Shown: positions 1 to 46,725 of the stretch, in pieces
Layout: the number at the start of each line of letters is the position of its first letter
How positions within the stretch are numbered: the stretch's first letter is position 1
Translations under genes and position numbers: made by a program
Virus record (IMG/VR): IMGVR_UViG_3300047094_000522
Location: 1 to 46,725 of that record
Direction: 5' to 3' (one strand)
Source of the DNA: a virus
Length of the DNA stretch: 46,725 nt
Notes under the pieces: generated by a model
The model's database searches: none
Told to the model about the DNA's origin: nothing
The model's input: only the letters and a program-made list of their open reading frames with translations

Positions 1-764
1 GTGCCAGCCAGGAACGCCTCCCGGCGATAGAGGCACAGGCCGCCGAACGCCGAGTTCATCGGGATCGGCGGAGTGCCGACGGGCGGCATGAACAGGTGGA
101 ACCACGCATGAAGCCGAAGGTCTTCCCAAAAATTCGGCCTCGCTGCCCAGGCGTCGTACTGGGCCGCTCCGTAGACCCCCGGCGACTCCTCCCGCATGAA
201 TAGCGAGCAGCTCGCCATCGCCCCCGGATCGCGAAGACGGAGCGACGACCCCAACATCTCGCAGAACCAGCCGAGGCTGTTCAGGACGCCGTCCACGCTG
301 AATCCGCCGTGCGGGTCGGTGTCGAGAACCATGACATACCCGGCATCAGCCGCGTGACGCCGCACCCACTCCTGGCACTTGGTGCGGCACTTCGCCAGCC
401 GAACCGTCCGCTCCGGCTCAAACCCTCGGGCGTCCTCGCCCCCCAGGCGGTCGTGCTCGACGGTGACCCACTGGCGGATCGCGAAGTCGTCGAGCACGTC
501 GCCGGTCCCGTCGGTCGAGTCATTCTCGTAAACGTAGTAGACGCAGTCCCGCCACAGCCCCGCCAGCTCGTCCACGAGCCGCAGCGTGTTCTTCAGGTGC
601 GGCATCGAGTTCCTGGCGATGCTGACGATCGCCAGCTTCTGCCTGCGGGCCTCCACCCGACCGAATTCGATGTGCTCGCGGTAGCTGGCGAGGTAGTTGT
701 CGCTAACAGACCACATGTCCTCGGGGCGTCTGATCGTCATGCTCGGGCTGTACTGGAAATTCAT
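1..764 (-). CDS. Glycosyltransferase, C-terminus beyond left edge
   Basis: The frame is open for 254 codons from an ATG at 764 to the window edge, so the gene is partial. It looks like a nucleotide-sugar-dependent glycosyltransferase: YENDSTDGTGDVL (about residues 79-91) is the typical GT-A 'expressive sugar-binding loop' seen in CAP59/GT69-like and GT2-like enzymes, and VLDTDP (146-151) supplies a DxD metal-binding motif. The start overlaps the stop of the upstream glycosyltransferase by ATGA, so the two are co-translated. With the adjacent methyltransferase it forms a glycan-modification module. Acceptor is unknown: host surface glycan, virion protein or modified DNA base are all possible. 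Confidence 0.8.
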   Translation of the reverse strand, partial: MNFQYSPSMTIRRPEDMWSVSDNYLASYREHIEFGRVEARRQKLAIVSIARNSMPHLKNTLRLVDELAGLWRDCVYYVYENDSTDGTGDVLDDFAIRQWVTVEHDRLGGEDARGFEPERTVRLAKCRTKCQEWVRRHAADAGYVMVLDTDPHGGFSVDGVLNSLGWFCEMLGSSLRLRDPGAMASCSLFMREESPGVYGAAQYDAWAARPNFWEDLRLHAWFHLFMPPVGTPPIPMNSAFGGLCLYRREAFLAG

Positions 765-1381
765 CGCAGAATTGCCTCCATGAGTGAGGCGCGGCGGTCG
801 GGGAGCGTGGTGGCGTGAAAGAAGCGACAGCCGGCGAACCCCCTGGGGTCTCTGGCGTGCGGATTCCACTCATACGGCAACTCCGCCCAGGCCCGGCCCG
901 CGGGAACCGACACGGGCGTGGCGTCGGGGTCGCCGCCGAGGGCCGCGATCAGCGCCGCCTGCTCCCACCAGCCGGATGATCGGCGAAAGCCGTCAAGCGG
1001 CCAGAGGCTCTCGAGCAGTTCAACGGCCTCGGGCCGCGCGAGCCATACGCCGCAGTTCGGGACGGCTCCGTCTGCGGTGTGATGCACTACCAGCCCCATC
1101 GGAGCGTCGGCGGGCAGGTCGTCGAGGATGTCCTTGTCGTACTCGACCACGCCGACATCGGCGTCCAGCCAGAGCACGGCGTCGTAGCCGCCCTTCAGGA
1201 GCGACAGGATCAGCGGAATCTTGCCCCACGACACGGGCCGGCTCATGCTGCGGAACTGCTCGCCAGAAGGTACGAACAGATCGTACCCGTGCTCCTGGGC
1301 ATACCTCGCAAACGTCGGCAGCACTGCGTCGAGTAGTTCGGCCATAGGCCCCAGCCCGAATGTGGTGAGCGCCTTCTTCAT
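761..1381 (-). CDS. Glycosyltransferase with DxD motif
   Basis: 206 aa. The ATG at 1381 overlaps the methyltransferase stop (ATGA). VLWLDADVGVV (residues 69-79) carries a DAD metal/nucleotide-sugar motif after a hydrophobic strand. NCGVWLARP and WWEQAALI downstream match the fold of galactosyltransferase-like (GT34/GT8-type) enzymes in which the transferase 'reads' a tracked sugar nucleotide. There is no signal peptide or membrane segment, so a cytoplasmic role is likely. It sits between another glycosyltransferase and a SAM methyltransferase, suggesting sequential decoration of one substrate. The substrate cannot be told from sequence. Confidence 0.8.
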   Translation of the reverse strand: MKKALTTFGLGPMAELLDAVLPTFARYAQEHGYDLFVPSGEQFRSMSRPVSWGKIPLILSLLKGGYDAVLWLDADVGVVEYDKDILDDLPADAPMGLVVHHTADGAVPNCGVWLARPEAVELLESLWPLDGFRRSSGWWEQAALIAALGGDPDATPVSVPAGRAWAELPYEWNPHARDPRGFAGCRFFHATTLPDRRASLMEAILR

Positions 1382-1899
1382 CTCCACCCCACGAACAGAG
1401 CGCGACCCTTGGAATCAGTATCAATCCCGGTCGTGCTGAACTTCGCCGCCACCGCCGCCTGCATGGCGTCGTCAAGCTGCTCGAAGTCGTGGATCGCCAG
1501 GATGCTGCTCGTAATCTCCACGCAGCCCAGGTACTCGAGAAACGCCGCCGGCCCGTGGACCGCGTCATGAAACACAAGGTCGAATTGCCCCGGATGACAC
1601 TGAGCCAGATAGGACGCGGCGTCCACGGTAACCGGGCTGATGTTCGTGATCCCGAGGCTCGCCCAGTAGGTCGATCGCATCGCCTCGGCCACGGTGTCTG
1701 ACAGGTCAACCGCCGTGATCGCAGATTCAGGCGAAGCCAGGGCCATCGCCGCGGCCGACAGCCCCCTGTGGCTGCCCAGCTCGAGGATTCGCCACTGCTT
1801 GCCTTCGACGGCCTCGCACAGCATGCGGATATGCCGCCGGTCGGTGGTCATCGGGTGCGAGTCATCGATGGACTCGACGAATTCACGCCAATCGCTCAC
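1378..1899 (-). CDS. Class I SAM-dependent methyltransferase
   Basis: 173 aa. The GTG start at 1899 overlaps the VRR-NUC stop (GTGA). Motif I is ILELGSHRG (residues 38-46), followed by AVDLSD (63-68) whose Asp would bind the SAM ribose, and FDLVFHDAVHG as motif IV. This is the Methyltransf_24 (class I, small-molecule or sugar) style rather than a DNA methylase: no NPPY/DPPY or PC motif is present. Its position directly before two glycosyltransferases suggests it methylates a sugar or glycan product. The substrate is inferred only from context. Confidence 0.8.
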   Translation of the reverse strand: MSDWREFVESIDDSHPMTTDRRHIRMLCEAVEGKQWRILELGSHRGLSAAAMALASPESAITAVDLSDTVAEAMRSTYWASLGITNISPVTVDAASYLAQCHPGQFDLVFHDAVHGPAAFLEYLGCVEITSSILAIHDFEQLDDAMQAAVAAKFSTTGIDTDSKGRALFVGWR

Positions 1900-2189
1900 G
1901 ATACGTTCTCCAGAAAATGCCTCGCCTCGGCCGCCGAGGTCACGACGGCCACCGGGCATCCTGCCGCCGAGAGTTCACGCATTCTGTGGAGCTGGATTTT
2001 CGTCGGCTCTTCGCCTGGGCGCTTGCACTCAAGCCAGAACGCGCGGCCGTCCTTGACCATGAGCACGTCGGGGACGCCAGCCATTGAATAGGCGTTCCCG
2101 TGGAACTTCGTCGCCCAGAAGCCCAAGGCTCTTCCTTGAGCCATGACATTAGCAACGATGGTTTTCTCCAGGGGAGCTTTCCGTTGCAT
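1896..2189 (-). CDS. VRR-NUC domain nuclease
   Basis: 97 aa, the length of a stand-alone phage VRR-NUC protein (PD-(D/E)xK superfamily; often Holliday-junction or flap nucleases). GVPD (residues 38-41) and LECK (53-56) provide the catalytic D...ExK core, followed by Q66 in the conserved downstream helix (KIQLHRM). The start ATG at 2189 follows a purine-rich CAGGGG. It probably acts in phage recombination or resolution of replication intermediates. It heads the methyltransferase/glycosyltransferase genes by overlap. Confidence 0.88.
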   Translation of the reverse strand: MQRKAPLEKTIVANVMAQGRALGFWATKFHGNAYSMAGVPDVLMVKDGRAFWLECKRPGEEPTKIQLHRMRELSAAGCPVAVVTSAAEARHFLENVS

Positions 2190-2220
2190 CCCCTGATTGT
2201 CTGCTACAGAAGCCTTACGG

Positions 2221-2556
2221 TCAAGACGAAAACATGTACTGTTCGCGGTGAAAGTAGAAGTGCGGCACCTCGACGGGGTTGCTGCGATAGCCGACGAGCC
2301 GAGACCTACGCTCCTCGGGCGTCCACGTTGCGCGGATGGCGGCGGATCGCTCGGCTATCTGCTCGGGGGTCGGGTCCGGCGTCTCTGTGTTCCTGGCGGC
2401 GGTGAACTGCGGCGGCCGGAGCCCCAGGCGGTGCTTGCGGACGAGGTTGTACAGGTGGCCGCGGGTGCAGCCGAGCTGCTCGCAAATCTGGTCGCTCTTC
2501 ATCTCACTCTTCCAGAGATGCGTCAGGTACTTGATGTCGATCGGGGGGCAGTGCAT
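2221..2556 (-). CDS. Helix-turn-helix DNA-binding protein
   Basis: 111 aa. Residues 12-42 (WKSEMKSDQICEQLGCTRG followed by HLYNLVRKHRLGL) form a recognisable HTH of the resolvase/GcrA-like type that reads sparse, fast-evolving phage repressors and terminase small subunits. The C-terminal half has WTPEERRSRLVGYR and a His/Tyr/Phe-rich tail. RBS AAGGAGG sits just before ATG. It may be a transcription regulator of the downstream nuclease and sugar genes, or a terminase small subunit. I cannot separate these because no large terminase is in the window. Confidence 0.65.
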   Translation of the reverse strand: MHCPPIDIKYLTHLWKSEMKSDQICEQLGCTRGHLYNLVRKHRLGLRPPQFTAARNTETPDPTPEQIAERSAAIRATWTPEERRSRLVGYRSNPVEVPHFYFHREQYMFSS

Positions 2557-2594
2557 GGAATCCTCCTTGAAGTGATGAAACGAGACACAAAAAG

Positions 2595-3089
2595 TTACTG
2601 TGTGCGGGCGAGCAGCGAGCGGAGCGTGGCGGCTGTCGCATCATCCGGCACATAAGCCGTCCGCAGCCGCGCCTCGGCGCGATAGATCGCCTCCCGCTCC
2701 TCGTCGGTGAGCGTGGGCGAGCGGTAGAGCGGGACGACTCTATCGCTTGCAGTTGCCCTTTCCTCTGCGTCACGCCTGAAAAAGCAAAGCACTCCAGCAT
2801 CGCCGGTCGGGTAGATCACAGCCCACGCCACTGGCTCTTGTGTATTGCCGGTGCGAGGCAGCCCACGTTCGACTGACTCGCTTTGCGCCAGTAAGCTCCG
2901 CTCGGGCACCCGAGTGCTTTGCTGGACACACGCTTCCGGCACAGCGTCATGATTTGTTCGCCCACGCTCGCGGAGCATGGCGTCGGCGTATTGGTAGCAC
3001 CGCCTCGCGGCTTCGTCTCCAAGAGAGAAGTAGTTGTTTGCCAGCAGCCCCGTCAACGCCGCAGCGGCGAACGTGTCGCGGTCGTTCAC
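2595..3089 (-). CDS. Hypothetical phage protein with NDRDTF N-terminus
   Basis: 164 aa. GTG start at 3089 overlaps the upstream stop (GTGA). The N-terminus NDRDTFAAAALTGLLAN is of a kind common in phage accessory proteins, and the mid-part (EPVAWAVIYPTGDAGVL) resembles phage proteins that carry a short 'AWAV' segment. The C-terminus is charged and helical. No catalytic motif is visible. The first codons share GACCGCGACACGTTC with the start of the next upstream gene, so the two 5' ends share ancestry or were exchanged. Function unknown. Confidence 0.65.
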   Translation of the reverse strand: MNDRDTFAAAALTGLLANNYFSLGDEAARRCYQYADAMLRERGRTNHDAVPEACVQQSTRVPERSLLAQSESVERGLPRTGNTQEPVAWAVIYPTGDAGVLCFFRRDAEERATASDRVVPLYRSPTLTDEEREAIYRAEARLRTAYVPDDATAATLRSLLARTQ

Positions 3090-3430
3090 TTCTTCACCTT
3101 CAACGCCTTCAGTTTGTTTGCGGCAACGTGCAAATCCTTCATCACCTTCGACACGTCGGCGTGTTGGTAGATCGCAAACTGTTGCACACCGCTCGACATC
3201 GCAACAGCTACGGTCTTGAGTCTCTGCGTTGAGAAATCAAGCTGCACTTCCGTCGTCTCATCGTCGCTCGGCCATCCGCTAAATCCAGCGAGCATGACCG
3301 TGCCTCTCGGCCTGCGGCCAATCTTGCGAGAGTTCAGCGTTCCGATTGCTGAATACATGCGGCTGAACCGTCGCTGTAGCCAGCCAGTTGGGACGACGTA
3401 GGATTTCGAGAACGTGTCGCGGTCGGTCAT
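3086..3430 (-). CDS. Hypothetical protein, TDRDTF N-terminus
   Basis: 114 aa, ATG at 3430 overlapping the stop of the 29-residue membrane peptide (ATGA). After the shared TDRDTF start it is basic (RRFSRMYSAIGTL, RKIGRRPRG), then has a beta-like part (TEVQLDFSTQRLKTVAVAM) and a lysine-rich end (LKALKVKK). This pattern suggests nucleic-acid or membrane-surface contact, but no family is recognised. It is translationally coupled to its neighbours on both sides. Confidence 0.6.
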   Translation of the reverse strand: MTDRDTFSKSYVVPTGWLQRRFSRMYSAIGTLNSRKIGRRPRGTVMLAGFSGWPSDDETTEVQLDFSTQRLKTVAVAMSSGVQQFAIYQHADVSKVMKDLHVAANKLKALKVKK

Positions 3431-3516
3431 GGCTTCCTCGCAATAAACGTGCGGCCTATCCAAGACCCAATAAGCCCGCCAGCGAAACCCAGCAAGATAG
3501 CGTAAAGAAAGTCCAT
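3427..3516 (-). CDS. 29-residue single-pass membrane peptide
   Basis: A short ORF fills the gap between two coupled genes: ATG at 3516 and a TGA that overlaps the next ATG (ATGA). It encodes MDFLYAILLGFAGGLIGSWI and ends GRTFIARKP: one Gly-rich transmembrane helix with a positively charged C-terminus, so probably N-out/C-in. GAGAGGTAAGG before the start is a good Shine-Dalgarno region and contains the stop of the pseudopilin-like gene. Its size would put it below most gene callers. Role unknown; small phage membrane peptides include holins, superinfection-exclusion peptides and complex subunits. Confidence 0.6.
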   Translation of the reverse strand: MDFLYAILLGFAGGLIGSWIGRTFIARKP

Positions 3517-3520
3517 CGCC

Positions 3521-3784
3521 TTACCTCTCAACCTTTCCACTGCACGGGCAGTCTGGGTGATGGCACACGCCACCACCAGCATGTTCAACAAACCAGTGCC
3601 CGTCGTGCTGGCGCGTGTGCAGGTTCCACGATTCTGGAGGCCCGTTGATTACCTGATCGACGCCGTCGCTGCTCCGGCTTGCTGCGCCCCTCGCAGCCGA
3701 TATCGCGGGCCAGAGTAACCCGGCCAGAGTTAGCAGGATGGCGACGACGACCACGGCTTCGACGAGCGTGAAGGCTTTTCTCAT
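3521..3784 (-). CDS. Pseudopilin-like protein (type IV prepilin N-terminus)
   Basis: 87 aa, ATG at 3784 overlapping the upstream stop (ATGA). It starts MRKAFTLVEAVVVVAILLTL: a short basic leader, then F-T-L-V-E with Glu at the fifth position after the expected cleavage point and a hydrophobic helix. This is the prepilin/pseudopilin processing signature, and LLWPAISAARGAASR just after it is close to the DUF1559 pattern of planctomycetes. The usual Gly before Phe is replaced by Ala (K-A-F-T), so cleavage by PilD is uncertain. The C-terminal part is short, with a small Cys/His cluster (CHHPDCPC). The role is unknown; it could enter the host pseudopilus or block it. Confidence 0.7.
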   Translation of the reverse strand: MRKAFTLVEAVVVVAILLTLAGLLWPAISAARGAASRSSDGVDQVINGPPESWNLHTRQHDGHWFVEHAGGGVCHHPDCPCSGKVER

Positions 3785-4098
3785 GTCGGCTCCTCCATCG
3801 GCACGAACTGAAGGTCGAACAACTTGCCGTCCCGGCTTCTCCAGACAACCTTTGACACCGACTCGTCTCTGTTCCGCCAGACTCCAAGCATCCCCGCCGA
3901 GAGGCTCCATCGCTTCGGGTGGTCTGCGTATGCCCTTGCCAGCTTGATCTTGTATCGAGAGTGGCCGTTCATTACGAACGTGCCGTCGAACCCGGCATAG
4001 GCGGGCGTGATGCACGGCTCTGGCTGGGGGGCAGGCTGCGACGCAATCGTGCCTACGGCAAGCGAGGAGAGCCACGAGAAGAAGCCACGACGGTCCAT
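3781..4098 (-). CDS. Exported protein with twin-arginine signal
   Basis: 105 aa, ATG at 4098 overlapping the upstream stop (TGATG). The N-terminus MDRRGFFSWLSSLAVGTIAS matches the Tat pattern (RR-x-F-F, then a moderately hydrophobic stretch), followed by a Pro-rich linker (QPAPQPEP). The mature part is beta-rich with many aromatic and basic residues (RYKIKLARAYADHPKRW, KVVWRSRDGKLFDLQF). No enzymatic family is recognised. The same cassette encodes a TatA homologue, so export through a Tat pore is a reasonable inference. It is coupled to the pseudopilin-like gene downstream. Confidence 0.7.
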   Translation of the reverse strand: MDRRGFFSWLSSLAVGTIASQPAPQPEPCITPAYAGFDGTFVMNGHSRYKIKLARAYADHPKRWSLSAGMLGVWRNRDESVSKVVWRSRDGKLFDLQFVPMEEPT

Positions 4099-4376
4099 CA
4101 CGTCACCTCCGGTGGCTTTGGAAGCGGCATCCAGTGGGTCGGATCGCTGACGCATTCCCACGTCCACCTGTTTTTGTATTCCTCGTCACGCTCAAACCAC
4201 GCCGTGTCGCAGCCGTTCGCCTTGCTCCACGCCAGCACTCGCACGCCCTGACACTGCCACTCGCCAAACGGCGTCACCGGCAACCGCTCGCTCACGGGAA
4301 TCCAGCGTTGTTCGACGATGTCGCCGTTGGCGACACGATCCGGCGACGTGTCGCCGCTTGTGCGTTGTTGCGTCAT
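4098..4376 (-). CDS. DUF551 domain protein
   Basis: 92 aa, ATG at 4376 overlapping the stop of the upstream DUF551 protein (ATGA). RWIPVSERLP (residues 25-34), VRVLAWSK and the terminal HWMPLPKPPEVT are the DUF551 hallmarks, a small domain widespread in phages and of unknown function. Its 3' end is nearly the same in DNA and protein as that of the next gene upstream, so the pair arose by tandem duplication. Confidence 0.8.
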   Translation of the reverse strand: MTQQRTSGDTSPDRVANGDIVEQRWIPVSERLPVTPFGEWQCQGVRVLAWSKANGCDTAWFERDEEYKNRWTWECVSDPTHWMPLPKPPEVT

Positions 4377-4801
4377 GTCACCTCCGGCGGCTCGGGCAGC
4401 GGCATCCAGTGCGTAATCTGCGAGAGCGTGGGGTTGAGTCTTGGCAAGCCTGATGGGGGATCTGTGATCCAACTTACAACGTCAACGTAACGGCGACCGT
4501 TGACCTCGCGAGCCGCCAGGACTCGCGACATAGGAGGCTCTCCGTCGGCGATTGATCGCCAGCCCCCACGCTCTGTCTCGTCGCCTTCGTTCATGGCGCG
4601 GTCAGCCTCGTCTGGGCAGAACGACTCCTTCGCGTATTTCAGGTCGACGACGTTGGGGTAGTGCCGCAAGAGTCTCCTCGCCTCGTCGCGAACGGCCGCC
4701 GGGATTCGCTTGATCCCCTTCTCGATGTACGGCGTCGACAGCCGGAAGAGAAACTCTCTCACGTTGAGGACGGCTCGAGTACGCTCGCAAGGGAGAGTCA
4801 T
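4373..4801 (-). CDS. BPSL0761-like / DUF551 fusion protein
   Basis: 142 aa, ATG at 4801 in an ATGA overlap. The N-terminal half (MTLPCERTRAVLNVREFLF ... IPAAVRDEARRLLRHYP) matches the BPSL0761 type of phage/proteobacterial hypothetical protein. The C-terminal half (GGWRSIADGEPPMSRVLAA ... HWMPLPEPPEVT) is a DUF551 domain, degenerate at the usual WIxV start. Two unrelated small phage domains have thus been joined. Function unknown. The next gene downstream is a second copy of the DUF551 part. Confidence 0.75.
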   Translation of the reverse strand: MTLPCERTRAVLNVREFLFRLSTPYIEKGIKRIPAAVRDEARRLLRHYPNVVDLKYAKESFCPDEADRAMNEGDETERGGWRSIADGEPPMSRVLAAREVNGRRYVDVVSWITDPPSGLPRLNPTLSQITHWMPLPEPPEVT

Positions 4802-5166
4802 TTGCGGCACCCATCGCACAGCGTCGAAATCCACCCGCGATCATTCGGCCGCCCCTGCCTGCCGCACCGCTCGCAGGTCATGGCAGACATGGCCTCGGCC
4901 ATAGAGACAACGCCATTGCAGAACGAGTCGCCTCCGCAGTGATAGAGTCGCAGGGTGCCGTACTTCTCCTTTACCTGCGTGAAGGAGAATGTCTGCTCGC
5001 CAGCGTATTCCTCGTGGGCCGCGATTCGGTTGCACGCGGCCCGCAGAATGTCATACCACCCGTCGCCGCACTCGCAGCCGAAGGCCATGCAGCTACCCTT
5101 GCTTTCGCGATTCGCGAACAGCGTCGGGAAGTCTTCGTAGAGCTTCTGCTCTAGCTCGGGGCTCAC
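4798..5166 (-). CDS. Phage zinc-ribbon protein
   Basis: 122 aa, GTG start at 5166 overlapping the upstream stop (GTGA). The protein starts SPELEQKLYEDFPTLFANRE, has a CMAFGCECGDGWYDIL segment and ends with a four-Cys zinc ribbon (CERCGRQG ... LCDGC). This arrangement is common in tailed-phage early or accessory regions, where the function is not known. The GDGWYD segment and the terminal zinc finger make it easily recognised as a real gene. Confidence 0.8.
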   Translation of the reverse strand: MSPELEQKLYEDFPTLFANRESKGSCMAFGCECGDGWYDILRAACNRIAAHEEYAGEQTFSFTQVKEKYGTLRLYHCGGDSFCNGVVSMAEAMSAMTCERCGRQGRPNDRGWISTLCDGCRK

Positions 5167-5366
5167 TGCCTCTTCTCCATCTCATTGCACCGAGTGTCCA
5201 GAGTCGCGTTCACGTCGCGGAGCGCGGTGATGAGCAACCGCTGCTGCTGGATTTCCTTGAGACTTGCCTTCCATCGCTCGTCGAGCTTGGCGAGCATGCC
5301 GTTGGCGTCGGCCAGCTTGCCCTCGAGCGCACGAATTCGCTTCCTTCCGAACAGCCAGTCAAACAT
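5163..5366 (-). CDS. Small coiled-coil protein
   Basis: 67 aa. The ATG at 5366 lies in a TGATG overlap and has GGGGGAAG upstream. After MFDWLFGRKR, which looks like an amphipathic membrane-binding or docking helix, the rest (ALEGKLADANGMLAKLDERW ... CNEMEKRQ) has heptad spacing of Leu/Ile and is probably one coiled coil. Such proteins can be spanin-like or oligomerisation adaptors, but no signal or lipobox is present. Function unknown. Confidence 0.6.
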   Translation of the reverse strand: MFDWLFGRKRIRALEGKLADANGMLAKLDERWKASLKEIQQQRLLITALRDVNATLDTRCNEMEKRQ

Positions 5367-5584
5367 CACTTCCCCCTCCTCTTCATAGGCTCAAACCGAA
5401 GCGGCGCGGGGTACGTTTTCGTGTCGATGACGATGTCGCCGTTGACGAACTTGAGACTGCCGTTCTCTTTGATGTACTGTCGCACCTCGCCCGTCTCAGT
5501 GTCGGCCCATATTCCACACAGAATCTCGCCGCCGTCGGCGTCAAAAAGTTTTCCAGGGCCGTGTGTCTTTACGTCGAGGATCAC
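5366..5584 (-). CDS. Hypothetical protein
   Basis: 72 aa from a GTG at 5584 that overlaps the MazG stop (GTGA). The sequence has beta-strand spacing (GKLFDADGGEILCGIWADTE, GDIVIDTKTYPAPLRFEPM) and resembles a small beta-barrel, but no family is recognised. The start is chosen for the overlap pattern found throughout this operon. An in-frame upstream start inside the MazG gene exists but is less likely. Confidence 0.55.
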   Translation of the reverse strand: MILDVKTHGPGKLFDADGGEILCGIWADTETGEVRQYIKENGSLKFVNGDIVIDTKTYPAPLRFEPMKRRGK

Positions 5585-6042
5585 GACTGCTCCTCCTTGC
5601 AAAACACGCCCTCGGGCGTCAGCGTGCCCCTGCGATCCTTGATTTCGCCGTAGGCCGATTCCAGGCAGCCGTAGAGGCTCACGCCCTGCAAGGCCGAGTA
5701 GATGATCAGCGTCACGAGTACGTCGCCGACGCCGTCCACGATGCCCTCGCGGTCGTTCTTGAGCGTGGCGTCAGCAAGCTCGCCAAGCTCGCTCACGGTC
5801 TTCATGAGCTGGGCCTGCGGCGTGCTGTTCGGGATGATCTGGCGGTCCCTGGCCCACTGCTCGACCTTGCCGATCAAGTCGGCGTAAGAGCCGAAATTCA
5901 GGCGGTCGATCTCGTCGGCCGCCCGCAGGAGAGCCGCGGCCTGCTGCCGCTGGGTCTCGTCGGCGGCCTTCAGCCGATCGGCCAAGTCCTCGCCTATTTT
6001 GTAGGCCGCGATGCCGCGAAGCTCGTCTGAAAAACTACCCAT
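5581..6042 (-). CDS. MazG-like nucleotide pyrophosphohydrolase
   Basis: 153 aa, ATG at 6042 overlapping the end of the upstream gene by 8 bases. The all-alpha MazG core is at about residues 75-140: QLMKTVSELGELAD gives the ExxE pair (E85, E88), and IVDGVGDVLVTLI gives the acidic metal-binding pair (D103, D107). GCLESAYGEIKDRRG follows as in phage MazG proteins. Such enzymes hydrolyse (d)NTPs or alarmones and may blunt the host stringent or suicide response. It fits with the dCMP deaminase and dNMP kinase encoded elsewhere in the window. Confidence 0.85.
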   Translation of the reverse strand: MGSFSDELRGIAAYKIGEDLADRLKAADETQRQQAAALLRAADEIDRLNFGSYADLIGKVEQWARDRQIIPNSTPQAQLMKTVSELGELADATLKNDREGIVDGVGDVLVTLIIYSALQGVSLYGCLESAYGEIKDRRGTLTPEGVFCKEEQS

Positions 6043-6235
6043 GCGTCCATGCCTGAATGACGTGGTGATGTCTCATGATCTGACGCACGCTGTACCCGTC
6101 GAATACTTCGTCTCGCACATAGAGATGAATCACTGCGCCGGCCGCCAGAGGCATCGCCTCGCAGGTCTGCTGCACCGGCCGGATCGCACCATCCAGAGGG
6201 CCGCCGACAAACTCGACTCGGATGAATTCCGTCAT
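6035..6235 (-). CDS. Hypothetical phage protein
   Basis: 66 aa, ATG at 6235 with GGAG upstream. FIRVEFVGGPLDGAIRPVQQ (residues 4-23) resembles the widespread 'GGPLDG' small phage proteins of unknown role, which have a short beta-sheet and a terminal tail (here RHHHVIQAWTHG). It follows a 12-bp hairpin and begins a coupled run with MazG. Confidence 0.65.
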   Translation of the reverse strand: MTEFIRVEFVGGPLDGAIRPVQQTCEAMPLAAGAVIHLYVRDEVFDGYSVRQIMRHHHVIQAWTHG

Positions 6236-6252
6236 CTCTGGTCTCCAGGCTA

Positions 6253-6284
6253 TCGGGGGCGGCGGAAGGAGTCGCCGCCCCCGA
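6253..6284 (-). terminator. Strong hairpin between genes
   Basis: Perfect 12-bp inverted repeat TCGGGGGCGGCG / CGCCGCCCCCGA with an 8-base loop, lying in the 67-base gap after the secreted-protein gene ending at 6303. There is no U-tract on either side, so it may be a non-canonical terminator, an attenuator or an mRNA 3'-end protector. Confidence 0.55.
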
Positions 6285-6302
6285 CAGCACCGGCTGGAAG
6301 TA

Positions 6303-6626
6303 TCAATGGCTGTACCGGAGGACGGCGAACCAGCCGCGGCGAGCCGGCGACCATGCAACGCCTCGCTCAACGATCCGATAGCGGCCACGCATGGCCTCGT
6401 TGTAGAAACATGCCGACTTCTCTGCCTCGAGCGGGCTGACGGTCGAGAAGCCTATGCCCTCTCGACGGCCCCCGAGCACGCGGCAGTGTTTCAGCAAGCC
6501 CGTGCGTGCGCATTCGTCGGCCGTCTGCTGGGCACTGACCACGGTCGTCGTGGTAACGACCACGTTCTGGGCGCTGGCGATAGTGGTCACGCACGCCAGA
6601 GCGAAAGCAAACAAAAACAGTCTCAT
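6303..6626 (-). CDS. Secreted protein with Sec signal peptide
   Basis: 107 aa, ATG at 6626 with CGGAGG upstream. MRLFLFAFALACVTTIASAQ is a classical Sec signal with A-x-A cleavage before QN. The mature chain is small, with three Cys (ECARTG, KHCRVL, SACFYN), EGIGFSTVSPLEAE, and a terminal AWSPARRGWFAVLRYSH. I associate this Cys/EGIGF/GW-x-A-V-x-RY pattern with short secreted planctomycete proteins of unknown role; that is recollection of family features, not a search. The gene has its own upstream motif and a strong hairpin after it, so it may be a separate transcription unit. Confidence 0.75.
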   Translation of the reverse strand: MRLFLFAFALACVTTIASAQNVVVTTTTVVSAQQTADECARTGLLKHCRVLGGRREGIGFSTVSPLEAEKSACFYNEAMRGRYRIVERGVAWSPARRGWFAVLRYSH

Positions 6627-6664
6627 GTTGAATCCTCCGTGAAAAAAGAAACTGAACCGGCCGC

Positions 6665-6685
6665 ATTGTCTGGACCGGGAGCCTA
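6665..6685 (-). promoter_or_regulatory. Copy of recurrent intergenic motif (TAGGCTCCCGG)
   Basis: Degenerate copy of the GGCTACTGG-type motif, about 40-60 bases upstream of the secreted-protein start at 6626. It overlaps the stop of the preceding gene. Compare TAGGCTACCGG at 29848-29858. Confidence 0.3.
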
Positions 6686-6901
6686 TGTGTCAAGATCGTC
6701 TTCCATCTCGCCCAGAAACTTACGCATCTCGTGAGCGTAGACCTCCATAGACTCTTTGAGCAGAAACGCGGCGGTCGCCAGCCCGTGGGCGTTGACGGCC
6801 TTCGCGGCCCTTCCGAGAGTCTCGATCATGGGCATCGTCGCGACCAGCTTGTCTACCTGCACCGTCGCAGCGGCAACCATGATTCGCTCCTCGGGTGTCA
6901 T
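6683..6901 (-). CDS. Small helical hypothetical protein
   Basis: 72 aa, ATG at 6901 overlapping the GNAT stop (ATGA). Almost wholly helical: TPEERIMVAAATVQVDKLVA, LGRAAKAVNAHG, FLLKESMEVYAHEMRKF, ending in an acidic tail EMEDDLDT. It may be an adaptor or an anti-repressor-like helix bundle. No family is recognised. Confidence 0.6.
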   Translation of the reverse strand: MTPEERIMVAAATVQVDKLVATMPMIETLGRAAKAVNAHGLATAAFLLKESMEVYAHEMRKFLGEMEDDLDT

Positions 6902-7302
6902 CTGGTCGCCTCTTTCCACGACCCGTCGGGCTTCCTGTCGTACTCGACAAACGGAACGCCCAGGCGGCGCGCTAGCGATGCCATTGTCGGCCGGAACACA
7001 GCGACTTCGGCGTGATCGACGAATACGCCTTCCGCCACGAGGCCGGCGATGCACAGGGTCGCCACGCCGCGGCGGCGGTAGGCCGTCGCCACGAACGCCT
7101 CGATCGTCGGACGCTCCTGCCAAATCTCAGACCTCGCCCAGCCGATGACCTCGCCTTGATCCAGGCAGATGGCGATCGTGCCGGCCGGCTCGCCTTCAAG
7201 CAGGGCTCGCTGGAAGTCGCTCCCCGGCCGCGTCAGGTGATCGGCGATGAACCGCTTCTCGGAGCGGCGCAGACGGGAGGTCTTGAGGATGAAGAGTTCC
7301 AT
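6898..7302 (-). CDS. GNAT-family N-acetyltransferase
   Basis: 134 aa. The ATG at 7302 lies in a TAATG overlap. The GNAT fold is visible: GTIAICLDQGEVIGWAR is strand beta-2/3 and VATAYRRRGVATLCI (71-85) supplies the acetyl-CoA pyrophosphate-binding R-x-x-G-x-A loop, followed by HAEVAVFRPTMASLARRLG, the later helix. It transfers an acetyl group from CoA to an amine of unknown identity; phage GNATs may modify host proteins or virion parts. Confidence 0.75.
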   Translation of the reverse strand: MELFILKTSRLRRSEKRFIADHLTRPGSDFQRALLEGEPAGTIAICLDQGEVIGWARSEIWQERPTIEAFVATAYRRRGVATLCIAGLVAEGVFVDHAEVAVFRPTMASLARRLGVPFVEYDRKPDGSWKEATR

Positions 7303-7559
7303 TAACCAAGCCTCACATACAGCGGGCCGTTCTCGCCGACGAAAGCTCCGAGCGTGTTGAACTCGAGGAATTCGTCGGCCTCTTCGTGCGTCATCCCGTC
7401 GCGGTCGACGAGAGCCTGGACGCACTTGTCGTAGTCGTAGACGGCGACGACGGCGTGATGATGATTCGCCGTGTAGCCGATGAACGCCGACTCGAGGCCG
7501 TCGGCCAGGAGGGCTTCAGGGTTGATCTCGGTAAGCTCTTCAAGTCGTTCGGCGCTCAT
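7302..7559 (-). CDS. Hypothetical phage protein (HHH / acidic)
   Basis: 85 aa, ATG at 7559 overlapping the protease stop (ATGA). SAFIGYTANHHHAVVAVYDY and the following KCVQALVDRDGMTHEEADEF, ending FNTLGAFVGENGPLYVRL, are characteristic of a family often seen next to phage replication or accessory genes; function is unknown. The HHH run could bind metal but this is speculation. Confidence 0.65.
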   Translation of the reverse strand: MSAERLEELTEINPEALLADGLESAFIGYTANHHHAVVAVYDYDKCVQALVDRDGMTHEEADEFLEFNTLGAFVGENGPLYVRLG

Positions 7560-8287
7560 TCTCCGGTTACCTCCTTGATCCACTCCCGATACAAACTCAC
7601 CCGCGTGTGCGCCGTCTCCTCGCCCTGGCGGCTCTTCAGCGGCCCCCTCGGGGCCATCGTGAAGCTGTTGACCCCGGCCAGCTTGCCTCCGGCGAAAAGC
7701 GGGCCTCCTGAGTCCCCAGGCGAGATGCAGAACTCGAGCGTGCTCGTCCCACACTGAGCGTGGCAGACGATGACCGACCGCTCGAACCGCTCGATCGTCT
7801 GCGTCCCCGCCCGCAGCTTGCCGTCATAACCCTCGTGGCCCGCAGTCAGCTTTCCGTAGAGGCCGTAGCCGACGATGCTGACCGTCTGGCCGACCTTCTC
7901 GTCGCCGTCGCTGAGTGGTGGGTAGTAGGCAATGCCAGCGGGCTTGTCACAGTGCAGCAGGGCCAGATCGTGAAATCCGTTCTTGTCGTCGTCCCAGTCC
8001 GGGTGGATGACAACTCGGTCAACCAGACGGTTCGACAGCGTGATCCCGCTGACTCCGACTGCAACGTGCGCCGCCGTGATCGCCCAGTGCGGGGACAACA
8101 GAGTTGCCGTCGCCTCCGAGTATTTGCCGTCATCGTCGCGGCCGGAGAAGCGAACTGTGTAATCGCGGAATCGAGAACCGTACTCGATGTACCTCGCGTC
8201 CGGCACGGCGTCGTCGGTCGTGCCTGCCATCGCGGCGGGAACGCCCAGCAGGAAGGCGGCGAGGGCTTTGTCTTCGATGGGGGTCAT
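7556..8287 (-). CDS. Trypsin-like (S1) serine protease, probably exported
   Basis: 243 aa, chymotrypsin-fold. The catalytic triad is complete: H74 in ITAAHV, D107 in FHDLALLH and S193 in PGDSGGP. A Cys pair (C175/C179) and another pair near the active site (C113, C187) could form disulfides. Residues 8-21 (LAAFLLGVPAAMAG region) look like a hydrophobic signal ending A-M-A, although the n-region is acidic rather than basic, so export is likely but not certain. The chain is the normal length for a mature S1 enzyme plus signal. Phages rarely carry such enzymes; it could process host surface proteins, virion parts or rival phage receptors. It is coupled to the next gene by ATGA. Confidence 0.85.
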   Translation of the reverse strand: MTPIEDKALAAFLLGVPAAMAGTTDDAVPDARYIEYGSRFRDYTVRFSGRDDDGKYSEATATLLSPHWAITAAHVAVGVSGITLSNRLVDRVVIHPDWDDDKNGFHDLALLHCDKPAGIAYYPPLSDGDEKVGQTVSIVGYGLYGKLTAGHEGYDGKLRAGTQTIERFERSVIVCHAQCGTSTLEFCISPGDSGGPLFAGGKLAGVNSFTMAPRGPLKSRQGEETAHTRVSLYREWIKEVTGE

Positions 8288-8316
8288 TTGGTTATCTGCC
8301 TTGTTCCTTGGGGGGG

Positions 8317-8877
8317 CTACGAAATATCGAACAACCCCAACTGCTTATGCCGCGAATCTGGCACCGTGAACGACTCGCCGAACACGTCCCACCTATCGAT
8401 CCATTTGTTGAACTCATCGATTGGCACATGAAGCTTTATGCGAGTTCCACACGACATTAAAACTGAGTCTGCGGGGATGATCGCAGTTTCGCCCCGATGC
8501 TTGATGGCAAGAACATCCCAGTCGCCTCGCTCGTACCCTGAGTGTTCCCTTCCCGCCATTTTTGCCAGAACAAGCAAGCTTGGGCGAGACTCTGTTCCAT
8601 ACACATAATCCAACTTCTTGCACTGAACCGTCTTACCGTTGATCAGCAAGTCATACCTACAGCGGCGCGGCGGGTGACTAACAACCATCCCCAGCCCGCT
8701 CGCAATCTCCGACAATTCGTCCTCGAACAACTTTCCCTTTTTTGCTGCTTGGTGGTAGTCGTCGCTGCTGGATTGGCTTTCGGCAAAACGGCTGAAAGTC
8801 TCCCTGCACTTGTCGATCGCCTCCGACGCCGACAAAATCATCTCCGCAACCTGGGCGAGTGTTGTCTGCCTGTCCAT
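8317..8877 (-). CDS. PD-(D/E)xK-like nuclease
   Basis: 186 aa. Residues 48-88 resemble a restriction-endonuclease-like core: GKLFEDELSEIASGLGM supplies the acidic helix (E52/E54), RCRYDLLINGKTVQCKK gives D76 and Q85-C-K87 (D...QxK variant). The pattern is close to small phage or group I-intron endonucleases and Holliday-junction-type proteins. N-terminal 40 residues are helical. WDVLAIKHRGETAIIPAD follows as another beta-strand pair. It may act in DNA degradation, recombination or as a moron with defence function. The sequence looks slightly less GC-rich than its neighbours, which would fit recent acquisition. Confidence 0.6.
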   Translation of the reverse strand: MDRQTTLAQVAEMILSASEAIDKCRETFSRFAESQSSSDDYHQAAKKGKLFEDELSEIASGLGMVVSHPPRRCRYDLLINGKTVQCKKLDYVYGTESRPSLLVLAKMAGREHSGYERGDWDVLAIKHRGETAIIPADSVLMSCGTRIKLHVPIDEFNKWIDRWDVFGESFTVPDSRHKQLGLFDIS

Positions 8878-8919
8878 CTCTCTTCTCGCACAGTCAGTTC
8901 AACACCCTCGCCACCACGC

Positions 8920-9138
8920 TCATCGCCCCTGCTCCTTCTCGAGCCAATCGGCTGCCTTCACCAGCCACGCCGCGACCTTCCGCAGCGCGTCTGGATTCTC
9001 CGAATAGTCGGGATCGTCGTTCGTCGGCGGGACGCTGTCGAAGCGACAGTCGACATACGCCGCCGCCCCGTCCTCTGACGGCCTGCACACCATGCAGAAC
9101 AACTCGTCATCGATGTCGATCGGTGCAGGTGGCTTCAC
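8920..9138 (-). CDS. Small hypothetical protein
   Basis: 72 aa from a GTG at 9138 overlapping the previous stop (GTGA). It is acidic and helical at the C-terminus (DALRKVAAWLVKAADWLEKE) after a Cys/Met strand (ELFCMVCRP). No family recognised. The start was chosen to match the overlap pattern; an earlier in-frame start lies inside the upstream genes. Confidence 0.55.
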   Translation of the reverse strand: MKPPAPIDIDDELFCMVCRPSEDGAAAYVDCRFDSVPPTNDDPDYSENPDALRKVAAWLVKAADWLEKEQGR

Positions 9139-9260
9139 TTGTCCCTCGTCATGTACGGGATGAGGCTGATGTACGCGACCGCTCCAACGAACACGAGGAG
9201 CGTCGCGACGTTCAGCCAGACGCTGATCGACTGTTCGATTTCGTTCATGCCCAAGAGCAT
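9135..9260 (-). CDS. 41-residue single-pass membrane protein
   Basis: ATG at 9260 in a TGATG overlap, with the stop overlapping the next start (GTGA). It encodes MLLGMNEIEQSISVWLNVAT then LLVFVGAVAYISLIPYMTRDK: one transmembrane helix with a basic/charged C-terminal end. Another ATG at 9248 is possible. It lies immediately downstream of a TatA homologue and a coiled-coil protein, so may belong with them in the membrane. Confidence 0.6.
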   Translation of the reverse strand: MLLGMNEIEQSISVWLNVATLLVFVGAVAYISLIPYMTRDK

Positions 9261-9502
9261 CACTCACCGTTGAGAAATTGGAACCACGTTCGGGCCGGTT
9301 TCTTGAGCTGCTCGACATCGAACAGCACCGCTGCCCACGACTTCTCCAGAGCCTCGACGCGGGCAGTCAAGGCAGCGAGCCCCCTGCTGGTGACCACCAC
9401 CATGCGGTCGGTCGACTCGCCCTCCTCGCGTAGCTCGTGGACCGTCTTCGCGATACCGGCGAGAGACTGCTCGACGCTGAAAGCTGGCTTCTTCTTGCTC
9501 AC
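9260..9502 (-). CDS. Coiled-coil protein next to TatA homologue
   Basis: 80 aa from a GTG at 9502 that overlaps the TatA-like stop (GTGA). After a basic start (VSKKKPAFSVEQSLAGIAKT) the chain has leucine/valine heptads (VHELREEGESTDRM, LAALTARVEALEKSWAAVLF) and ends QLKKPARTWFQFLNGE. It may form an alpha-helical bundle. The neighbourhood suggests an accessory factor for the TatA-like protein, but no similarity to TatB or TatC is seen. Confidence 0.6.
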   Translation of the reverse strand: MSKKKPAFSVEQSLAGIAKTVHELREEGESTDRMVVVTSRGLAALTARVEALEKSWAAVLFDVEQLKKPARTWFQFLNGE

Positions 9503-9675
9503 GACTTCACTCCTTCTTCGATTTTCTTGCATTCGGCGTCGATCTCGAGAAAGCCCCTCTTGAACTCGACGATGCTCTGCCCCACGCTCCTGGCGACCTT
9601 CGGCAGACGCCCGCCGAACAGCATCACGCTGACCATGCCGATGATTGCGACCTCGATCGTTCCTAGCCCGAACAT
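9499..9675 (-). CDS. tatA: TatA-like Sec-independent translocase subunit
   Basis: 58 aa, ATG at 9675 with CAAGGAGAAG 6-8 bases upstream. The start MFGLGTIEVAIIGMVSVMLF is the TatA transmembrane helix, followed by GGRLPKVARSVGQSIVEFKR, the FG-hinge, Leu-Pro and amphipathic helix, and a polar charged tail (AECKKIEEGVKS). All canonical TatA features are present: short periplasmic N-terminus, F20-G21 hinge, LP (24-25). It is shorter than chromosomal TatA because the C-terminal tail is reduced. Its start overlaps by 13 bases a gene whose product has a Tat-like RR signal. It would form or modify the host Tat pore; TatC must come from the host. Confidence 0.85.
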   Translation of the reverse strand: MFGLGTIEVAIIGMVSVMLFGGRLPKVARSVGQSIVEFKRGFLEIDAECKKIEEGVKS

Positions 9676-9956
9676 GCCTCTTCTCCTTGATGAGGAAGTG
9701 AAAGAACACCAACGTCCAGATACTCAGGCAACAGGATTGCCTTGATGTCGGAGAAGCCCTGGGCGTCCAGCTTGCTCCGAATGTCGGTCTTGAGGGCTTC
9801 AATCGCATGCGGCGGTGCAGCATGCTTGAGCTTGAATACCAACAGAGTTCGCGTGCCCGGCGAGTTCTCGACGACCGTCGGCGGCGAGACGGGGACAGCG
9901 GCTAGTGCCGGGACTGTGAAAATGCTCTGAAGCAGCGTGCGGCGTGTTTCGTTCAT
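9663..9956 (-). CDS. Exported protein with Tat-like signal
   Basis: 97 aa, ATG at 9956 in an ATGA overlap. MNETRRTLLQSIFTVPALAA contains a twin-arginine motif (T-R-R-T-L-L-Q) followed by a hydrophobic region and A-x-A-like cleavage (LAA-V). The mature part (TLLVFKLKHAAPPHAIEALK, KLDAQGFSDIKAILLPE) is a mixed alpha/beta fold and resembles small phage proteins of unknown function. It is directly upstream of tatA, with 13 bases shared, suggesting the exported protein and the translocase subunit are expressed together. Confidence 0.65.
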   Translation of the reverse strand: MNETRRTLLQSIFTVPALAAVPVSPPTVVENSPGTRTLLVFKLKHAAPPHAIEALKTDIRSKLDAQGFSDIKAILLPEYLDVGVLSLPHQGEEACSG

Positions 9957-10297
9957 TTCTGAATGCCCTTCAGTAGCCTTGCGATCTCTTCCGCCGTCGG
10001 CGGCTTCGGCTTGGTCGCCTCAATTGCCTCGCTCACCGTCCATGCCGCCATGTTGCGAGCCAGCTTGCCGAACTCCTCGGGCGTCATCAGCCCTTCCTGG
10101 CATCGGTCGGCCATGCGGACGGCGAGGTCGTGCGTCAGGCTCCACAGGCGGGATTCCCAGTCGGTCGGCAGCCGGTGCATCTCGTAGCCAGACGGCAGAG
10201 TGTGTGTTCTCATCTCGCGATCCAGTTCCCTCAGAGAAATCCCTGCGTTCAGGAGAGCCTTACGAAACTTCGCCGTGTCGGCAGTGACGTTGATCAC
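9953..10297 (-). CDS. Hypothetical protein
   Basis: 114 aa, ATG at 10297 overlapping the csrA stop (ATGA). The middle of the chain (WESRLWSLTHDLAVRMADRC) is helical and amphipathic, and AAWTVSEAIEATKPKPPTAE leads to a final helix. It has no membrane segment and no recognised motif. It is translated together with csrA, so may be a first target or partner of the regulator, but this is inference. Confidence 0.55.
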   Translation of the reverse strand: MINVTADTAKFRKALLNAGISLRELDREMRTHTLPSGYEMHRLPTDWESRLWSLTHDLAVRMADRCQEGLMTPEEFGKLARNMAAWTVSEAIEATKPKPPTAEEIARLLKGIQK

Positions 10298-10476
10298 GAC
10301 GCCGTCTCCTTAGGCGGAGCCCGATAGATCAGCTCCTCACGCACGATCTTGACGTGCCTGGGGGCGTCGATGACCAGACGCACCGTCTTGCCGACCACGG
10401 ATTCCACCGTGATCTCGATATGCGGTCGATCCAGAATCAGCTTCTGACCGGGGCGACGTGTTAAGCAGAGTGCCAT
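10294..10476 (-). CDS. csrA: CsrA-family RNA-binding regulator
   Basis: 60 aa, the normal CsrA size. MALCLTRRPGQKLILDRPHI aligns with the CsrA start (M-x-x-L-T-R-x-x-G-x-x), then EITVESVVGKTVRLVIDAP matches the central strands (V-x-G-x-x-V-R-x-G-I-x-AP), and HVKIVREEL supplies the R-E-E of the RNA-binding edge. CsrA dimers bind GGA motifs in mRNA leaders to block or promote translation. The phage version may rewire host carbon-storage, motility or surface genes. Its leader shares 19 bases with another gene leader in the window, including GGA motifs over the Shine-Dalgarno, so autoregulation is plausible. Confidence 0.88.
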   Translation of the reverse strand: MALCLTRRPGQKLILDRPHIEITVESVVGKTVRLVIDAPRHVKIVREELIYRAPPKETAS

Positions 10477-10483
10477 ACGGGAA

Positions 10484-10503
10484 TCCTTTCCGTTGTGTGC
10501 GGG
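10484..10503 (-). promoter_or_regulatory. Shared leader element upstream of csrA
   Basis: Minus-strand CCGCACACAACGGAAAGGA, with AAGGA serving as Shine-Dalgarno 7 bases before the csrA ATG. The same 19 bases occur at 11763-11781. ACGGA and AGGA resemble the A(N)GGA core that CsrA binds. Confidence 0.55.
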
Positions 10504-10524
10504 GAGAATCTAAACTACGCCGAG

Positions 10525-10545
10525 AGTATCGTCCAGTAGCCTATA
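10525..10545 (-). promoter_or_regulatory. Recurrent intergenic motif upstream of csrA
   Basis: Minus strand reads TATAGGCTACTGGACGATAC, about 50-70 bases upstream of csrA. GGCTACTGG plus a following GATACT or TAAGAC-like hexamer recurs at several other operon starts. It may be a promoter (the hexamer as -10) or a regulator site. Confidence 0.4.
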
Positions 10546-11392
10546 CGCCGCACATGCCTTCGCACTCGTCGTTGAAATTCGAGAACAAAGACCTCTGACC
10601 AGACTTTTCTTCCTCGGATCGCAGGTCGACAACAGCCAGGGGCTGGTACGAGCGGTGAAGGAAGTTCAGGCCGCGAGACCCGTCGCCGCGGACGCCCTCG
10701 TCGATCTGCACGGCCCTGGCCCACGAGACTGGGTCTGTCTCTTTTAGTTCAAGCCATTCCTTGTTGGTCTTGTACGGGCAGAAGACGCACGCCGACCGTG
10801 GCACTTTGTGCGGAACCCTGTCCTTCAGGTAAGACACGCAGTCGCCTCGCGACATCTCAAGGTCAAATAGCGGGAACTCAACCAGCCACTGCTTCGGCCT
10901 CGCAGAGTACCGCTGCTTGACGCGGATTACTCTTTTCGGCTCGTCGAAAGACAGCCCCATTAGCTGAACGCAGACGGAGTCTTTCGGCAGCGGTCGCCCC
11001 GGCTCTACGCCGAATATCTGACGGCGGATCACCCTCTCGACGACATCTACCTTAAACTCCTTCGTGCATTGCCGCTGGCCGATGCCTTTTTTCTTGTCTC
11101 CGTCCATGACGTAGGCGGGAATTGAAGAGAAGTGCGAACCGTCTCGCCTCATATTGCCGCGGGCATCGCTGCCGGCAAGCAGGCAGTCACCAAGGCTTCC
11201 AGCCGACGCTTTCAAAATCGTGGGGCCGCCCAGTGATTCCATCCAAGCCAAGTGCTGATAAACATCAGCCGGCTCCTCCTGAGTATCTGCAAATATCGCC
11301 ACATCGAAGGGCTCGATCTCGCCGTCCATCGCCATCAGGTAGAGGGCTGTCGATTGAACTCCAGCGCCCAGGTTCAAGATTCGCTTTTTCAT
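10541..11392 (-). CDS. PAPS-reductase-like ATP-pyrophosphatase
   Basis: 283 aa from ATG 11392; a GTG at 11401 that overlaps the upstream stop is an equally possible start. The N-terminus RILNLGAGVQSTALYLMAMD has the PP-loop (GAGVQS in place of SGGxDS), FADTQEEPADVYQHL is the second strand, and QRQCTKEFKVDVV plus CVFCPYKTNKEW give the Cys pairs seen in phage PAPS-reductase/DndC-like proteins. Such proteins can act in sulfate assimilation, in phosphorothioation-like DNA modification or in tRNA thiolation. No sulfur-assimilation partner is present, so a nucleic-acid or tRNA role is more likely. Its 3' end closely precedes csrA. Confidence 0.78.
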   Translation of the reverse strand: MKKRILNLGAGVQSTALYLMAMDGEIEPFDVAIFADTQEEPADVYQHLAWMESLGGPTILKASAGSLGDCLLAGSDARGNMRRDGSHFSSIPAYVMDGDKKKGIGQRQCTKEFKVDVVERVIRRQIFGVEPGRPLPKDSVCVQLMGLSFDEPKRVIRVKQRYSARPKQWLVEFPLFDLEMSRGDCVSYLKDRVPHKVPRSACVFCPYKTNKEWLELKETDPVSWARAVQIDEGVRGDGSRGLNFLHRSYQPLAVVDLRSEEEKSGQRSLFSNFNDECEGMCGV

Positions 11393-11397
11393 AGGGC

Positions 11398-11751
11398 TCA
11401 CCCGCCTTCCCTAGTAGTGCTCCAGACCGTATCCACGCTGGCTACGATCATGTGCGAGTCTTGTCCGAGCTGTTCTCGAAGCTCGTCTGCAAGAGTCGCA
11501 GCGTGAGCCTTGATCGCGGCCAAGTCGGACGGGAACCTCGGGTAGTTGCGGAATCCCACAACAAAGCCGGCCTCCTCGCCGCCGCGGTAGATGAACGTCG
11601 TCGGCGTCACGGTCACGCACGTCGGGTTGTTCTTGCAGTACAACCGGACGACTTGCTTTGCGTGCTCAATGTCGCCTGCCATAAAAAGCGACACTTCCAC
11701 CGTTTCGCACGAGGCAGAGTGCTTCTGAAAGCGTGTAGATGCGCCATACAT
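11398..11751 (-). CDS. Hypothetical protein with CsrA-type leader
   Basis: 117 aa, ATG at 11751. The protein has a beta-rich middle (TCVTVTPTTFIYRGGEEAGF, VVGFRNYPRFP) and a helical C-terminus (DLAAIKAHAATLADELREQL), the pattern of a small ACT-like or alpha/beta domain, but no family is recognised. The leader carries the same 19-base element as csrA, which suggests shared control. It is coupled by overlap to the PAPS-reductase-like gene. Confidence 0.55.
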   Translation of the reverse strand: MYGASTRFQKHSASCETVEVSLFMAGDIEHAKQVVRLYCKNNPTCVTVTPTTFIYRGGEEAGFVVGFRNYPRFPSDLAAIKAHAATLADELREQLGQDSHMIVASVDTVWSTTREGG

Positions 11752-11762
11752 GACCGCGGACT

Positions 11763-11781
11763 CCTTTCCGTTGTGTGCGGC
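11763..11781 (-). promoter_or_regulatory. Second copy of shared 19-base leader
   Basis: Same CCGCACACAACGGAAAGGA as upstream of csrA; here AAGGAG is 9 bases before the ATG at 11751. Candidate CsrA-binding leader. Confidence 0.55.
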
Positions 11782-11792
11782 AGTAGCCTACC
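11781..11792 (-). promoter_or_regulatory. Recurrent intergenic motif (GGTAGGCTACTG)
   Basis: Minus strand GGTAGGCTACTG directly abuts the shared 19-base leader of the gene starting at 11751. Confidence 0.4.
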
Positions 11793-12267
11793 GGGTGCCA
11801 AGTGTCTTGTCCAGATGTCTTTTGCATTCCTCTTTCACCATCGACCGTGGGTGACTCTCAGCCGCCCACTTCAGGTAGTCCATGCCGCGCGGCTGCTTCT
11901 CGACCTCGGCGAGCGTCAGGCCAGCGAAGCGACCGTCTCGCAGGACGAACTCCTGCTCGCGCGGCTTTAGATGCCCCTTGATCGCCTTGACCCACTGGCC
12001 GGTGCCGCAGAACACGCACGCCAGATACCACTCGCCGTGATCCTCGTGCAGGATGTCGTGGCACTGCGTGCCGCAACGACCGTCGGCGCAGTCGTAGGTG
12101 TGGTCGATCATCCCGATGGGGAGGATCGCCCGCTGGGTCGTGAAATCCGCTTTATAGATTGCCGGTTCTGGGGCGACCTCCGTCGCGTTTGGCTGCGCGC
12201 GGGAGGGTCTCTTGCGAGAAGACGAACGTGTCGGCTCGTCGGGGGATACATCGAAAAGCATGTCCAT
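11788..12267 (-). CDS. Zinc-binding protein with ExoX-like C-terminal motif
   Basis: 159 aa, ATG at 12267 in a TGATG overlap with the SF1 helicase stop. A Cys/His cluster (DCADGRCGTQCHDI, then LACVFCGTGQW) probably binds zinc. The C-terminus RDGRFAGLTLAEVEKQPRG followed by MDYLKWAAESHP fits the 'F-G-x-T-x-x-EV-x-YLKW' pattern of the small ExoX-like C-terminal domain found in phage recombination proteins. The N-terminal 30 residues are low-complexity and basic. It is coupled to the helicase and may act with it. Confidence 0.7.
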   Translation of the reverse strand: MDMLFDVSPDEPTRSSSRKRPSRAQPNATEVAPEPAIYKADFTTQRAILPIGMIDHTYDCADGRCGTQCHDILHEDHGEWYLACVFCGTGQWVKAIKGHLKPREQEFVLRDGRFAGLTLAEVEKQPRGMDYLKWAAESHPRSMVKEECKRHLDKTLGTR

Positions 12268-13919
12268 CAGCGTGGCAACTCCATTGCGTAAGGTTCGTCC
12301 GACTCGCACACAATCAGCCGCTCTTTGGCTCGAGTAACGCCGACATACTCGATCCGGCACTCCTCGTCGTGGCAGCGTGGGTCCAGCTCTCGCTCCTGCT
12401 CGACCCGCGCGGCCGTCTCGGTCGCCAGGATTACGTCTTGGGCCTCCATCCCCTTGGCCCCGTGGATGGTCGACAGCCTCACGTTCGGCTTCGTTGCCAC
12501 AGCAGGCCCGTGACGTTTGGCAGAGTCGTACCACTTCTTCCCGCCGTCAAGCAGGCTAGCCCAGCCCCCAGACCGGATCATATCGACCAGGGACTCCGTA
12601 GCCCCGCCGACACTGACGATCTCGTCGGCCGGCAGGAAGTCGACATCGTCCCGCCGGCCGCTTGACCACGCAGTCTTCTCGCCACGACGCAGGAAAATGG
12701 CGTCGCCAGTAGCCTTTACGGGCGTCAGTTCGATTGCCGCCTTCCACTCGTGACCGCCGATGTCCTGGCCGTGCTGGAGCTTCCAGTAGGCGTTGAATGC
12801 GACGAGCGCCTTGGTGTCATCCTTCTCGTTGATGCCGGCATGCGGGATTCGGCGGGACTCGAGCACCTCGGAGAACTTCGCCAGCGAGAAGTTGCAGCGT
12901 GCTAGCACCAGTGTCGTGCGGCTGCCGTCGATCTGGCACAAGGCTCGCTCGACAGACGCTTCGCGAATCACGCACCCGTCGTGAGAGGCTGGGGCGATCT
13001 TCCTGTCGAAGTAACCCTTGTGCATCCGCTTCAGGCACCGTTCGCCAAGCTCCATGACGGCCTTCGGGCAACGCCACGACTGAGGCATCGTCCGCTCCTT
13101 GTTGACGCTCCACGACAGGAAGTTGTTGTAGTCCGCCCCGCCAAACCCAAAGACCGACTGGAAGGGGTCTGCTGCCAGATACGCCCACTTCACGCCTGGG
13201 GCGTAGGCCAGCCGCCGGCAGACGCGGTCTACCAGAGCCGAGGCGTCCTGGGCTTCGTCGAATATCCACGCCCGCACGCCCGCGGGCGTGTCCCCGGCGG
13301 GATCGACCTCCTCCGGCCCCTCAAGCTCGAACCGAACGCCGCAGTACCGCCCCAGGAGGTCGACGAAGTCCATTTTCCCGTCGATCCTCTTGGCTTCCTC
13401 GTACTTCCTGACGAAATGCCTCACCGTGGTGATAGGAGGCACCTCTAAGCCCGCGTGAGACTTTTCGGCATGAACGGACGCCAGGGGCACGATCCGGTTC
13501 CTAGCGATGTCCCAGAGCGTCAGAGAGGCAGCCGCCTCGGAGTCGCCGACGCACGCCGAATACCCGCTGTCGGCTACCTTCTTCCACGAGACAGAGACCC
13601 GCAGGCGGTCGGCGACCCACTTCGACGCCTTGTTGTCGCCGGCCAGCATCGCATCCGGCTTGACCTCTAGCATCTTGTGGCAGGTCGAATGCACCGTCCT
13701 GAACCAGCCATGCCTGTCCAGCAGGCTGTGGTGGCAGTCGAACGCCGCCGCAGCCCGGTTCACCATCTCCTCGCGTGCCGCGGTCGTGAAGCTCGCAAAC
13801 CCGATCGCTGCCGGCGAGTCGCCGATCTCGCCGAGTACGCTCTTCATGATCCCCAGCAGTTCCGTCGTCTTGCCAGTTCCTGCCCCGCCGATCAGCCGCG
13901 CGACCTGTGTTTCGCTCAT
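12267..13919 (-). CDS. SF1 (UvrD/RecD-like) DNA helicase
   Basis: 550 aa. RLIGGAGTGKTTELL (residues 8-22) is Walker A. WIFDEAQDASALV is the DExQD Walker B box, PQSWRCPKAVMELG matches UvrD motif IV/R-x-C, STIHGAKGMEAQDVILAT is motif V and EYVGVTRAKERLIV is motif VI. All SF1A landmarks are in order. It would unwind DNA in phage replication or repair, presumably with the primase-polymerase encoded just after it. An upstream motif of the recurrent type (GGCTACTGGATAAGACTTTA) and its own RBS AAAGGA suggest it starts a transcription unit. Confidence 0.9.
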   Translation of the reverse strand: MSETQVARLIGGAGTGKTTELLGIMKSVLGEIGDSPAAIGFASFTTAAREEMVNRAAAAFDCHHSLLDRHGWFRTVHSTCHKMLEVKPDAMLAGDNKASKWVADRLRVSVSWKKVADSGYSACVGDSEAAASLTLWDIARNRIVPLASVHAEKSHAGLEVPPITTVRHFVRKYEEAKRIDGKMDFVDLLGRYCGVRFELEGPEEVDPAGDTPAGVRAWIFDEAQDASALVDRVCRRLAYAPGVKWAYLAADPFQSVFGFGGADYNNFLSWSVNKERTMPQSWRCPKAVMELGERCLKRMHKGYFDRKIAPASHDGCVIREASVERALCQIDGSRTTLVLARCNFSLAKFSEVLESRRIPHAGINEKDDTKALVAFNAYWKLQHGQDIGGHEWKAAIELTPVKATGDAIFLRRGEKTAWSSGRRDDVDFLPADEIVSVGGATESLVDMIRSGGWASLLDGGKKWYDSAKRHGPAVATKPNVRLSTIHGAKGMEAQDVILATETAARVEQERELDPRCHDEECRIEYVGVTRAKERLIVCESDEPYAMELPR

Positions 13920-13967
13920 TGGACCGCTTTTCCTTTCTGGGTGTTTTGTGGGCCGGTTTTCGGTCCA

Positions 13968-13990
13968 CCGTAAAGTCTTATCCAGTAGCC
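13968..13990 (-). promoter_or_regulatory. Recurrent intergenic motif upstream of SF1 helicase
   Basis: Minus strand GGCTACTGGATAAGACTTTA, about 50-70 bases before the helicase start. It is nearly the same as GGCTACCGAGTAAGACTTTA at 42811-42830. Confidence 0.45.
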
Positions 13991-13997
13991 ACTTAGG

Positions 13998-15755
13998 TCA
14001 CGTTGGCCCACAAACCAGCGTTCCCGCGCTCATAATTGGTTTTTCCAAATCAATTTGGCCCCTATATATAAGGGCCTTTTGGTCCGAACCTCCGTCAGGA
14101 TGGGCAATGTTCTCAAGATGGGCAACATGGGCTTGCGTCCACACGACGTACCGACGCCTGACGCCTGCCTCTGTCCGCACCCGCTCTACCCGAAACTCGT
14201 CCTCGCCGGCTGCTGCCAGCATCCGCCTCTTGAGGGCCACCATGTCGCCCTCGTTGAGCCGGACCTTCCTGGTCTTCTGGATGTCCTCGAAGACCCTAGT
14301 CCACGAGAAGTAGAGTTCGTAAACGCCGTCGCCAGACCGCACCCAGCACGGTCTGCCAGACGGGTGAGGCATGGAGTCGTCCATGTCCGGCTCCGGCTTG
14401 GCGATGTTCGACAAGCCGTCCAGCAGCCACCCCGCCACGACCGCATACCGCTGCTGTTCGGCAGGCGGCCACTCCTCGTCCCGATCATCCATCAGCTTGA
14501 CCTTCAGCCCGCGAACCTTGACGGTCTTCTTCTCGCCTTCCGGCTTGTAGGAGTATCCGTTCCAGATTTTCGCCCACTCCTTCGGGTTCGGGTCCGTCAC
14601 GTCGATCGTGCCGGTGGCTTCGAGCACCTTGCGGGCGACGGCGATCGGGCTTGACCAGTCGGCGCTGGTCAGGGAGACGAAGACACGCATTTTCTCGTCC
14701 TCGTCATCGTCCTGGGTGGCCCCAGGCAGGGGCACGCCCAGGCGGAACTCCTTTGGATCGGAGTGAACGACTGTCAGTCGCCACAAGCCAGGGAACCACT
14801 CTCCCCCGCGGATTTCCAGGCCGCTGGCGGTGTGCGGGCTCTTCTTCCTTGCTTCTTCCACCTTCTCGTCTGCGTTCTCGTCGGTGCTGGCTACCTTGGT
14901 GGCTCCAGCGGCTCGCGCCTTCATGCCCCATCGAAGTTGACTCTGCCAGATTTGCACGAGCTGCTTGTCGTCAAGCGGTTTTGCGAGACGGGTCTGGTTC
15001 AACGCTTGGCAAATCATCAGCACGTTTTGCTGCTCGGCAGGGTCATGTGGATTTCGCATCCGCATGATCTCCGACGAAATCCACGCCACGAGTGCGTCGT
15101 TTCGCTCGCCCTCGACAATGATCCGCTCGTAGATCGTGTTCTTCGTGATCTCGCCTTCGCCGCCCTCTCCGCCGCACGCGGCGATGACAGCGAGTACCAG
15201 GGCTTCCGGCATCGTCGCCAGCTCCACCTCGTCGGGCGACCGCCCCGGCTCCCACGCATACTTCTTTCCGGTGTGGTGGACGCTGGGGGGAATGATCGAC
15301 TGCGTCATCTTGCCGCCGCCGCCGAACCGCACCTCCAGGCCATCGATCTTCTTGACGCCCTTGGATATGTCAGCGAGCCGCTTGTCTATCTTCCACAGGC
15401 GATGGCCGCCTCGGGAGGAGACGAACCCTGGGGTCGGTATGCCGAGCAGGCCAAACCGCTTCGCGGTTGCAAATGACTTCTCGTCATCCCACTCGGTATC
15501 GATCACGCCGCTGGACGGCCCGAGGGGGAGCCCGATGTTCCACATCTCTCCATCCTCGTACCACGACGCAATCGCGTCCTCATCGGTCGTGACGTGGAGA
15601 AGCCAATCATCATGAATCGGATGCTTCCCCGGCATTCCGCATGACTTCCCCCGGAAGCACATGCAGCCACCGTCGTCACGCATTCCGTAGTTCTGCACCA
15701 TCGGCCAGCCTTGGTTTGCCGCGTATCCTGCTGCTGCTTTGAAAATGTCGTTCAT
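13998..15755 (-). CDS. Bifunctional DNA primase-polymerase (prim-pol)
   Basis: 585 aa, ATG at 15755 overlapping the PLD stop (ATGA), with GGAGGA upstream. N-terminal residues 10-170 match the archaeo-eukaryotic-type prim-pol domain (PF09250-like): NIGLPLGPSSGVIDTEWDDE with D86-x-E88, SSRGGHRLWKI (113-123) with H118, and KIDGLEVRFGGGG with D138. The rest (about 200-585) is helical and may be a helicase-loading or DNA-binding part; no Walker motif is seen, so helicase activity comes from separate proteins. It probably primes and may extend phage DNA replication. Confidence 0.85.
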   Translation of the reverse strand: MNDIFKAAAGYAANQGWPMVQNYGMRDDGGCMCFRGKSCGMPGKHPIHDDWLLHVTTDEDAIASWYEDGEMWNIGLPLGPSSGVIDTEWDDEKSFATAKRFGLLGIPTPGFVSSRGGHRLWKIDKRLADISKGVKKIDGLEVRFGGGGKMTQSIIPPSVHHTGKKYAWEPGRSPDEVELATMPEALVLAVIAACGGEGGEGEITKNTIYERIIVEGERNDALVAWISSEIMRMRNPHDPAEQQNVLMICQALNQTRLAKPLDDKQLVQIWQSQLRWGMKARAAGATKVASTDENADEKVEEARKKSPHTASGLEIRGGEWFPGLWRLTVVHSDPKEFRLGVPLPGATQDDDEDEKMRVFVSLTSADWSSPIAVARKVLEATGTIDVTDPNPKEWAKIWNGYSYKPEGEKKTVKVRGLKVKLMDDRDEEWPPAEQQRYAVVAGWLLDGLSNIAKPEPDMDDSMPHPSGRPCWVRSGDGVYELYFSWTRVFEDIQKTRKVRLNEGDMVALKRRMLAAAGEDEFRVERVRTEAGVRRRYVVWTQAHVAHLENIAHPDGGSDQKALIYRGQIDLEKPIMSAGTLVCGPT

Positions 15756-16522
15756 GTTCCAATCCTCCATTCAGGTGCAGACCACTTCGACTCCCAGTCC
15801 AACGGCTCACTTACCGCGAAGACTTTCGCCCATTCGTTGATGTAGGCGTCGGCGACTGACTCAGACTCGATGACAACGGCGTTCTCTCTGCTCTTCGTGC
15901 CGTTGCTTGTTGGGTTAAAAGACCCGGTCCAAACTGAAAACGGATGAAACTGCACGACACTCCCATGCAGCTCGTCGGGCTTGACGGTGCAGTTGCAAGC
16001 GACCGCAAACTTATGGTGCATCCTCGGGGATGCCCTTCGCCTCTCTGAGTTCGCAACTCCCGCGCAACGCACGGCATCAACGAAATCGTCCGAGCACATA
16101 GACAAGCCACTCGCGATCGACGGCAATTGGTATCGCGAAAAGCTACAAGCGAGCCTCTCGTACTTTTTTTGAAGCATCCTGTTCGATCGCGAGGTGTGGT
16201 TGCTGTCGGGGCGAAGGAAGTCCTCCTTCTGAACGACAATCTGGCATCCATGCTTCAGCGAGGCCATCGCATCAAGCACTCTGTAGTTCGTCAACCACGC
16301 GAAGCAACAGAAGATGAACTCCGCGCCAGAAATCCAGTGCGTCAAGGCTCGCTCAAGGTTTCCAGTTAGCGTGGCTACTTCCTTGATGTCGTTGTGTAGG
16401 ACGACCTCATATCCAGGGAGCCCGTAGCCAAGTAGTTTGTCTGGCGTAAGTGGCACATCTTCTCCGTCCGCGTTCCATATCTTCACCTGATTCCAATCGA
16501 ACCCGTCGTCTCGGGCATTCAT
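15752..16522 (-). CDS. Phospholipase-D-superfamily protein (single HKD)
   Basis: 256 aa. The ATG at 16522 follows AAAGG; a TTG at 16528 is less likely. The C-terminal PLD-like region has MHHKFAVACN (168-177), with H169-x-K171, VWTGSFNPTSNG (198-208) with N203, and SRENAVVIES (211-220), in the order of the one-motif (Nuc/BfiI-like) nucleases, which act as dimers. A pattern of Cys residues (FCCFAW, MCSDDF) is unusual. It could be a nuclease, or a phospholipase; a nuclease is favoured by its place between the primase and the recombination-type genes. Slightly less GC-rich than its neighbours. Confidence 0.72.
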   Translation of the reverse strand: MNARDDGFDWNQVKIWNADGEDVPLTPDKLLGYGLPGYEVVLHNDIKEVATLTGNLERALTHWISGAEFIFCCFAWLTNYRVLDAMASLKHGCQIVVQKEDFLRPDSNHTSRSNRMLQKKYERLACSFSRYQLPSIASGLSMCSDDFVDAVRCAGVANSERRRASPRMHHKFAVACNCTVKPDELHGSVVQFHPFSVWTGSFNPTSNGTKSRENAVVIESESVADAYINEWAKVFAVSEPLDWESKWSAPEWRIGT

Positions 16523-16555
16523 TTGCAAGCCTTTTGAGGTTGTTGGTTAAAAGAC

Positions 16556-16593
16556 CCCCCGCGGAGCCGCCATCACTGACGGCCCCGCGGGGG
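16556..16593 (-). terminator. Intrinsic terminator, minus strand
   Basis: Hairpin of a 9-bp stem CCCCCGCGG/CCGCGGGGG, one A·C mismatch and 4 further pairs (GCCG/CGGC), with a 10-base loop. On the minus strand it is followed by TCTTTTAACC. It ends the transcription unit of the genes 16740-20002 and separates them from the PLD gene. Confidence 0.8.
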
Positions 16594-16607
16594 TTTGAGT
16601 CCCGCCC

Positions 16608-16736
16608 GTCCAGGCCCGCGGGAAAGGTGACGCGGGTGATCTGGACCGACTTCCGGCGTTACGACGCCACTAACCGGCTAGGCGACCGGGCGGTCGGACG
16701 ATGAGCCAACCGCTATGGCCGCCGGCCCAGCCGGCT
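16608..16736 (-). ncRNA. Candidate structured RNA, four hairpins before terminator
   Basis: Between the stop of the upstream gene (16740) and the terminator, four consecutive inverted repeats occur. GCCGGC/GCCGGC lies at 16721-16735 and CGACC/GGTCG at 16683-16696. GGCGT/ACGCC lies at 16655-16668 with loop TACG. The fourth is a two-layer stem, GTCCAG/CTGGAC (16608-16613/16641-16646), enclosing CCCGCG/CGCGGG. This is far more pairing than needed for a terminator alone. It could be a 3'-UTR-derived regulatory RNA, a processed RNA or a packaged RNA. GC richness raises chance pairing. Confidence 0.4.
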
Positions 16737-16739
16737 GAA

Positions 16740-17525
16740 TCACTCGTCGTCGCCGATGTCCGCGGCCGACACCGTCGCCCCGGCGGGCGGCGTGTTGAAC
16801 ATCTGCGTCAGCGGGGTGTGGTAGACCTTCTCGGCCACCGAGCCCTGCTCCTCGGAGATCGTGCCGACGGTGCGGAACACAATCTGCGAGTACGGCTGAC
16901 CTCCAGAGTTCTTGATCTTCTGGAGCTTCAGCCCGATCACGCACTCGTAGGAGAAGCTGGGCAGACGCTTCCGAAACGGCAGCCAGCTCGCAAGCGACCC
17001 CGGCCCGACGGTCACGAGGATCGGCCACGTCTCGCCCTCACGCAGGATGGCGAGCACGCGGGATTCCTTGACCTTCCGCGACCGGCCGCCGGCCTTGCCG
17101 GACCCCCAGCCAAACTCTGGTCCGGTGGACAATGCCGCCCAATCGAAACGACGGTCGCCGATCCGATACTTCTCCAGAGCCTTGGGGTCACAGTCTCCCA
17201 GGTCATCACTCACACGGTAGCCGACCATCAGGTCGTGCGTCACGATCACGGGCCTCATGTCCGACGGGTCGTCCTTCGGCCAGAGCGTGCCGCGGCGGCC
17301 CTCGGCGACGAGCAGGCCGACGATCTCCTCGGTCGTCTCGATATTCCCCTGGTTGTCGATCGCCCAGACGGTCCCTCCGCCTGCCGGCGTCGGCACCTTG
17401 ATGAGGTCTTGCTCCCTCATCGGCTCACCCTCGAGGTTCGACTGAATGATCCTCGCCTGCCGGCTGGTCGGCGAGAGCGAGGGGTAGTCGATCGTCTTCA
17501 CGTTCGTCGAAATCGCAGTGCTCAT
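16740..17525 (-). CDS. Putative phage DNA-binding protein
   Basis: 261 aa, ATG at 17525 with CAAGGAG upstream. The chain has an N-terminal segment with IIQSNLEGEPMREQDLIKVP, a middle with YRIGDRRFDWAALSTGPEFG and a conserved SRVLAILREGETWPILVTV / LASWLPFRKRLP core, which resembles proteins often found with phage prim-pol and helicase genes and probably bind single-stranded DNA. It ends in an acidic tail (GATVSAADIGDDE), as many SSBs do. I do not recognise a defined OB fold. The gene is followed by the structured RNA and terminator. Confidence 0.55.
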   Translation of the reverse strand: MSTAISTNVKTIDYPSLSPTSRQARIIQSNLEGEPMREQDLIKVPTPAGGGTVWAIDNQGNIETTEEIVGLLVAEGRRGTLWPKDDPSDMRPVIVTHDLMVGYRVSDDLGDCDPKALEKYRIGDRRFDWAALSTGPEFGWGSGKAGGRSRKVKESRVLAILREGETWPILVTVGPGSLASWLPFRKRLPSFSYECVIGLKLQKIKNSGGQPYSQIVFRTVGTISEEQGSVAEKVYHTPLTQMFNTPPAGATVSAADIGDDE

Positions 17526-17599
17526 GATTTGCTCCTTGAGCTTTCCTATCGATCCATCAACACACGCCAGCGAGGTAACACACCCCACTGGCAATCAAC

Positions 17600-18079
17600 T
17601 CAGAACGGGGCTGCCTCGTTGGTCGTTGCCCCCGGAATCGTCAGGTGCCGAAGTTCAGGACGGACGTACTCGCTGACGATGCCAGCGAACGGAGTCCCCT
17701 CGGCCCAGGGCTGACGGGCGTCCCTGCCCGCAGCCTGCGACATCTCTTTGAGCAGGCTCTTCAGTCGGGTCGTGTTGACGCCGACCAACTGGGCCTCCAT
17801 CCCCGCTGCTCGTGCCGCGGCCAGAATCGCGTCCTGCTTTTCTGCCGTGGCGGTCACCGAGTGAACCCACTCGATCCGCCAACTCCGTCCGGCGACTCGC
17901 ACTCCGTCGAGTCTTCCTGCCGTCATTTCCTCGACGGCAATACCCGCGAGCTTGTCGCGGCGCTTCTTCAACTCCTTGACAGCCATTTCCGCCGAGTCGA
18001 TCTCTCGGTCGATTCTGGAGATCGCCTCAAGCGCGCTCGACAGCGGTGTGTCTTGCTCGGTAGCCTTCGCAGATGACAT
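17600..18079 (-). CDS. Coiled-coil replication-module protein
   Basis: 159 aa. The ATG at 18079 lies within the end of the SNF2-like gene, giving an unusually long overlap of 53 bases. Residues 15-50 (AISRIDREIDSAEMAVKELK then KRRDKLAGIAVEEM) form a coiled coil. A basic beta part follows (GVRVAGRSWRIEW), then TRLKSLLKEM. This order (coiled coil, short strand, small helical end) is seen in phage replication-cluster proteins of unknown function. It may link DNA or helicase partners. Confidence 0.6.
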   Translation of the reverse strand: MSSAKATEQDTPLSSALEAISRIDREIDSAEMAVKELKKRRDKLAGIAVEEMTAGRLDGVRVAGRSWRIEWVHSVTATAEKQDAILAAARAAGMEAQLVGVNTTRLKSLLKEMSQAAGRDARQPWAEGTPFAGIVSEYVRPELRHLTIPGATTNEAAPF

Positions 18080-19415
18080 CAATCACTTCCTTTCTTTCAG
18101 ACAGGGCTTGATACACGCGGCCGTCGGCCGTTGTCTTGCCTTGTAGGGTTGCGACCAAACTGAAAAACCGCGTGTTTCGTTCCTGCCCCGGCCGGTGGAG
18201 GCGGGCGATTGCCTGGAGCCATTCGGAGAGGCTGTGGCCGAGGCTGTAGAAGACGCCGACGGCGGCCCTGGTCAAGTCGATGCCGATTCCGCCGCTTTGG
18301 ATTTGAGCGACCAGTACGGCGGTCTCACCGGCCTGCCACTTGGCAAGGTCGTCCACTTTACCAGATAGCTCGCTGACGCTGCGGCCAAGCGAATTGCAGG
18401 CATGGATGACGCTCTCGATGTCTGACCGGAACCGGCAGAACACCACGAGCGGCTCGTCGGCCGGCATGTCCTCGAGCATATCGGCGAAGGCGGCCCGCTT
18501 GGACGGCGTCTCGTCGATCTGCCTCGCGACCGCCGCGTCATCAAGTTTCATGAACCCGCTCGTTGCCTGGAGCATGCGGAGCAGGCCGACCATCGCGTTG
18601 GCAGGCGTGATGTAACCGCCGTCGACCTGCGCGCAGAACTCGCGCTCGAGCTGGGTGTAGACGCGGCCCTCCTTGGCCGACATCTCCACCGGCACCTCGA
18701 CATGCAGGATCGGGGGAAGGTCAAGCACGTCCTCGCTGCGTCGCTGAAACGTCGTGGCGGCAACTTTTGCGGCGAATTGCTCGCGGTTTCGCCAGCCGAT
18801 GACCATGCCGGGGACATGCGGATTGACGACTGCGTAGGTTGCCTTGAACAGGCCGTAGAGCTGGCCGAACGTCGGGCATTCGGGGCTTTCGACGGCACGC
18901 CACGTTCCGAAGGCATCAAGGGGGCTTTGCGACAGCATGGTGCCAGAAAGCCCAATCCGCTTCGCCGTCGGGTTCTTCTTGCACATTTTGGCCGCCCATT
19001 TGCTCGCGGCCCCCGACGGCGACTTGAGGCGGTGAACCTCATCCCAGACGAGGCAGTCCCAGGAGAGCTTTTCAACTTCTTTGATTCGCCAGAGGCTCTC
19101 GTAGTTGCCGACGACGATCACGGGCGACGTATCGGCCATCGCGGCCATGAGCTGCCGGCCTTTGTCGGCCGAGGTGCCGCGGTCGAGCAGGAGGACGCGG
19201 ATTTCTGGCAGCCACATCCCAGCCTGTTTCGCCCAGGCGGGAATCACGGCCTTCGGGCAGCCGACGAGAATACGGCGAATCGAACCGGCGAGCATCATCC
19301 GCTTGATTATTTCAAGCGTGGTGCGGGTCTTTCCGGCCCCCATGCCGATCCACAGAAGGGCGTCACGACGCCCATCTGCCCATTCAATCGCTTCCTGCTG
19401 ATGCGTCCAAAGCAT
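18027..19415 (-). CDS. SNF2-like DEAD/DEAH-box helicase
   Basis: 462 aa, ATG at 19415 with AAGGGAG upstream. Motif order: Q-like start HQQEAIEWA (res 4-12), Walker A IGMGAGKT (23-30), DEVH (125-128), SGT (157-159), and motif VI QAIARLHRPGQERNT near residue 405, preceded by GGIGIDLTRA. This is the minimal SNF2/phage helicase form, without a chromodomain or other extras. It probably translocates on DNA to remodel protein-DNA complexes in replication or recombination. The C-terminus overlaps the following gene. Confidence 0.9.
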   Translation of the reverse strand: MLWTHQQEAIEWADGRRDALLWIGMGAGKTRTTLEIIKRMMLAGSIRRILVGCPKAVIPAWAKQAGMWLPEIRVLLLDRGTSADKGRQLMAAMADTSPVIVVGNYESLWRIKEVEKLSWDCLVWDEVHRLKSPSGAASKWAAKMCKKNPTAKRIGLSGTMLSQSPLDAFGTWRAVESPECPTFGQLYGLFKATYAVVNPHVPGMVIGWRNREQFAAKVAATTFQRRSEDVLDLPPILHVEVPVEMSAKEGRVYTQLEREFCAQVDGGYITPANAMVGLLRMLQATSGFMKLDDAAVARQIDETPSKRAAFADMLEDMPADEPLVVFCRFRSDIESVIHACNSLGRSVSELSGKVDDLAKWQAGETAVLVAQIQSGGIGIDLTRAAVGVFYSLGHSLSEWLQAIARLHRPGQERNTRFFSLVATLQGKTTADGRVYQALSERKEVIDVICEGYRARHTAVERA

Positions 19416-19447
19416 GCCTGCACTCCCTTGCGTGGAGGGCAGGATAG

Positions 19448-19468
19448 AAGGCTACTGAAAAAGAGTCA
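19448..19468. promoter_or_regulatory. Recurrent intergenic motif, plus orientation
   Basis: Plus strand GGCTACTGAAAAAGAGTC resembles GGCTACTGGATAAGACTT at 13968-13990 but in the reverse sense relative to the nearby minus genes. Orientation independence would favour a protein-binding site over a simple promoter, or else it drives antisense transcription. Confidence 0.35.
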
Positions 19469-20002
19469 AGACGGCTTCCGCTTTCGGCCGCGTTTCGTGC
19501 CGTTCGCTTCCAGCCGACGAGCAAGAGACACGTTCGCCTCGCAGCTCGCTCGCGAAAACACCCAGCACCGACTGTTTCTGTTCCGTCCGTTGGCGAGGAC
19601 TCGCCCGACGATTTTCCCGGCGAGAGCCAGCCGCGGGGGGAACGTCCAGTGAACACCTAGTATTTCGCCGGCCTCCCCCGTTGAGATGGCATCGCCGAAC
19701 GTGATCTTATGCGTGACAGCGGCGAGTTTCTTGAGCATCGCCGGACGCTCCTCGACCGCCGTGCGTGCTCGCTTGCCAGTCCCACCCGACTCCATCGCGG
19801 CCTCGTACTCGGCGTAGTTCTTTTCACACTCGAGCATGGAGTACACGCTGAAGACCCGCTCTGGGTCTGAGTGGATCGGCGACCGCAGCGTCCTGGCCGT
19901 GAGCAGCCCCTTCTCCGACATCCTCTTGGGCTGCGTCCAGTGGACTCCCAGGAGGCAGGCGGCCTCCCAGCTTCCCAGGGCCATGTCAGTCTTCTTTGCC
20001 AT
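19466..20002 (-). CDS. Two-repeat HTH-like regulator or excisionase
   Basis: 178 aa, ATG at 20002. The protein contains two copies of one unit: SWEAACLLGVHWTQPKRMSE (res 11-30) with KGLLTARTL and later RVFSVYS, and again GEAGEILGVHWTFPPRLALA (res 107-126) with GKIVGRVL and later RCWVFSR. The LGVHWT core with following basic residues resembles MerR/excisionase-like winged helices read in tandem. It ends in a basic tail (NGTKRGRKRKPS). The gene is divergent from the plus-strand integrase operon, so a directionality factor or lysogeny regulator is plausible. A hairpin masks its ribosome binding site. Confidence 0.6.
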   Translation of the reverse strand: MAKKTDMALGSWEAACLLGVHWTQPKRMSEKGLLTARTLRSPIHSDPERVFSVYSMLECEKNYAEYEAAMESGGTGKRARTAVEERPAMLKKLAAVTHKITFGDAISTGEAGEILGVHWTFPPRLALAGKIVGRVLANGRNRNSRCWVFSRASCEANVSLARRLEANGTKRGRKRKPS

Positions 20003-20008
20003 CGCAAA

Positions 20009-20040
20009 CCCTCCAGGCGGAAATGTCTCTCCGCTGGAGG
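20009..20040 (-). promoter_or_regulatory. Hairpin masking the ribosome binding site
   Basis: On the transcript of the regulator gene, CCTCCAGCGG pairs with CCGCCTGGAGG, a 7-bp stem plus 3 bp with one bulge and an AGAGACATTT loop. The GGAGG half is the Shine-Dalgarno of the ATG at 20002, so translation is likely held off unless the hairpin is opened. Confidence 0.5.
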
Positions 20041-20194
20041 ATACTCCCGAGGCAGGCGTAAAAGCCAATCCGACCCCGCCACGGCTCCCACTTGACGGGA
20101 AGTGGAGGATAGGGGATTGTAAGTGCGTCGGGCCCGCATTGTGCCCGACCGGCCAGCAAAAAGCCAGCCGCCACGGTTACATGGAGGTTTCCGC

Positions 20195-20398
20195 ATGCGA
20201 AAGCGTACCGTCATCGTCGAGTGGGCTGATTCCGGGGTCGAGGACGCCGACGAGGTCGTCGTCTACTCGGACACTCCCGCCCAGGCGGTCGACAAGGCGA
20301 GGAAAAAATGGCGAATGACCATCGGTGCCGAGTTCCCCCGCTGCCGGATAACCAAGGCGTTCATCCTGACGCCGGAAAAGCTTGCCGAGTTCCTATAG
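20195..20398 (+). CDS. Small hypothetical protein before integrase
   Basis: 67 aa, ATG at 20195 with GGAGG at good spacing. The product RKRTVIVEWADSGVEDADEV is beta-like, then YSDTPAQAVDKARKKWRMTI is a basic helix. It resembles small phage recombination or repressor-accessory proteins only in size and charge. It is the first gene of the plus-strand pair and divergent from the two-repeat regulator. Function not recognised. Confidence 0.55.
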   Translation: MRKRTVIVEWADSGVEDADEVVVYSDTPAQAVDKARKKWRMTIGAEFPRCRITKAFILTPEKLAEFL

Positions 20399-20406
20399 GC
20401 AAAAAA

Positions 20407-20510
20407 GTTGCAACAGCGGCACTACCCAAGTGGGTGGCGGTCACCTCTTGCTGGGCGGCTACGACGTGGTACTCCTTTGGCGGGAGGCTTACACCATGAC
20501 GTTGCAACAG
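20407..20510 (+). repeat. GTTGCAACAG direct repeat and palindrome before integrase
   Basis: GTTGCAACAG occurs at 20407-20416 and again at 20501-20510. Between them are the palindrome ACCCAAGTGGGT and the inverted GGTG/CACC pair. Such sites close to an integrase start can be regulator or recombinase arm sites, or part of attP. Confidence 0.35.
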
Positions 20511-21350
20511 ATACTGATCGATCTGTACGCGCCGATGACCGGCATATGCGATCGGACGATCACGCTCTACGGATACACGCTCCGGTCCTGGGGGGAGCAG
20601 CTCGGCAGGCCGCCGGAGACGACCGACCTCGAGGAACTGGCGGTTGCCCGCTTCCTTGCTCACCGCGTCCGGTCGATGTCCGCGGCGACCGCCGCCAAGG
20701 ACAAGGCCCAGCTCACGGCCCTCTGGGGCTTCTGTAGTCGGCGTAGGCTCTGCGACACTTGGCCGCAGACGCCCAGGATCATCGTGCCCGAAAGAATTCC
20801 AGAGGCGTGGCTGGCTGATGAGTTTCAGAGGCTCATCGACTCGTCGAGGCAGGAGCCACTTTCGTACTGCGGATTCCCTGGCTCGCTCGTTTTCCCCGCG
20901 ATGCTGCTCACTGCGTACTCAACGGGCGAGCGTATCGGCGCGATCATGTCGCTCCGTTGCCGCGACGTTCGCGGGTGTGCGGTCATTTTTCGTGCAGAGG
21001 ACCGGAAGGGACGCAGGCGTGACATTTTCCGCGACATCAGCGTAGCCTGCGCGGACGCGCTCCTGGCGATTCGCCGTGGGCCGGAGGACACCGCGATCCC
21101 GTGGGACAAGCATCCAACCTACGTCTACAATCGGCTCAAGATCATCTTGAAGCGTGCCGGCCTGCCCCACGGCCGGCAGGACAAGTTCCACAGAGTGCGA
21201 AAAACCACAGCGAGCTACTACGAGGCTGCTGGCGGGTCGGCGCAGCGTCTGCTCGATCACTCGAGCCCCGCCGTCACGCGGCGATACCTAGACCCTCGGA
21301 TAGTCACGCCTGGGGAGCCCGCGCCGAGCGTGCTGCCGGAGGTTATCTAG
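20496..21350 (+). CDS. int: Tyrosine recombinase (phage integrase)
   Basis: 284 aa, ATG at 20496 with GGGAGG upstream. The catalytic residues of the tyrosine recombinases are in order: R146 in TGERIGAI, K171 in the beta-hairpin DRKGRRRDI, H232-x-x-R235 (HRVR), H255 in LLDHSS and the nucleophile Y264 in TRRYLDP. The N-terminal core-binding domain is helical (about residues 5-95). It integrates and excises the genome. Its stop lies in CTAG, shared with the stop of the convergent minus-strand gene. The direction (plus) is opposite to most of the window. Confidence 0.93.
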   Translation: MTLQQILIDLYAPMTGICDRTITLYGYTLRSWGEQLGRPPETTDLEELAVARFLAHRVRSMSAATAAKDKAQLTALWGFCSRRRLCDTWPQTPRIIVPERIPEAWLADEFQRLIDSSRQEPLSYCGFPGSLVFPAMLLTAYSTGERIGAIMSLRCRDVRGCAVIFRAEDRKGRRRDIFRDISVACADALLAIRRGPEDTAIPWDKHPTYVYNRLKIILKRAGLPHGRQDKFHRVRKTTASYYEAAGGSAQRLLDHSSPAVTRRYLDPRIVTPGEPAPSVLPEVI

Positions 21351-21655
21351 CTGGCGGCGAAAGCCTGATCGACCCACAGCCCAGTGGTTTCGTTGAGGAC
21401 GAAACCTTCGCCGGGGCACGGTGGCACAAAACCGTCGATATCCTCTCGGTATGTGTAGCCGATGCCTGCGTAGTTGAGCCGGAACGGCACGCCGCCGTTG
21501 AGATGCTGCCCGCCGAGAGTGTGGTAGCTGGTGCGCAGGCAGCGAAGACCGACCGCCGCAGCGTAGTGTGACTCCCAGTCTCCGGTTGTCTCGTCGTTGC
21601 CGACAATCACCTCGGTGACTACGTTGTTTTCGTCGATAAATGCGTAGTGCGCCAT
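21347..21655 (-). CDS. Tail-fibre-associated small protein
   Basis: 102 aa, ATG at 21655. MAHYAFIDENNVVTEVIVGN is the start of a family common among phages (MAHFAxxDENNxVTxVIV) at the end of tail fibre clusters, where it may be a fibre-associated or fibre-tip component. The rest (GLRCLRTSYHTLGGQHLNGG ... FRLNYAGIGYTYREDIDGFV) is typical. It converges on the integrase, with stop codons overlapping in CTAG. Confidence 0.72.
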   Translation of the reverse strand: MAHYAFIDENNVVTEVIVGNDETTGDWESHYAAAVGLRCLRTSYHTLGGQHLNGGVPFRLNYAGIGYTYREDIDGFVPPCPGEGFVLNETTGLWVDQAFAAS

Positions 21656-21662
21656 TGTGGTC

Positions 21663-22514
21663 TCACCTAAATGTGACGGTGCCAGTGCCAGCGGTGATCG
21701 TGGTTATCTTGTCCGATCCGCTGGTGGTCGTGGTGGCTGTAAGACCAACGCCAACAGTCAGGTTCAACCCCGCCGCATAACGAAGCACGACCACACCAGA
21801 GCCTCCAGCCGCTCCGGCTGCGTTTGCGGGCGATGCTCCGCCGCCGCCACCGCCGCCAGTGGAGGCCGAGCCTGCCGAACCGGCCCCGGTAGTTCCTCCG
21901 TTGCCGCCGCCGCCTGTGCCACCACTCCCTGCTGTCGTGACGTTGTTCGTGTTGTTATTGCCACCAGCACCACCACCACCGCCAAAGCTAGTGCTACTCA
22001 CAGGTGTTGTGCTTTGCCTGCCAGCACCGCCACTCCCGCCTGCCGAAGTCGTCGCATCACCACCCTGTGCGCCAGCACCTCCACCGCCACCGCCGTGCAG
22101 GAAATTTGTATTTGTTGTTGCTCCCAGACCTCCGCTAAACCCTTGGTGCGGAAACAGGGAAACTTGGCGAGGCGATGAACCTATCGCACCCGGACCCGTC
22201 CCCATTTGAAAGTATGACGTGCCCGCAGAGCCGCCGCCGCCAGCGGCAGTGAAGTCGGCAAAACGCGTCCAGTTCCCAATCGCGCCAGCCGCACCGCCGC
22301 CACCAATTCGCACCGTGTACAGCACGCCCAAGATGATCTCCGTGCTGGAATCCACGACGCCGCCTCCACCACCGCCACCACCAACACGGATCGAGGCCGA
22401 ACCGCTAGCGCCACCTCCTCCACCGCCGACGACCAGTACCCGTATAGTGCGGCTGATCGACGCCCGTAGCCGAGAGGCACTTGCCAGCGACAGTGATGCG
22501 CTGCGGATCGTCAT
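21663..22514 (-). CDS. Glycine-rich tail fibre / adhesin
   Basis: 283 aa, ATG at 22514 overlapping the upstream stop (ATGA). Long glycine runs (VGGGGGGASGSASIRVGGGG, HGGGGGGAGAQGG, STGGGGGGGAS) recur with short spacers. This is the 'glycine island' construction of receptor-binding tips in T4-type gp38 adhesins and related phage fibres, where Gly strands form a polyglycine-II sandwich. The N-terminus LRASISRTIRVLVVGG looks like a trimer or fibre-attachment part. It is probably a host-range determinant. Repetitive DNA could recombine or slip. Confidence 0.75.
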   Translation of the reverse strand: MTIRSASLSLASASRLRASISRTIRVLVVGGGGGGASGSASIRVGGGGGGGGVVDSSTEIILGVLYTVRIGGGGAAGAIGNWTRFADFTAAGGGGSAGTSYFQMGTGPGAIGSSPRQVSLFPHQGFSGGLGATTNTNFLHGGGGGGAGAQGGDATTSAGGSGGAGRQSTTPVSSTSFGGGGGAGGNNNTNNVTTAGSGGTGGGGNGGTTGAGSAGSASTGGGGGGGASPANAAGAAGGSGVVVLRYAAGLNLTVGVGLTATTTTSGSDKITTITAGTGTVTFR

Positions 22515-22840
22515 GTGATCTCCACGCCGTAGGCGTGAAACGCCACGTCTGTAGCACCGGCAAAGACGCTCACAACGTCAGTCGCCGCCAGCGTCACTCC
22601 GAGCGTGAGCGTCACCGTGTCATTCGCGGGCAGTGCAGCGTCATAAACCAGATACTGCGAGGTTGCGATGGAAGCACCAGCGGGTCGCACGGCGATCCGA
22701 TAGGTGGTAGCCGTCGCTGCTATGTTGCACACCGTGACCGTTGAGACAATCGCCTGAGTGGCAGACGGCACAGTGTAGAGCGAGGCGAGCGTGGTAGCCG
22801 CTGGGCTGGTTTGCCCAAGAACTTTGTGCGTCTGCGGCAT
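22511..22840 (-). CDS. Tail-fibre-like beta protein
   Basis: 109 aa. TLASLYTVPSATQAIVSTVT then VCNIAATATTYRIAVRPAG and a final VSVFAGATDVAFHAYGVEIT are typical of the small Ig-like or beta-sandwich phage structural proteins that trail fibre genes. It is coupled to the glycine-rich adhesin. No specific name can be given. Confidence 0.7.
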   Translation of the reverse strand: MPQTHKVLGQTSPAATTLASLYTVPSATQAIVSTVTVCNIAATATTYRIAVRPAGASIATSQYLVYDAALPANDTVTLTLGVTLAATDVVSVFAGATDVAFHAYGVEIT

Positions 22841-22841
22841 G

Positions 22842-23279
22842 TCAGCCTCCCATCAAGAGAAACGGGTGTATGAAGTCAGGCGAAGCCGCAGACGAAGCCG
22901 CCGCGACCGCCGAAGAAAAGTCGGTCACCTGCGCCGCCGTGATCGTCAGCGGATCGCTCCCTGCTGCGGCGTGACTGCTGGCGTGGCTGGTGGGATTCCT
23001 GCTGTCTGCCAATCGAGCGTCCCCAGTCAGCACGACGTTAGCTGAGAGCCGCGAGTCAGACAGCGTGCCACTGGTCACGGCGTCGGCACTGTGCGTGTGA
23101 CTTGTCGCAGCCGCACCGATCGACGCAGGCGTGATTGCGTCAGAGCCGCCGGTAGCGTGCGTGGCGGCGTGCCCAACCACATTGCCGACCAGGTCCCAAG
23201 TGTTGACGCTTGACCACTGATACAGACGACCGCCGACGGTAGCCTGCTGCCCAACGGTAGGCGACGAAGGAAAACTCAT
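22842..23279 (-). CDS. Tail fibre protein (Ala/Ser/Thr-rich)
   Basis: 145 aa, ATG at 23279 overlapping the upstream stop. Residues 5-35 (SSPTVGQQATVGGRLYQWSS) resemble a small beta fibre head. The rest is a low-complexity rod: HAATHATGGSDAITPASIGA, TSGTLSDSRLSANVVLTGDA, HASSHAAAGSDPLTITAAQV. The 'HATGGSDAITP' type repeat is common in phage fibre shafts. It belongs to the fibre block. Confidence 0.75.
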   Translation of the reverse strand: MSFPSSPTVGQQATVGGRLYQWSSVNTWDLVGNVVGHAATHATGGSDAITPASIGAAATSHTHSADAVTSGTLSDSRLSANVVLTGDARLADSRNPTSHASSHAAAGSDPLTITAAQVTDFSSAVAAASSAASPDFIHPFLLMGG

Positions 23280-23599
23280 GCGTAGGTGCCTCCGTCTGCG
23301 GCGTCGTCGATGCCGCCGACTGTGCCGATCTCGGCGTAGACACTGTCTGCCGCCACCCAGCGATAGAGCCGCGACCGTGTCTGGTCGAGGTAGAGCAACG
23401 CCGTCGAGCCGGTCGCCGGGAAGTTCGCCGCCGACGTGTACGCTGCCAGCGGCGACGCTGCAAACGGCGTCACAACTCCAGCCGCAGAGCGGTAGAAGAA
23501 GCGACCGTCCGCTTCGTTCACGGCGATCTGGCCGCTGACGAGCGATGACGGCACGTTGCCTGCCGTTGTGCTTCGGAGAATGCGGACAGTGTTTGCCAT
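23276..23599 (-). CDS. Tail fibre N-terminal-type protein
   Basis: 107 aa, ATG at 23599. MANTVRILRSTTAGNVPSSL followed by VSGQIAVNEADGRFFYR is the same N-terminal unit as in the fibre genes starting at 24310 and 26802 (LxxG(E/Q)xAxNxxD), so it is a fibre-attachment domain. The C-terminus ends DSVYAEIGTVGGIDDAADGG, a probable docking point for the next fibre part. Confidence 0.75.
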   Translation of the reverse strand: MANTVRILRSTTAGNVPSSLVSGQIAVNEADGRFFYRSAAGVVTPFAASPLAAYTSAANFPATGSTALLYLDQTRSRLYRWVAADSVYAEIGTVGGIDDAADGGTYA

Positions 23600-23602
23600 T
23601 GC

Positions 23603-24310
23603 TTAGAACGTCCCGCCGTTCAAGTCGATGCCCGCAATCGTTCCACCAGTGATCGCCACGTTGCTCGCCGCCTGCGTTGCCATCGTACCCAGCCCGAGGT
23701 TCGTGCGAGCCGTGGCCGCGTCAGTAAGGTCGCTGAGATTCGACGCCTTCGCCAGCTTGCCGCCAATGCTGTTGCTGATCGTCGTGGAGAAGCTCGCGTC
23801 GTTTCCTAAAGCCGTAGCCAACTCGTTGAGTGTGTTCAACGCCTCCGGGGCACTCGCCACCAGATTTGCGACAGCGGTCATGACGAACGAGGTGTTCGCT
23901 ATCTTCGTCGAGGAGTCGCCGGCACTCACGTTGGGTGCCGTCGGCGACCCTGACAGTGCGGGCGATGCCAGCGGTGCGTAGGTGCTGCTTGCGGACGACT
24001 GCGTGAGATAAGTGCTGCTCGCGGACGAGATGGTCAGGTATGTCGACGCTGCGTTGGCAGTCGTCAGGTAGTTGGCAAGCTGGCTCGAAACGTCAACCGC
24101 AGCGACCGCCGAGGTGACATAGCTCTTCGTCGCAAACACCCCGTCGCCACCGATCGCGATCACGCTTGTCGCGTTGCCGTCCTGCCCCAAGCCCTTGCCG
24201 TACCAAACGACATTGTCGACCTCATTCACGGCGCACTCGCCGTTCAAGAGCGTTGCAGGCGCGCCTGCGTTACCCGAAACTCGACGCTTCAGTCGAAGAC
24301 GATTTGCCAT
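23603..24310 (-). CDS. Tail fibre shaft protein
   Basis: 235 aa, ATG at 24310 with AAGGAGGAG upstream. After the attachment unit (RLKRRVSGNAGAPATLLNGE then CAVNEVDNVVWYGKG) come Ser/Ala/Thr repeats (LTTANAASTYLTISSASSTY, LTQSSASSTYAPLASPALSG) and then ALNTLNELATALGNDASFST, ending NVAITGGTIAGIDLNGGTF. This is the standard modular long-fibre protein of siphoviruses. It lies among other fibre genes. Confidence 0.8.
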   Translation of the reverse strand: MANRLRLKRRVSGNAGAPATLLNGECAVNEVDNVVWYGKGLGQDGNATSVIAIGGDGVFATKSYVTSAVAAVDVSSQLANYLTTANAASTYLTISSASSTYLTQSSASSTYAPLASPALSGSPTAPNVSAGDSSTKIANTSFVMTAVANLVASAPEALNTLNELATALGNDASFSTTISNSIGGKLAKASNLSDLTDAATARTNLGLGTMATQAASNVAITGGTIAGIDLNGGTF

Positions 24311-24319
24311 GACTCCTCC

Positions 24320-24610
24320 TTAAAAATTCTGCCCGTCGATCACGATGTCGCTTTCGGGATAGTTTCGCCATTTGCTGTTCGAGTACCGCAGCACATCGCC
24401 ATCTGCCACGCCGCTCAACTGCACATCGCTCGCCGCCGACAGAGCGGTCCCCGGAGGCCCGAGGGGGCCGGTCGGTCCTTGCGGCCCGATACCGCCGCCG
24501 ATGCTTGCAGCGACGACCGACGACCCCACGATCGCGGAGATGTTCCCTGCACCGCTGACGGTCGCCGTGATCGGCTGCGAAGAAACAGTCGCCGTGATCT
24601 GCTGCGTCAT
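24320..24610 (-). CDS. Short collagen-like fibre protein
   Basis: 96 aa. GPQGPTGPLGPPG (residues 43-55) is a Gly-x-y collagen-like stretch, flanked by short beta repeats (ATVSSQPITATVSGAGNISA) and ending DVLRYSNSKWRNYPESDIVI. It is a small relative of the larger collagen-like fibre at 26806-29133. Overlap ATGA with the BppU-like gene upstream. Confidence 0.75.
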   Translation of the reverse strand: MTQQITATVSSQPITATVSGAGNISAIVGSSVVAASIGGGIGPQGPTGPLGPPGTALSAASDVQLSGVADGDVLRYSNSKWRNYPESDIVIDGQNF

Positions 24611-24936
24611 GCGTAGACCTCCACGGTGCCGGAGAGTGCCGTCCTCTGCACGCCGCCGGGTGCGGTCCAGTCAAGCTGCCATCCGTAGGTTCCAGCGGCG
24701 AGAGCGGCGGTCTGCGTGTCAGTGAGACTTACGGAGACTTGCCCCGCCGAAGCGTCGGCAATCGTCGTGGTGAACGGCACGACGGTCGCGCCGGTGACGA
24801 GGCTTGTCAGATTGGCTGTTACGGTGTAGCCAGAGAGACTTGCCACGCCGTCGAAGTCGATAAGCGTGCTGAAGTCGTTAGCTCTCCTGAAGGCGAGGCT
24901 CATTGTGCCGGGAAGCTGGTTGTATGTGCTACTCAT
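24607..24936 (-). CDS. Baseplate-upper-like (BppU-type) protein
   Basis: 109 aa from ATG 24936 (MSSTYNQLPG). The chain (TMSLAFRRANDFSTLIDFDG, then ATVVPFTTTIADASAGQVSV, WQLDWTAPGGVQRTALSG) has the Ig-like fold of the BppU N-terminal domain. The gene at 29130-29480 is a paralogue with the same STYxQLPG start type. These proteins mount receptor-binding fibres on the tail tip. Confidence 0.7.
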   Translation of the reverse strand: MSSTYNQLPGTMSLAFRRANDFSTLIDFDGVASLSGYTVTANLTSLVTGATVVPFTTTIADASAGQVSVSLTDTQTAALAAGTYGWQLDWTAPGGVQRTALSGTVEVYA

Positions 24937-24940
24937 AGTC

Positions 24941-25069
24941 TCATCCGAGAGTGTTGATGATTGCCCTGCCAATCGCCCACCGCATCGCTGCCGCCGAGGT
25001 GCGTGCCGCGATCACGCCACACGCTGCGGCGGCTGTCAGGATCGCGGCGAGGTAGATGGTGTCTCTCAA
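24941..25069 (-). CDS. 42-residue small membrane protein, TTG start
   Basis: A TTG start at 25069 overlaps the stop of the upstream fibre gene (TTGA), and the ORF ends at 24941. It encodes LRDTIYLAAILTAAAACGVI then AARTSAAAMRWAIGRAIINT and LG: one Ala-rich transmembrane helix plus a basic amphipathic tail. Evidence is the exact overlap pattern and the fit in an otherwise empty 130-base gap. It could be a holin-like or superinfection peptide. Confidence 0.5.
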   Translation of the reverse strand: MRDTIYLAAILTAAAACGVIAARTSAAAMRWAIGRAIINTLG

Positions 25070-26802
25070 GACATGCCCCACTTAGCGTTCAGATATGCAA
25101 GGATTTGACTGCGGTCGCCAGACGAAACAGAGCCGCTGTACATGATGATCTCGCCAATGCTGCCATTGAGCCACCAATCAGCCGCAGCCTGATTCGCCCC
25201 AATGTTGACCTGCACGCCAAGGTTCAGCGATCCGGCAACGGACATTGTCGCAGCCGTGCCGCTGTTGAGGCGTAGCGAGTACACGTCGCTGGCCCTTGAA
25301 ACTTCGCACAACTGGTATGAGCCGGTAGCAAACGTGTTGCCGGTCGCTGCATTAGTGGCAGACGCCGAGGGAGTACGAACAGTTAGTAGTGCGTTCTGCT
25401 CGCCCATTGCCAGCAGTCGCAGGATTGGCCCGTTTGACGCTGAGTCATCCTGCGAGATCACGATAGAAGCAATGGACGACAGCGTGGTCAGCTTCACAAC
25501 AGCAAACATTGAGAACGCACTGGTGCCGAATTGCAGGCCGGACTGTGGAATCGACATGAATTGGCTGGAACCATTGAACGCAATCGCGCCGGAACCTCGC
25601 GTCGGCCTCGCGCCCGAACTGCTTTGCACGGCGTGGTTGCCGTTGCCGCTCTTGTCCTGCCACCGCGCCACGCTGCCGCCTGACGAAACAAGCGATCCGC
25701 CGCTAGTTGCGTCGTAGAGCGTCGATGCGTCGGCTCCGTCTAGCCATGTTGTCAAGCCGCTAACGCTCGCTGGAGTGAACGGCGTCCAGGTAGACAACGC
25801 CGCACGCTCCCAAGTATTGGTCGCCGTTGCTATGTAGAGATAATCCCCGTCATACGCGATCTGCCCCGCCGTCCCCGTCGCCGTCGCGCTCGCTGGCACG
25901 CTCGACCATGAGAGACCAGAGCCGCCACCAGAGCCTGTGATGGTGACTGGAAGGGTCGTCGGAGAAGCCGACAGCACGCTTGCTGGAAGAGCGGCTGTCG
26001 GCGGCGTGAAGTTAGCGACATAGCGAGCCGCCTTGGTGACGCGGAGTTCTGCTATGCGGCCGTTCAGGTAGTTGTTGTCAAGCTCTGTGTACACACGGCC
26101 GATGACTACGTCCGATTGGCCGTGCGAGTCGCTTGCAGACACGCTCCCGGCCGACACTCCGTTGACAAACATGGTTGCAGTGCCGCTTGACCTGACGGCA
26201 GCAATATGAACCCACTGGCCGGTAGCAATCGCGGCCGACGAAGAAATGTTAGCCCCGCCGGGGTGCATCATCACAGGAACGCCGGCGGTGTTAAGAAATA
26301 CACTCACGCCGTATGGCGAGCCGTTGCTAAAAAAGGTTGAGAAAATACCGCCGTTTGCGCCGATGGCGTTCAGCCAAACCCACGCCTCAATCGTGAAGTC
26401 GCTCGCCCCCCACGCAAAGTCACTGCTGCTCACAGAGAGGTAGTCGCCGGTGCCGTCTAGGGCAATGGAGTTCGTGCCGTACTTACCAGACGCAGTTGCA
26501 GCGGCGTTGCCGTATGCTGTCAGCGTGCGAGCGTACTTGGACGAGTCTGTGAAGTTGCCGTCGCCTCGCAGGAGCAGCATCACGCTGTCCCAGTACGGAT
26601 CGCTAGCCGGTATCGTCACGCTTCCAGAGAGCGAGCCGCCACCACCGCCGCCGCCACCACCCGCAAACTCCACGATCGCGCCCGTGTGGTTGCGGTAGTA
26701 GAGCTTGCCGTCGCGGAAGTTCAACGCCAGTTCGCCGTCAGCCAGCGTGGCCGGTGCCGCGTTCGCTACGCTCGATCGCTTCAACTGAATCAAGTCAGAC
26801 AT
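25066..26802 (-). CDS. LamG-domain tail fibre
   Basis: 578 aa, ATG at 26802. MSDLIQLKRSSVANAAPATL then ADGELALNFRDGKLYYRNHT is the fibre-attachment unit. A polyglycine run (nine Gly) follows, then two concanavalin/LamG-type domains: one starting WDSVMLLLRGDGNFTDSSKY with YLSVSSSDFAWGASDFTIEA, another starting LSTWTPFTPASVSGLTTWLD with the SLVSSGGSVARWQDKSGNGN motif. LamG domains bind sugars, so this is a likely receptor-binding fibre. It belongs to a pair with 26806-29133. Confidence 0.82.
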   Translation of the reverse strand: MSDLIQLKRSSVANAAPATLADGELALNFRDGKLYYRNHTGAIVEFAGGGGGGGGGSLSGSVTIPASDPYWDSVMLLLRGDGNFTDSSKYARTLTAYGNAAATASGKYGTNSIALDGTGDYLSVSSSDFAWGASDFTIEAWVWLNAIGANGGIFSTFFSNGSPYGVSVFLNTAGVPVMMHPGGANISSSAAIATGQWVHIAAVRSSGTATMFVNGVSAGSVSASDSHGQSDVVIGRVYTELDNNYLNGRIAELRVTKAARYVANFTPPTAALPASVLSASPTTLPVTITGSGGGSGLSWSSVPASATATGTAGQIAYDGDYLYIATATNTWERAALSTWTPFTPASVSGLTTWLDGADASTLYDATSGGSLVSSGGSVARWQDKSGNGNHAVQSSSGARPTRGSGAIAFNGSSQFMSIPQSGLQFGTSAFSMFAVVKLTTLSSIASIVISQDDSASNGPILRLLAMGEQNALLTVRTPSASATNAATGNTFATGSYQLCEVSRASDVYSLRLNSGTAATMSVAGSLNLGVQVNIGANQAAADWWLNGSIGEIIMYSGSVSSGDRSQILAYLNAKWGMS

Positions 26803-26805
26803 ACG

Positions 26806-29133
26806 CTAGCTCGCAGGGTTTGCGCTGGTGGGTGGTGTGAACGTGGCCGTGTACCTTGCCGCAGACGTGTACCGCACGTCGTCGATGCTGCCGTCAAACC
26901 AGTACGGCGACAGGTCGGCGAACGAGCGACCGAGGAATATCCGGTTCGATGCAAAGTCGGTCGTGTTTGCGACCGGCGACCCCGCGACGGAGCCGTTGAC
27001 AAAAAGACGCAGCGTCCCGCTGGCGCGACATACGGCGACGTGTTGCCACTGCCCAGCCGTCAGTGCCGATCCCGTGACCAATGCCGATTCGCTGTAGACA
27101 ATGGTGCTGCTGCTTGTGAGGTACACGCCGTAGCCTGCGATCTGGCTGGCTCGCGTGTCGAACAGGTACTGCCCCTCTATGAGCAGTGCCGCTGGCCGCA
27201 CCCACATCTCAAGGGTGAAGTCGCCCGTGCCGGAAACGATCTCGTTTAGCCCGTCAACGATTTGCAGATAGTCGCCGTTGCCGTCGAGGAGCAAAGACCC
27301 CGCGCCGAACTTCGGCGAACTCGTGGCAATCGCCGCGTTGCCGAACGCCGTGACCGTGCTGCCCGCCCCCGACCGGAAGTCGTTCGTGTTTGTGTCGAGC
27401 GGCATCAACAAGCGAACGCTCGACCAGAGCGGGTCGTTGCCAGACGGTGCCGCAGGCGCTGCGTATACGCCGCCGTCTACGTCGCCGCCAGAGCCGCCCG
27501 TCGCCGAAAGAACGCCGCTTGCTATCGCCAATCCGCTGCCGACAATCACCGCACCCGCCGCTGTCGTTGTTGCAATCGGGAGCCGTGCCGACGCAACAGT
27601 GCCAGACGTGAGCGACGAAGCGTCCGTCGATCCTGCCTCGCTCCACGCCCCGTCGCCACGCAGGAACGTCGTGGACGACGCTGTGCCAGAACTGCCTAGC
27701 TGGGCGAGCGTTATCGTGCCCGTGCGCCCGGCCACGCTCTGCACGGGTGCGGCTGCGGCAGCGCGGAGAGTGGTGTGGTAGAGGTTGGTGCCTTCAGGAA
27801 CGTCAGTCGTCGTTCCGGGCGACGGCGAAATCTCGACATATGTCGAGCCGCTCCATCTGTATATTTTCCGCGTATCAACAGCCACATAGATGACGCCTGA
27901 GTCACCTTGCGCGGGGAACGCTGATAGTCCGGCCGCTTCTCGAACGTCATCGACAAACGACGGGAGGAACGCAGACGAAATCTTCCCCGAGCCGTCGAGT
28001 GTTGGGTAAGACCCAGCCACCTGCTTGCCGTCCAACGCCGTCTGCAATCCCGTCACGTCGTTTATAGCGTGCTGATGGGCTGCGGGATCAAAGGTCAGCG
28101 GGACATTCGTGAGGTTCGCGTAGCTGATTACGGGCACCGCATGCACATGGTCAGCCCGCGCGGCGGTTAGCGCCGACCCTGCCGATGCCACGCCAAGCGG
28201 CTGCGGTGTCTCGTCGGCGAGGTTCGACGATCCGTCAGCGCCACGCGGGATCGTGAAGTTCAGGGTGACGGTGCCACCGCTGGTCACGGTGTCGATCTTC
28301 GCGCTCGAGCCCGCGGCCCCCGTCGCAACCGAGCCCACTTGGACGGTCGTGTACGGCCCGCCTTCACCTTGCGGGCCTTGTGGCCCCTGTGGAATGACAA
28401 ACGAAATCTGCTGCGATGGAGCACTGCCGGTGATGCTCACCGCGGCGGTCGCAGCCGTCGTGATGCTGACGCTGCCGACCGAGAGCGAGTTCGCCGGCCC
28501 CGCTTCCCCCTGAATTCCTTGAATCCCCTGAACCCCAGTCGCGCCCTGGGGCAGGACAAGATTCAAGGTCTGCGTTAGCCCGGTGCCGGTTAGAGTGGCC
28601 GCAGCGTCTACACCCGTGACCACCGTGCCGATTTTGAGCGTTGTCACCGGCCCCTGTGGCCCCTGTGGCAGCACGAATGAGAGCGACTGCGACGGTGCGG
28701 TTCCGCTGATGCTCACGGCCGCCGTCGTGCCGGTGCTCACGCTGCTGATCGACAGCGAATTCGCAGGGCCGACTGGCCCTGGCTGAAGCACAAACGAGAG
28801 AGACTGCGATGGTGAGGTGCCGCTGATGCTGACGGCCGCCGTCGTGCCGGTGCTCACGCTGCCGATCGACAGTGAATTCGCAGGGCCGCTGCTTCCGGTA
28901 AAGCCGCGAGGCAGGGCGAAATTGAATTTGGCAGCGTAGGCTGTGCCCGCGTTTACTATCGTGGCTGCTTGCGTCGCTTCCAGGGTCGCGACCGTCCCTA
29001 CCTCAATAGTCGCGGCAGCCCCGTTGCCGCCGCCAATCGTTTGATTGCCGACGTTGACATTGACAGTGTCGCCGTTGCCCACGACGCTGTTGATGCTCGT
29101 CGAGCCGACGACAACGACGCTGATCTCGCTCAT
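26806..29133 (-). CDS. Collagen-like and LamG-domain tail fibre
   Basis: 775 aa, ATG at 29133 overlapping the BppU-like stop. N-terminal repeats of about 36 residues (GPANSLSIGSVSTGTTAAVS, SQSLSFVLPQGPQGPV, and further copies) alternate with short Gly-x-y stretches such as GPQGPQGEGGP. A fibre knob (LADETPQPLGVASAGSALTA), another Ala-rich rod and a C-terminal LamG domain (WSSVRLLMPLDTNTNDFRSG ... DFTLEMWVRP, WFDGSIDDVRYTSAARYTAT) follow. A long triple-helix-like fibre with a sugar-binding tip is implied. Confidence 0.82.
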   Translation of the reverse strand: MSEISVVVVGSTSINSVVGNGDTVNVNVGNQTIGGGNGAAATIEVGTVATLEATQAATIVNAGTAYAAKFNFALPRGFTGSSGPANSLSIGSVSTGTTAAVSISGTSPSQSLSFVLQPGPVGPANSLSISSVSTGTTAAVSISGTAPSQSLSFVLPQGPQGPVTTLKIGTVVTGVDAAATLTGTGLTQTLNLVLPQGATGVQGIQGIQGEAGPANSLSVGSVSITTAATAAVSITGSAPSQQISFVIPQGPQGPQGEGGPYTTVQVGSVATGAAGSSAKIDTVTSGGTVTLNFTIPRGADGSSNLADETPQPLGVASAGSALTAARADHVHAVPVISYANLTNVPLTFDPAAHQHAINDVTGLQTALDGKQVAGSYPTLDGSGKISSAFLPSFVDDVREAAGLSAFPAQGDSGVIYVAVDTRKIYRWSGSTYVEISPSPGTTTDVPEGTNLYHTTLRAAAAAPVQSVAGRTGTITLAQLGSSGTASSTTFLRGDGAWSEAGSTDASSLTSGTVASARLPIATTTAAGAVIVGSGLAIASGVLSATGGSGGDVDGGVYAAPAAPSGNDPLWSSVRLLMPLDTNTNDFRSGAGSTVTAFGNAAIATSSPKFGAGSLLLDGNGDYLQIVDGLNEIVSGTGDFTLEMWVRPAALLIEGQYLFDTRASQIAGYGVYLTSSSTIVYSESALVTGSALTAGQWQHVAVCRASGTLRLFVNGSVAGSPVANTTDFASNRIFLGRSFADLSPYWFDGSIDDVRYTSAARYTATFTPPTSANPAS

Positions 29134-29480
29134 GGTGCCACCGCTGTCACGCTGCCGCTAATGATCGTTCGCGTGATCTGGCCTGGAGCGATCCATCGCA
29201 GGTACCATCGGTACGTCTGCGTAGGCGATAGTAGTATCGTCTGGTTCTCGGAAAGGCCGATAACCATCGACCCGGTCGATGGGTTTGGTATGCCAATGGT
29301 CGGCTGGGTGACCGTCGTGCCGACGCCGGCCAGCGAGCCGGCCCCGCCGCCTTCGGTCGTCACTTCGCTTCGGTAGATATAGCTTTCCCATGCGAAATTC
29401 GACACGTCTCGCTGGAGCGAAATGGCGATATTCCATTCATCCCCGCGCACGGCGATGATGTCCAGTTGGCCTGGGAGCAA
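29130..29480 (-). CDS. Baseplate-upper-like (BppU-type) protein
   Basis: 116 aa from a TTG at 29480. LPGQLDIIAVRGDEWNIAIS aligns with the paralogue at 24936, whose start lies further upstream. An in-frame ATC at about 29495 preceded by GAGGTG at ideal spacing gives the same N-terminal length (ATFSLLPGQ vs STYNQLPGT), so the true start may be a rare ATC. The rest has Ig-like strands (YIYRSEVTTEGGGAGSLAGV, WYLRWIAPGQITRTIISGSV). It mounts the collagen-like fibre encoded next. Confidence 0.7.
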   Translation of the reverse strand: MLPGQLDIIAVRGDEWNIAISLQRDVSNFAWESYIYRSEVTTEGGGAGSLAGVGTTVTQPTIGIPNPSTGSMVIGLSENQTILLSPTQTYRWYLRWIAPGQITRTIISGSVTAVAP

Positions 29481-29507
29481 GCTGAAGGTAGCGATAGCAT
29501 CACCTCG

Positions 29508-29816
29508 TCAGTTCGGGGCCGCTTCGCCATGCTGGCCGGTCTTCTTGACTACGGCCTGCCGGATTTCCTGCTGGCCCGCGGCGATCTCTTGGAGGGTCTC
29601 AGCCTGCTTGAATTGGGTCTTCCCGATCTCGTCGAGGGTCTCTCTCGTGGAATCAAGGAACTCGGTGTGCGATTTGACGATCGGAACGACCACGGTTCCA
29701 TGCAGGGTCACGGCGGCGTCCCTGAGAAACCAGACGAGGACGACCAAAAGAACGACGGGAACGCCGAATCTCTCGGCCACGCGGAACGCGGCCTCAACGA
29801 ATGATTCGCTGCTCAT
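29508..29816 (-). CDS. Membrane protein with C-terminal coiled coil
   Basis: 102 aa, ATG at 29816 with GGAGTTCC upstream. MSSESFVEAAFRVAERFGVP leads to one transmembrane helix (VVLLVVLVWFL, residues 21-31), then the polar domain EFLDSTRETLDEIGKTQFKQ and a coiled end (AETLQEIAAGQQEIRQAVVK). The layout is like a Type II holin or a bitopic inhibitor, but it is not a recognised family. It starts a transcription unit with the recurrent motif upstream. Confidence 0.6.
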   Translation of the reverse strand: MSSESFVEAAFRVAERFGVPVVLLVVLVWFLRDAAVTLHGTVVVPIVKSHTEFLDSTRETLDEIGKTQFKQAETLQEIAAGQQEIRQAVVKKTGQHGEAAPN

Positions 29817-29841
29817 CTGGAACTCCGCGAAGCCACAAAAT

Positions 29842-29858
29842 GTAGGCCGGTAGCCTAT
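29842..29858 (-). promoter_or_regulatory. Recurrent intergenic motif (TAGGCTACCGG)
   Basis: Minus strand AATAGGCTACCGGCCTACA, about 30 bases upstream of the membrane protein start. It has an internal palindrome TAGGC...GCCTA, so regulator binding is possible. Confidence 0.4.
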
Positions 29859-30386
29859 TTAAATTGTAGCAGCGGGCAGTTGCATTCTGAGGTCATCCAA
29901 GGAGCCTGAGTTGTCGATGGTTCTGGCGATCAGGTGGTCGCTCACCCCGGCTTCGCTCTGGTGCGCCGCTGTGTCGCCAGAGAGGCACCGCCACCCCCGC
30001 CGGATGACCCTCCACACCTCGCCCCCGGCGGCAACGATCGCCTGGGCCTCGTTGTCGAACCGCACGTCGGTGATGACGACGCCGCGGCCGGCATCCAGCT
30101 CTACCTTGGCCCGCTCCATCGCGATACGAATCCAGATTTCTGAATGAATGGTGTCCCGCCCCCACTCAGTCCCAAGACTCTGGAGCATCTGCCTGGGGGA
30201 CTTGCCGAGCCAGGGCAGGACGGCTTCTTTCACCTCCCGGTCTTGCAGGCGGCTGACGGGGATGCCCGTAATCGTCGAGACGCACTCGTAGAGCGGGTCG
30301 GCGAAGGCGATCTGCCGGCAATCCGTAAGAAATTCGGCCACCGTGTTCTTTCCAGCCCCCGCAGGGCCGCAGAGTCCAATTAGCAC
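29859..30386 (-). CDS. Deoxynucleoside monophosphate kinase
   Basis: 175 aa, GTG at 30386 within the deaminase end (7-base overlap). The start LIGLCGPAGAGKNTVAEFLT has the P-loop (G7-T15). QIAFADPLYECVSTITG matches the phage dNMP kinase pattern (T4 gene 1-like). WGRDTIHSEIWIRIAMERAK and VVITDVRFDNEAQAI supply the LID/base-binding parts. It phosphorylates dNMPs for phage DNA synthesis and pairs with the dCMP deaminase upstream. Confidence 0.85.
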   Translation of the reverse strand: MLIGLCGPAGAGKNTVAEFLTDCRQIAFADPLYECVSTITGIPVSRLQDREVKEAVLPWLGKSPRQMLQSLGTEWGRDTIHSEIWIRIAMERAKVELDAGRGVVITDVRFDNEAQAIVAAGGEVWRVIRRGWRCLSGDTAAHQSEAGVSDHLIARTIDNSGSLDDLRMQLPAATI

Positions 30387-30859
30387 TGGAAATCCCTCCC
30401 ATCAAAGCGGATCGTGACCCCTACGCTGCCTGCCAGGAGCCTCTGGCTGACGCATGCCTCCTCGAGCATCTTCTCGGCTAGTTCCACGTTGAGCAGCCAT
30501 CGGGCCGGCGTGGCATTGCGGAGGGAGATGAGCCCGACGACCTCTGTGATGCCTGCCTGGATGATCGCCCTGGCGCAGTCGGTGCAGGCGAACCACGGGC
30601 AGTAGAGCGTCGCGCCGGCCGTCGCTACGCCCATCTCCGCGGCCTTGTAGATCGCCGCGCGTTCGGCGTGCTCTACGAAGTCGTACTTGAAGGGTCGAGC
30701 CATCCTGTGTTCGTGTCGTGCCACGCCCGGTGGAACGCAGTTGGCTGCGTAGATCGTGCCGGCCGCCGCCACCAGCACGGCCCCATTCTGCGTGTCAGGG
30801 TCGTGGGAGTGCTGCACGGCGTAGCGGCAGGCGTCGTGGAGCCGGTCGAGGTCGCTCAT
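30380..30859 (-). CDS. Deoxycytidylate (dCMP) deaminase
   Basis: 159 aa from ATG 30859 overlapping the phosphoesterase stop (ATGA). HAE (residues 64-66) provides the zinc ligand and catalytic Glu. The second zinc motif is C92-T-D-C95 in PWFACTDCARAI (the usual P-C-x-x-C is here F-A-C-T-D-C). QNGAVLVAAAGTIYAANC is the nucleotide-binding strand. It converts dCMP to dUMP, feeding thymidylate synthesis. Coupled to dNMP kinase. Confidence 0.88.
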   Translation of the reverse strand: MSDLDRLHDACRYAVQHSHDPDTQNGAVLVAAAGTIYAANCVPPGVARHEHRMARPFKYDFVEHAERAAIYKAAEMGVATAGATLYCPWFACTDCARAIIQAGITEVVGLISLRNATPARWLLNVELAEKMLEEACVSQRLLAGSVGVTIRFDGRDFQC

Positions 30860-32031
30860 CGGGTCGGCCCCGCGATGTGCATGGCGTGGAGACCACCTTC
30901 GGGCTTGTAAATGAAGCACTCCATCCCTCGTCGGGTGCCAAGGTAGCCGCTGGCCGCGTGCCATTCGTCGGCCGGGGCGATGCTCGGGGCGGTTCTGACT
31001 GTGACCGAGTCCTCGGACGCCAGGAACTTCTCAGCCGCCTGCCCGTGGAGGTGGCCTGTGTGATATTCGCGATACCAGCACTCGGCCCACTTCTTTGACG
31101 CTTCGATCGCCATGAGCTGCGGAAGTCGCTTTCTTGCTCGATCCCCGTGCGTGGCCCCTAGTAATGTCCCACCCCAGGAGACGTACTGGCGGCGTGTGTA
31201 GTCGTTCGACACAGCCACACGGCCGTCGTTGCGAAACCGCTCCACGAGAATCCGCCGAAAGGCCGTCGACAGCATTTCGTCGTGGTTCCCCGGCACGACC
31301 AGAAGGTCGGTCTGGGCCGTCTGAGCCGCCCGCTCGACAACGCCGATGAGAGCACTGCATCCAGTGTTGAAGACCTTCTGGATTCGCCCGTCGTTGTCTT
31401 GCGGGGTGCCAGAAGTCGTGGCCCCCGCGGGGCCGTCAGAGTTGAAGAGGTCGCCGAGGAACAGGATCGTGCGGCGGGCCGGCTTGTAGGTGTCGCCGAT
31501 TTCTATCAACTCATCCGTCGTGTCTCGGATGATCGTCTCGGCGATCGAAATGTCGAAGTCCGAATCGCCGGTCGATTTCGACCAGCAGTAGCGGCCGATG
31601 TGAGCGTCTGCAACGACCAGCACCTGCCACAGGTCGCCGCGACCCTTGGGCTTGTTCGGCTTCTGCTTCGTCCTGGGCAAGTTCGCCCCGGCGATCATCG
31701 CCTCGACGATTTCCTTGATGCCTGGGCCTGCCTTGGGTTTGAGCCTCACCCACACGCGATGAAGCTCGGTGACCGTCGGTTCGCCGTTCGCGTCGGCGGT
31801 CGCGACCTCCCATTTGGTGGCTTCAGATGCGGCTACATCGTACTTGGATAAGTCAGCCTCGATGTGCTCGAGGAGATCGGCGACCGTCTTGATTCGACGG
31901 CTCGTCGACCTCGCCTCGAGTACGTCGCCGTCGCGCCGCTGCGTCACCTGCTCGGCGTCTGGTGCCGGCTTCGGGGTGGACGCCGCTGCTGCGGCCGAGA
32001 GGATGTCGCCGGTTAGCCCTGTGTCAGCCAT
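30856..32031 (-). CDS. Phage metallophosphoesterase
   Basis: 391 aa, ATG at 32031. The calcineurin-like motifs are in order: VVADAHIGR (139-147, DxH), FLGDLFNSD (191-199, GDxF), PGNHDE (247-252), HGD (295-297) and GHLHG (326-330). N-terminal 130 residues are helical and not part of the enzyme. Phage versions usually process DNA or small phosphoesters; the exact substrate is unknown. It overlaps the upstream small gene by 19 bases and the dCMP deaminase by ATGA. Confidence 0.88.
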   Translation of the reverse strand: MADTGLTGDILSAAAAASTPKPAPDAEQVTQRRDGDVLEARSTSRRIKTVADLLEHIEADLSKYDVAASEATKWEVATADANGEPTVTELHRVWVRLKPKAGPGIKEIVEAMIAGANLPRTKQKPNKPKGRGDLWQVLVVADAHIGRYCWSKSTGDSDFDISIAETIIRDTTDELIEIGDTYKPARRTILFLGDLFNSDGPAGATTSGTPQDNDGRIQKVFNTGCSALIGVVERAAQTAQTDLLVVPGNHDEMLSTAFRRILVERFRNDGRVAVSNDYTRRQYVSWGGTLLGATHGDRARKRLPQLMAIEASKKWAECWYREYHTGHLHGQAAEKFLASEDSVTVRTAPSIAPADEWHAASGYLGTRRGMECFIYKPEGGLHAMHIAGPTR

Positions 32032-32258
32032 CGTTGCACCTGTCGGTATTTGACGACCTCGTACCCGCGTGCCGCGAGCTTGTCGACGATCGTCTTCGCC
32101 ATCTGGCTGGCGGAGACGCCGCTCGCCTTTGCCGTCTTTCGCCAGGAGTCGCGGACCTCAAGGATTGCGCTTTGGTGCTCTTCGGACAGAGCGCTGAACC
32201 AGCTTTGGTTTCCTGCCGACGGCTTTGCGCTTTCCAGAATCTCCTTCGCCAAGTCCAT
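32013..32258 (-). CDS. Small helical DNA-binding-like protein
   Basis: 81 aa from ATG 32258 (MDLAKEILESAKPSAGNQSW). It has SEEHQSAILEVRDSWRKTAK and GVSASQMAKTIVDKLAARGY then EVVKYRQVQRWLTQG, a helix-turn-helix-like C-terminus. A longer in-frame ORF up to 32333 exists but its extra residues (TTTTRLRAAASPTKTGG) look like a shadow of the overlapping acidic ORF. RBS is poor, which raises the possibility that it is the second half of a frameshifted gene starting at 32379. Confidence 0.5.
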   Translation of the reverse strand: MDLAKEILESAKPSAGNQSWFSALSEEHQSAILEVRDSWRKTAKASGVSASQMAKTIVDKLAARGYEVVKYRQVQRWLTQG

Positions 32259-32379
32259 CCTTGTTGCCCTTGAGGTGAATCCACCCGTCTTCGTCGGGGA
32301 CGCCGCCGCCCGTAACCTCGTCGTCGTCGTCATCCGAGAAGACGAACCCCTTCGCGTCAGGTGGAGGTGCCTTGCCCAT
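32158..32379 (-). CDS. Small acidic protein, or front half of a shifted gene
   Basis: 73 aa, ATG at 32379. MGKAPPPDAKGFVFSDDDDD then EVTGGGVPDEDGWIHLKGNK looks coding, whereas the end (RKAVGRKPKLVQRSVRRAPK) is the basic pattern expected of an out-of-frame read of the downstream gene. A +1 shift near 32260-32270 would join it to the helical domain at 32258-32013. This could be a real programmed shift, an assembly error or two overlapping genes. Confidence 0.45.
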   Translation of the reverse strand: MGKAPPPDAKGFVFSDDDDDEVTGGGVPDEDGWIHLKGNKDGLGEGDSGKRKAVGRKPKLVQRSVRRAPKRNP

Positions 32380-32382
32380 AGG

Positions 32383-32405
32383 AATAGTGTCGCCTAGTAG
32401 GCTTT
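32383..32405 (-). promoter_or_regulatory. Recurrent intergenic motif (GCCTACTAGGCGACACT)
   Basis: Minus strand AAAGCCTACTAGGCGACACT. Compared with the csrA copy (GGCTACTGGACGATACT), most positions match including the ACT after a CGA. It lies just upstream of the gene starting at 32379. Confidence 0.35.
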
Positions 32406-32859
32406 AGGGGTCAATGCTGTTTTTGGTTGCAGGCGTGCTAGCGGAGACCTTGCCCCACTTGCCCGCCGGGCACTCCTGGTCGGCCCACGACAACTTGCTC
32501 ACATACCCCGCCGCCCGTGCCACAGGGCACCCGCACAACTGGCAGGCGTTGTCCTTGAGGTGCTCGCACGTCAGGCAGATGTCGTGGCGTCGGATGATCT
32601 CGGCGTCCGAGCACATGGGCATGCCTGCGGCGACGTGCGAAACGGCGGCGCTGGCGAAGTTGCGGACCTTGGTGAGGAACGAGGGAGCGTCTGTACGGGC
32701 GAGGTCGGGTGGTGGTGGTGACTGCGGCTCGTAGCCCGGTCCTTGTAGCGTCTCATTTACCGCAGACGGTGCTGGGCAGTTTCTTAGCGAACCGCAAAAA
32801 TCATCGGGCACCCCACAAACCGAACAGGCTTTCGTCGAAGGATCGCACTTGCAATACAT
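32404..32859 (-). CDS. Cys-rich phage protein with zinc-ribbon-like end
   Basis: 151 aa, ATG at 32859. The N-terminus has CKCDPSTKACSVCGVPDDFC; a Pro-rich linker follows; the C-terminus CLTCEHLKDNACQLCGCPVA with SKLSWADQECPAGKWG matches a small Cys-rich domain found in many phages (CLTCxxL...CxxCGCxV...CPLGKW). Two sets of four Cys probably bind zinc or form disulfides. Its place among tail-end genes suggests a virion or tail-tip protein. Confidence 0.7.
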   Translation of the reverse strand: MYCKCDPSTKACSVCGVPDDFCGSLRNCPAPSAVNETLQGPGYEPQSPPPPDLARTDAPSFLTKVRNFASAAVSHVAAGMPMCSDAEIIRRHDICLTCEHLKDNACQLCGCPVARAAGYVSKLSWADQECPAGKWGKVSASTPATKNSIDP

Positions 32860-32863
32860 TGTT

Positions 32864-33562
32864 TTACGCTTGAATCCCTAGGACTGTCGCAGTCGCACTA
32901 GCCCAATTGTATACCGGGTTTGTGCCCGACCCCGTCGCTCCTATGTGCCGCGAATAACATACTCCACTCGAATCGGCAGTCCTAGGAAAGCCAGATTGGA
33001 ATGAAATGCCCCACCGACCAATCTGCGGGCACCATTTTTTGTATTCAGCAAACACGGCCATAGTCTCATTTCCGCTACTGTTAAGCGAAGTCGTCGCAGT
33101 GACTTCAAAATCATCAGAGAAGAACGCCCAAACGTAGCACAAGACAACGCCTCCTCCTCCACTTAAATCTCTGTAGTCGGTGTAAAAGGAGAGCGTTAGG
33201 TTTTGGTCTATTTCCTTGTCGCATCCAGTCGGTCCTCCAGCCGCCCTGAACTGCACTCGGACATTGATGAAACGAGGCAGCTTTCCACCCTGCGCCGTGC
33301 AGTAGCAATAGCAGGCGGATCGAGTGCCTAGGCACTCGCTGCAACTTCCCGTGCATGCAGTCCCAATGCCCTTGAACGTCTTCCCGGTCCCTTGGCACTG
33401 ACATTGCGGCTTGACAGTGCACGTTGGAGGGAACCCCGCCGTGCCGACCTCGCAGCACGCGCCCTCTTTGCATGCTTGCAGGCATTCGGCTTCGGTGGCG
33501 TAGCCAGTGCGACCTGCGGTGGTTACGCCTTGAGGCAGGGTGTTTGGTTGGTAGCATGGCAT
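32864..33562 (-). CDS. Cys-rich tail-region protein
   Basis: 232 aa, ATG at 33562. Residues 10-95 hold about 16 Cys (ECLQACKEGACCEVGTAG, TCTVKPQCQCQGTG, ACTGSCSECLGTRSACYCYC), the density of secreted, disulfide-bonded repeats. The rest is a beta-rich domain (LPRFINVRVQFRAAGGP, NLTLSFYTDYRDL, WGISFQSGFPRTADSSG). A virion-surface or adhesin part is likely. The base composition appears slightly lower in GC than the tail genes around it. Confidence 0.65.
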   Translation of the reverse strand: MPCYQPNTLPQGVTTAGRTGYATEAECLQACKEGACCEVGTAGFPPTCTVKPQCQCQGTGKTFKGIGTACTGSCSECLGTRSACYCYCTAQGGKLPRFINVRVQFRAAGGPTGCDKEIDQNLTLSFYTDYRDLSGGGGVVLCYVWAFFSDDFEVTATTSLNSSGNETMAVFAEYKKWCPQIGRWGISFQSGFPRTADSSGVCYSRHIGATGSGTNPVYNWASATATVLGIQA

Positions 33563-33571
33563 GTCGTCTGC

Positions 33572-34087
33572 CTATTCGTTCTCAAAGAAAAAACATAACG
33601 TGGCAGACATTACACCGACCGGCCCGCCACCGGGACCATTTGTGACCGAAAACGGCACTCTCATCAAAAGGCGGTCTTGGCCTTCCTCCTTCAATTCAGC
33701 GTCTGTCGTTACGTTGCTAATTCGTGCAACGTCAACCGGACATGGTTGCGATAATGGCGGCGGCGGATATGTGGCAAACGCAGATCCAATGTTGCCTGAG
33801 TTGTCAAGAACGGCCGCAACTATGGTAACGCGAGGCTTTTTGCCAATTGAGCACGACTTGTCAACTATTGGCCCGTCGAGGTATCCCGTCAGCACCTCGT
33901 CCAAGCAACTCCCTGTGCCGTCGCATGCCACCTTCGGGCACTGCGCTGCGCCCTTGTAGTGCGGCAACACGGGACCGTAAGTGAACACGCCTCCACAGGA
34001 CAGGCAATACCACCCGCAGCAGTTGCAGTTCTCTGCAAGCTTGCCGTCCTTGACGATGATCGCGCCGTTTTTTGTGGCGAGTGTCAT
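33572..34087 (-). CDS. Cys-containing tail-region protein
   Basis: 171 aa, ATG at 34087 overlapping the upstream stop (ATGA). The N-terminal part has a Cys cluster (ENCNCCGWYCLSCGGVFTYG) and the rest is a beta-like domain (KKPRVTIVAAVLDNSGNIGS, RLLMRVPFSVTNGPGGG). It appears related in composition to the next gene downstream. A minor virion protein is likely; no name recognised. Confidence 0.6.
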   Translation of the reverse strand: MTLATKNGAIIVKDGKLAENCNCCGWYCLSCGGVFTYGPVLPHYKGAAQCPKVACDGTGSCLDEVLTGYLDGPIVDKSCSIGKKPRVTIVAAVLDNSGNIGSAFATYPPPPLSQPCPVDVARISNVTTDAELKEEGQDRLLMRVPFSVTNGPGGGPVGVMSATLCFFFENE

Positions 34088-34629
34088 GTGCAAGCCGTGG
34101 TGCCGATGGAGACCTGGCTGGCGGTGGCAGTGGATACCACCTGAATCCGTGCTCTAGTAAACACAAGACCAGCAGTGCCAAGCGTCGCGCTGACGATAGC
34201 GTCGGCGGTAGTGGTGCTAATCCATGTCAGATTCCCGTTTACGATTGTCAAAACCTGCGTGCCGCTGGCGGAATATCCGGGCTGCTGCGTCAGGTTTGGC
34301 TGGACGAGATACCACGCGGTGCCGTCCTTGGCGATCGACACATCACACGACCCAGCCGGACTCAGGCCGCACACGAGGTTCGTTGCACTCACCGTATTCG
34401 GCGTTGCCGTCACGCCGCGAAACGTCACCGTCTTCTCCGTGTTGATCGCCCAGGCACCCGTGAACGTGCAGACGCGAAAGACCTTCGGTACATAAGTCGG
34501 CCCGTCGCTACTCGCGATCGTCGGTATCCGGCTCACCGGCCCGCCGAAGGGGATAGAGTCCACCTTCGCGATCGTGCTTTTCAGCTTCTCGCGGAGACTC
34601 TCGCCGATGAGGTATTTGCCGTCTGCCAT
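34084..34629 (-). CDS. Tail-region virion-like protein
   Basis: 181 aa, ATG at 34629 in a TGATG overlap. A helical start (GKYLIGESLREKLKSTIAKV) is followed by beta-rich sequence (PKVFRVCTFTGAWAINTEKT, GYSASGTQVLTIVNGNLTWI) and a Ser/Thr-rich end. Its place after the distal tail gene suggests a tail tip or fibre-base component. Not recognised. Confidence 0.65.
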   Translation of the reverse strand: MADGKYLIGESLREKLKSTIAKVDSIPFGGPVSRIPTIASSDGPTYVPKVFRVCTFTGAWAINTEKTVTFRGVTATPNTVSATNLVCGLSPAGSCDVSIAKDGTAWYLVQPNLTQQPGYSASGTQVLTIVNGNLTWISTTTADAIVSATLGTAGLVFTRARIQVVSTATASQVSIGTTACT

Positions 34630-35714
34630 CAGGCGAACCACCGGATACCGAAGTTCGAGAAGTTACTTCCAAACGCCATCTCAGGCTGGATGCACATGCG
34701 GTTGATCAGGACTCTAGGGTTCGCCGTCGGCGACCTCGGCGTCCCGTCATCGTTAAGCGGAACCGGCTGGGCGGATTGCCTTTGAGTCCATCCACCTTCG
34801 CTTGCTGGAACAGTCACCATCGCCCGCACCTTCTTGTTTTGAGTGCCAAAAGCGTACCCGTATGGCGTCCCGTCGCCGTTGAGCTTCACCTTGCCGCCTT
34901 CTTCGTGCTGTAGAGTCAGCGACTGAGGGTCAACGTCGCTTTGAGACGTGAGTCCGTAGTTAATGATGTTGAACCCCGTCTGCGGTACGGCGATGTCCCA
35001 TCCGATAGCCTGGAATCCTGATCGAGTGATCGTCCAGTGCGCCCTGACGGCGAAACCAAAGGTCACCTTGAACCCGCGGAACGTCGTGTTGCCGAACTGC
35101 TCGACCACGGCGTTCGACGAGATACTCTGGAGCATGCAGCAGTGGACGCCGACCGAGAGACTTGAGAACGTGAAGCTATCACTGTTGACGTATCCACAGT
35201 AGCCGAGCAACTGGCTCATGTCGCTCGACGAGTACTGGTCAATGTTGATATTGACGACGGGCTCGAGTCGCGTGATTCCGTCGACCAGATCACCTGTTGG
35301 ATTCGTCATTGGGGACCACTGGCCCGAAGAGCCGCCAGACACGGCCGACCCCCCCCACGCCGCGATCTCCGTCAGCGACGTGGTCATCGAGTACATCGCC
35401 GGCCGCGTGGTCGGTTCCTGAAGTCCAGGGTCTGTGTTGCCGATGCTCGGGTTGCTGCGGTACTGAGCCGTGACGATCCGCACCATCCGGCTCTCGCCGT
35501 CGGCCTTCACGTCCAGACTGACGCACGGAATCGGGTTCGCCTGCCCCAGGGGGTCGCCGATATTGACGCCGACAACCTGCGCTATGTTGAACGACTCGTT
35601 CGGCGTGCTGAGTAGAATCTTCCACGTCCGCGTCGCCTGATCGGCGAGCGAGCCGCCTTCGGCACTGCGGCTGAAGGATTTGCCCTGCGCGAGTTCGGAT
35701 ACGAGCTTCGGCAT
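34629..35714 (-). CDS. Distal tail-like structural protein
   Basis: 361 aa, ATG at 35714 in a TAATG overlap with the tape measure gene. The sequence is beta-rich with few charged helices (RTWKILLSTPNESFNIAQVV, DGITRLEPVVNINIDQYSSS, HWTITRSGFQAIGWDIAVPQ), as is usual for distal tail or tail-tip hub proteins that follow the tape measure in siphoviruses. It probably nucleates the tail-tip complex. Assignment rests mainly on position. Confidence 0.7.
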   Translation of the reverse strand: MPKLVSELAQGKSFSRSAEGGSLADQATRTWKILLSTPNESFNIAQVVGVNIGDPLGQANPIPCVSLDVKADGESRMVRIVTAQYRSNPSIGNTDPGLQEPTTRPAMYSMTTSLTEIAAWGGSAVSGGSSGQWSPMTNPTGDLVDGITRLEPVVNINIDQYSSSDMSQLLGYCGYVNSDSFTFSSLSVGVHCCMLQSISSNAVVEQFGNTTFRGFKVTFGFAVRAHWTITRSGFQAIGWDIAVPQTGFNIINYGLTSQSDVDPQSLTLQHEEGGKVKLNGDGTPYGYAFGTQNKKVRAMVTVPASEGGWTQRQSAQPVPLNDDGTPRSPTANPRVLINRMCIQPEMAFGSNFSNFGIRWFA

Positions 35715-38700
35715 TACAGCAGGACTCCGGGGTTTGCTTCCTTGATGGCCTTGACGACCTCATCCAGCTTGTCCGTCTGCCTTCGTAGCTCCGCGAGGTT
35801 CACGTCCTTCGCCGGATCGTCGCCTCGGAGAAGCCGCGTGAGTTCGCTTTGCCCCTGACTCGTCGACACGTCGGAGACGTTGAGGGCGGCTCGGGACGGG
35901 CCTTGGAGCAGGGCGTTCTGCCGTTCGTCTTGGAACTGCCGGAGCATGGGAGCTACTTGCTCCATCTGGTTGGAGAGGGCTTGGCGGAGGAACTTGGTGG
36001 GGTCTTCGCCCTGGTCGCGAAGCTCCTTCGCCCGAGCGTTGATGTCGGCACCCGCGCCTTCGGCGAAGTCGCGGCGGAAACGCTCGCGGTCGGTCATGCC
36101 GAGATCGCGTCCGCGGAGGGCGCGGTCGCGCTGATTCTGTTCGATCCGCACCCTGTCGATGGCTTGCCGCTCTGGAAGTGTCTCGCTGTCGATTATGGAC
36201 TCGTTTTCAGCCCTGAGTTTTCGGTTATCCGCCTGCCTTGATTTCCGTTCATCTTTTTCGTCTTGCGTCAGGCCGACGGTCGCTTCTTTCTCAGCAAGAT
36301 CGGCCAATCGCTTGTCGTTTTCAGCGACCGCCCTGTTGTTTGCGGCTACCTCTGGATTTTGCTCCAGCTCTCTTCGCTTATTGTCTAGGTTGTCTTGCAT
36401 CTCTTGAGCCCGCTTGCGGTCGGAGACAAGTGCCATTTCAGCGTCGACTCGGTCGTCGATGGCCGCGATGGTCGGATTGTTGATGTACCGCTGCTCCGCC
36501 TCGCTCGCCTGCCTCTCGCTGTCTGCGATGATCTGATTCGCGGAATCAACTCGCCGCTTGAAGGTCGGGTCTTCGGCGGCCCGCTGCCTGCTCTTCTCAA
36601 GCTCCCGCTCGCGGGCGGCGATGCCGTTGTTAATGGCGTCAAGCTGCTTTCGCTCGGCGTCGGTCAAGTCGCGGGCGAGGTGTTCGCGTTGCCGCATAAG
36701 CTCGATTTCGCGCCGCCTCCCGCTGTCAAGCTCGCTCTGCTCCGCAGCAGTAAGACCGCCGATGGAAGCCTTGGCTTCCAGGTCTTTGCGACGCTGCGTG
36801 ATTGCCTCGATCTCACTGTTGACGGCCTGCATTTGCGGGTTCGACTGTATTTGCCTACGGCGGTCATCCAGCCCCGCTTGTGCTCCGGCGACCCTGGCTC
36901 GATCATCAATGAGCCGTCGCTCTGCGTTTTCGCGAGCCTCGAACCCGCCGGCACGCAGCGGGTTCTCCTCGAACGCCCTCTGCGAGGCGTCCGCGCCCTG
37001 CTCGGAGGTCTGCATCGCCGATTCGCCGACCTTGCGAATGCGGGTCAGTGCGGTCTCGATGGCGAGGGCTGCCTCTGCGAGTGCGGCGGCGACTTCGGAG
37101 GCTTTTTGAGCGGCCTCAAGTTCAGCCTCGGCGGCCTTGATCTCGGCGTCTGCGCCCTTCGCCGTAGCAACCTCAAGCTCCCGCCGGGCCACAAGCTCGC
37201 GGTCAATCGCCGCCACGAGGGTCGCCTGTCTTCCCGCGGCCTCGTTCGCAAACCGCTCATTGCCCTGCATTTCCGACAACGCCGCGGTCGTCCTCTCGCC
37301 GCCAAAAGTGCGGCCGAGCCGCATCTCGCGAGAGCGGTTGCGGATGTTTGCCTGCTCCGCCTCTACTTGTTCGATATTCGCCTTGGCTTGGTCTACTTTT
37401 GCCTGTTTCTTGGTGGGGTCCGTTTCGCTCTGCGCCACCTCGAGTGCGTCGTAGGCAGCCTTGAGCTTCTTGGCGTTCGCGTCTAGCTCTCGCTGGAACG
37501 CGGCGGCATTCGGGACACCATTGCGTATCGCCTCGGCAACGTCTTCCTGGGCCTGTCGTATCTGCTCGGCTGGGCCACGAGACGCCTCCGCGATCTCGTT
37601 GGCGGCGTTGTCGATCTCACGCAGGATCGGAGCGCCCAGGCTGCCGAGAATAAGCCGCAGCTCTTGCAGCTCCTTCTTAGCCAAATCCGCTTCGTTCGAT
37701 GTCAAAAAGCCGCCTTCGATCTGCGTCGACAGCTCCTCGATCCGGCCCTCGACTTGCGCCCTGGCTTCGATCGCGCTGGTGGCGAGAGGCACAGCGGCGG
37801 CGCGTTCCATGAACGGCGCGGCTGCTCGAGCGGGAGCAAATCGGTCGTCGGGATTACTCGCTCCCTCGTCTCTCGCGGCGGCCACGGCCTGTGCTTCCAG
37901 AGACTCCCGCAACCTTTTCTGAATCTGACCAAAGTCTGGCGGCGGCGCGGAGACGGCGCGGTCGGCGGCGGCCCGCTCGCGTCGCCTGGAGTCCTCCAGT
38001 TGCCTCTGAAGCCCGACGATCTCGCCAACGTCTGTGCTCTTGTCGATCTTTCCCTGGAGTTTCCGCTGCTCGGCCCGCTCCTTGATCACTTCGGGATCGA
38101 AGTCGGCTACGTTATTTCGGATCGCCTCGTTCTGCTTCTTCCGAATGTCCTCCATCTGCCTTGAGAACTCTGCGGCCTGCTCACCGCCGGCCGAGAATGT
38201 GCCACGCGACATCGCGTCGCCAAGCGACTTGAACGCCTGCGCCAAATCCTCGACAAGGCTCTTTTGTCGTGCCAGGGCTTCATTGAGCGCCTTCGTCTGG
38301 TCTTCAGCGGATCGGCCGTTGTTCGCCCACTTAATGAGCCCGACGGCCAACTGTCCTGCAATGACAGCGCCGAGGCCCAAGACGAGCCCTGTGGTTCCAC
38401 CGACTATGAAACCAAGCTGGGTAATGTTGTTGCTGACGGCGCGAAGCTTGAACTCAAGGCCGCCTGTCGAAGACATGAAGTCGTCTACGGCGAAGATGGC
38501 TTGATTAAGACCCAGGGCAAACTTGTCGGCCCCTGCTCGCCCAACGTCGCCGACGCTCTTGCTGAACGCCTTGCCCTGCGCCGCAGTGAGCTTACCCTCG
38601 GCGACTAGGGCTTCGCCGATCTTGGCGATCAGGCCGTCAAGCTGTTTTGTTGTGGCGGCGGTTCCAGAAACACCGGCCTTCGCGGCGGCGGCGGCAGCGG

Positions 38701-41380
38701 CCGAGTATGCGTTGAACGCAGCGGCCACTGGACCGCTCGCAGTCGCACCAACCTCGAGTAGCTTTGACCGGATGAAACCGAGCTGCTTCTCAGTCTTCGT
38801 GATCGCCGCTGCGTTGAGTGCTTCGCCGAGCGTGCCGCCGAACTTTGCAGCCTGACCAGCCCTGGCGAACGCACGCTCAAGGCCGGCGGCCTTCTTTGTT
38901 ACAGCATCGATTTCAGCAGCGGTGGACGATGTCGTGAGCTTCTGGAACGCATCCCGCACCTTGTTGATCGCTGGAATGAACTGCGCCTGCATCGGCACCG
39001 GCAGCTTCTCTAGGCTGCTCTGAAGCGACATCACGGTCGACTGAAGGGAGGCAACTTGCCTCTCGGCCGTGCCGAAGTCTGCCCCCAGAGGGTTCGGCGT
39101 GGCCTTCGCTGGCGTGCCGGCGACAGCAGCGGCTGCGATGGCGTTCGCCCGGCCAGCAGCGGCATCGATGTTGATCGGACCCGGCGGCGGCGCGTTAGAG
39201 CGAGACCAACCCTCGATCCGAACCTTCTCTGAGTTGAGGTCGCCCTCAAGCTTTGTCTTAACGGCTCCCGCCGGCATCTTGGCAATCGCCGCGTTCGCGG
39301 CGTCAACGGCTTGGCGAAGCCTGTCGATCGGCTCGCTCGGGTCGCCGATCCTGTCGGCAATCGACCCGAGTGCGTCCTTCAAGGAGTCGACGCTCTTCTT
39401 TGCCTCGTCAGCCTTGACCTTGACGATGCGCTCTTTCTCGAACTCATCATCAAGGTCTTTCACCGCCGCCGAGATAGTCGCGATGTTCTTCGTGCTGAGA
39501 GCCGATATGGCAGCGTCGACCTTCGGCTGCAAAGCCTGTCGCTGACCTGCGTCAAGCTGCTCCATGCCGGCGGTGATTCGACTGATCTCGGCCTGGGCCT
39601 GCCCTGCATTCTGCACCTTCGCGGAGATGACGAAGTTCGACTCGTCCCTCAACGAGTCCATCGTGGCCTTGAGGTCGTCCAAGTCCTTCTTGGCCCTTGC
39701 CGTCGTGACGTTGAATGCCTTGTCTGTTGCCACCTTGAAGGCAATCTGGTCAAGAACGTCGTTGTACTTGTCCAAGTCGCCCAGTTGACGCGCCATAGCC
39801 GCGTCTTCTAAAAGCGGCTTGTAGTTCTGGCGTTGGGCTCGGTCTAGGCCGCTGATGTCGCCTTCAAGCTGGCCGCGACGGGCGTCGGCCTGCTCCATGT
39901 TCTGGGGGCGGCCGGTGATGACGAAGGCGTTTCTCTCGCGCATCGCCGCGGCCTTGGCGGTCAGTTCGTCGAAATCCTTCTTCGCCTGCTCGGTGTCGAC
40001 GTGTATCTGGTATGTCCTGTCGAACTCATCGAAAAGCACCTCGAGCTTTGCCCGGAGCGCATCGACTTGCTTCTGCGAGCTGCTTGTGTCGAGCCCCCTC
40101 GCCGCGCGGGACTCAAGTTTCGCAAACGCCGCGACGGCTTTGTTCGCTAGGCCGTCGATCTCGGTCAGCATTTCAGCGATGCGAGGATTCGCTTGAATCA
40201 CAGACGAAGGCAGAGATGCAGCCCTATTGCCGACCTCTTCCCCGCGTCCAAGCGTGGCGGCAAGTTGCGGTGCCGCGAACGCAAGCTCACGACCTGTTTT
40301 GAGTCGGGCTGTCTTCTGCTCTGCCTCCGCAAGGCGGCCGACCGCCCCCGCGGCTGCCAGAGCACGTTTCTCAACCTCGTCGAACTGCTGTGCTATCGCG
40401 GTCGCGGGCAGAACGCCACTCTCTATGTTCGACTTTAGCGACTCAACCTGGGCTTGAACTCGCTTGAACGCCGGCAGCAGTCCAGCCTGGGTCTCGATTG
40501 ACATGGCCTGGAGCTTGCCCACCGCCTCGCCGAACGGCTTGTTGATCTGCTCGGCCACAGAGCGAAGTCGCTGGCTCTGGGTGACCGCCTCTTTGACGGC
40601 GGCTTCGCCGAGAACGTCCAGCACGACGGGCAGGCGGATCGCCTCCGCACGCTCGCCCGCCTGGAGTATTCGATCAACGTCGGCGTCCTTCTGGACATTG
40701 ACGCCGAGCGTTGTCTTGATCGACTGCCGCCCAAGCTCCTGAAGGCGTCGGACTTCCGCAGTCGCCTCGCGGTACTCGCTAGCAAGGCCGCCGACGCCGC
40801 CTTCCGGCACAGTCCCGCCGTCCCTAACGGAGGCCACCGCGGCCTTTAGCTCCTGCACCTTCGACTTGGCATCAGCAAGCTTCCTGCTGAGACCAGAGTC
40901 GATCAGGTTTATCGCGAAATCGACTCGCTTCTCAGCCGAGAGCGCCCGAAGCTCCCTGACCTTCTCGATGCCGCCGACCTTGGCGACGATCTGGAGGTCT
41001 TTTGCGCGCAGCCCAACGAGTGCTTCCCGCACCTCGGTGATGTTCTTCATCCCGCTGGCCCGGAGAACCAGCGAAATCTGCGAGTCCTTCATGCTCCCCA
41101 GACGCTGCCGCAGGACATCCACGTCCTTGATGGCACCGGCGAAGCCCTTGAACGACAGCTTCATCGACGCCGCGGCCTGGAGCGACCGCTCAAACTTCTG
41201 GAGCGGCGTGTAGATGCTCTCGAACGACCTCGCGGCGTCTCGCGACGCAGAAGTCAGGTTGCTCTGCACGCTGCGAGCGAACGACTGCACGTCCTTCGCA
41301 GAGGCGTTCAGCTTACTCTGGAAGTCGGCCGTGTTCGCCGAGACGACCGCACTGATCTTGCCGAGGTAGCCGTTTGCCAT
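35714..41380 (-). CDS. Tape measure protein
   Basis: 1888 aa, by far the longest gene and directly after the tail chaperone genes, as in siphoviruses. The N-terminus (MANGYLGKISAVVSANTADF, SKLNASAKDVQSFARSVQSN) is a standard tape measure start. Long heptad regions fill most of the chain, and a hydrophobic stretch near residues 995-1015 (FIVGGTTGLVLGLGAVIAGQ) would insert in or contact the membrane. Its length predicts a tail near 280 nm if 1.5 Å per residue applies. The C-terminal third is strongly charged and coiled (RDLGMTDRERFRRDFAEGAG). Confidence 0.93.
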   Translation of the reverse strand: MANGYLGKISAVVSANTADFQSKLNASAKDVQSFARSVQSNLTSASRDAARSFESIYTPLQKFERSLQAAASMKLSFKGFAGAIKDVDVLRQRLGSMKDSQISLVLRASGMKNITEVREALVGLRAKDLQIVAKVGGIEKVRELRALSAEKRVDFAINLIDSGLSRKLADAKSKVQELKAAVASVRDGGTVPEGGVGGLASEYREATAEVRRLQELGRQSIKTTLGVNVQKDADVDRILQAGERAEAIRLPVVLDVLGEAAVKEAVTQSQRLRSVAEQINKPFGEAVGKLQAMSIETQAGLLPAFKRVQAQVESLKSNIESGVLPATAIAQQFDEVEKRALAAAGAVGRLAEAEQKTARLKTGRELAFAAPQLAATLGRGEEVGNRAASLPSSVIQANPRIAEMLTEIDGLANKAVAAFAKLESRAARGLDTSSSQKQVDALRAKLEVLFDEFDRTYQIHVDTEQAKKDFDELTAKAAAMRERNAFVITGRPQNMEQADARRGQLEGDISGLDRAQRQNYKPLLEDAAMARQLGDLDKYNDVLDQIAFKVATDKAFNVTTARAKKDLDDLKATMDSLRDESNFVISAKVQNAGQAQAEISRITAGMEQLDAGQRQALQPKVDAAISALSTKNIATISAAVKDLDDEFEKERIVKVKADEAKKSVDSLKDALGSIADRIGDPSEPIDRLRQAVDAANAAIAKMPAGAVKTKLEGDLNSEKVRIEGWSRSNAPPPGPINIDAAAGRANAIAAAAVAGTPAKATPNPLGADFGTAERQVASLQSTVMSLQSSLEKLPVPMQAQFIPAINKVRDAFQKLTTSSTAAEIDAVTKKAAGLERAFARAGQAAKFGGTLGEALNAAAITKTEKQLGFIRSKLLEVGATASGPVAAAFNAYSAAAAAAAKAGVSGTAATTKQLDGLIAKIGEALVAEGKLTAAQGKAFSKSVGDVGRAGADKFALGLNQAIFAVDDFMSSTGGLEFKLRAVSNNITQLGFIVGGTTGLVLGLGAVIAGQLAVGLIKWANNGRSAEDQTKALNEALARQKSLVEDLAQAFKSLGDAMSRGTFSAGGEQAAEFSRQMEDIRKKQNEAIRNNVADFDPEVIKERAEQRKLQGKIDKSTDVGEIVGLQRQLEDSRRRERAAADRAVSAPPPDFGQIQKRLRESLEAQAVAAARDEGASNPDDRFAPARAAAPFMERAAAVPLATSAIEARAQVEGRIEELSTQIEGGFLTSNEADLAKKELQELRLILGSLGAPILREIDNAANEIAEASRGPAEQIRQAQEDVAEAIRNGVPNAAAFQRELDANAKKLKAAYDALEVAQSETDPTKKQAKVDQAKANIEQVEAEQANIRNRSREMRLGRTFGGERTTAALSEMQGNERFANEAAGRQATLVAAIDRELVARRELEVATAKGADAEIKAAEAELEAAQKASEVAAALAEAALAIETALTRIRKVGESAMQTSEQGADASQRAFEENPLRAGGFEARENAERRLIDDRARVAGAQAGLDDRRRQIQSNPQMQAVNSEIEAITQRRKDLEAKASIGGLTAAEQSELDSGRRREIELMRQREHLARDLTDAERKQLDAINNGIAARERELEKSRQRAAEDPTFKRRVDSANQIIADSERQASEAEQRYINNPTIAAIDDRVDAEMALVSDRKRAQEMQDNLDNKRRELEQNPEVAANNRAVAENDKRLADLAEKEATVGLTQDEKDERKSRQADNRKLRAENESIIDSETLPERQAIDRVRIEQNQRDRALRGRDLGMTDRERFRRDFAEGAGADINARAKELRDQGEDPTKFLRQALSNQMEQVAPMLRQFQDERQNALLQGPSRAALNVSDVSTSQGQSELTRLLRGDDPAKDVNLAELRRQTDKLDEVVKAIKEANPGVLL

Positions 41381-41384
41381 CTAA

Positions 41385-41645
41385 TCATCCCTGAATTGGC
41401 GTGTTCAACTTCATCAGCTCGGAAATGATCTGATCGTTCGTCTGCTCCGGCTTGACCACACTCGGGATGAACGCTGCCTCGTCGGGGAGATCGTGCTTCT
41501 TGTAGTTTCCAGACGAGGCCATGATCACCCTGCACAGTCTGGCCGTTTGGCCCCACGGGTCAGGCAGCGGCCACCTCTGGTCGTATGCGTACCACTCAGC
41601 AATCTCCGCGCTGTCGACCTCCTGCAACAGCCGCCTGACGCTCAT
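41385..41645 (-). CDS. Tail assembly chaperone, downstream reading frame
   Basis: 86 aa from an ATG at 41645, but this start is probably not the main one. The frame upstream of the ATG continues FRNRPERRFYFRLAATLGMS, typical of the T part of tail chaperone GT proteins (LAAxLGMSVxxLL...EWxAYxQ). A -1 slip at 41701-41710 would fuse the upstream protein to this frame, giving a product of 215 residues. The part VRRLLQEVDSAEIAEWYAYD contains the conserved EWYAY box. Confidence 0.8.
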   Translation of the reverse strand: MSVRRLLQEVDSAEIAEWYAYDQRWPLPDPWGQTARLCRVIMASSGNYKKHDLPDEAAFIPSVVKPEQTNDQIISELMKLNTPIQG

Positions 41646-41659
41646 GCCCAGCGTCGCCG

Positions 41660-42031
41660 CTAGGCGGAAGTAGAACCTCCGCTCGGGGCGGTTTCGGAAT
41701 CTTCCCCCAAGGCATCCACTGCCTCCTGGGTGAAGGCGTTCAGCTTCCAGCCAGCCTCAAAGAGGCGATTGATCACCACCGACGACTTCTTGCCGAGGAT
41801 GTCGGACTCGTCGTCGTTGAAGAGCCGCTCGCCGTCTTCGTCGCACAGGGCGAGCAGGAGGAAGCGGATGCGGAACGCCTTCATCTTCTGGTCGGCGTAG
41901 CTCTCCTCGAACCTGTCGCGATCAGTGCCGGTGAGAACGCGGAGAAACACGTCGCCCTTCCACTCTGGGACGGCGACCTTCTCTTTACGAACGTCGTCTG
42001 CGGCCAGGATGCTTTTGCGGTCAAGTGCCAT
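41660..42031 (-). CDS. Tail assembly chaperone (gpG-like)
   Basis: 123 aa, ATG at 42031. Helical protein (MALDRKSILAADDVRKEKVA, DRDRFEESYADQKMKAFRIR, FLLLALCDEDGERLF) of the type before tape measure genes. EAVDALGEDSETAP sits over TTG GGG GAA, where ribosomes probably slip back one base. It keeps the tape measure soluble and helps tail tube assembly. Confidence 0.82.
   Translation of the reverse strand: MALDRKSILAADDVRKEKVAVPEWKGDVFLRVLTGTDRDRFEESYADQKMKAFRIRFLLLALCDEDGERLFNDDESDILGKKSSVVINRLFEAGWKLNAFTQEAVDALGEDSETAPSGGSTSA
41701..41710 (-). other. Probable -1 ribosomal frameshift site
   Basis: Minus strand TTGGGGGAAG, zero frame TTG GGG GAA. A -1 move lets the GGG-reading tRNA re-pair on GGG. 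The -1 frame is then open through the next 108 codons into the downstream tail chaperone, and its first residues (GRFRNRPERRFYFRLAATLG) look coding. Lambda uses GGGAAAG at the same place. Confidence 0.7.
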
Positions 42032-42077
42032 GTCTAGGCTTCTCCGGTGTGGTGTCTTGCCTCGGCATCCTTGCCGA

Positions 42078-42443
42078 CTAAGTGCCTTGATAATCAGTGA
42101 TCAAAAACTTCAGCGTGCCCCTGACAAGCTCCCCTGCCTGCACGCTTGTCGAGGCTGATTCGCAGATCACGCGGCGGCTGATGCTGTAGCCGCTGGAAGA
42201 AAACGAAAGGACTCCGACCTTCCGCACAAGCGTCTGGGGGTCCACGCCGGTCGCGAGGAAGTCCACCGTTATGGTGCCGCCGGCCCATTCGCCGGTCGGC
42301 ACCATGAAGGTGTACCCAAGCTGATCTGTCGCGGCGGTCATGTTGGTGACCTCCGCGGCCGGCGTCTCCACTGAGATGCCGGTCAGCGTGAATCTGATTC
42401 CCTGGAACGAGAAGGTCGCGCCGTGTGCGGTGGCCCCGGCCAT
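42078..42443 (-). CDS. Tail-tube-like protein, copy 2
   Basis: 121 aa, ATG at 42443. MAGATAHGATFSFQGIRFTL and ISVETPAAEVTNMTAATDQL, then the end QAGELVRGTLKFLITDYQGT, are similar in layout to the next upstream gene (MAGVAAMGVTMTYGSQTLTI, IDNADGSHLGIPTGGRREYV, GDLVKGSATWRVA). Both start MAG(A/V), have a shared central beta-hairpin and end near G-(D/E)LV(K/R)G. Beta-rich proteins before the chaperone genes are usually tail tube proteins. Two different tube proteins in one phage may form a mixed tube, or one could be a tube cap. Confidence 0.68.
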   Translation of the reverse strand: MAGATAHGATFSFQGIRFTLTGISVETPAAEVTNMTAATDQLGYTFMVPTGEWAGGTITVDFLATGVDPQTLVRKVGVLSFSSSGYSISRRVICESASTSVQAGELVRGTLKFLITDYQGT

Positions 42444-42463
42444 GTCGGGTCACCTCCCTGGCG

Positions 42464-42793
42464 TTAGGCAACCCGCCAAGTAGCGCTGCCCTTGACAAGG
42501 TCGCCCAAGGCACCGCCGACAGTCGACGACTGAAGCGTTGCGCCGCCCGTGAACGCGACGGGGCCGGCGATTGTAATTTGTCCAGTCTGGGCCGTGACGA
42601 GGGACGTGGCGATGTAGTCGCAGGAGATTTCCCGCTGCACGAATGTCGGGACGTACTCGCGACGACCCCCCGTCGGGATGCCCAGGTGCGAGCCGTCTGC
42701 ATTGTCGATCGTGTCGTTGACATTGAAGCTCGTAATCGTCAGCGTCTGAGACCCGTAGGTCATCGTCACGCCCATCGCAGCAACACCGGCCAT
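42464..42793 (-). CDS. Tail-tube-like protein, copy 1
   Basis: 109 aa, ATG at 42793 with AAGGAGG. Beta-rich, no helices over 10 residues. Its position after the tail terminator and before the chaperone genes is the tail tube slot. It has a recurrent intergenic motif upstream, so it may head the tail transcription unit. Similar in order to the following copy. Confidence 0.68.
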   Translation of the reverse strand: MAGVAAMGVTMTYGSQTLTITSFNVNDTIDNADGSHLGIPTGGRREYVPTFVQREISCDYIATSLVTAQTGQITIAGPVAFTGGATLQSSTVGGALGDLVKGSATWRVA

Positions 42794-42808
42794 AGTGCGC
42801 CTCCTTGC

Positions 42809-42832
42809 GCTAAAGTCTTACTCGGTAGCCTC
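42809..42832 (-). promoter_or_regulatory. Recurrent intergenic motif before tail genes
   Basis: Minus strand GGCTACCGAGTAAGACTTTA; only a few differences from the copy upstream of the SF1 helicase. About 20-40 bases before the tail-tube-like gene start. Confidence 0.45.
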
Positions 42833-43243
42833 GGACCACCGAATCTGAAACAGTTGTCGAACCTCGTATGCTGGCGGGAGCTGCGCTCCCACGGCCGCTG
42901 GGTCGAGATAGTCGTCCGTCTCAGACACGAGCCGTATATCACTAATTGTAACGCCCGAGAGGGTGCCAATGCGGCCATCCAAAGCGAGCCGAACCTCGTC
43001 GGCAAGCTCGCGGGCCGCGTCGTAGTACAGCGCCCAGGAGGCGATCTGAAGATGCACGACCGGCTGGTACAACGGACCAGCAAGGTGCGACTCTCGCGTG
43101 ATGTTGTTCCGCTTGTACACGCAGAATGGCAGGACGGCGTTTTTCGGCACGGCAATCGGGTACACCTGAAAGCCGACCAACCTCGCCACCTCCGGCGTGG
43201 TGACAAGTCTCTGGAAAACGTGTTTTTCGGGGGAAATGATCAC
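42818..43243 (-). CDS. Tail terminator / completion protein
   Basis: 141 aa from GTG 43243 overlapping the HK97-gp10-like stop (GTGA). VFQRLVTTPEVARLVGFQVY then AVPKNAVLPFCVYKR and VHLQIASWALYYDAARELAD are the DUF3168-type pattern of tail terminator proteins, which close the tail tube at the head-proximal end. Its place between gp10-like and tube-like genes supports this. Confidence 0.78.
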   Translation of the reverse strand: MIISPEKHVFQRLVTTPEVARLVGFQVYPIAVPKNAVLPFCVYKRNNITRESHLAGPLYQPVVHLQIASWALYYDAARELADEVRLALDGRIGTLSGVTISDIRLVSETDDYLDPAAVGAQLPPAYEVRQLFQIRWSEATE

Positions 43244-43977
43244 TGAGTCAGCCTTGATATCGTGTTTTCAATTGCCGCCCTGAGCGTGTTAAATACGGCC
43301 GCCTGCTGCTCGTCGATGGTTTTCTGCATAGAGTGAGACGCAGGCATGGCCCCATACGTCTCGCCTGGGTGCAGCGTGACCGGGTGCATCTTTCCGTTCG
43401 TGTGCCCGAAATCGTGCGGATATCCCTTCCCCATGCCGGCCTGCCGCGTGGCCTCGTTAATGCTTCCCATGAGGAAGTAGTAGCCCTTCGACATGTTTGC
43501 GAACTGCTGGTCATTCGCAGACGAATGCCTGCGCATCTTCCCGTTGATCATCTGATGCACGTTGACGTAGGTGCGACGCCCTTTTGTTCCCGGCTTTCTG
43601 CGGTCGCTACCGAACTCGACCAACCACGCTGCATTCCCCGATTCTGCGCCCTCGCGACTGCCGGACGTGCCTGACTGCCAGGGGCCGACAATGGCTACCG
43701 TGGCGGCGTCGTAAGACTTGGTCTTGATCCTGACGGACTTCCTCAAGTTGCCGGTGACATTGCGGACTTTTGACTGGTAGCCTTTCCTGATGTGCTCTGC
43801 CGCCTTCCTGACGGCGACCTCGAGCGCTCGCGGCTCACCCATCTTCGCGGCGAGCGACTGCAATTCCTCGGCCAGCTCGCGAATCCCGGCTGTTTTGACC
43901 GTGACGAAACCCTCGGCCAGCGACTTCGCCGTGCTGCCACCAAACGTCCTCGGCGATCCTTGACCCTGCGTAATCAT
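43240..43977 (-). CDS. HK97 gp10-like tail completion protein
   Basis: 245 aa, ATG at 43977 overlapping (ATGA). The core VTVKTAGIRELAEELQSLAA then VAVRKAAEHIRKGYQSKVRN, VTGNLRKSVRIKT is the HK97 gp10 family pattern (N-terminal helix, RKxAxxIRxxxKxxxPxxTGxLRxSI). The middle contains an unusual His/Gly/Met insert (MINGKMRRHSSANDQQFANM, YPHDFGHTNGKMHPVTLHPG), longer than the family's usual 110-150 residues. It joins head and tail. Confidence 0.8.
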   Translation of the reverse strand: MITQGQGSPRTFGGSTAKSLAEGFVTVKTAGIRELAEELQSLAAKMGEPRALEVAVRKAAEHIRKGYQSKVRNVTGNLRKSVRIKTKSYDAATVAIVGPWQSGTSGSREGAESGNAAWLVEFGSDRRKPGTKGRRTYVNVHQMINGKMRRHSSANDQQFANMSKGYYFLMGSINEATRQAGMGKGYPHDFGHTNGKMHPVTLHPGETYGAMPASHSMQKTIDEQQAAVFNTLRAAIENTISRLTQ

Positions 43978-44300
43978 GTCGCGGCCTCCCTCGCTAGTAT
44001 CTCGTGGATCGAGCGGTTCTCCCGCTCAAGGACACTGGAAATCTCCATCACGCGGCCTCGCCAGAGCAGGCGATGCTGGTGCGTGAGGCCGGGAAAGAAC
44101 CGAATGCGAATGCGGTGAGTGACCAGAGCGCCTGCCTGCTGGGCGGCGAAGTAGTCGCTGGCCCTGACGCCCATGATGCTGGCGTAGACAGTGGACTCGT
44201 CCACCCAGGTCAGCGTCGTCTCGCCGAAGGAACTCTGCTGCTCCACGGGCTTCTGGATCGTGACCCGCTCGCGCATCGTGCCCGAATTGATCATGGTCAC
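43974..44300 (-). CDS. Head-tail adaptor (head closure protein)
   Basis: 108 aa from GTG 44300 overlapping the upstream stop (GTGA); ATG 44294 is possible. GTMRERVTIQKPVEQQSSFG and WVDESTVYASIMGVRASDYF followed by HRIRIRFFPGLTHQHRLLWR and VMEISSVLERENRSI match the SPP1 gp16/HK97 gp9-type head closure family. This seals the connector ring after packaging. Confidence 0.85.
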   Translation of the reverse strand: MTMINSGTMRERVTIQKPVEQQSSFGETTLTWVDESTVYASIMGVRASDYFAAQQAGALVTHRIRIRFFPGLTHQHRLLWRGRVMEISSVLERENRSIHEILAREAAT

Positions 44301-44626
44301 CCCATCCAGAGGGCGGTGTACGAGCCCGCGCCAGCCGGCGCAGAGACCGTGACCGTGGTCGTGACCGGCAGGACCGCCACGCGGCCGGCAGCCACGTCCA
44401 CGCTGCCGGCGAGCCGCAGGACGCTCGAGCCCGTGTTCTTCACCACCAGCGTCGACAACGGCGTGACGCCGACGATCTGCACCGCAGCCGTCCCCACGCT
44501 CCCGTTGATCGTCTGTGCCGTCGTCAGAGACGGCGAAATGTGCTCGGACAGCGTCCCGATCGTCAGCGAGTTGTCGCCCGAGTCGTGGTAGACGGCGTCG
44601 ATGTCGATCCTAGCTCGTACAGTCAT
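44297..44626 (-). CDS. Small Ig-like virion protein
   Basis: 109 aa, ATG at 44626. VRARIDIDAVYHDSGDNSLT then a run of beta strands (TINGSVGTAAVQIVGVTPLS, SSVLRLAGSVDVAAGRVAVL, VTTTVTVSAPAGAGSYTALW) suggests a small beta-sandwich, perhaps a head decoration or connector-associated part. Located in the middle of connector genes with tight overlaps on both sides. Confidence 0.65.
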   Translation of the reverse strand: MTVRARIDIDAVYHDSGDNSLTIGTLSEHISPSLTTAQTINGSVGTAAVQIVGVTPLSTLVVKNTGSSVLRLAGSVDVAAGRVAVLPVTTTVTVSAPAGAGSYTALWMG

Positions 44627-45264
44627 CGGTATACCCCCATGCTGGCCGCGGCCAGGAGCGTTTCAAACGTCTGCGGCACCGAGACGGGTGCCCCCGTGAC
44701 CGCCGGTTGGCGCGTGTCGTACCAGTGGGCTACAAGCAGGCAGATCAAGTGCTTCACGATGGGAGGCGCACTCTGCCCGTCGTCGCCGTAGCCCGCCGAA
44801 TACCGCACGACCACCGAGTTCTCGTCACCTCGAGTCGACGGCCACGAGCGAGCCCATTGCGGGTAAACCCGCCCAGGCATCACGCTCGCGTCCACCTGAA
44901 AGTCGCCGTTTGCGCTGGAGATCGTGCCGAAAGTTCCGTCGCCGTTCCGATAGGTGACCGTGACGGCCGCATCTCGCATCGGGAGCCTGGGCAGAACAAT
45001 CGCCCACACTGGAAAAAGGTCGTACTTCGCCTCCCACACCGTCGTGCAGATCGTGATATCCAGCACGTCCTCGACGTACTGCCGCGCCACCGCGATCAAG
45101 CCTTGGATGTAGAGATCGTCGACCTCGGTGTCCACGCGACAGTGCTGCTTCGCCGTCGACAGGCTGACCGGCTCCACGGCCGGGCTTGTGACGCGCCGCA
45201 GGCTGCGATACGGCGTAATCGTCGCCGTCGGCCTCTGCGGCGTGCCGAAGACAATCGTGTCCAT
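44623..45264 (-). CDS. Head-tail connector (gp6/phiE125 gp8-like)
   Basis: 213 aa, ATG at 45264. VEPVSLSTAKQHCRVDTEVD and LYIQGLIAVARQYVEDVLDI match the N-terminal LSxxxAKxHLRVDxxxD...I..LI..A..x.E..xx pattern of Phage_gp6 / phiE125 gp8 connectors. The C-terminal half is longer than the basic family (RNGDGTFGTISSANGDFQVD). This protein forms the ring between portal and head closure. Its presence implies that portal, protease and capsid lie upstream, beyond the right edge. Confidence 0.87.
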   Translation of the reverse strand: MDTIVFGTPQRPTATITPYRSLRRVTSPAVEPVSLSTAKQHCRVDTEVDDLYIQGLIAVARQYVEDVLDITICTTVWEAKYDLFPVWAIVLPRLPMRDAAVTVTYRNGDGTFGTISSANGDFQVDASVMPGRVYPQWARSWPSTRGDENSVVVRYSAGYGDDGQSAPPIVKHLICLLVAHWYDTRQPAVTGAPVSVPQTFETLLAAASMGVYR

Positions 45265-45456
45265 TTACCGCCTCTTCTTCGGTGTGTGCTTCACGGCCAC
45301 TTCAGCCCGCTCAATGGTCTCGGGAACCAACTCGGCGGTCTCGACCTCCTCGATCAGCCCGCGTCGGACGAGGAGGTCGCACATGCCGGCGGCCCAGTCC
45401 TCGAAGACTTGGCCTTTCTCGTAGCAGTCGAAGTTCTGGAGGATGCGGATTTTCAA
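45265..45456 (-). CDS. Small hypothetical protein, TTG start
   Basis: 63 aa from a TTG at 45456 overlapping the glycosyltransferase stop (TTGA). The sequence KIRILQNFDCYEKGQVFEDW then AAGMCDLLVRRGLIEEVE looks like the 'gpFII or rho-N-like' small phage protein group with a VxR(G)xIE(E) end found just before gp6 connectors. It ends basic (VKHTPKKRR). It is coupled to the connector gene by TAA-ATG abutment. Confidence 0.65.
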   Translation of the reverse strand: MKIRILQNFDCYEKGQVFEDWAAGMCDLLVRRGLIEEVETAELVPETIERAEVAVKHTPKKRR

Positions 45457-46181
45457 TGAACCTGCCCCCAGGCGTTTTCCGGTGCCTTCTGGCCGTTCGT
45501 CCAATACTCGGTCGTGTGCTGCTGCACCTTGCCGCCATCGACGCTTCTCGAGGGCCACGTCACCATCAGCTCGGCGTGCCCGACGCTGACGTGCGTAGCC
45601 AGCCCCAGCGTGTTCCCGCAGGCCGCCCAGGATTTCCAGAAGGCGATGTCTTCGTCCGTATGCCCGCCGGTCCACTCGCCCTGGTCGTTCGCCTTGGCGA
45701 GGAACCACGGCTTCTTCATCTTCTTCAGCGCGGCTGTTCGCAGGAACGTCAGCCCGAAATGCGCCGTCTCGACCGGCTGCACCACCTTGCCGAAGAAGTC
45801 GCTGTCGACCGTCGTCTTCTCGTCAACGTCACTTCCAGCCAGGGCGAACATCACAGCGTTCGCCTCCCGCTTGGTCTGGAGCGGCGCGATTGCGTCGAAA
45901 CCAGAGTGCATCAGCAGCGCCAGCAGCGCCTCGACCGTCTTCGCGTTGAAGACCGTGTCGTAGTCGATGGTCAGGATCACGTCGTTATTGTCGACGACCT
46001 GTTCCATCGCTCGCTGAAGGCACTGGCCCCAGAAAGCACCCGTCACCTTGATGGGACTGATGCCATGCGGGGCCAGTGCCGACGAGACGCAGAAAAAGTT
46101 GTCGGTAAATCCCAGTCGCGGGGTCGACATGACCGCCGCGACTTTGATTTCCGCTTCGACGTTGCCTACTCGCATCAGCAT
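45453..46181 (-). CDS. Glycosyltransferase within head/connector genes
   Basis: 242 aa, ATG at 46181 with GGAG upstream. VILTIDYDTVFNAKTVEALL (residues 68-87) has the DxD motif (D73-Y-D75), and DEDIAFWKSWAACGNTLGLA is the acceptor/catalytic region of GT-A enzymes. The arrangement is that of GT2-like enzymes seen in phages with sugar-decorated capsids. Being flanked by structural genes, it may glycosylate a virion protein. Leader hairpins hide its ribosome binding site. Confidence 0.82.
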   Translation of the reverse strand: MLMRVGNVEAEIKVAAVMSTPRLGFTDNFFCVSSALAPHGISPIKVTGAFWGQCLQRAMEQVVDNNDVILTIDYDTVFNAKTVEALLALLMHSGFDAIAPLQTKREANAVMFALAGSDVDEKTTVDSDFFGKVVQPVETAHFGLTFLRTAALKKMKKPWFLAKANDQGEWTGGHTDEDIAFWKSWAACGNTLGLATHVSVGHAELMVTWPSRSVDGGKVQQHTTEYWTNGQKAPENAWGQVH

Positions 46182-46186
46182 GGATC

Positions 46187-46255
46187 GCTCCTTATGTGGA
46201 GCGGGCGCGCATCCATGCGCCTTTGTCGGCCGTCATGGCCGTCCCGCAAGTCGGG
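46187..46255 (-). promoter_or_regulatory. Four tandem hairpins before glycosyltransferase
   Basis: In the 76-base gap: CCCG/CGGG, CGGCC/GGCCG, GCGCAT/ATGCGC and GCTCC/GGAGC. In the last, GGAGC is the Shine-Dalgarno of the glycosyltransferase, so its access is limited. The first ones may act as a terminator or RNA stabiliser after the virion protein gene. Confidence 0.45.
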
Positions 46256-46257
46256 AA

Positions 46258-46683
46258 TCAGCCCTTAACCCAGCCGAGCACGCCAGCATCAGCCGCCGTC
46301 ACCGGAGCCTCTTCACCACGCGACAGACGAGCCGTCACAACAGTGTTCACGCTGACCGCGGGGGTCGCCGTGACCTTGAGGTAACGCTTCTTCGCCTTGG
46401 TGTCGACATCGAGCTTCACGATCGATGCCACGGCCGTGTCGGACACGGTCGGGATCGTGAAGTCGGTGCCGCCGACGAGACCGGGCACGTTCGAGTAGGA
46501 CACGTTGTCGTCCGACTCTTCGACCTTCAGCACGCTGGCGAAAACCGTCGAGGCGTTGCTCGCCCGCATCACGGTCACGCTCGCGTGATCGTAGCCGCGG
46601 GTGTCGATCGTCAGGGTCACTGCGCTGGTGCCGACGGCCGCGGGGACGGAGCCGACAACCTTGTCGTTCTGAGAATGGATCAT
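46258..46683 (-). CDS. Probable virion (head decoration-like) protein
   Basis: 141 aa, ATG at 46683 with AAGGAG. It is beta-rich (SVPAAVGTSAVTLTIDTRGY, HASVTVMRASNASTVFASVL, VSDTAVASIVKLDVDTKAKK, RYLKVTATPAVSVNTVVTAR), the pattern of phage coat-associated proteins that follow the major capsid gene. The unusual sequence does not match a named family that I recognise. It is the rightmost complete gene. Confidence 0.65.
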   Translation of the reverse strand: MIHSQNDKVVGSVPAAVGTSAVTLTIDTRGYDHASVTVMRASNASTVFASVLKVEESDDNVSYSNVPGLVGGTDFTIPTVSDTAVASIVKLDVDTKAKKRYLKVTATPAVSVNTVVTARLSRGEEAPVTAADAGVLGWVKG

Positions 46684-46725
46684 GGTTCTGGGGTTCTCCT
46701 TCTATAGGGTGTTTGTCAGGCTCAC

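Follow-up and report, generated by a model that had tools for sequence, protein, structure and literature searches.

The locus described here raises the question of why a virus should encode TatA, a subunit of the Tat translocase, directly beside a gene whose product begins with a twin-arginine (RR) signal. The window, by which we mean the whole stretch of DNA analysed, is an IMG/VR virus record of 46,725 nucleotides (IMGVR_UViG_3300047094_000522), and its gene content is that of a phage, with an integrase, SNF2-like and UvrD-like helicases, a primase-polymerase and tail-type genes. The main features are collected in Table 1. The reading that we favour, and consider probable, is that positions 9499-10297 represent an accessory export cassette, in which the phage TatA would work with the TatC of the host to export small proteins of the phage.

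Table 1. Features of the tatA locus and the second RR gene in the window.
Feature	Position	Strand	Remarks
Downstream neighbour, 80 aa	9260-9502	minus	Other edge of the cassette; overlaps the tatA stop by 4 nt
Phage TatA, 58 aa	9499-9675	minus	PF02416 match and invariant functional residues
Shine-Dalgarno AAGGAG of tatA	9683-9688	minus	Inside the upstream gene, 7 nt spacing
S1 cargo gene, 97 aa, MNETRRTLLQ...	9663-9956	minus	Twin-arginine signal; overlaps tatA by 13 nt
Third cassette gene, 114 aa	9953-10297	minus	No assigned function; homologues beside S1-tatA in three relatives
CsrA-like regulator	10294-10476	minus	PF02599, 2.8e-15; upstream of the cassette, remains where the cassette is missing
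Stretch replaced by 28 bp in G071	9525-10281	no strand	Scars at both ends
Second twin-arginine signal gene, 105 aa, MDRRGFFSWL...	3781-4098	minus	Outside the tatA cassette

Identification of the phage TatA

The preliminary description of this DNA, which was made from the sequence alone, had named the 58-residue product (MFGLGTIEVAIIGMVSVMLFGGRLPKVARSVGQSIVEFKRGFLEIDAECKKIEEGVKS) as TatA, and profile searches bear this out. The product matches PF02416 (TatA_B_E) with an E value of 6.7e-9 and 35.3 bits (gathering score, 21), and the TatA proteins of all 12 records in which the gene is found exceed this cut-off. TatB identity is disfavoured, because the NCBIfam tatAE model (1.3e-9) is preferred over tatB (0.003; both are under NCBIfam's strict cut-offs), and the FGG or FGS hinge, the lack of a proline after the hinge glycine and the short C-terminus are TatA-like rather than TatB-like. 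A profile built from the phage proteins also matches TatA structures in the PDB (chloroplast 7b7o, 2e-8; also 9e07, 2l16 and 2lzs). AlphaFold models the phage protein with modest confidence as one continuous helix of residues 4-57 (pLDDT 78, pTM 0.39), and a Foldseek search with this model matched only TatA 2lzs and a TatBC chain, neither of them significantly.

The sequence features needed by TatA have been delineated (PMC9527704), and basically consist of 8-10 N-terminal residues and, just before the membrane helix, a polar residue, which in two-component systems is acidic; a helix of 12 residues that ends in Phe and is followed by a strict Gly hinge; and an amphipathic helix that starts basic, has a Gly at its centre and an FK motif, and ends acidic, the remaining tail being dispensable. 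Every one of these features is present and invariant in 10 aligned phage TatAs. The N-terminus, MFGLGTIE, places eight residues before the membrane helix and provides the acidic E8; residues 9-20 form the hydrophobic helix (VAIIGMVSVMLF), with F20 and G21 at its end and hinge; and the amphipathic helix has R23, G32, F38-K39, E44 and E48. Three of the 10 proteins have four extra N-terminal residues. Following the amphipathic helix is a phage-specific segment, GFLEVEAEC, which is unusually conserved.

A chance open reading frame is ruled out by the profile match, the 11 relatives described below, the Shine-Dalgarno motif, which recurs in 11 of 12 relatives, and the dN/dS values, which are approximately 0.1-0.3 between most of the phage genes and indicate that tatA is under strong purifying selection. 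Such a gene was thought at first to be hard to find by gene calling; this proved not to be so, as it was picked up by a simple caller based on codon usage and set to a minimum of 30 aa.

Distribution and probable host

The gene occurs in related phages as well: TatA is encoded by 11 more IMG/VR contigs (65-81% identity), and core genes of the window are common to all of them. Host contamination is ruled out, because all 12 records have common phage genes (helicase, primase, integrase and tail). Searches with a helicase profile and with another core gene brought together a much larger set of related records, and TatA was absent from all 84 of the other related viral records searched, which makes tatA an accessory gene. 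TatC was found in none of the 12 TatA+ records (which may be fragments), and therefore the receptor of the host would have to be used.

A single subunit without TatC would also suit poisoning, as would the unusual conservation of GFLEVEAEC, and one might propose that the phage TatA is a dominant-negative decoy that blocks the translocase of the host or redirects it, for example to keep out a defence or envelope factor. We consider this very unlikely, since no functional residue is changed and the co-selection with RR cargo (see below) speaks for working export.

The best cellular matches of the phage TatA, in a search of 84,980 bacterial and archaeal species genomes, are TatAs of Planctomycetota, which are 42-68% identical over the matched stretch; TatA matches occur in 360 of 392 sampled Planctomycetota genomes. 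These relationships suggest a planctomycete host. With two core genes as queries, no prophage of the TatA clade was found in the 392 genomes, so that we still infer the host rather than observe it. The tree of phage and host TatAs has too few columns to decide on a single phage origin. Planctomycete genomes often contain two TatA-type genes, and these lie side by side in four of five cases (G096-G099 and G103, the genomes of L024, L025, L026, L031 and L038).

The PHROG families have no match to the phage TatA, and no TatA was found in a genuine cultured-phage record of INPHARED. Matches in Salmonella and Acinetobacter “phage” records of that collection were rejected because they look like pieces of host chromosome: two Salmonella records with Tat matches are host assemblies, and in the Acinetobacter record that was opened, tatABC sits among ssu genes. 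A Staphylococcus match is weak. AFYI01000004, AGRM01000003, CAKLQH020000024 (the one of these four that was opened) and CAKLQF020000015 are apparent host pieces with tatABC or tatE, and such pieces are a source of false “phage Tat” annotations.

Twin-arginine signals around tatA

Genes were called in all 12 TatA+ contigs and, for comparison, in 23 large relatives that lack TatA (TatA-), and their products were scanned with a home-made pattern (a start, RR within eight residues, a hydrophobic residue and an uncharged hydrophobic stretch). The TatA+ contigs have 24 matches among 878 genes, with at least one in each contig, while the TatA- relatives have 10 among 2120; approximately five of these ten look genuine, and they come from four of the 23 contigs. 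Control scans for KK, RK and KR gave zero or one match per group.

The matches are concentrated at tatA itself. Its immediate upstream neighbour is an RR gene in 10 of the 12 records, and these neighbours belong to two unrelated families (S1 and S3); of the 24 RR genes, 17 are no more than six genes away from tatA. The locus common to G002 and G003 differs, with csrA upstream of tatA and the RR gene 13 genes off. The coupling of tatA to a Tat-signal gene, first proposed from the overlap in the window, is upheld, and the pairing is stronger than the sequence of the window alone shows, with ten loci and two unrelated cargo families.

When the upstream partner is excluded, an RR gene is present in 9 of 11 TatA+ contigs and in 4 of 23 TatA- contigs (Fisher p about 5e-4), in a type of test that is weakened by relatedness among the contigs. 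The helicase tree provides four well-supported independent contrasts, and RR genes follow tatA in 3.2 of these on average, and never the opposite; the co-occurrence on phylogenetically independent pairs is not significant, because there are only four contrasts. Curated Tat-signal models place some of the cargo of the relatives below threshold (15.7 bits versus 16.7 for TIGR01409; 13.8 versus 22.7 for PF10518) and have no match for the two RR genes of the window.

An alternative that bears on these counts is that the phage TatA boosts general host Tat capacity, or replaces the host TatA after shut-off, and serves mainly host or envelope enzymes. The phage protein does resemble an intact planctomycete-type TatA, and any working extra TatA would also serve host substrates. 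We regard this as unlikely all the same, as it leaves unexplained the RR gene upstream of tatA in most loci, the clustering of RR genes around it, and a cargo family, S1, that is found only with tatA.

Putative cargo families

S1 of the window starts with MNETRRTLLQSIFTVPALAA. Its homologues occur in six relatives, all of them TatA+ contigs, and each time directly upstream of tatA. The RR pair and one proline are invariant in six S1 proteins, and nothing else is; the other S1 proteins are 25-45% identical to that of the window, and the dN values of 0.5-1.1 correspond to a quick divergence. A constrained tatA and a fast-changing S1 are what one would expect if the former is part of a machine and the latter an interaction protein that evolves quickly. 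The mature part of S1 gives a low-confidence alpha/beta model with no significant structural match. Among the 392 Planctomycetota genomes, S1 has a single match, which we judged to be a chance frame.

S3 is the RR gene upstream of tatA in G006, G008 and G011, and its body is unrelated to that of S1, from which it follows that the cargo partner changed while the signal stayed. The S3 protein of G006 (L007) matches the HK97 capsid family PF05065 over the Pfam cut-off (30 bits versus 24) and is weakly similar to the capsid protein of its own phage; portal-like pieces in the S3 proteins of G006 and G008 are below cut-off. The arrangement can be seen at L007:7302-7940 and L009:7311-7901, where a Tat-type signal is joined to a body similar to HK97 capsid protein, with weak portal-like pieces, directly upstream of tatA. 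S2 is a small family located near or far from tatA, and it is also present in three TatA- relatives, with the RR pair there too. Both arginines are among the few invariant residues in each cargo family.

These patterns bear on neutral hitch-hiking, in which a single capture brought in tatA along with an RR gene, and tatA was then kept by chance in a recombining block. That the phage TatAs look like one family and that the cassette is patchy across the tree would agree with such a history, but we think it highly improbable: the dN/dS values, with the strong purifying selection on tatA, already disfavour it, the upstream RR gene differs in family between lineages, and extra RR genes pile up around tatA.

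The second RR gene of the window (Table 1), whose product starts with MDRRGFFSWLSSLAVGTIAS, had been assigned to the same cassette as tatA. This assignment does not hold, since the gene is 17 genes away from tatA, and G014, a contig without tatA, has a homologue of it (69%). Its product is probably Tat cargo, but encoded outside the cassette.

Other genes of the window

Three other genes of the window, all on the minus strand, are notable. The end of the second RR gene is overlapped by 3521-3784, which encodes an 87-aa prepilin-like protein (MRKAFTLVEAVVVVAILLTLAGLLW...) with an N-terminal methylation motif over the cut-off (PF07963, 22.6 versus 21.2 bits), so that a phage pseudopilin-like gene adjoins a Tat cargo gene; a relative of this protein is present in the TatA- contig G075. 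The small product of 6303-6626 has a Sec-type signal and carries the conserved motif GFSTVSP...GW; it has no Pfam match and is present in many relatives, both those with tatA and those without. The gene at 7556-8287, in the accessory region, encodes a trypsin-like protease (PF00089, 2.6e-17) that may have a Sec signal; homologues occur in G007, G012 and G071.

Layout and loss of the cassette

The gene order in the window is csrA, the 114-aa gene, S1, tatA and the downstream gene, and successive genes overlap by 4, 4, 13 and 4 nt. The CsrA-like gene is found at a constant position in many phages of the clade, with or without the cassette. In G071, a near relative whose neighbouring genes are mostly 95-100% identical to those of the window, csrA adjoins the downstream gene, and tatA, S1 and the 114-aa gene are gone. 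What is left of tatA is its last codons, and of the 114-aa gene its first codons. Such scars in both outer genes are most readily explained by a deletion that took the cassette in one piece, and on this reading the cassette was once present in the G071 lineage and is dispensable.

The loss also bears on whether TatA was recruited as a small holin or permeabiliser, which lowers the membrane potential or times lysis and whose RR neighbours are incidental. TatA and one-helix holins are alike in architecture and in the proposed thinning mechanism (PMC9527704), and no canonical holin was identified among the window proteins put to family searches. We nevertheless find this role quite unlikely. The invariant residues (E8, G21, F38-K39) are those for TatC binding and transport rather than permeabilisation; tatA lies in a small-gene accessory region, is cleanly lost in G071 and is missing in the 84 related records, unlike a lysis gene; and its coupling to RR signals would stay unexplained.

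Proposed role of the cassette

In the export reading, TatA and a small RR-signal cargo would be made from one overlapping operon, and during infection or lysogeny the phage TatA would insert into the host inner membrane, join the host TatC (and TatB, if present) via Glu8, and cluster once the receptor binds the RR signal peptide. The short TatA helix would then thin the membrane, so that small folded phage proteins reach the periplasm. The extra TatA may raise translocation capacity when cargo is made, or it may favour the phage cargo. We infer both the export and the partnership with host TatC from sequence comparisons, which suggest that the virus tunes host folded-protein export for its own cargo.

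The preliminary description went further and proposed a dedicated export route. The pairing of TatA with Tat signals supports this in part, while a fully dedicated route is contradicted by the lack of TatC in the 12 records, by the S2-type and 3781-4098-type cargo in relatives without tatA, and by the accessory nature of tatA itself. That similar RR cargo occurs in relatives without tatA also counts against an export module, as does the fact that the hosts already have one or two TatA genes. An extra TatA could still matter, because TatA binds some cargo directly, which raises transport efficiency (PMC4361764), and because dependence on cargo can vary between TatA paralogues (PMC4148689).

The exported proteins would act in the periplasm, most likely in envelope modification or in superinfection exclusion. 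Among the small proteins that temperate phages export, many target the envelope or counter superinfection, and interference with other phages would agree with the capsid-like and portal-like bodies of S3. A broader proposal, which we offer tentatively and rate as rather doubtful, is that there is a class of phage export modules, in which tailed phages supply a pore-side translocase subunit adapted to their own cargo (by the GFLEVEAEC tail and a cargo-matched N-terminus), with some of the cargo derived from capsid or portal fragments and acting in the periplasm, for example by blocking superinfecting relatives.

Comparison with known systems

Phages are known to use host Sec and Tat passively, and the phages of Planctomycetota are hardly studied. 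The open-access literature searched gave no account of a TatA encoded by a phage and coupled to Tat cargo, which does not make priority certain. If the proposal is true, a phage block in which a subunit of the Tat translocase is combined with Tat cargo of the phage amounts to a remodelling of the host protein-export machine. It makes testable whether the supply or identity of TatA limits or selects Tat cargo in nature, for which the phage cassettes offer TatA and substrate in naturally matched pairs, and it directs attention to phage proteins in the periplasm of Planctomycetota.

The closest known protein is the chromosomal TatA of planctomycetes (TatA/TatE family, PF02416), which has the fold plan and all functional residues in common with the phage TatA. 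The phage protein differs in that it is shorter (58-67 aa), lacks the long disordered tail and has the GFLEVEAEC segment added, and in that it is encoded in phage genomes without TatC and is coupled to RR cargo. The TatA1 and TatA2 paralogues of Campylobacter jejuni, which have different substrate dependence (PMC4148689), are similar as a case of extra TatA in one cell; however, C. jejuni TatA2 is without two essential residues and is a cellular gene, whereas the phage TatA keeps all of them and belongs to a phage cassette. A marine viral genome is annotated with TatC in a figure (PMC10564846), where the annotation carries no cargo link. It is likewise a Tat component in an environmental phage, but according to that annotation it is TatC and not TatA, the reverse of the present clade, which lacks TatC. 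Finally, the one-helix holins of the TpeE/BhlA type (PMC9527704) are small proteins with one short membrane helix and an amphipathic helix, as is the phage TatA, but they have no sequence relation to it, and it is the phage protein that carries the TatA-specific residues.
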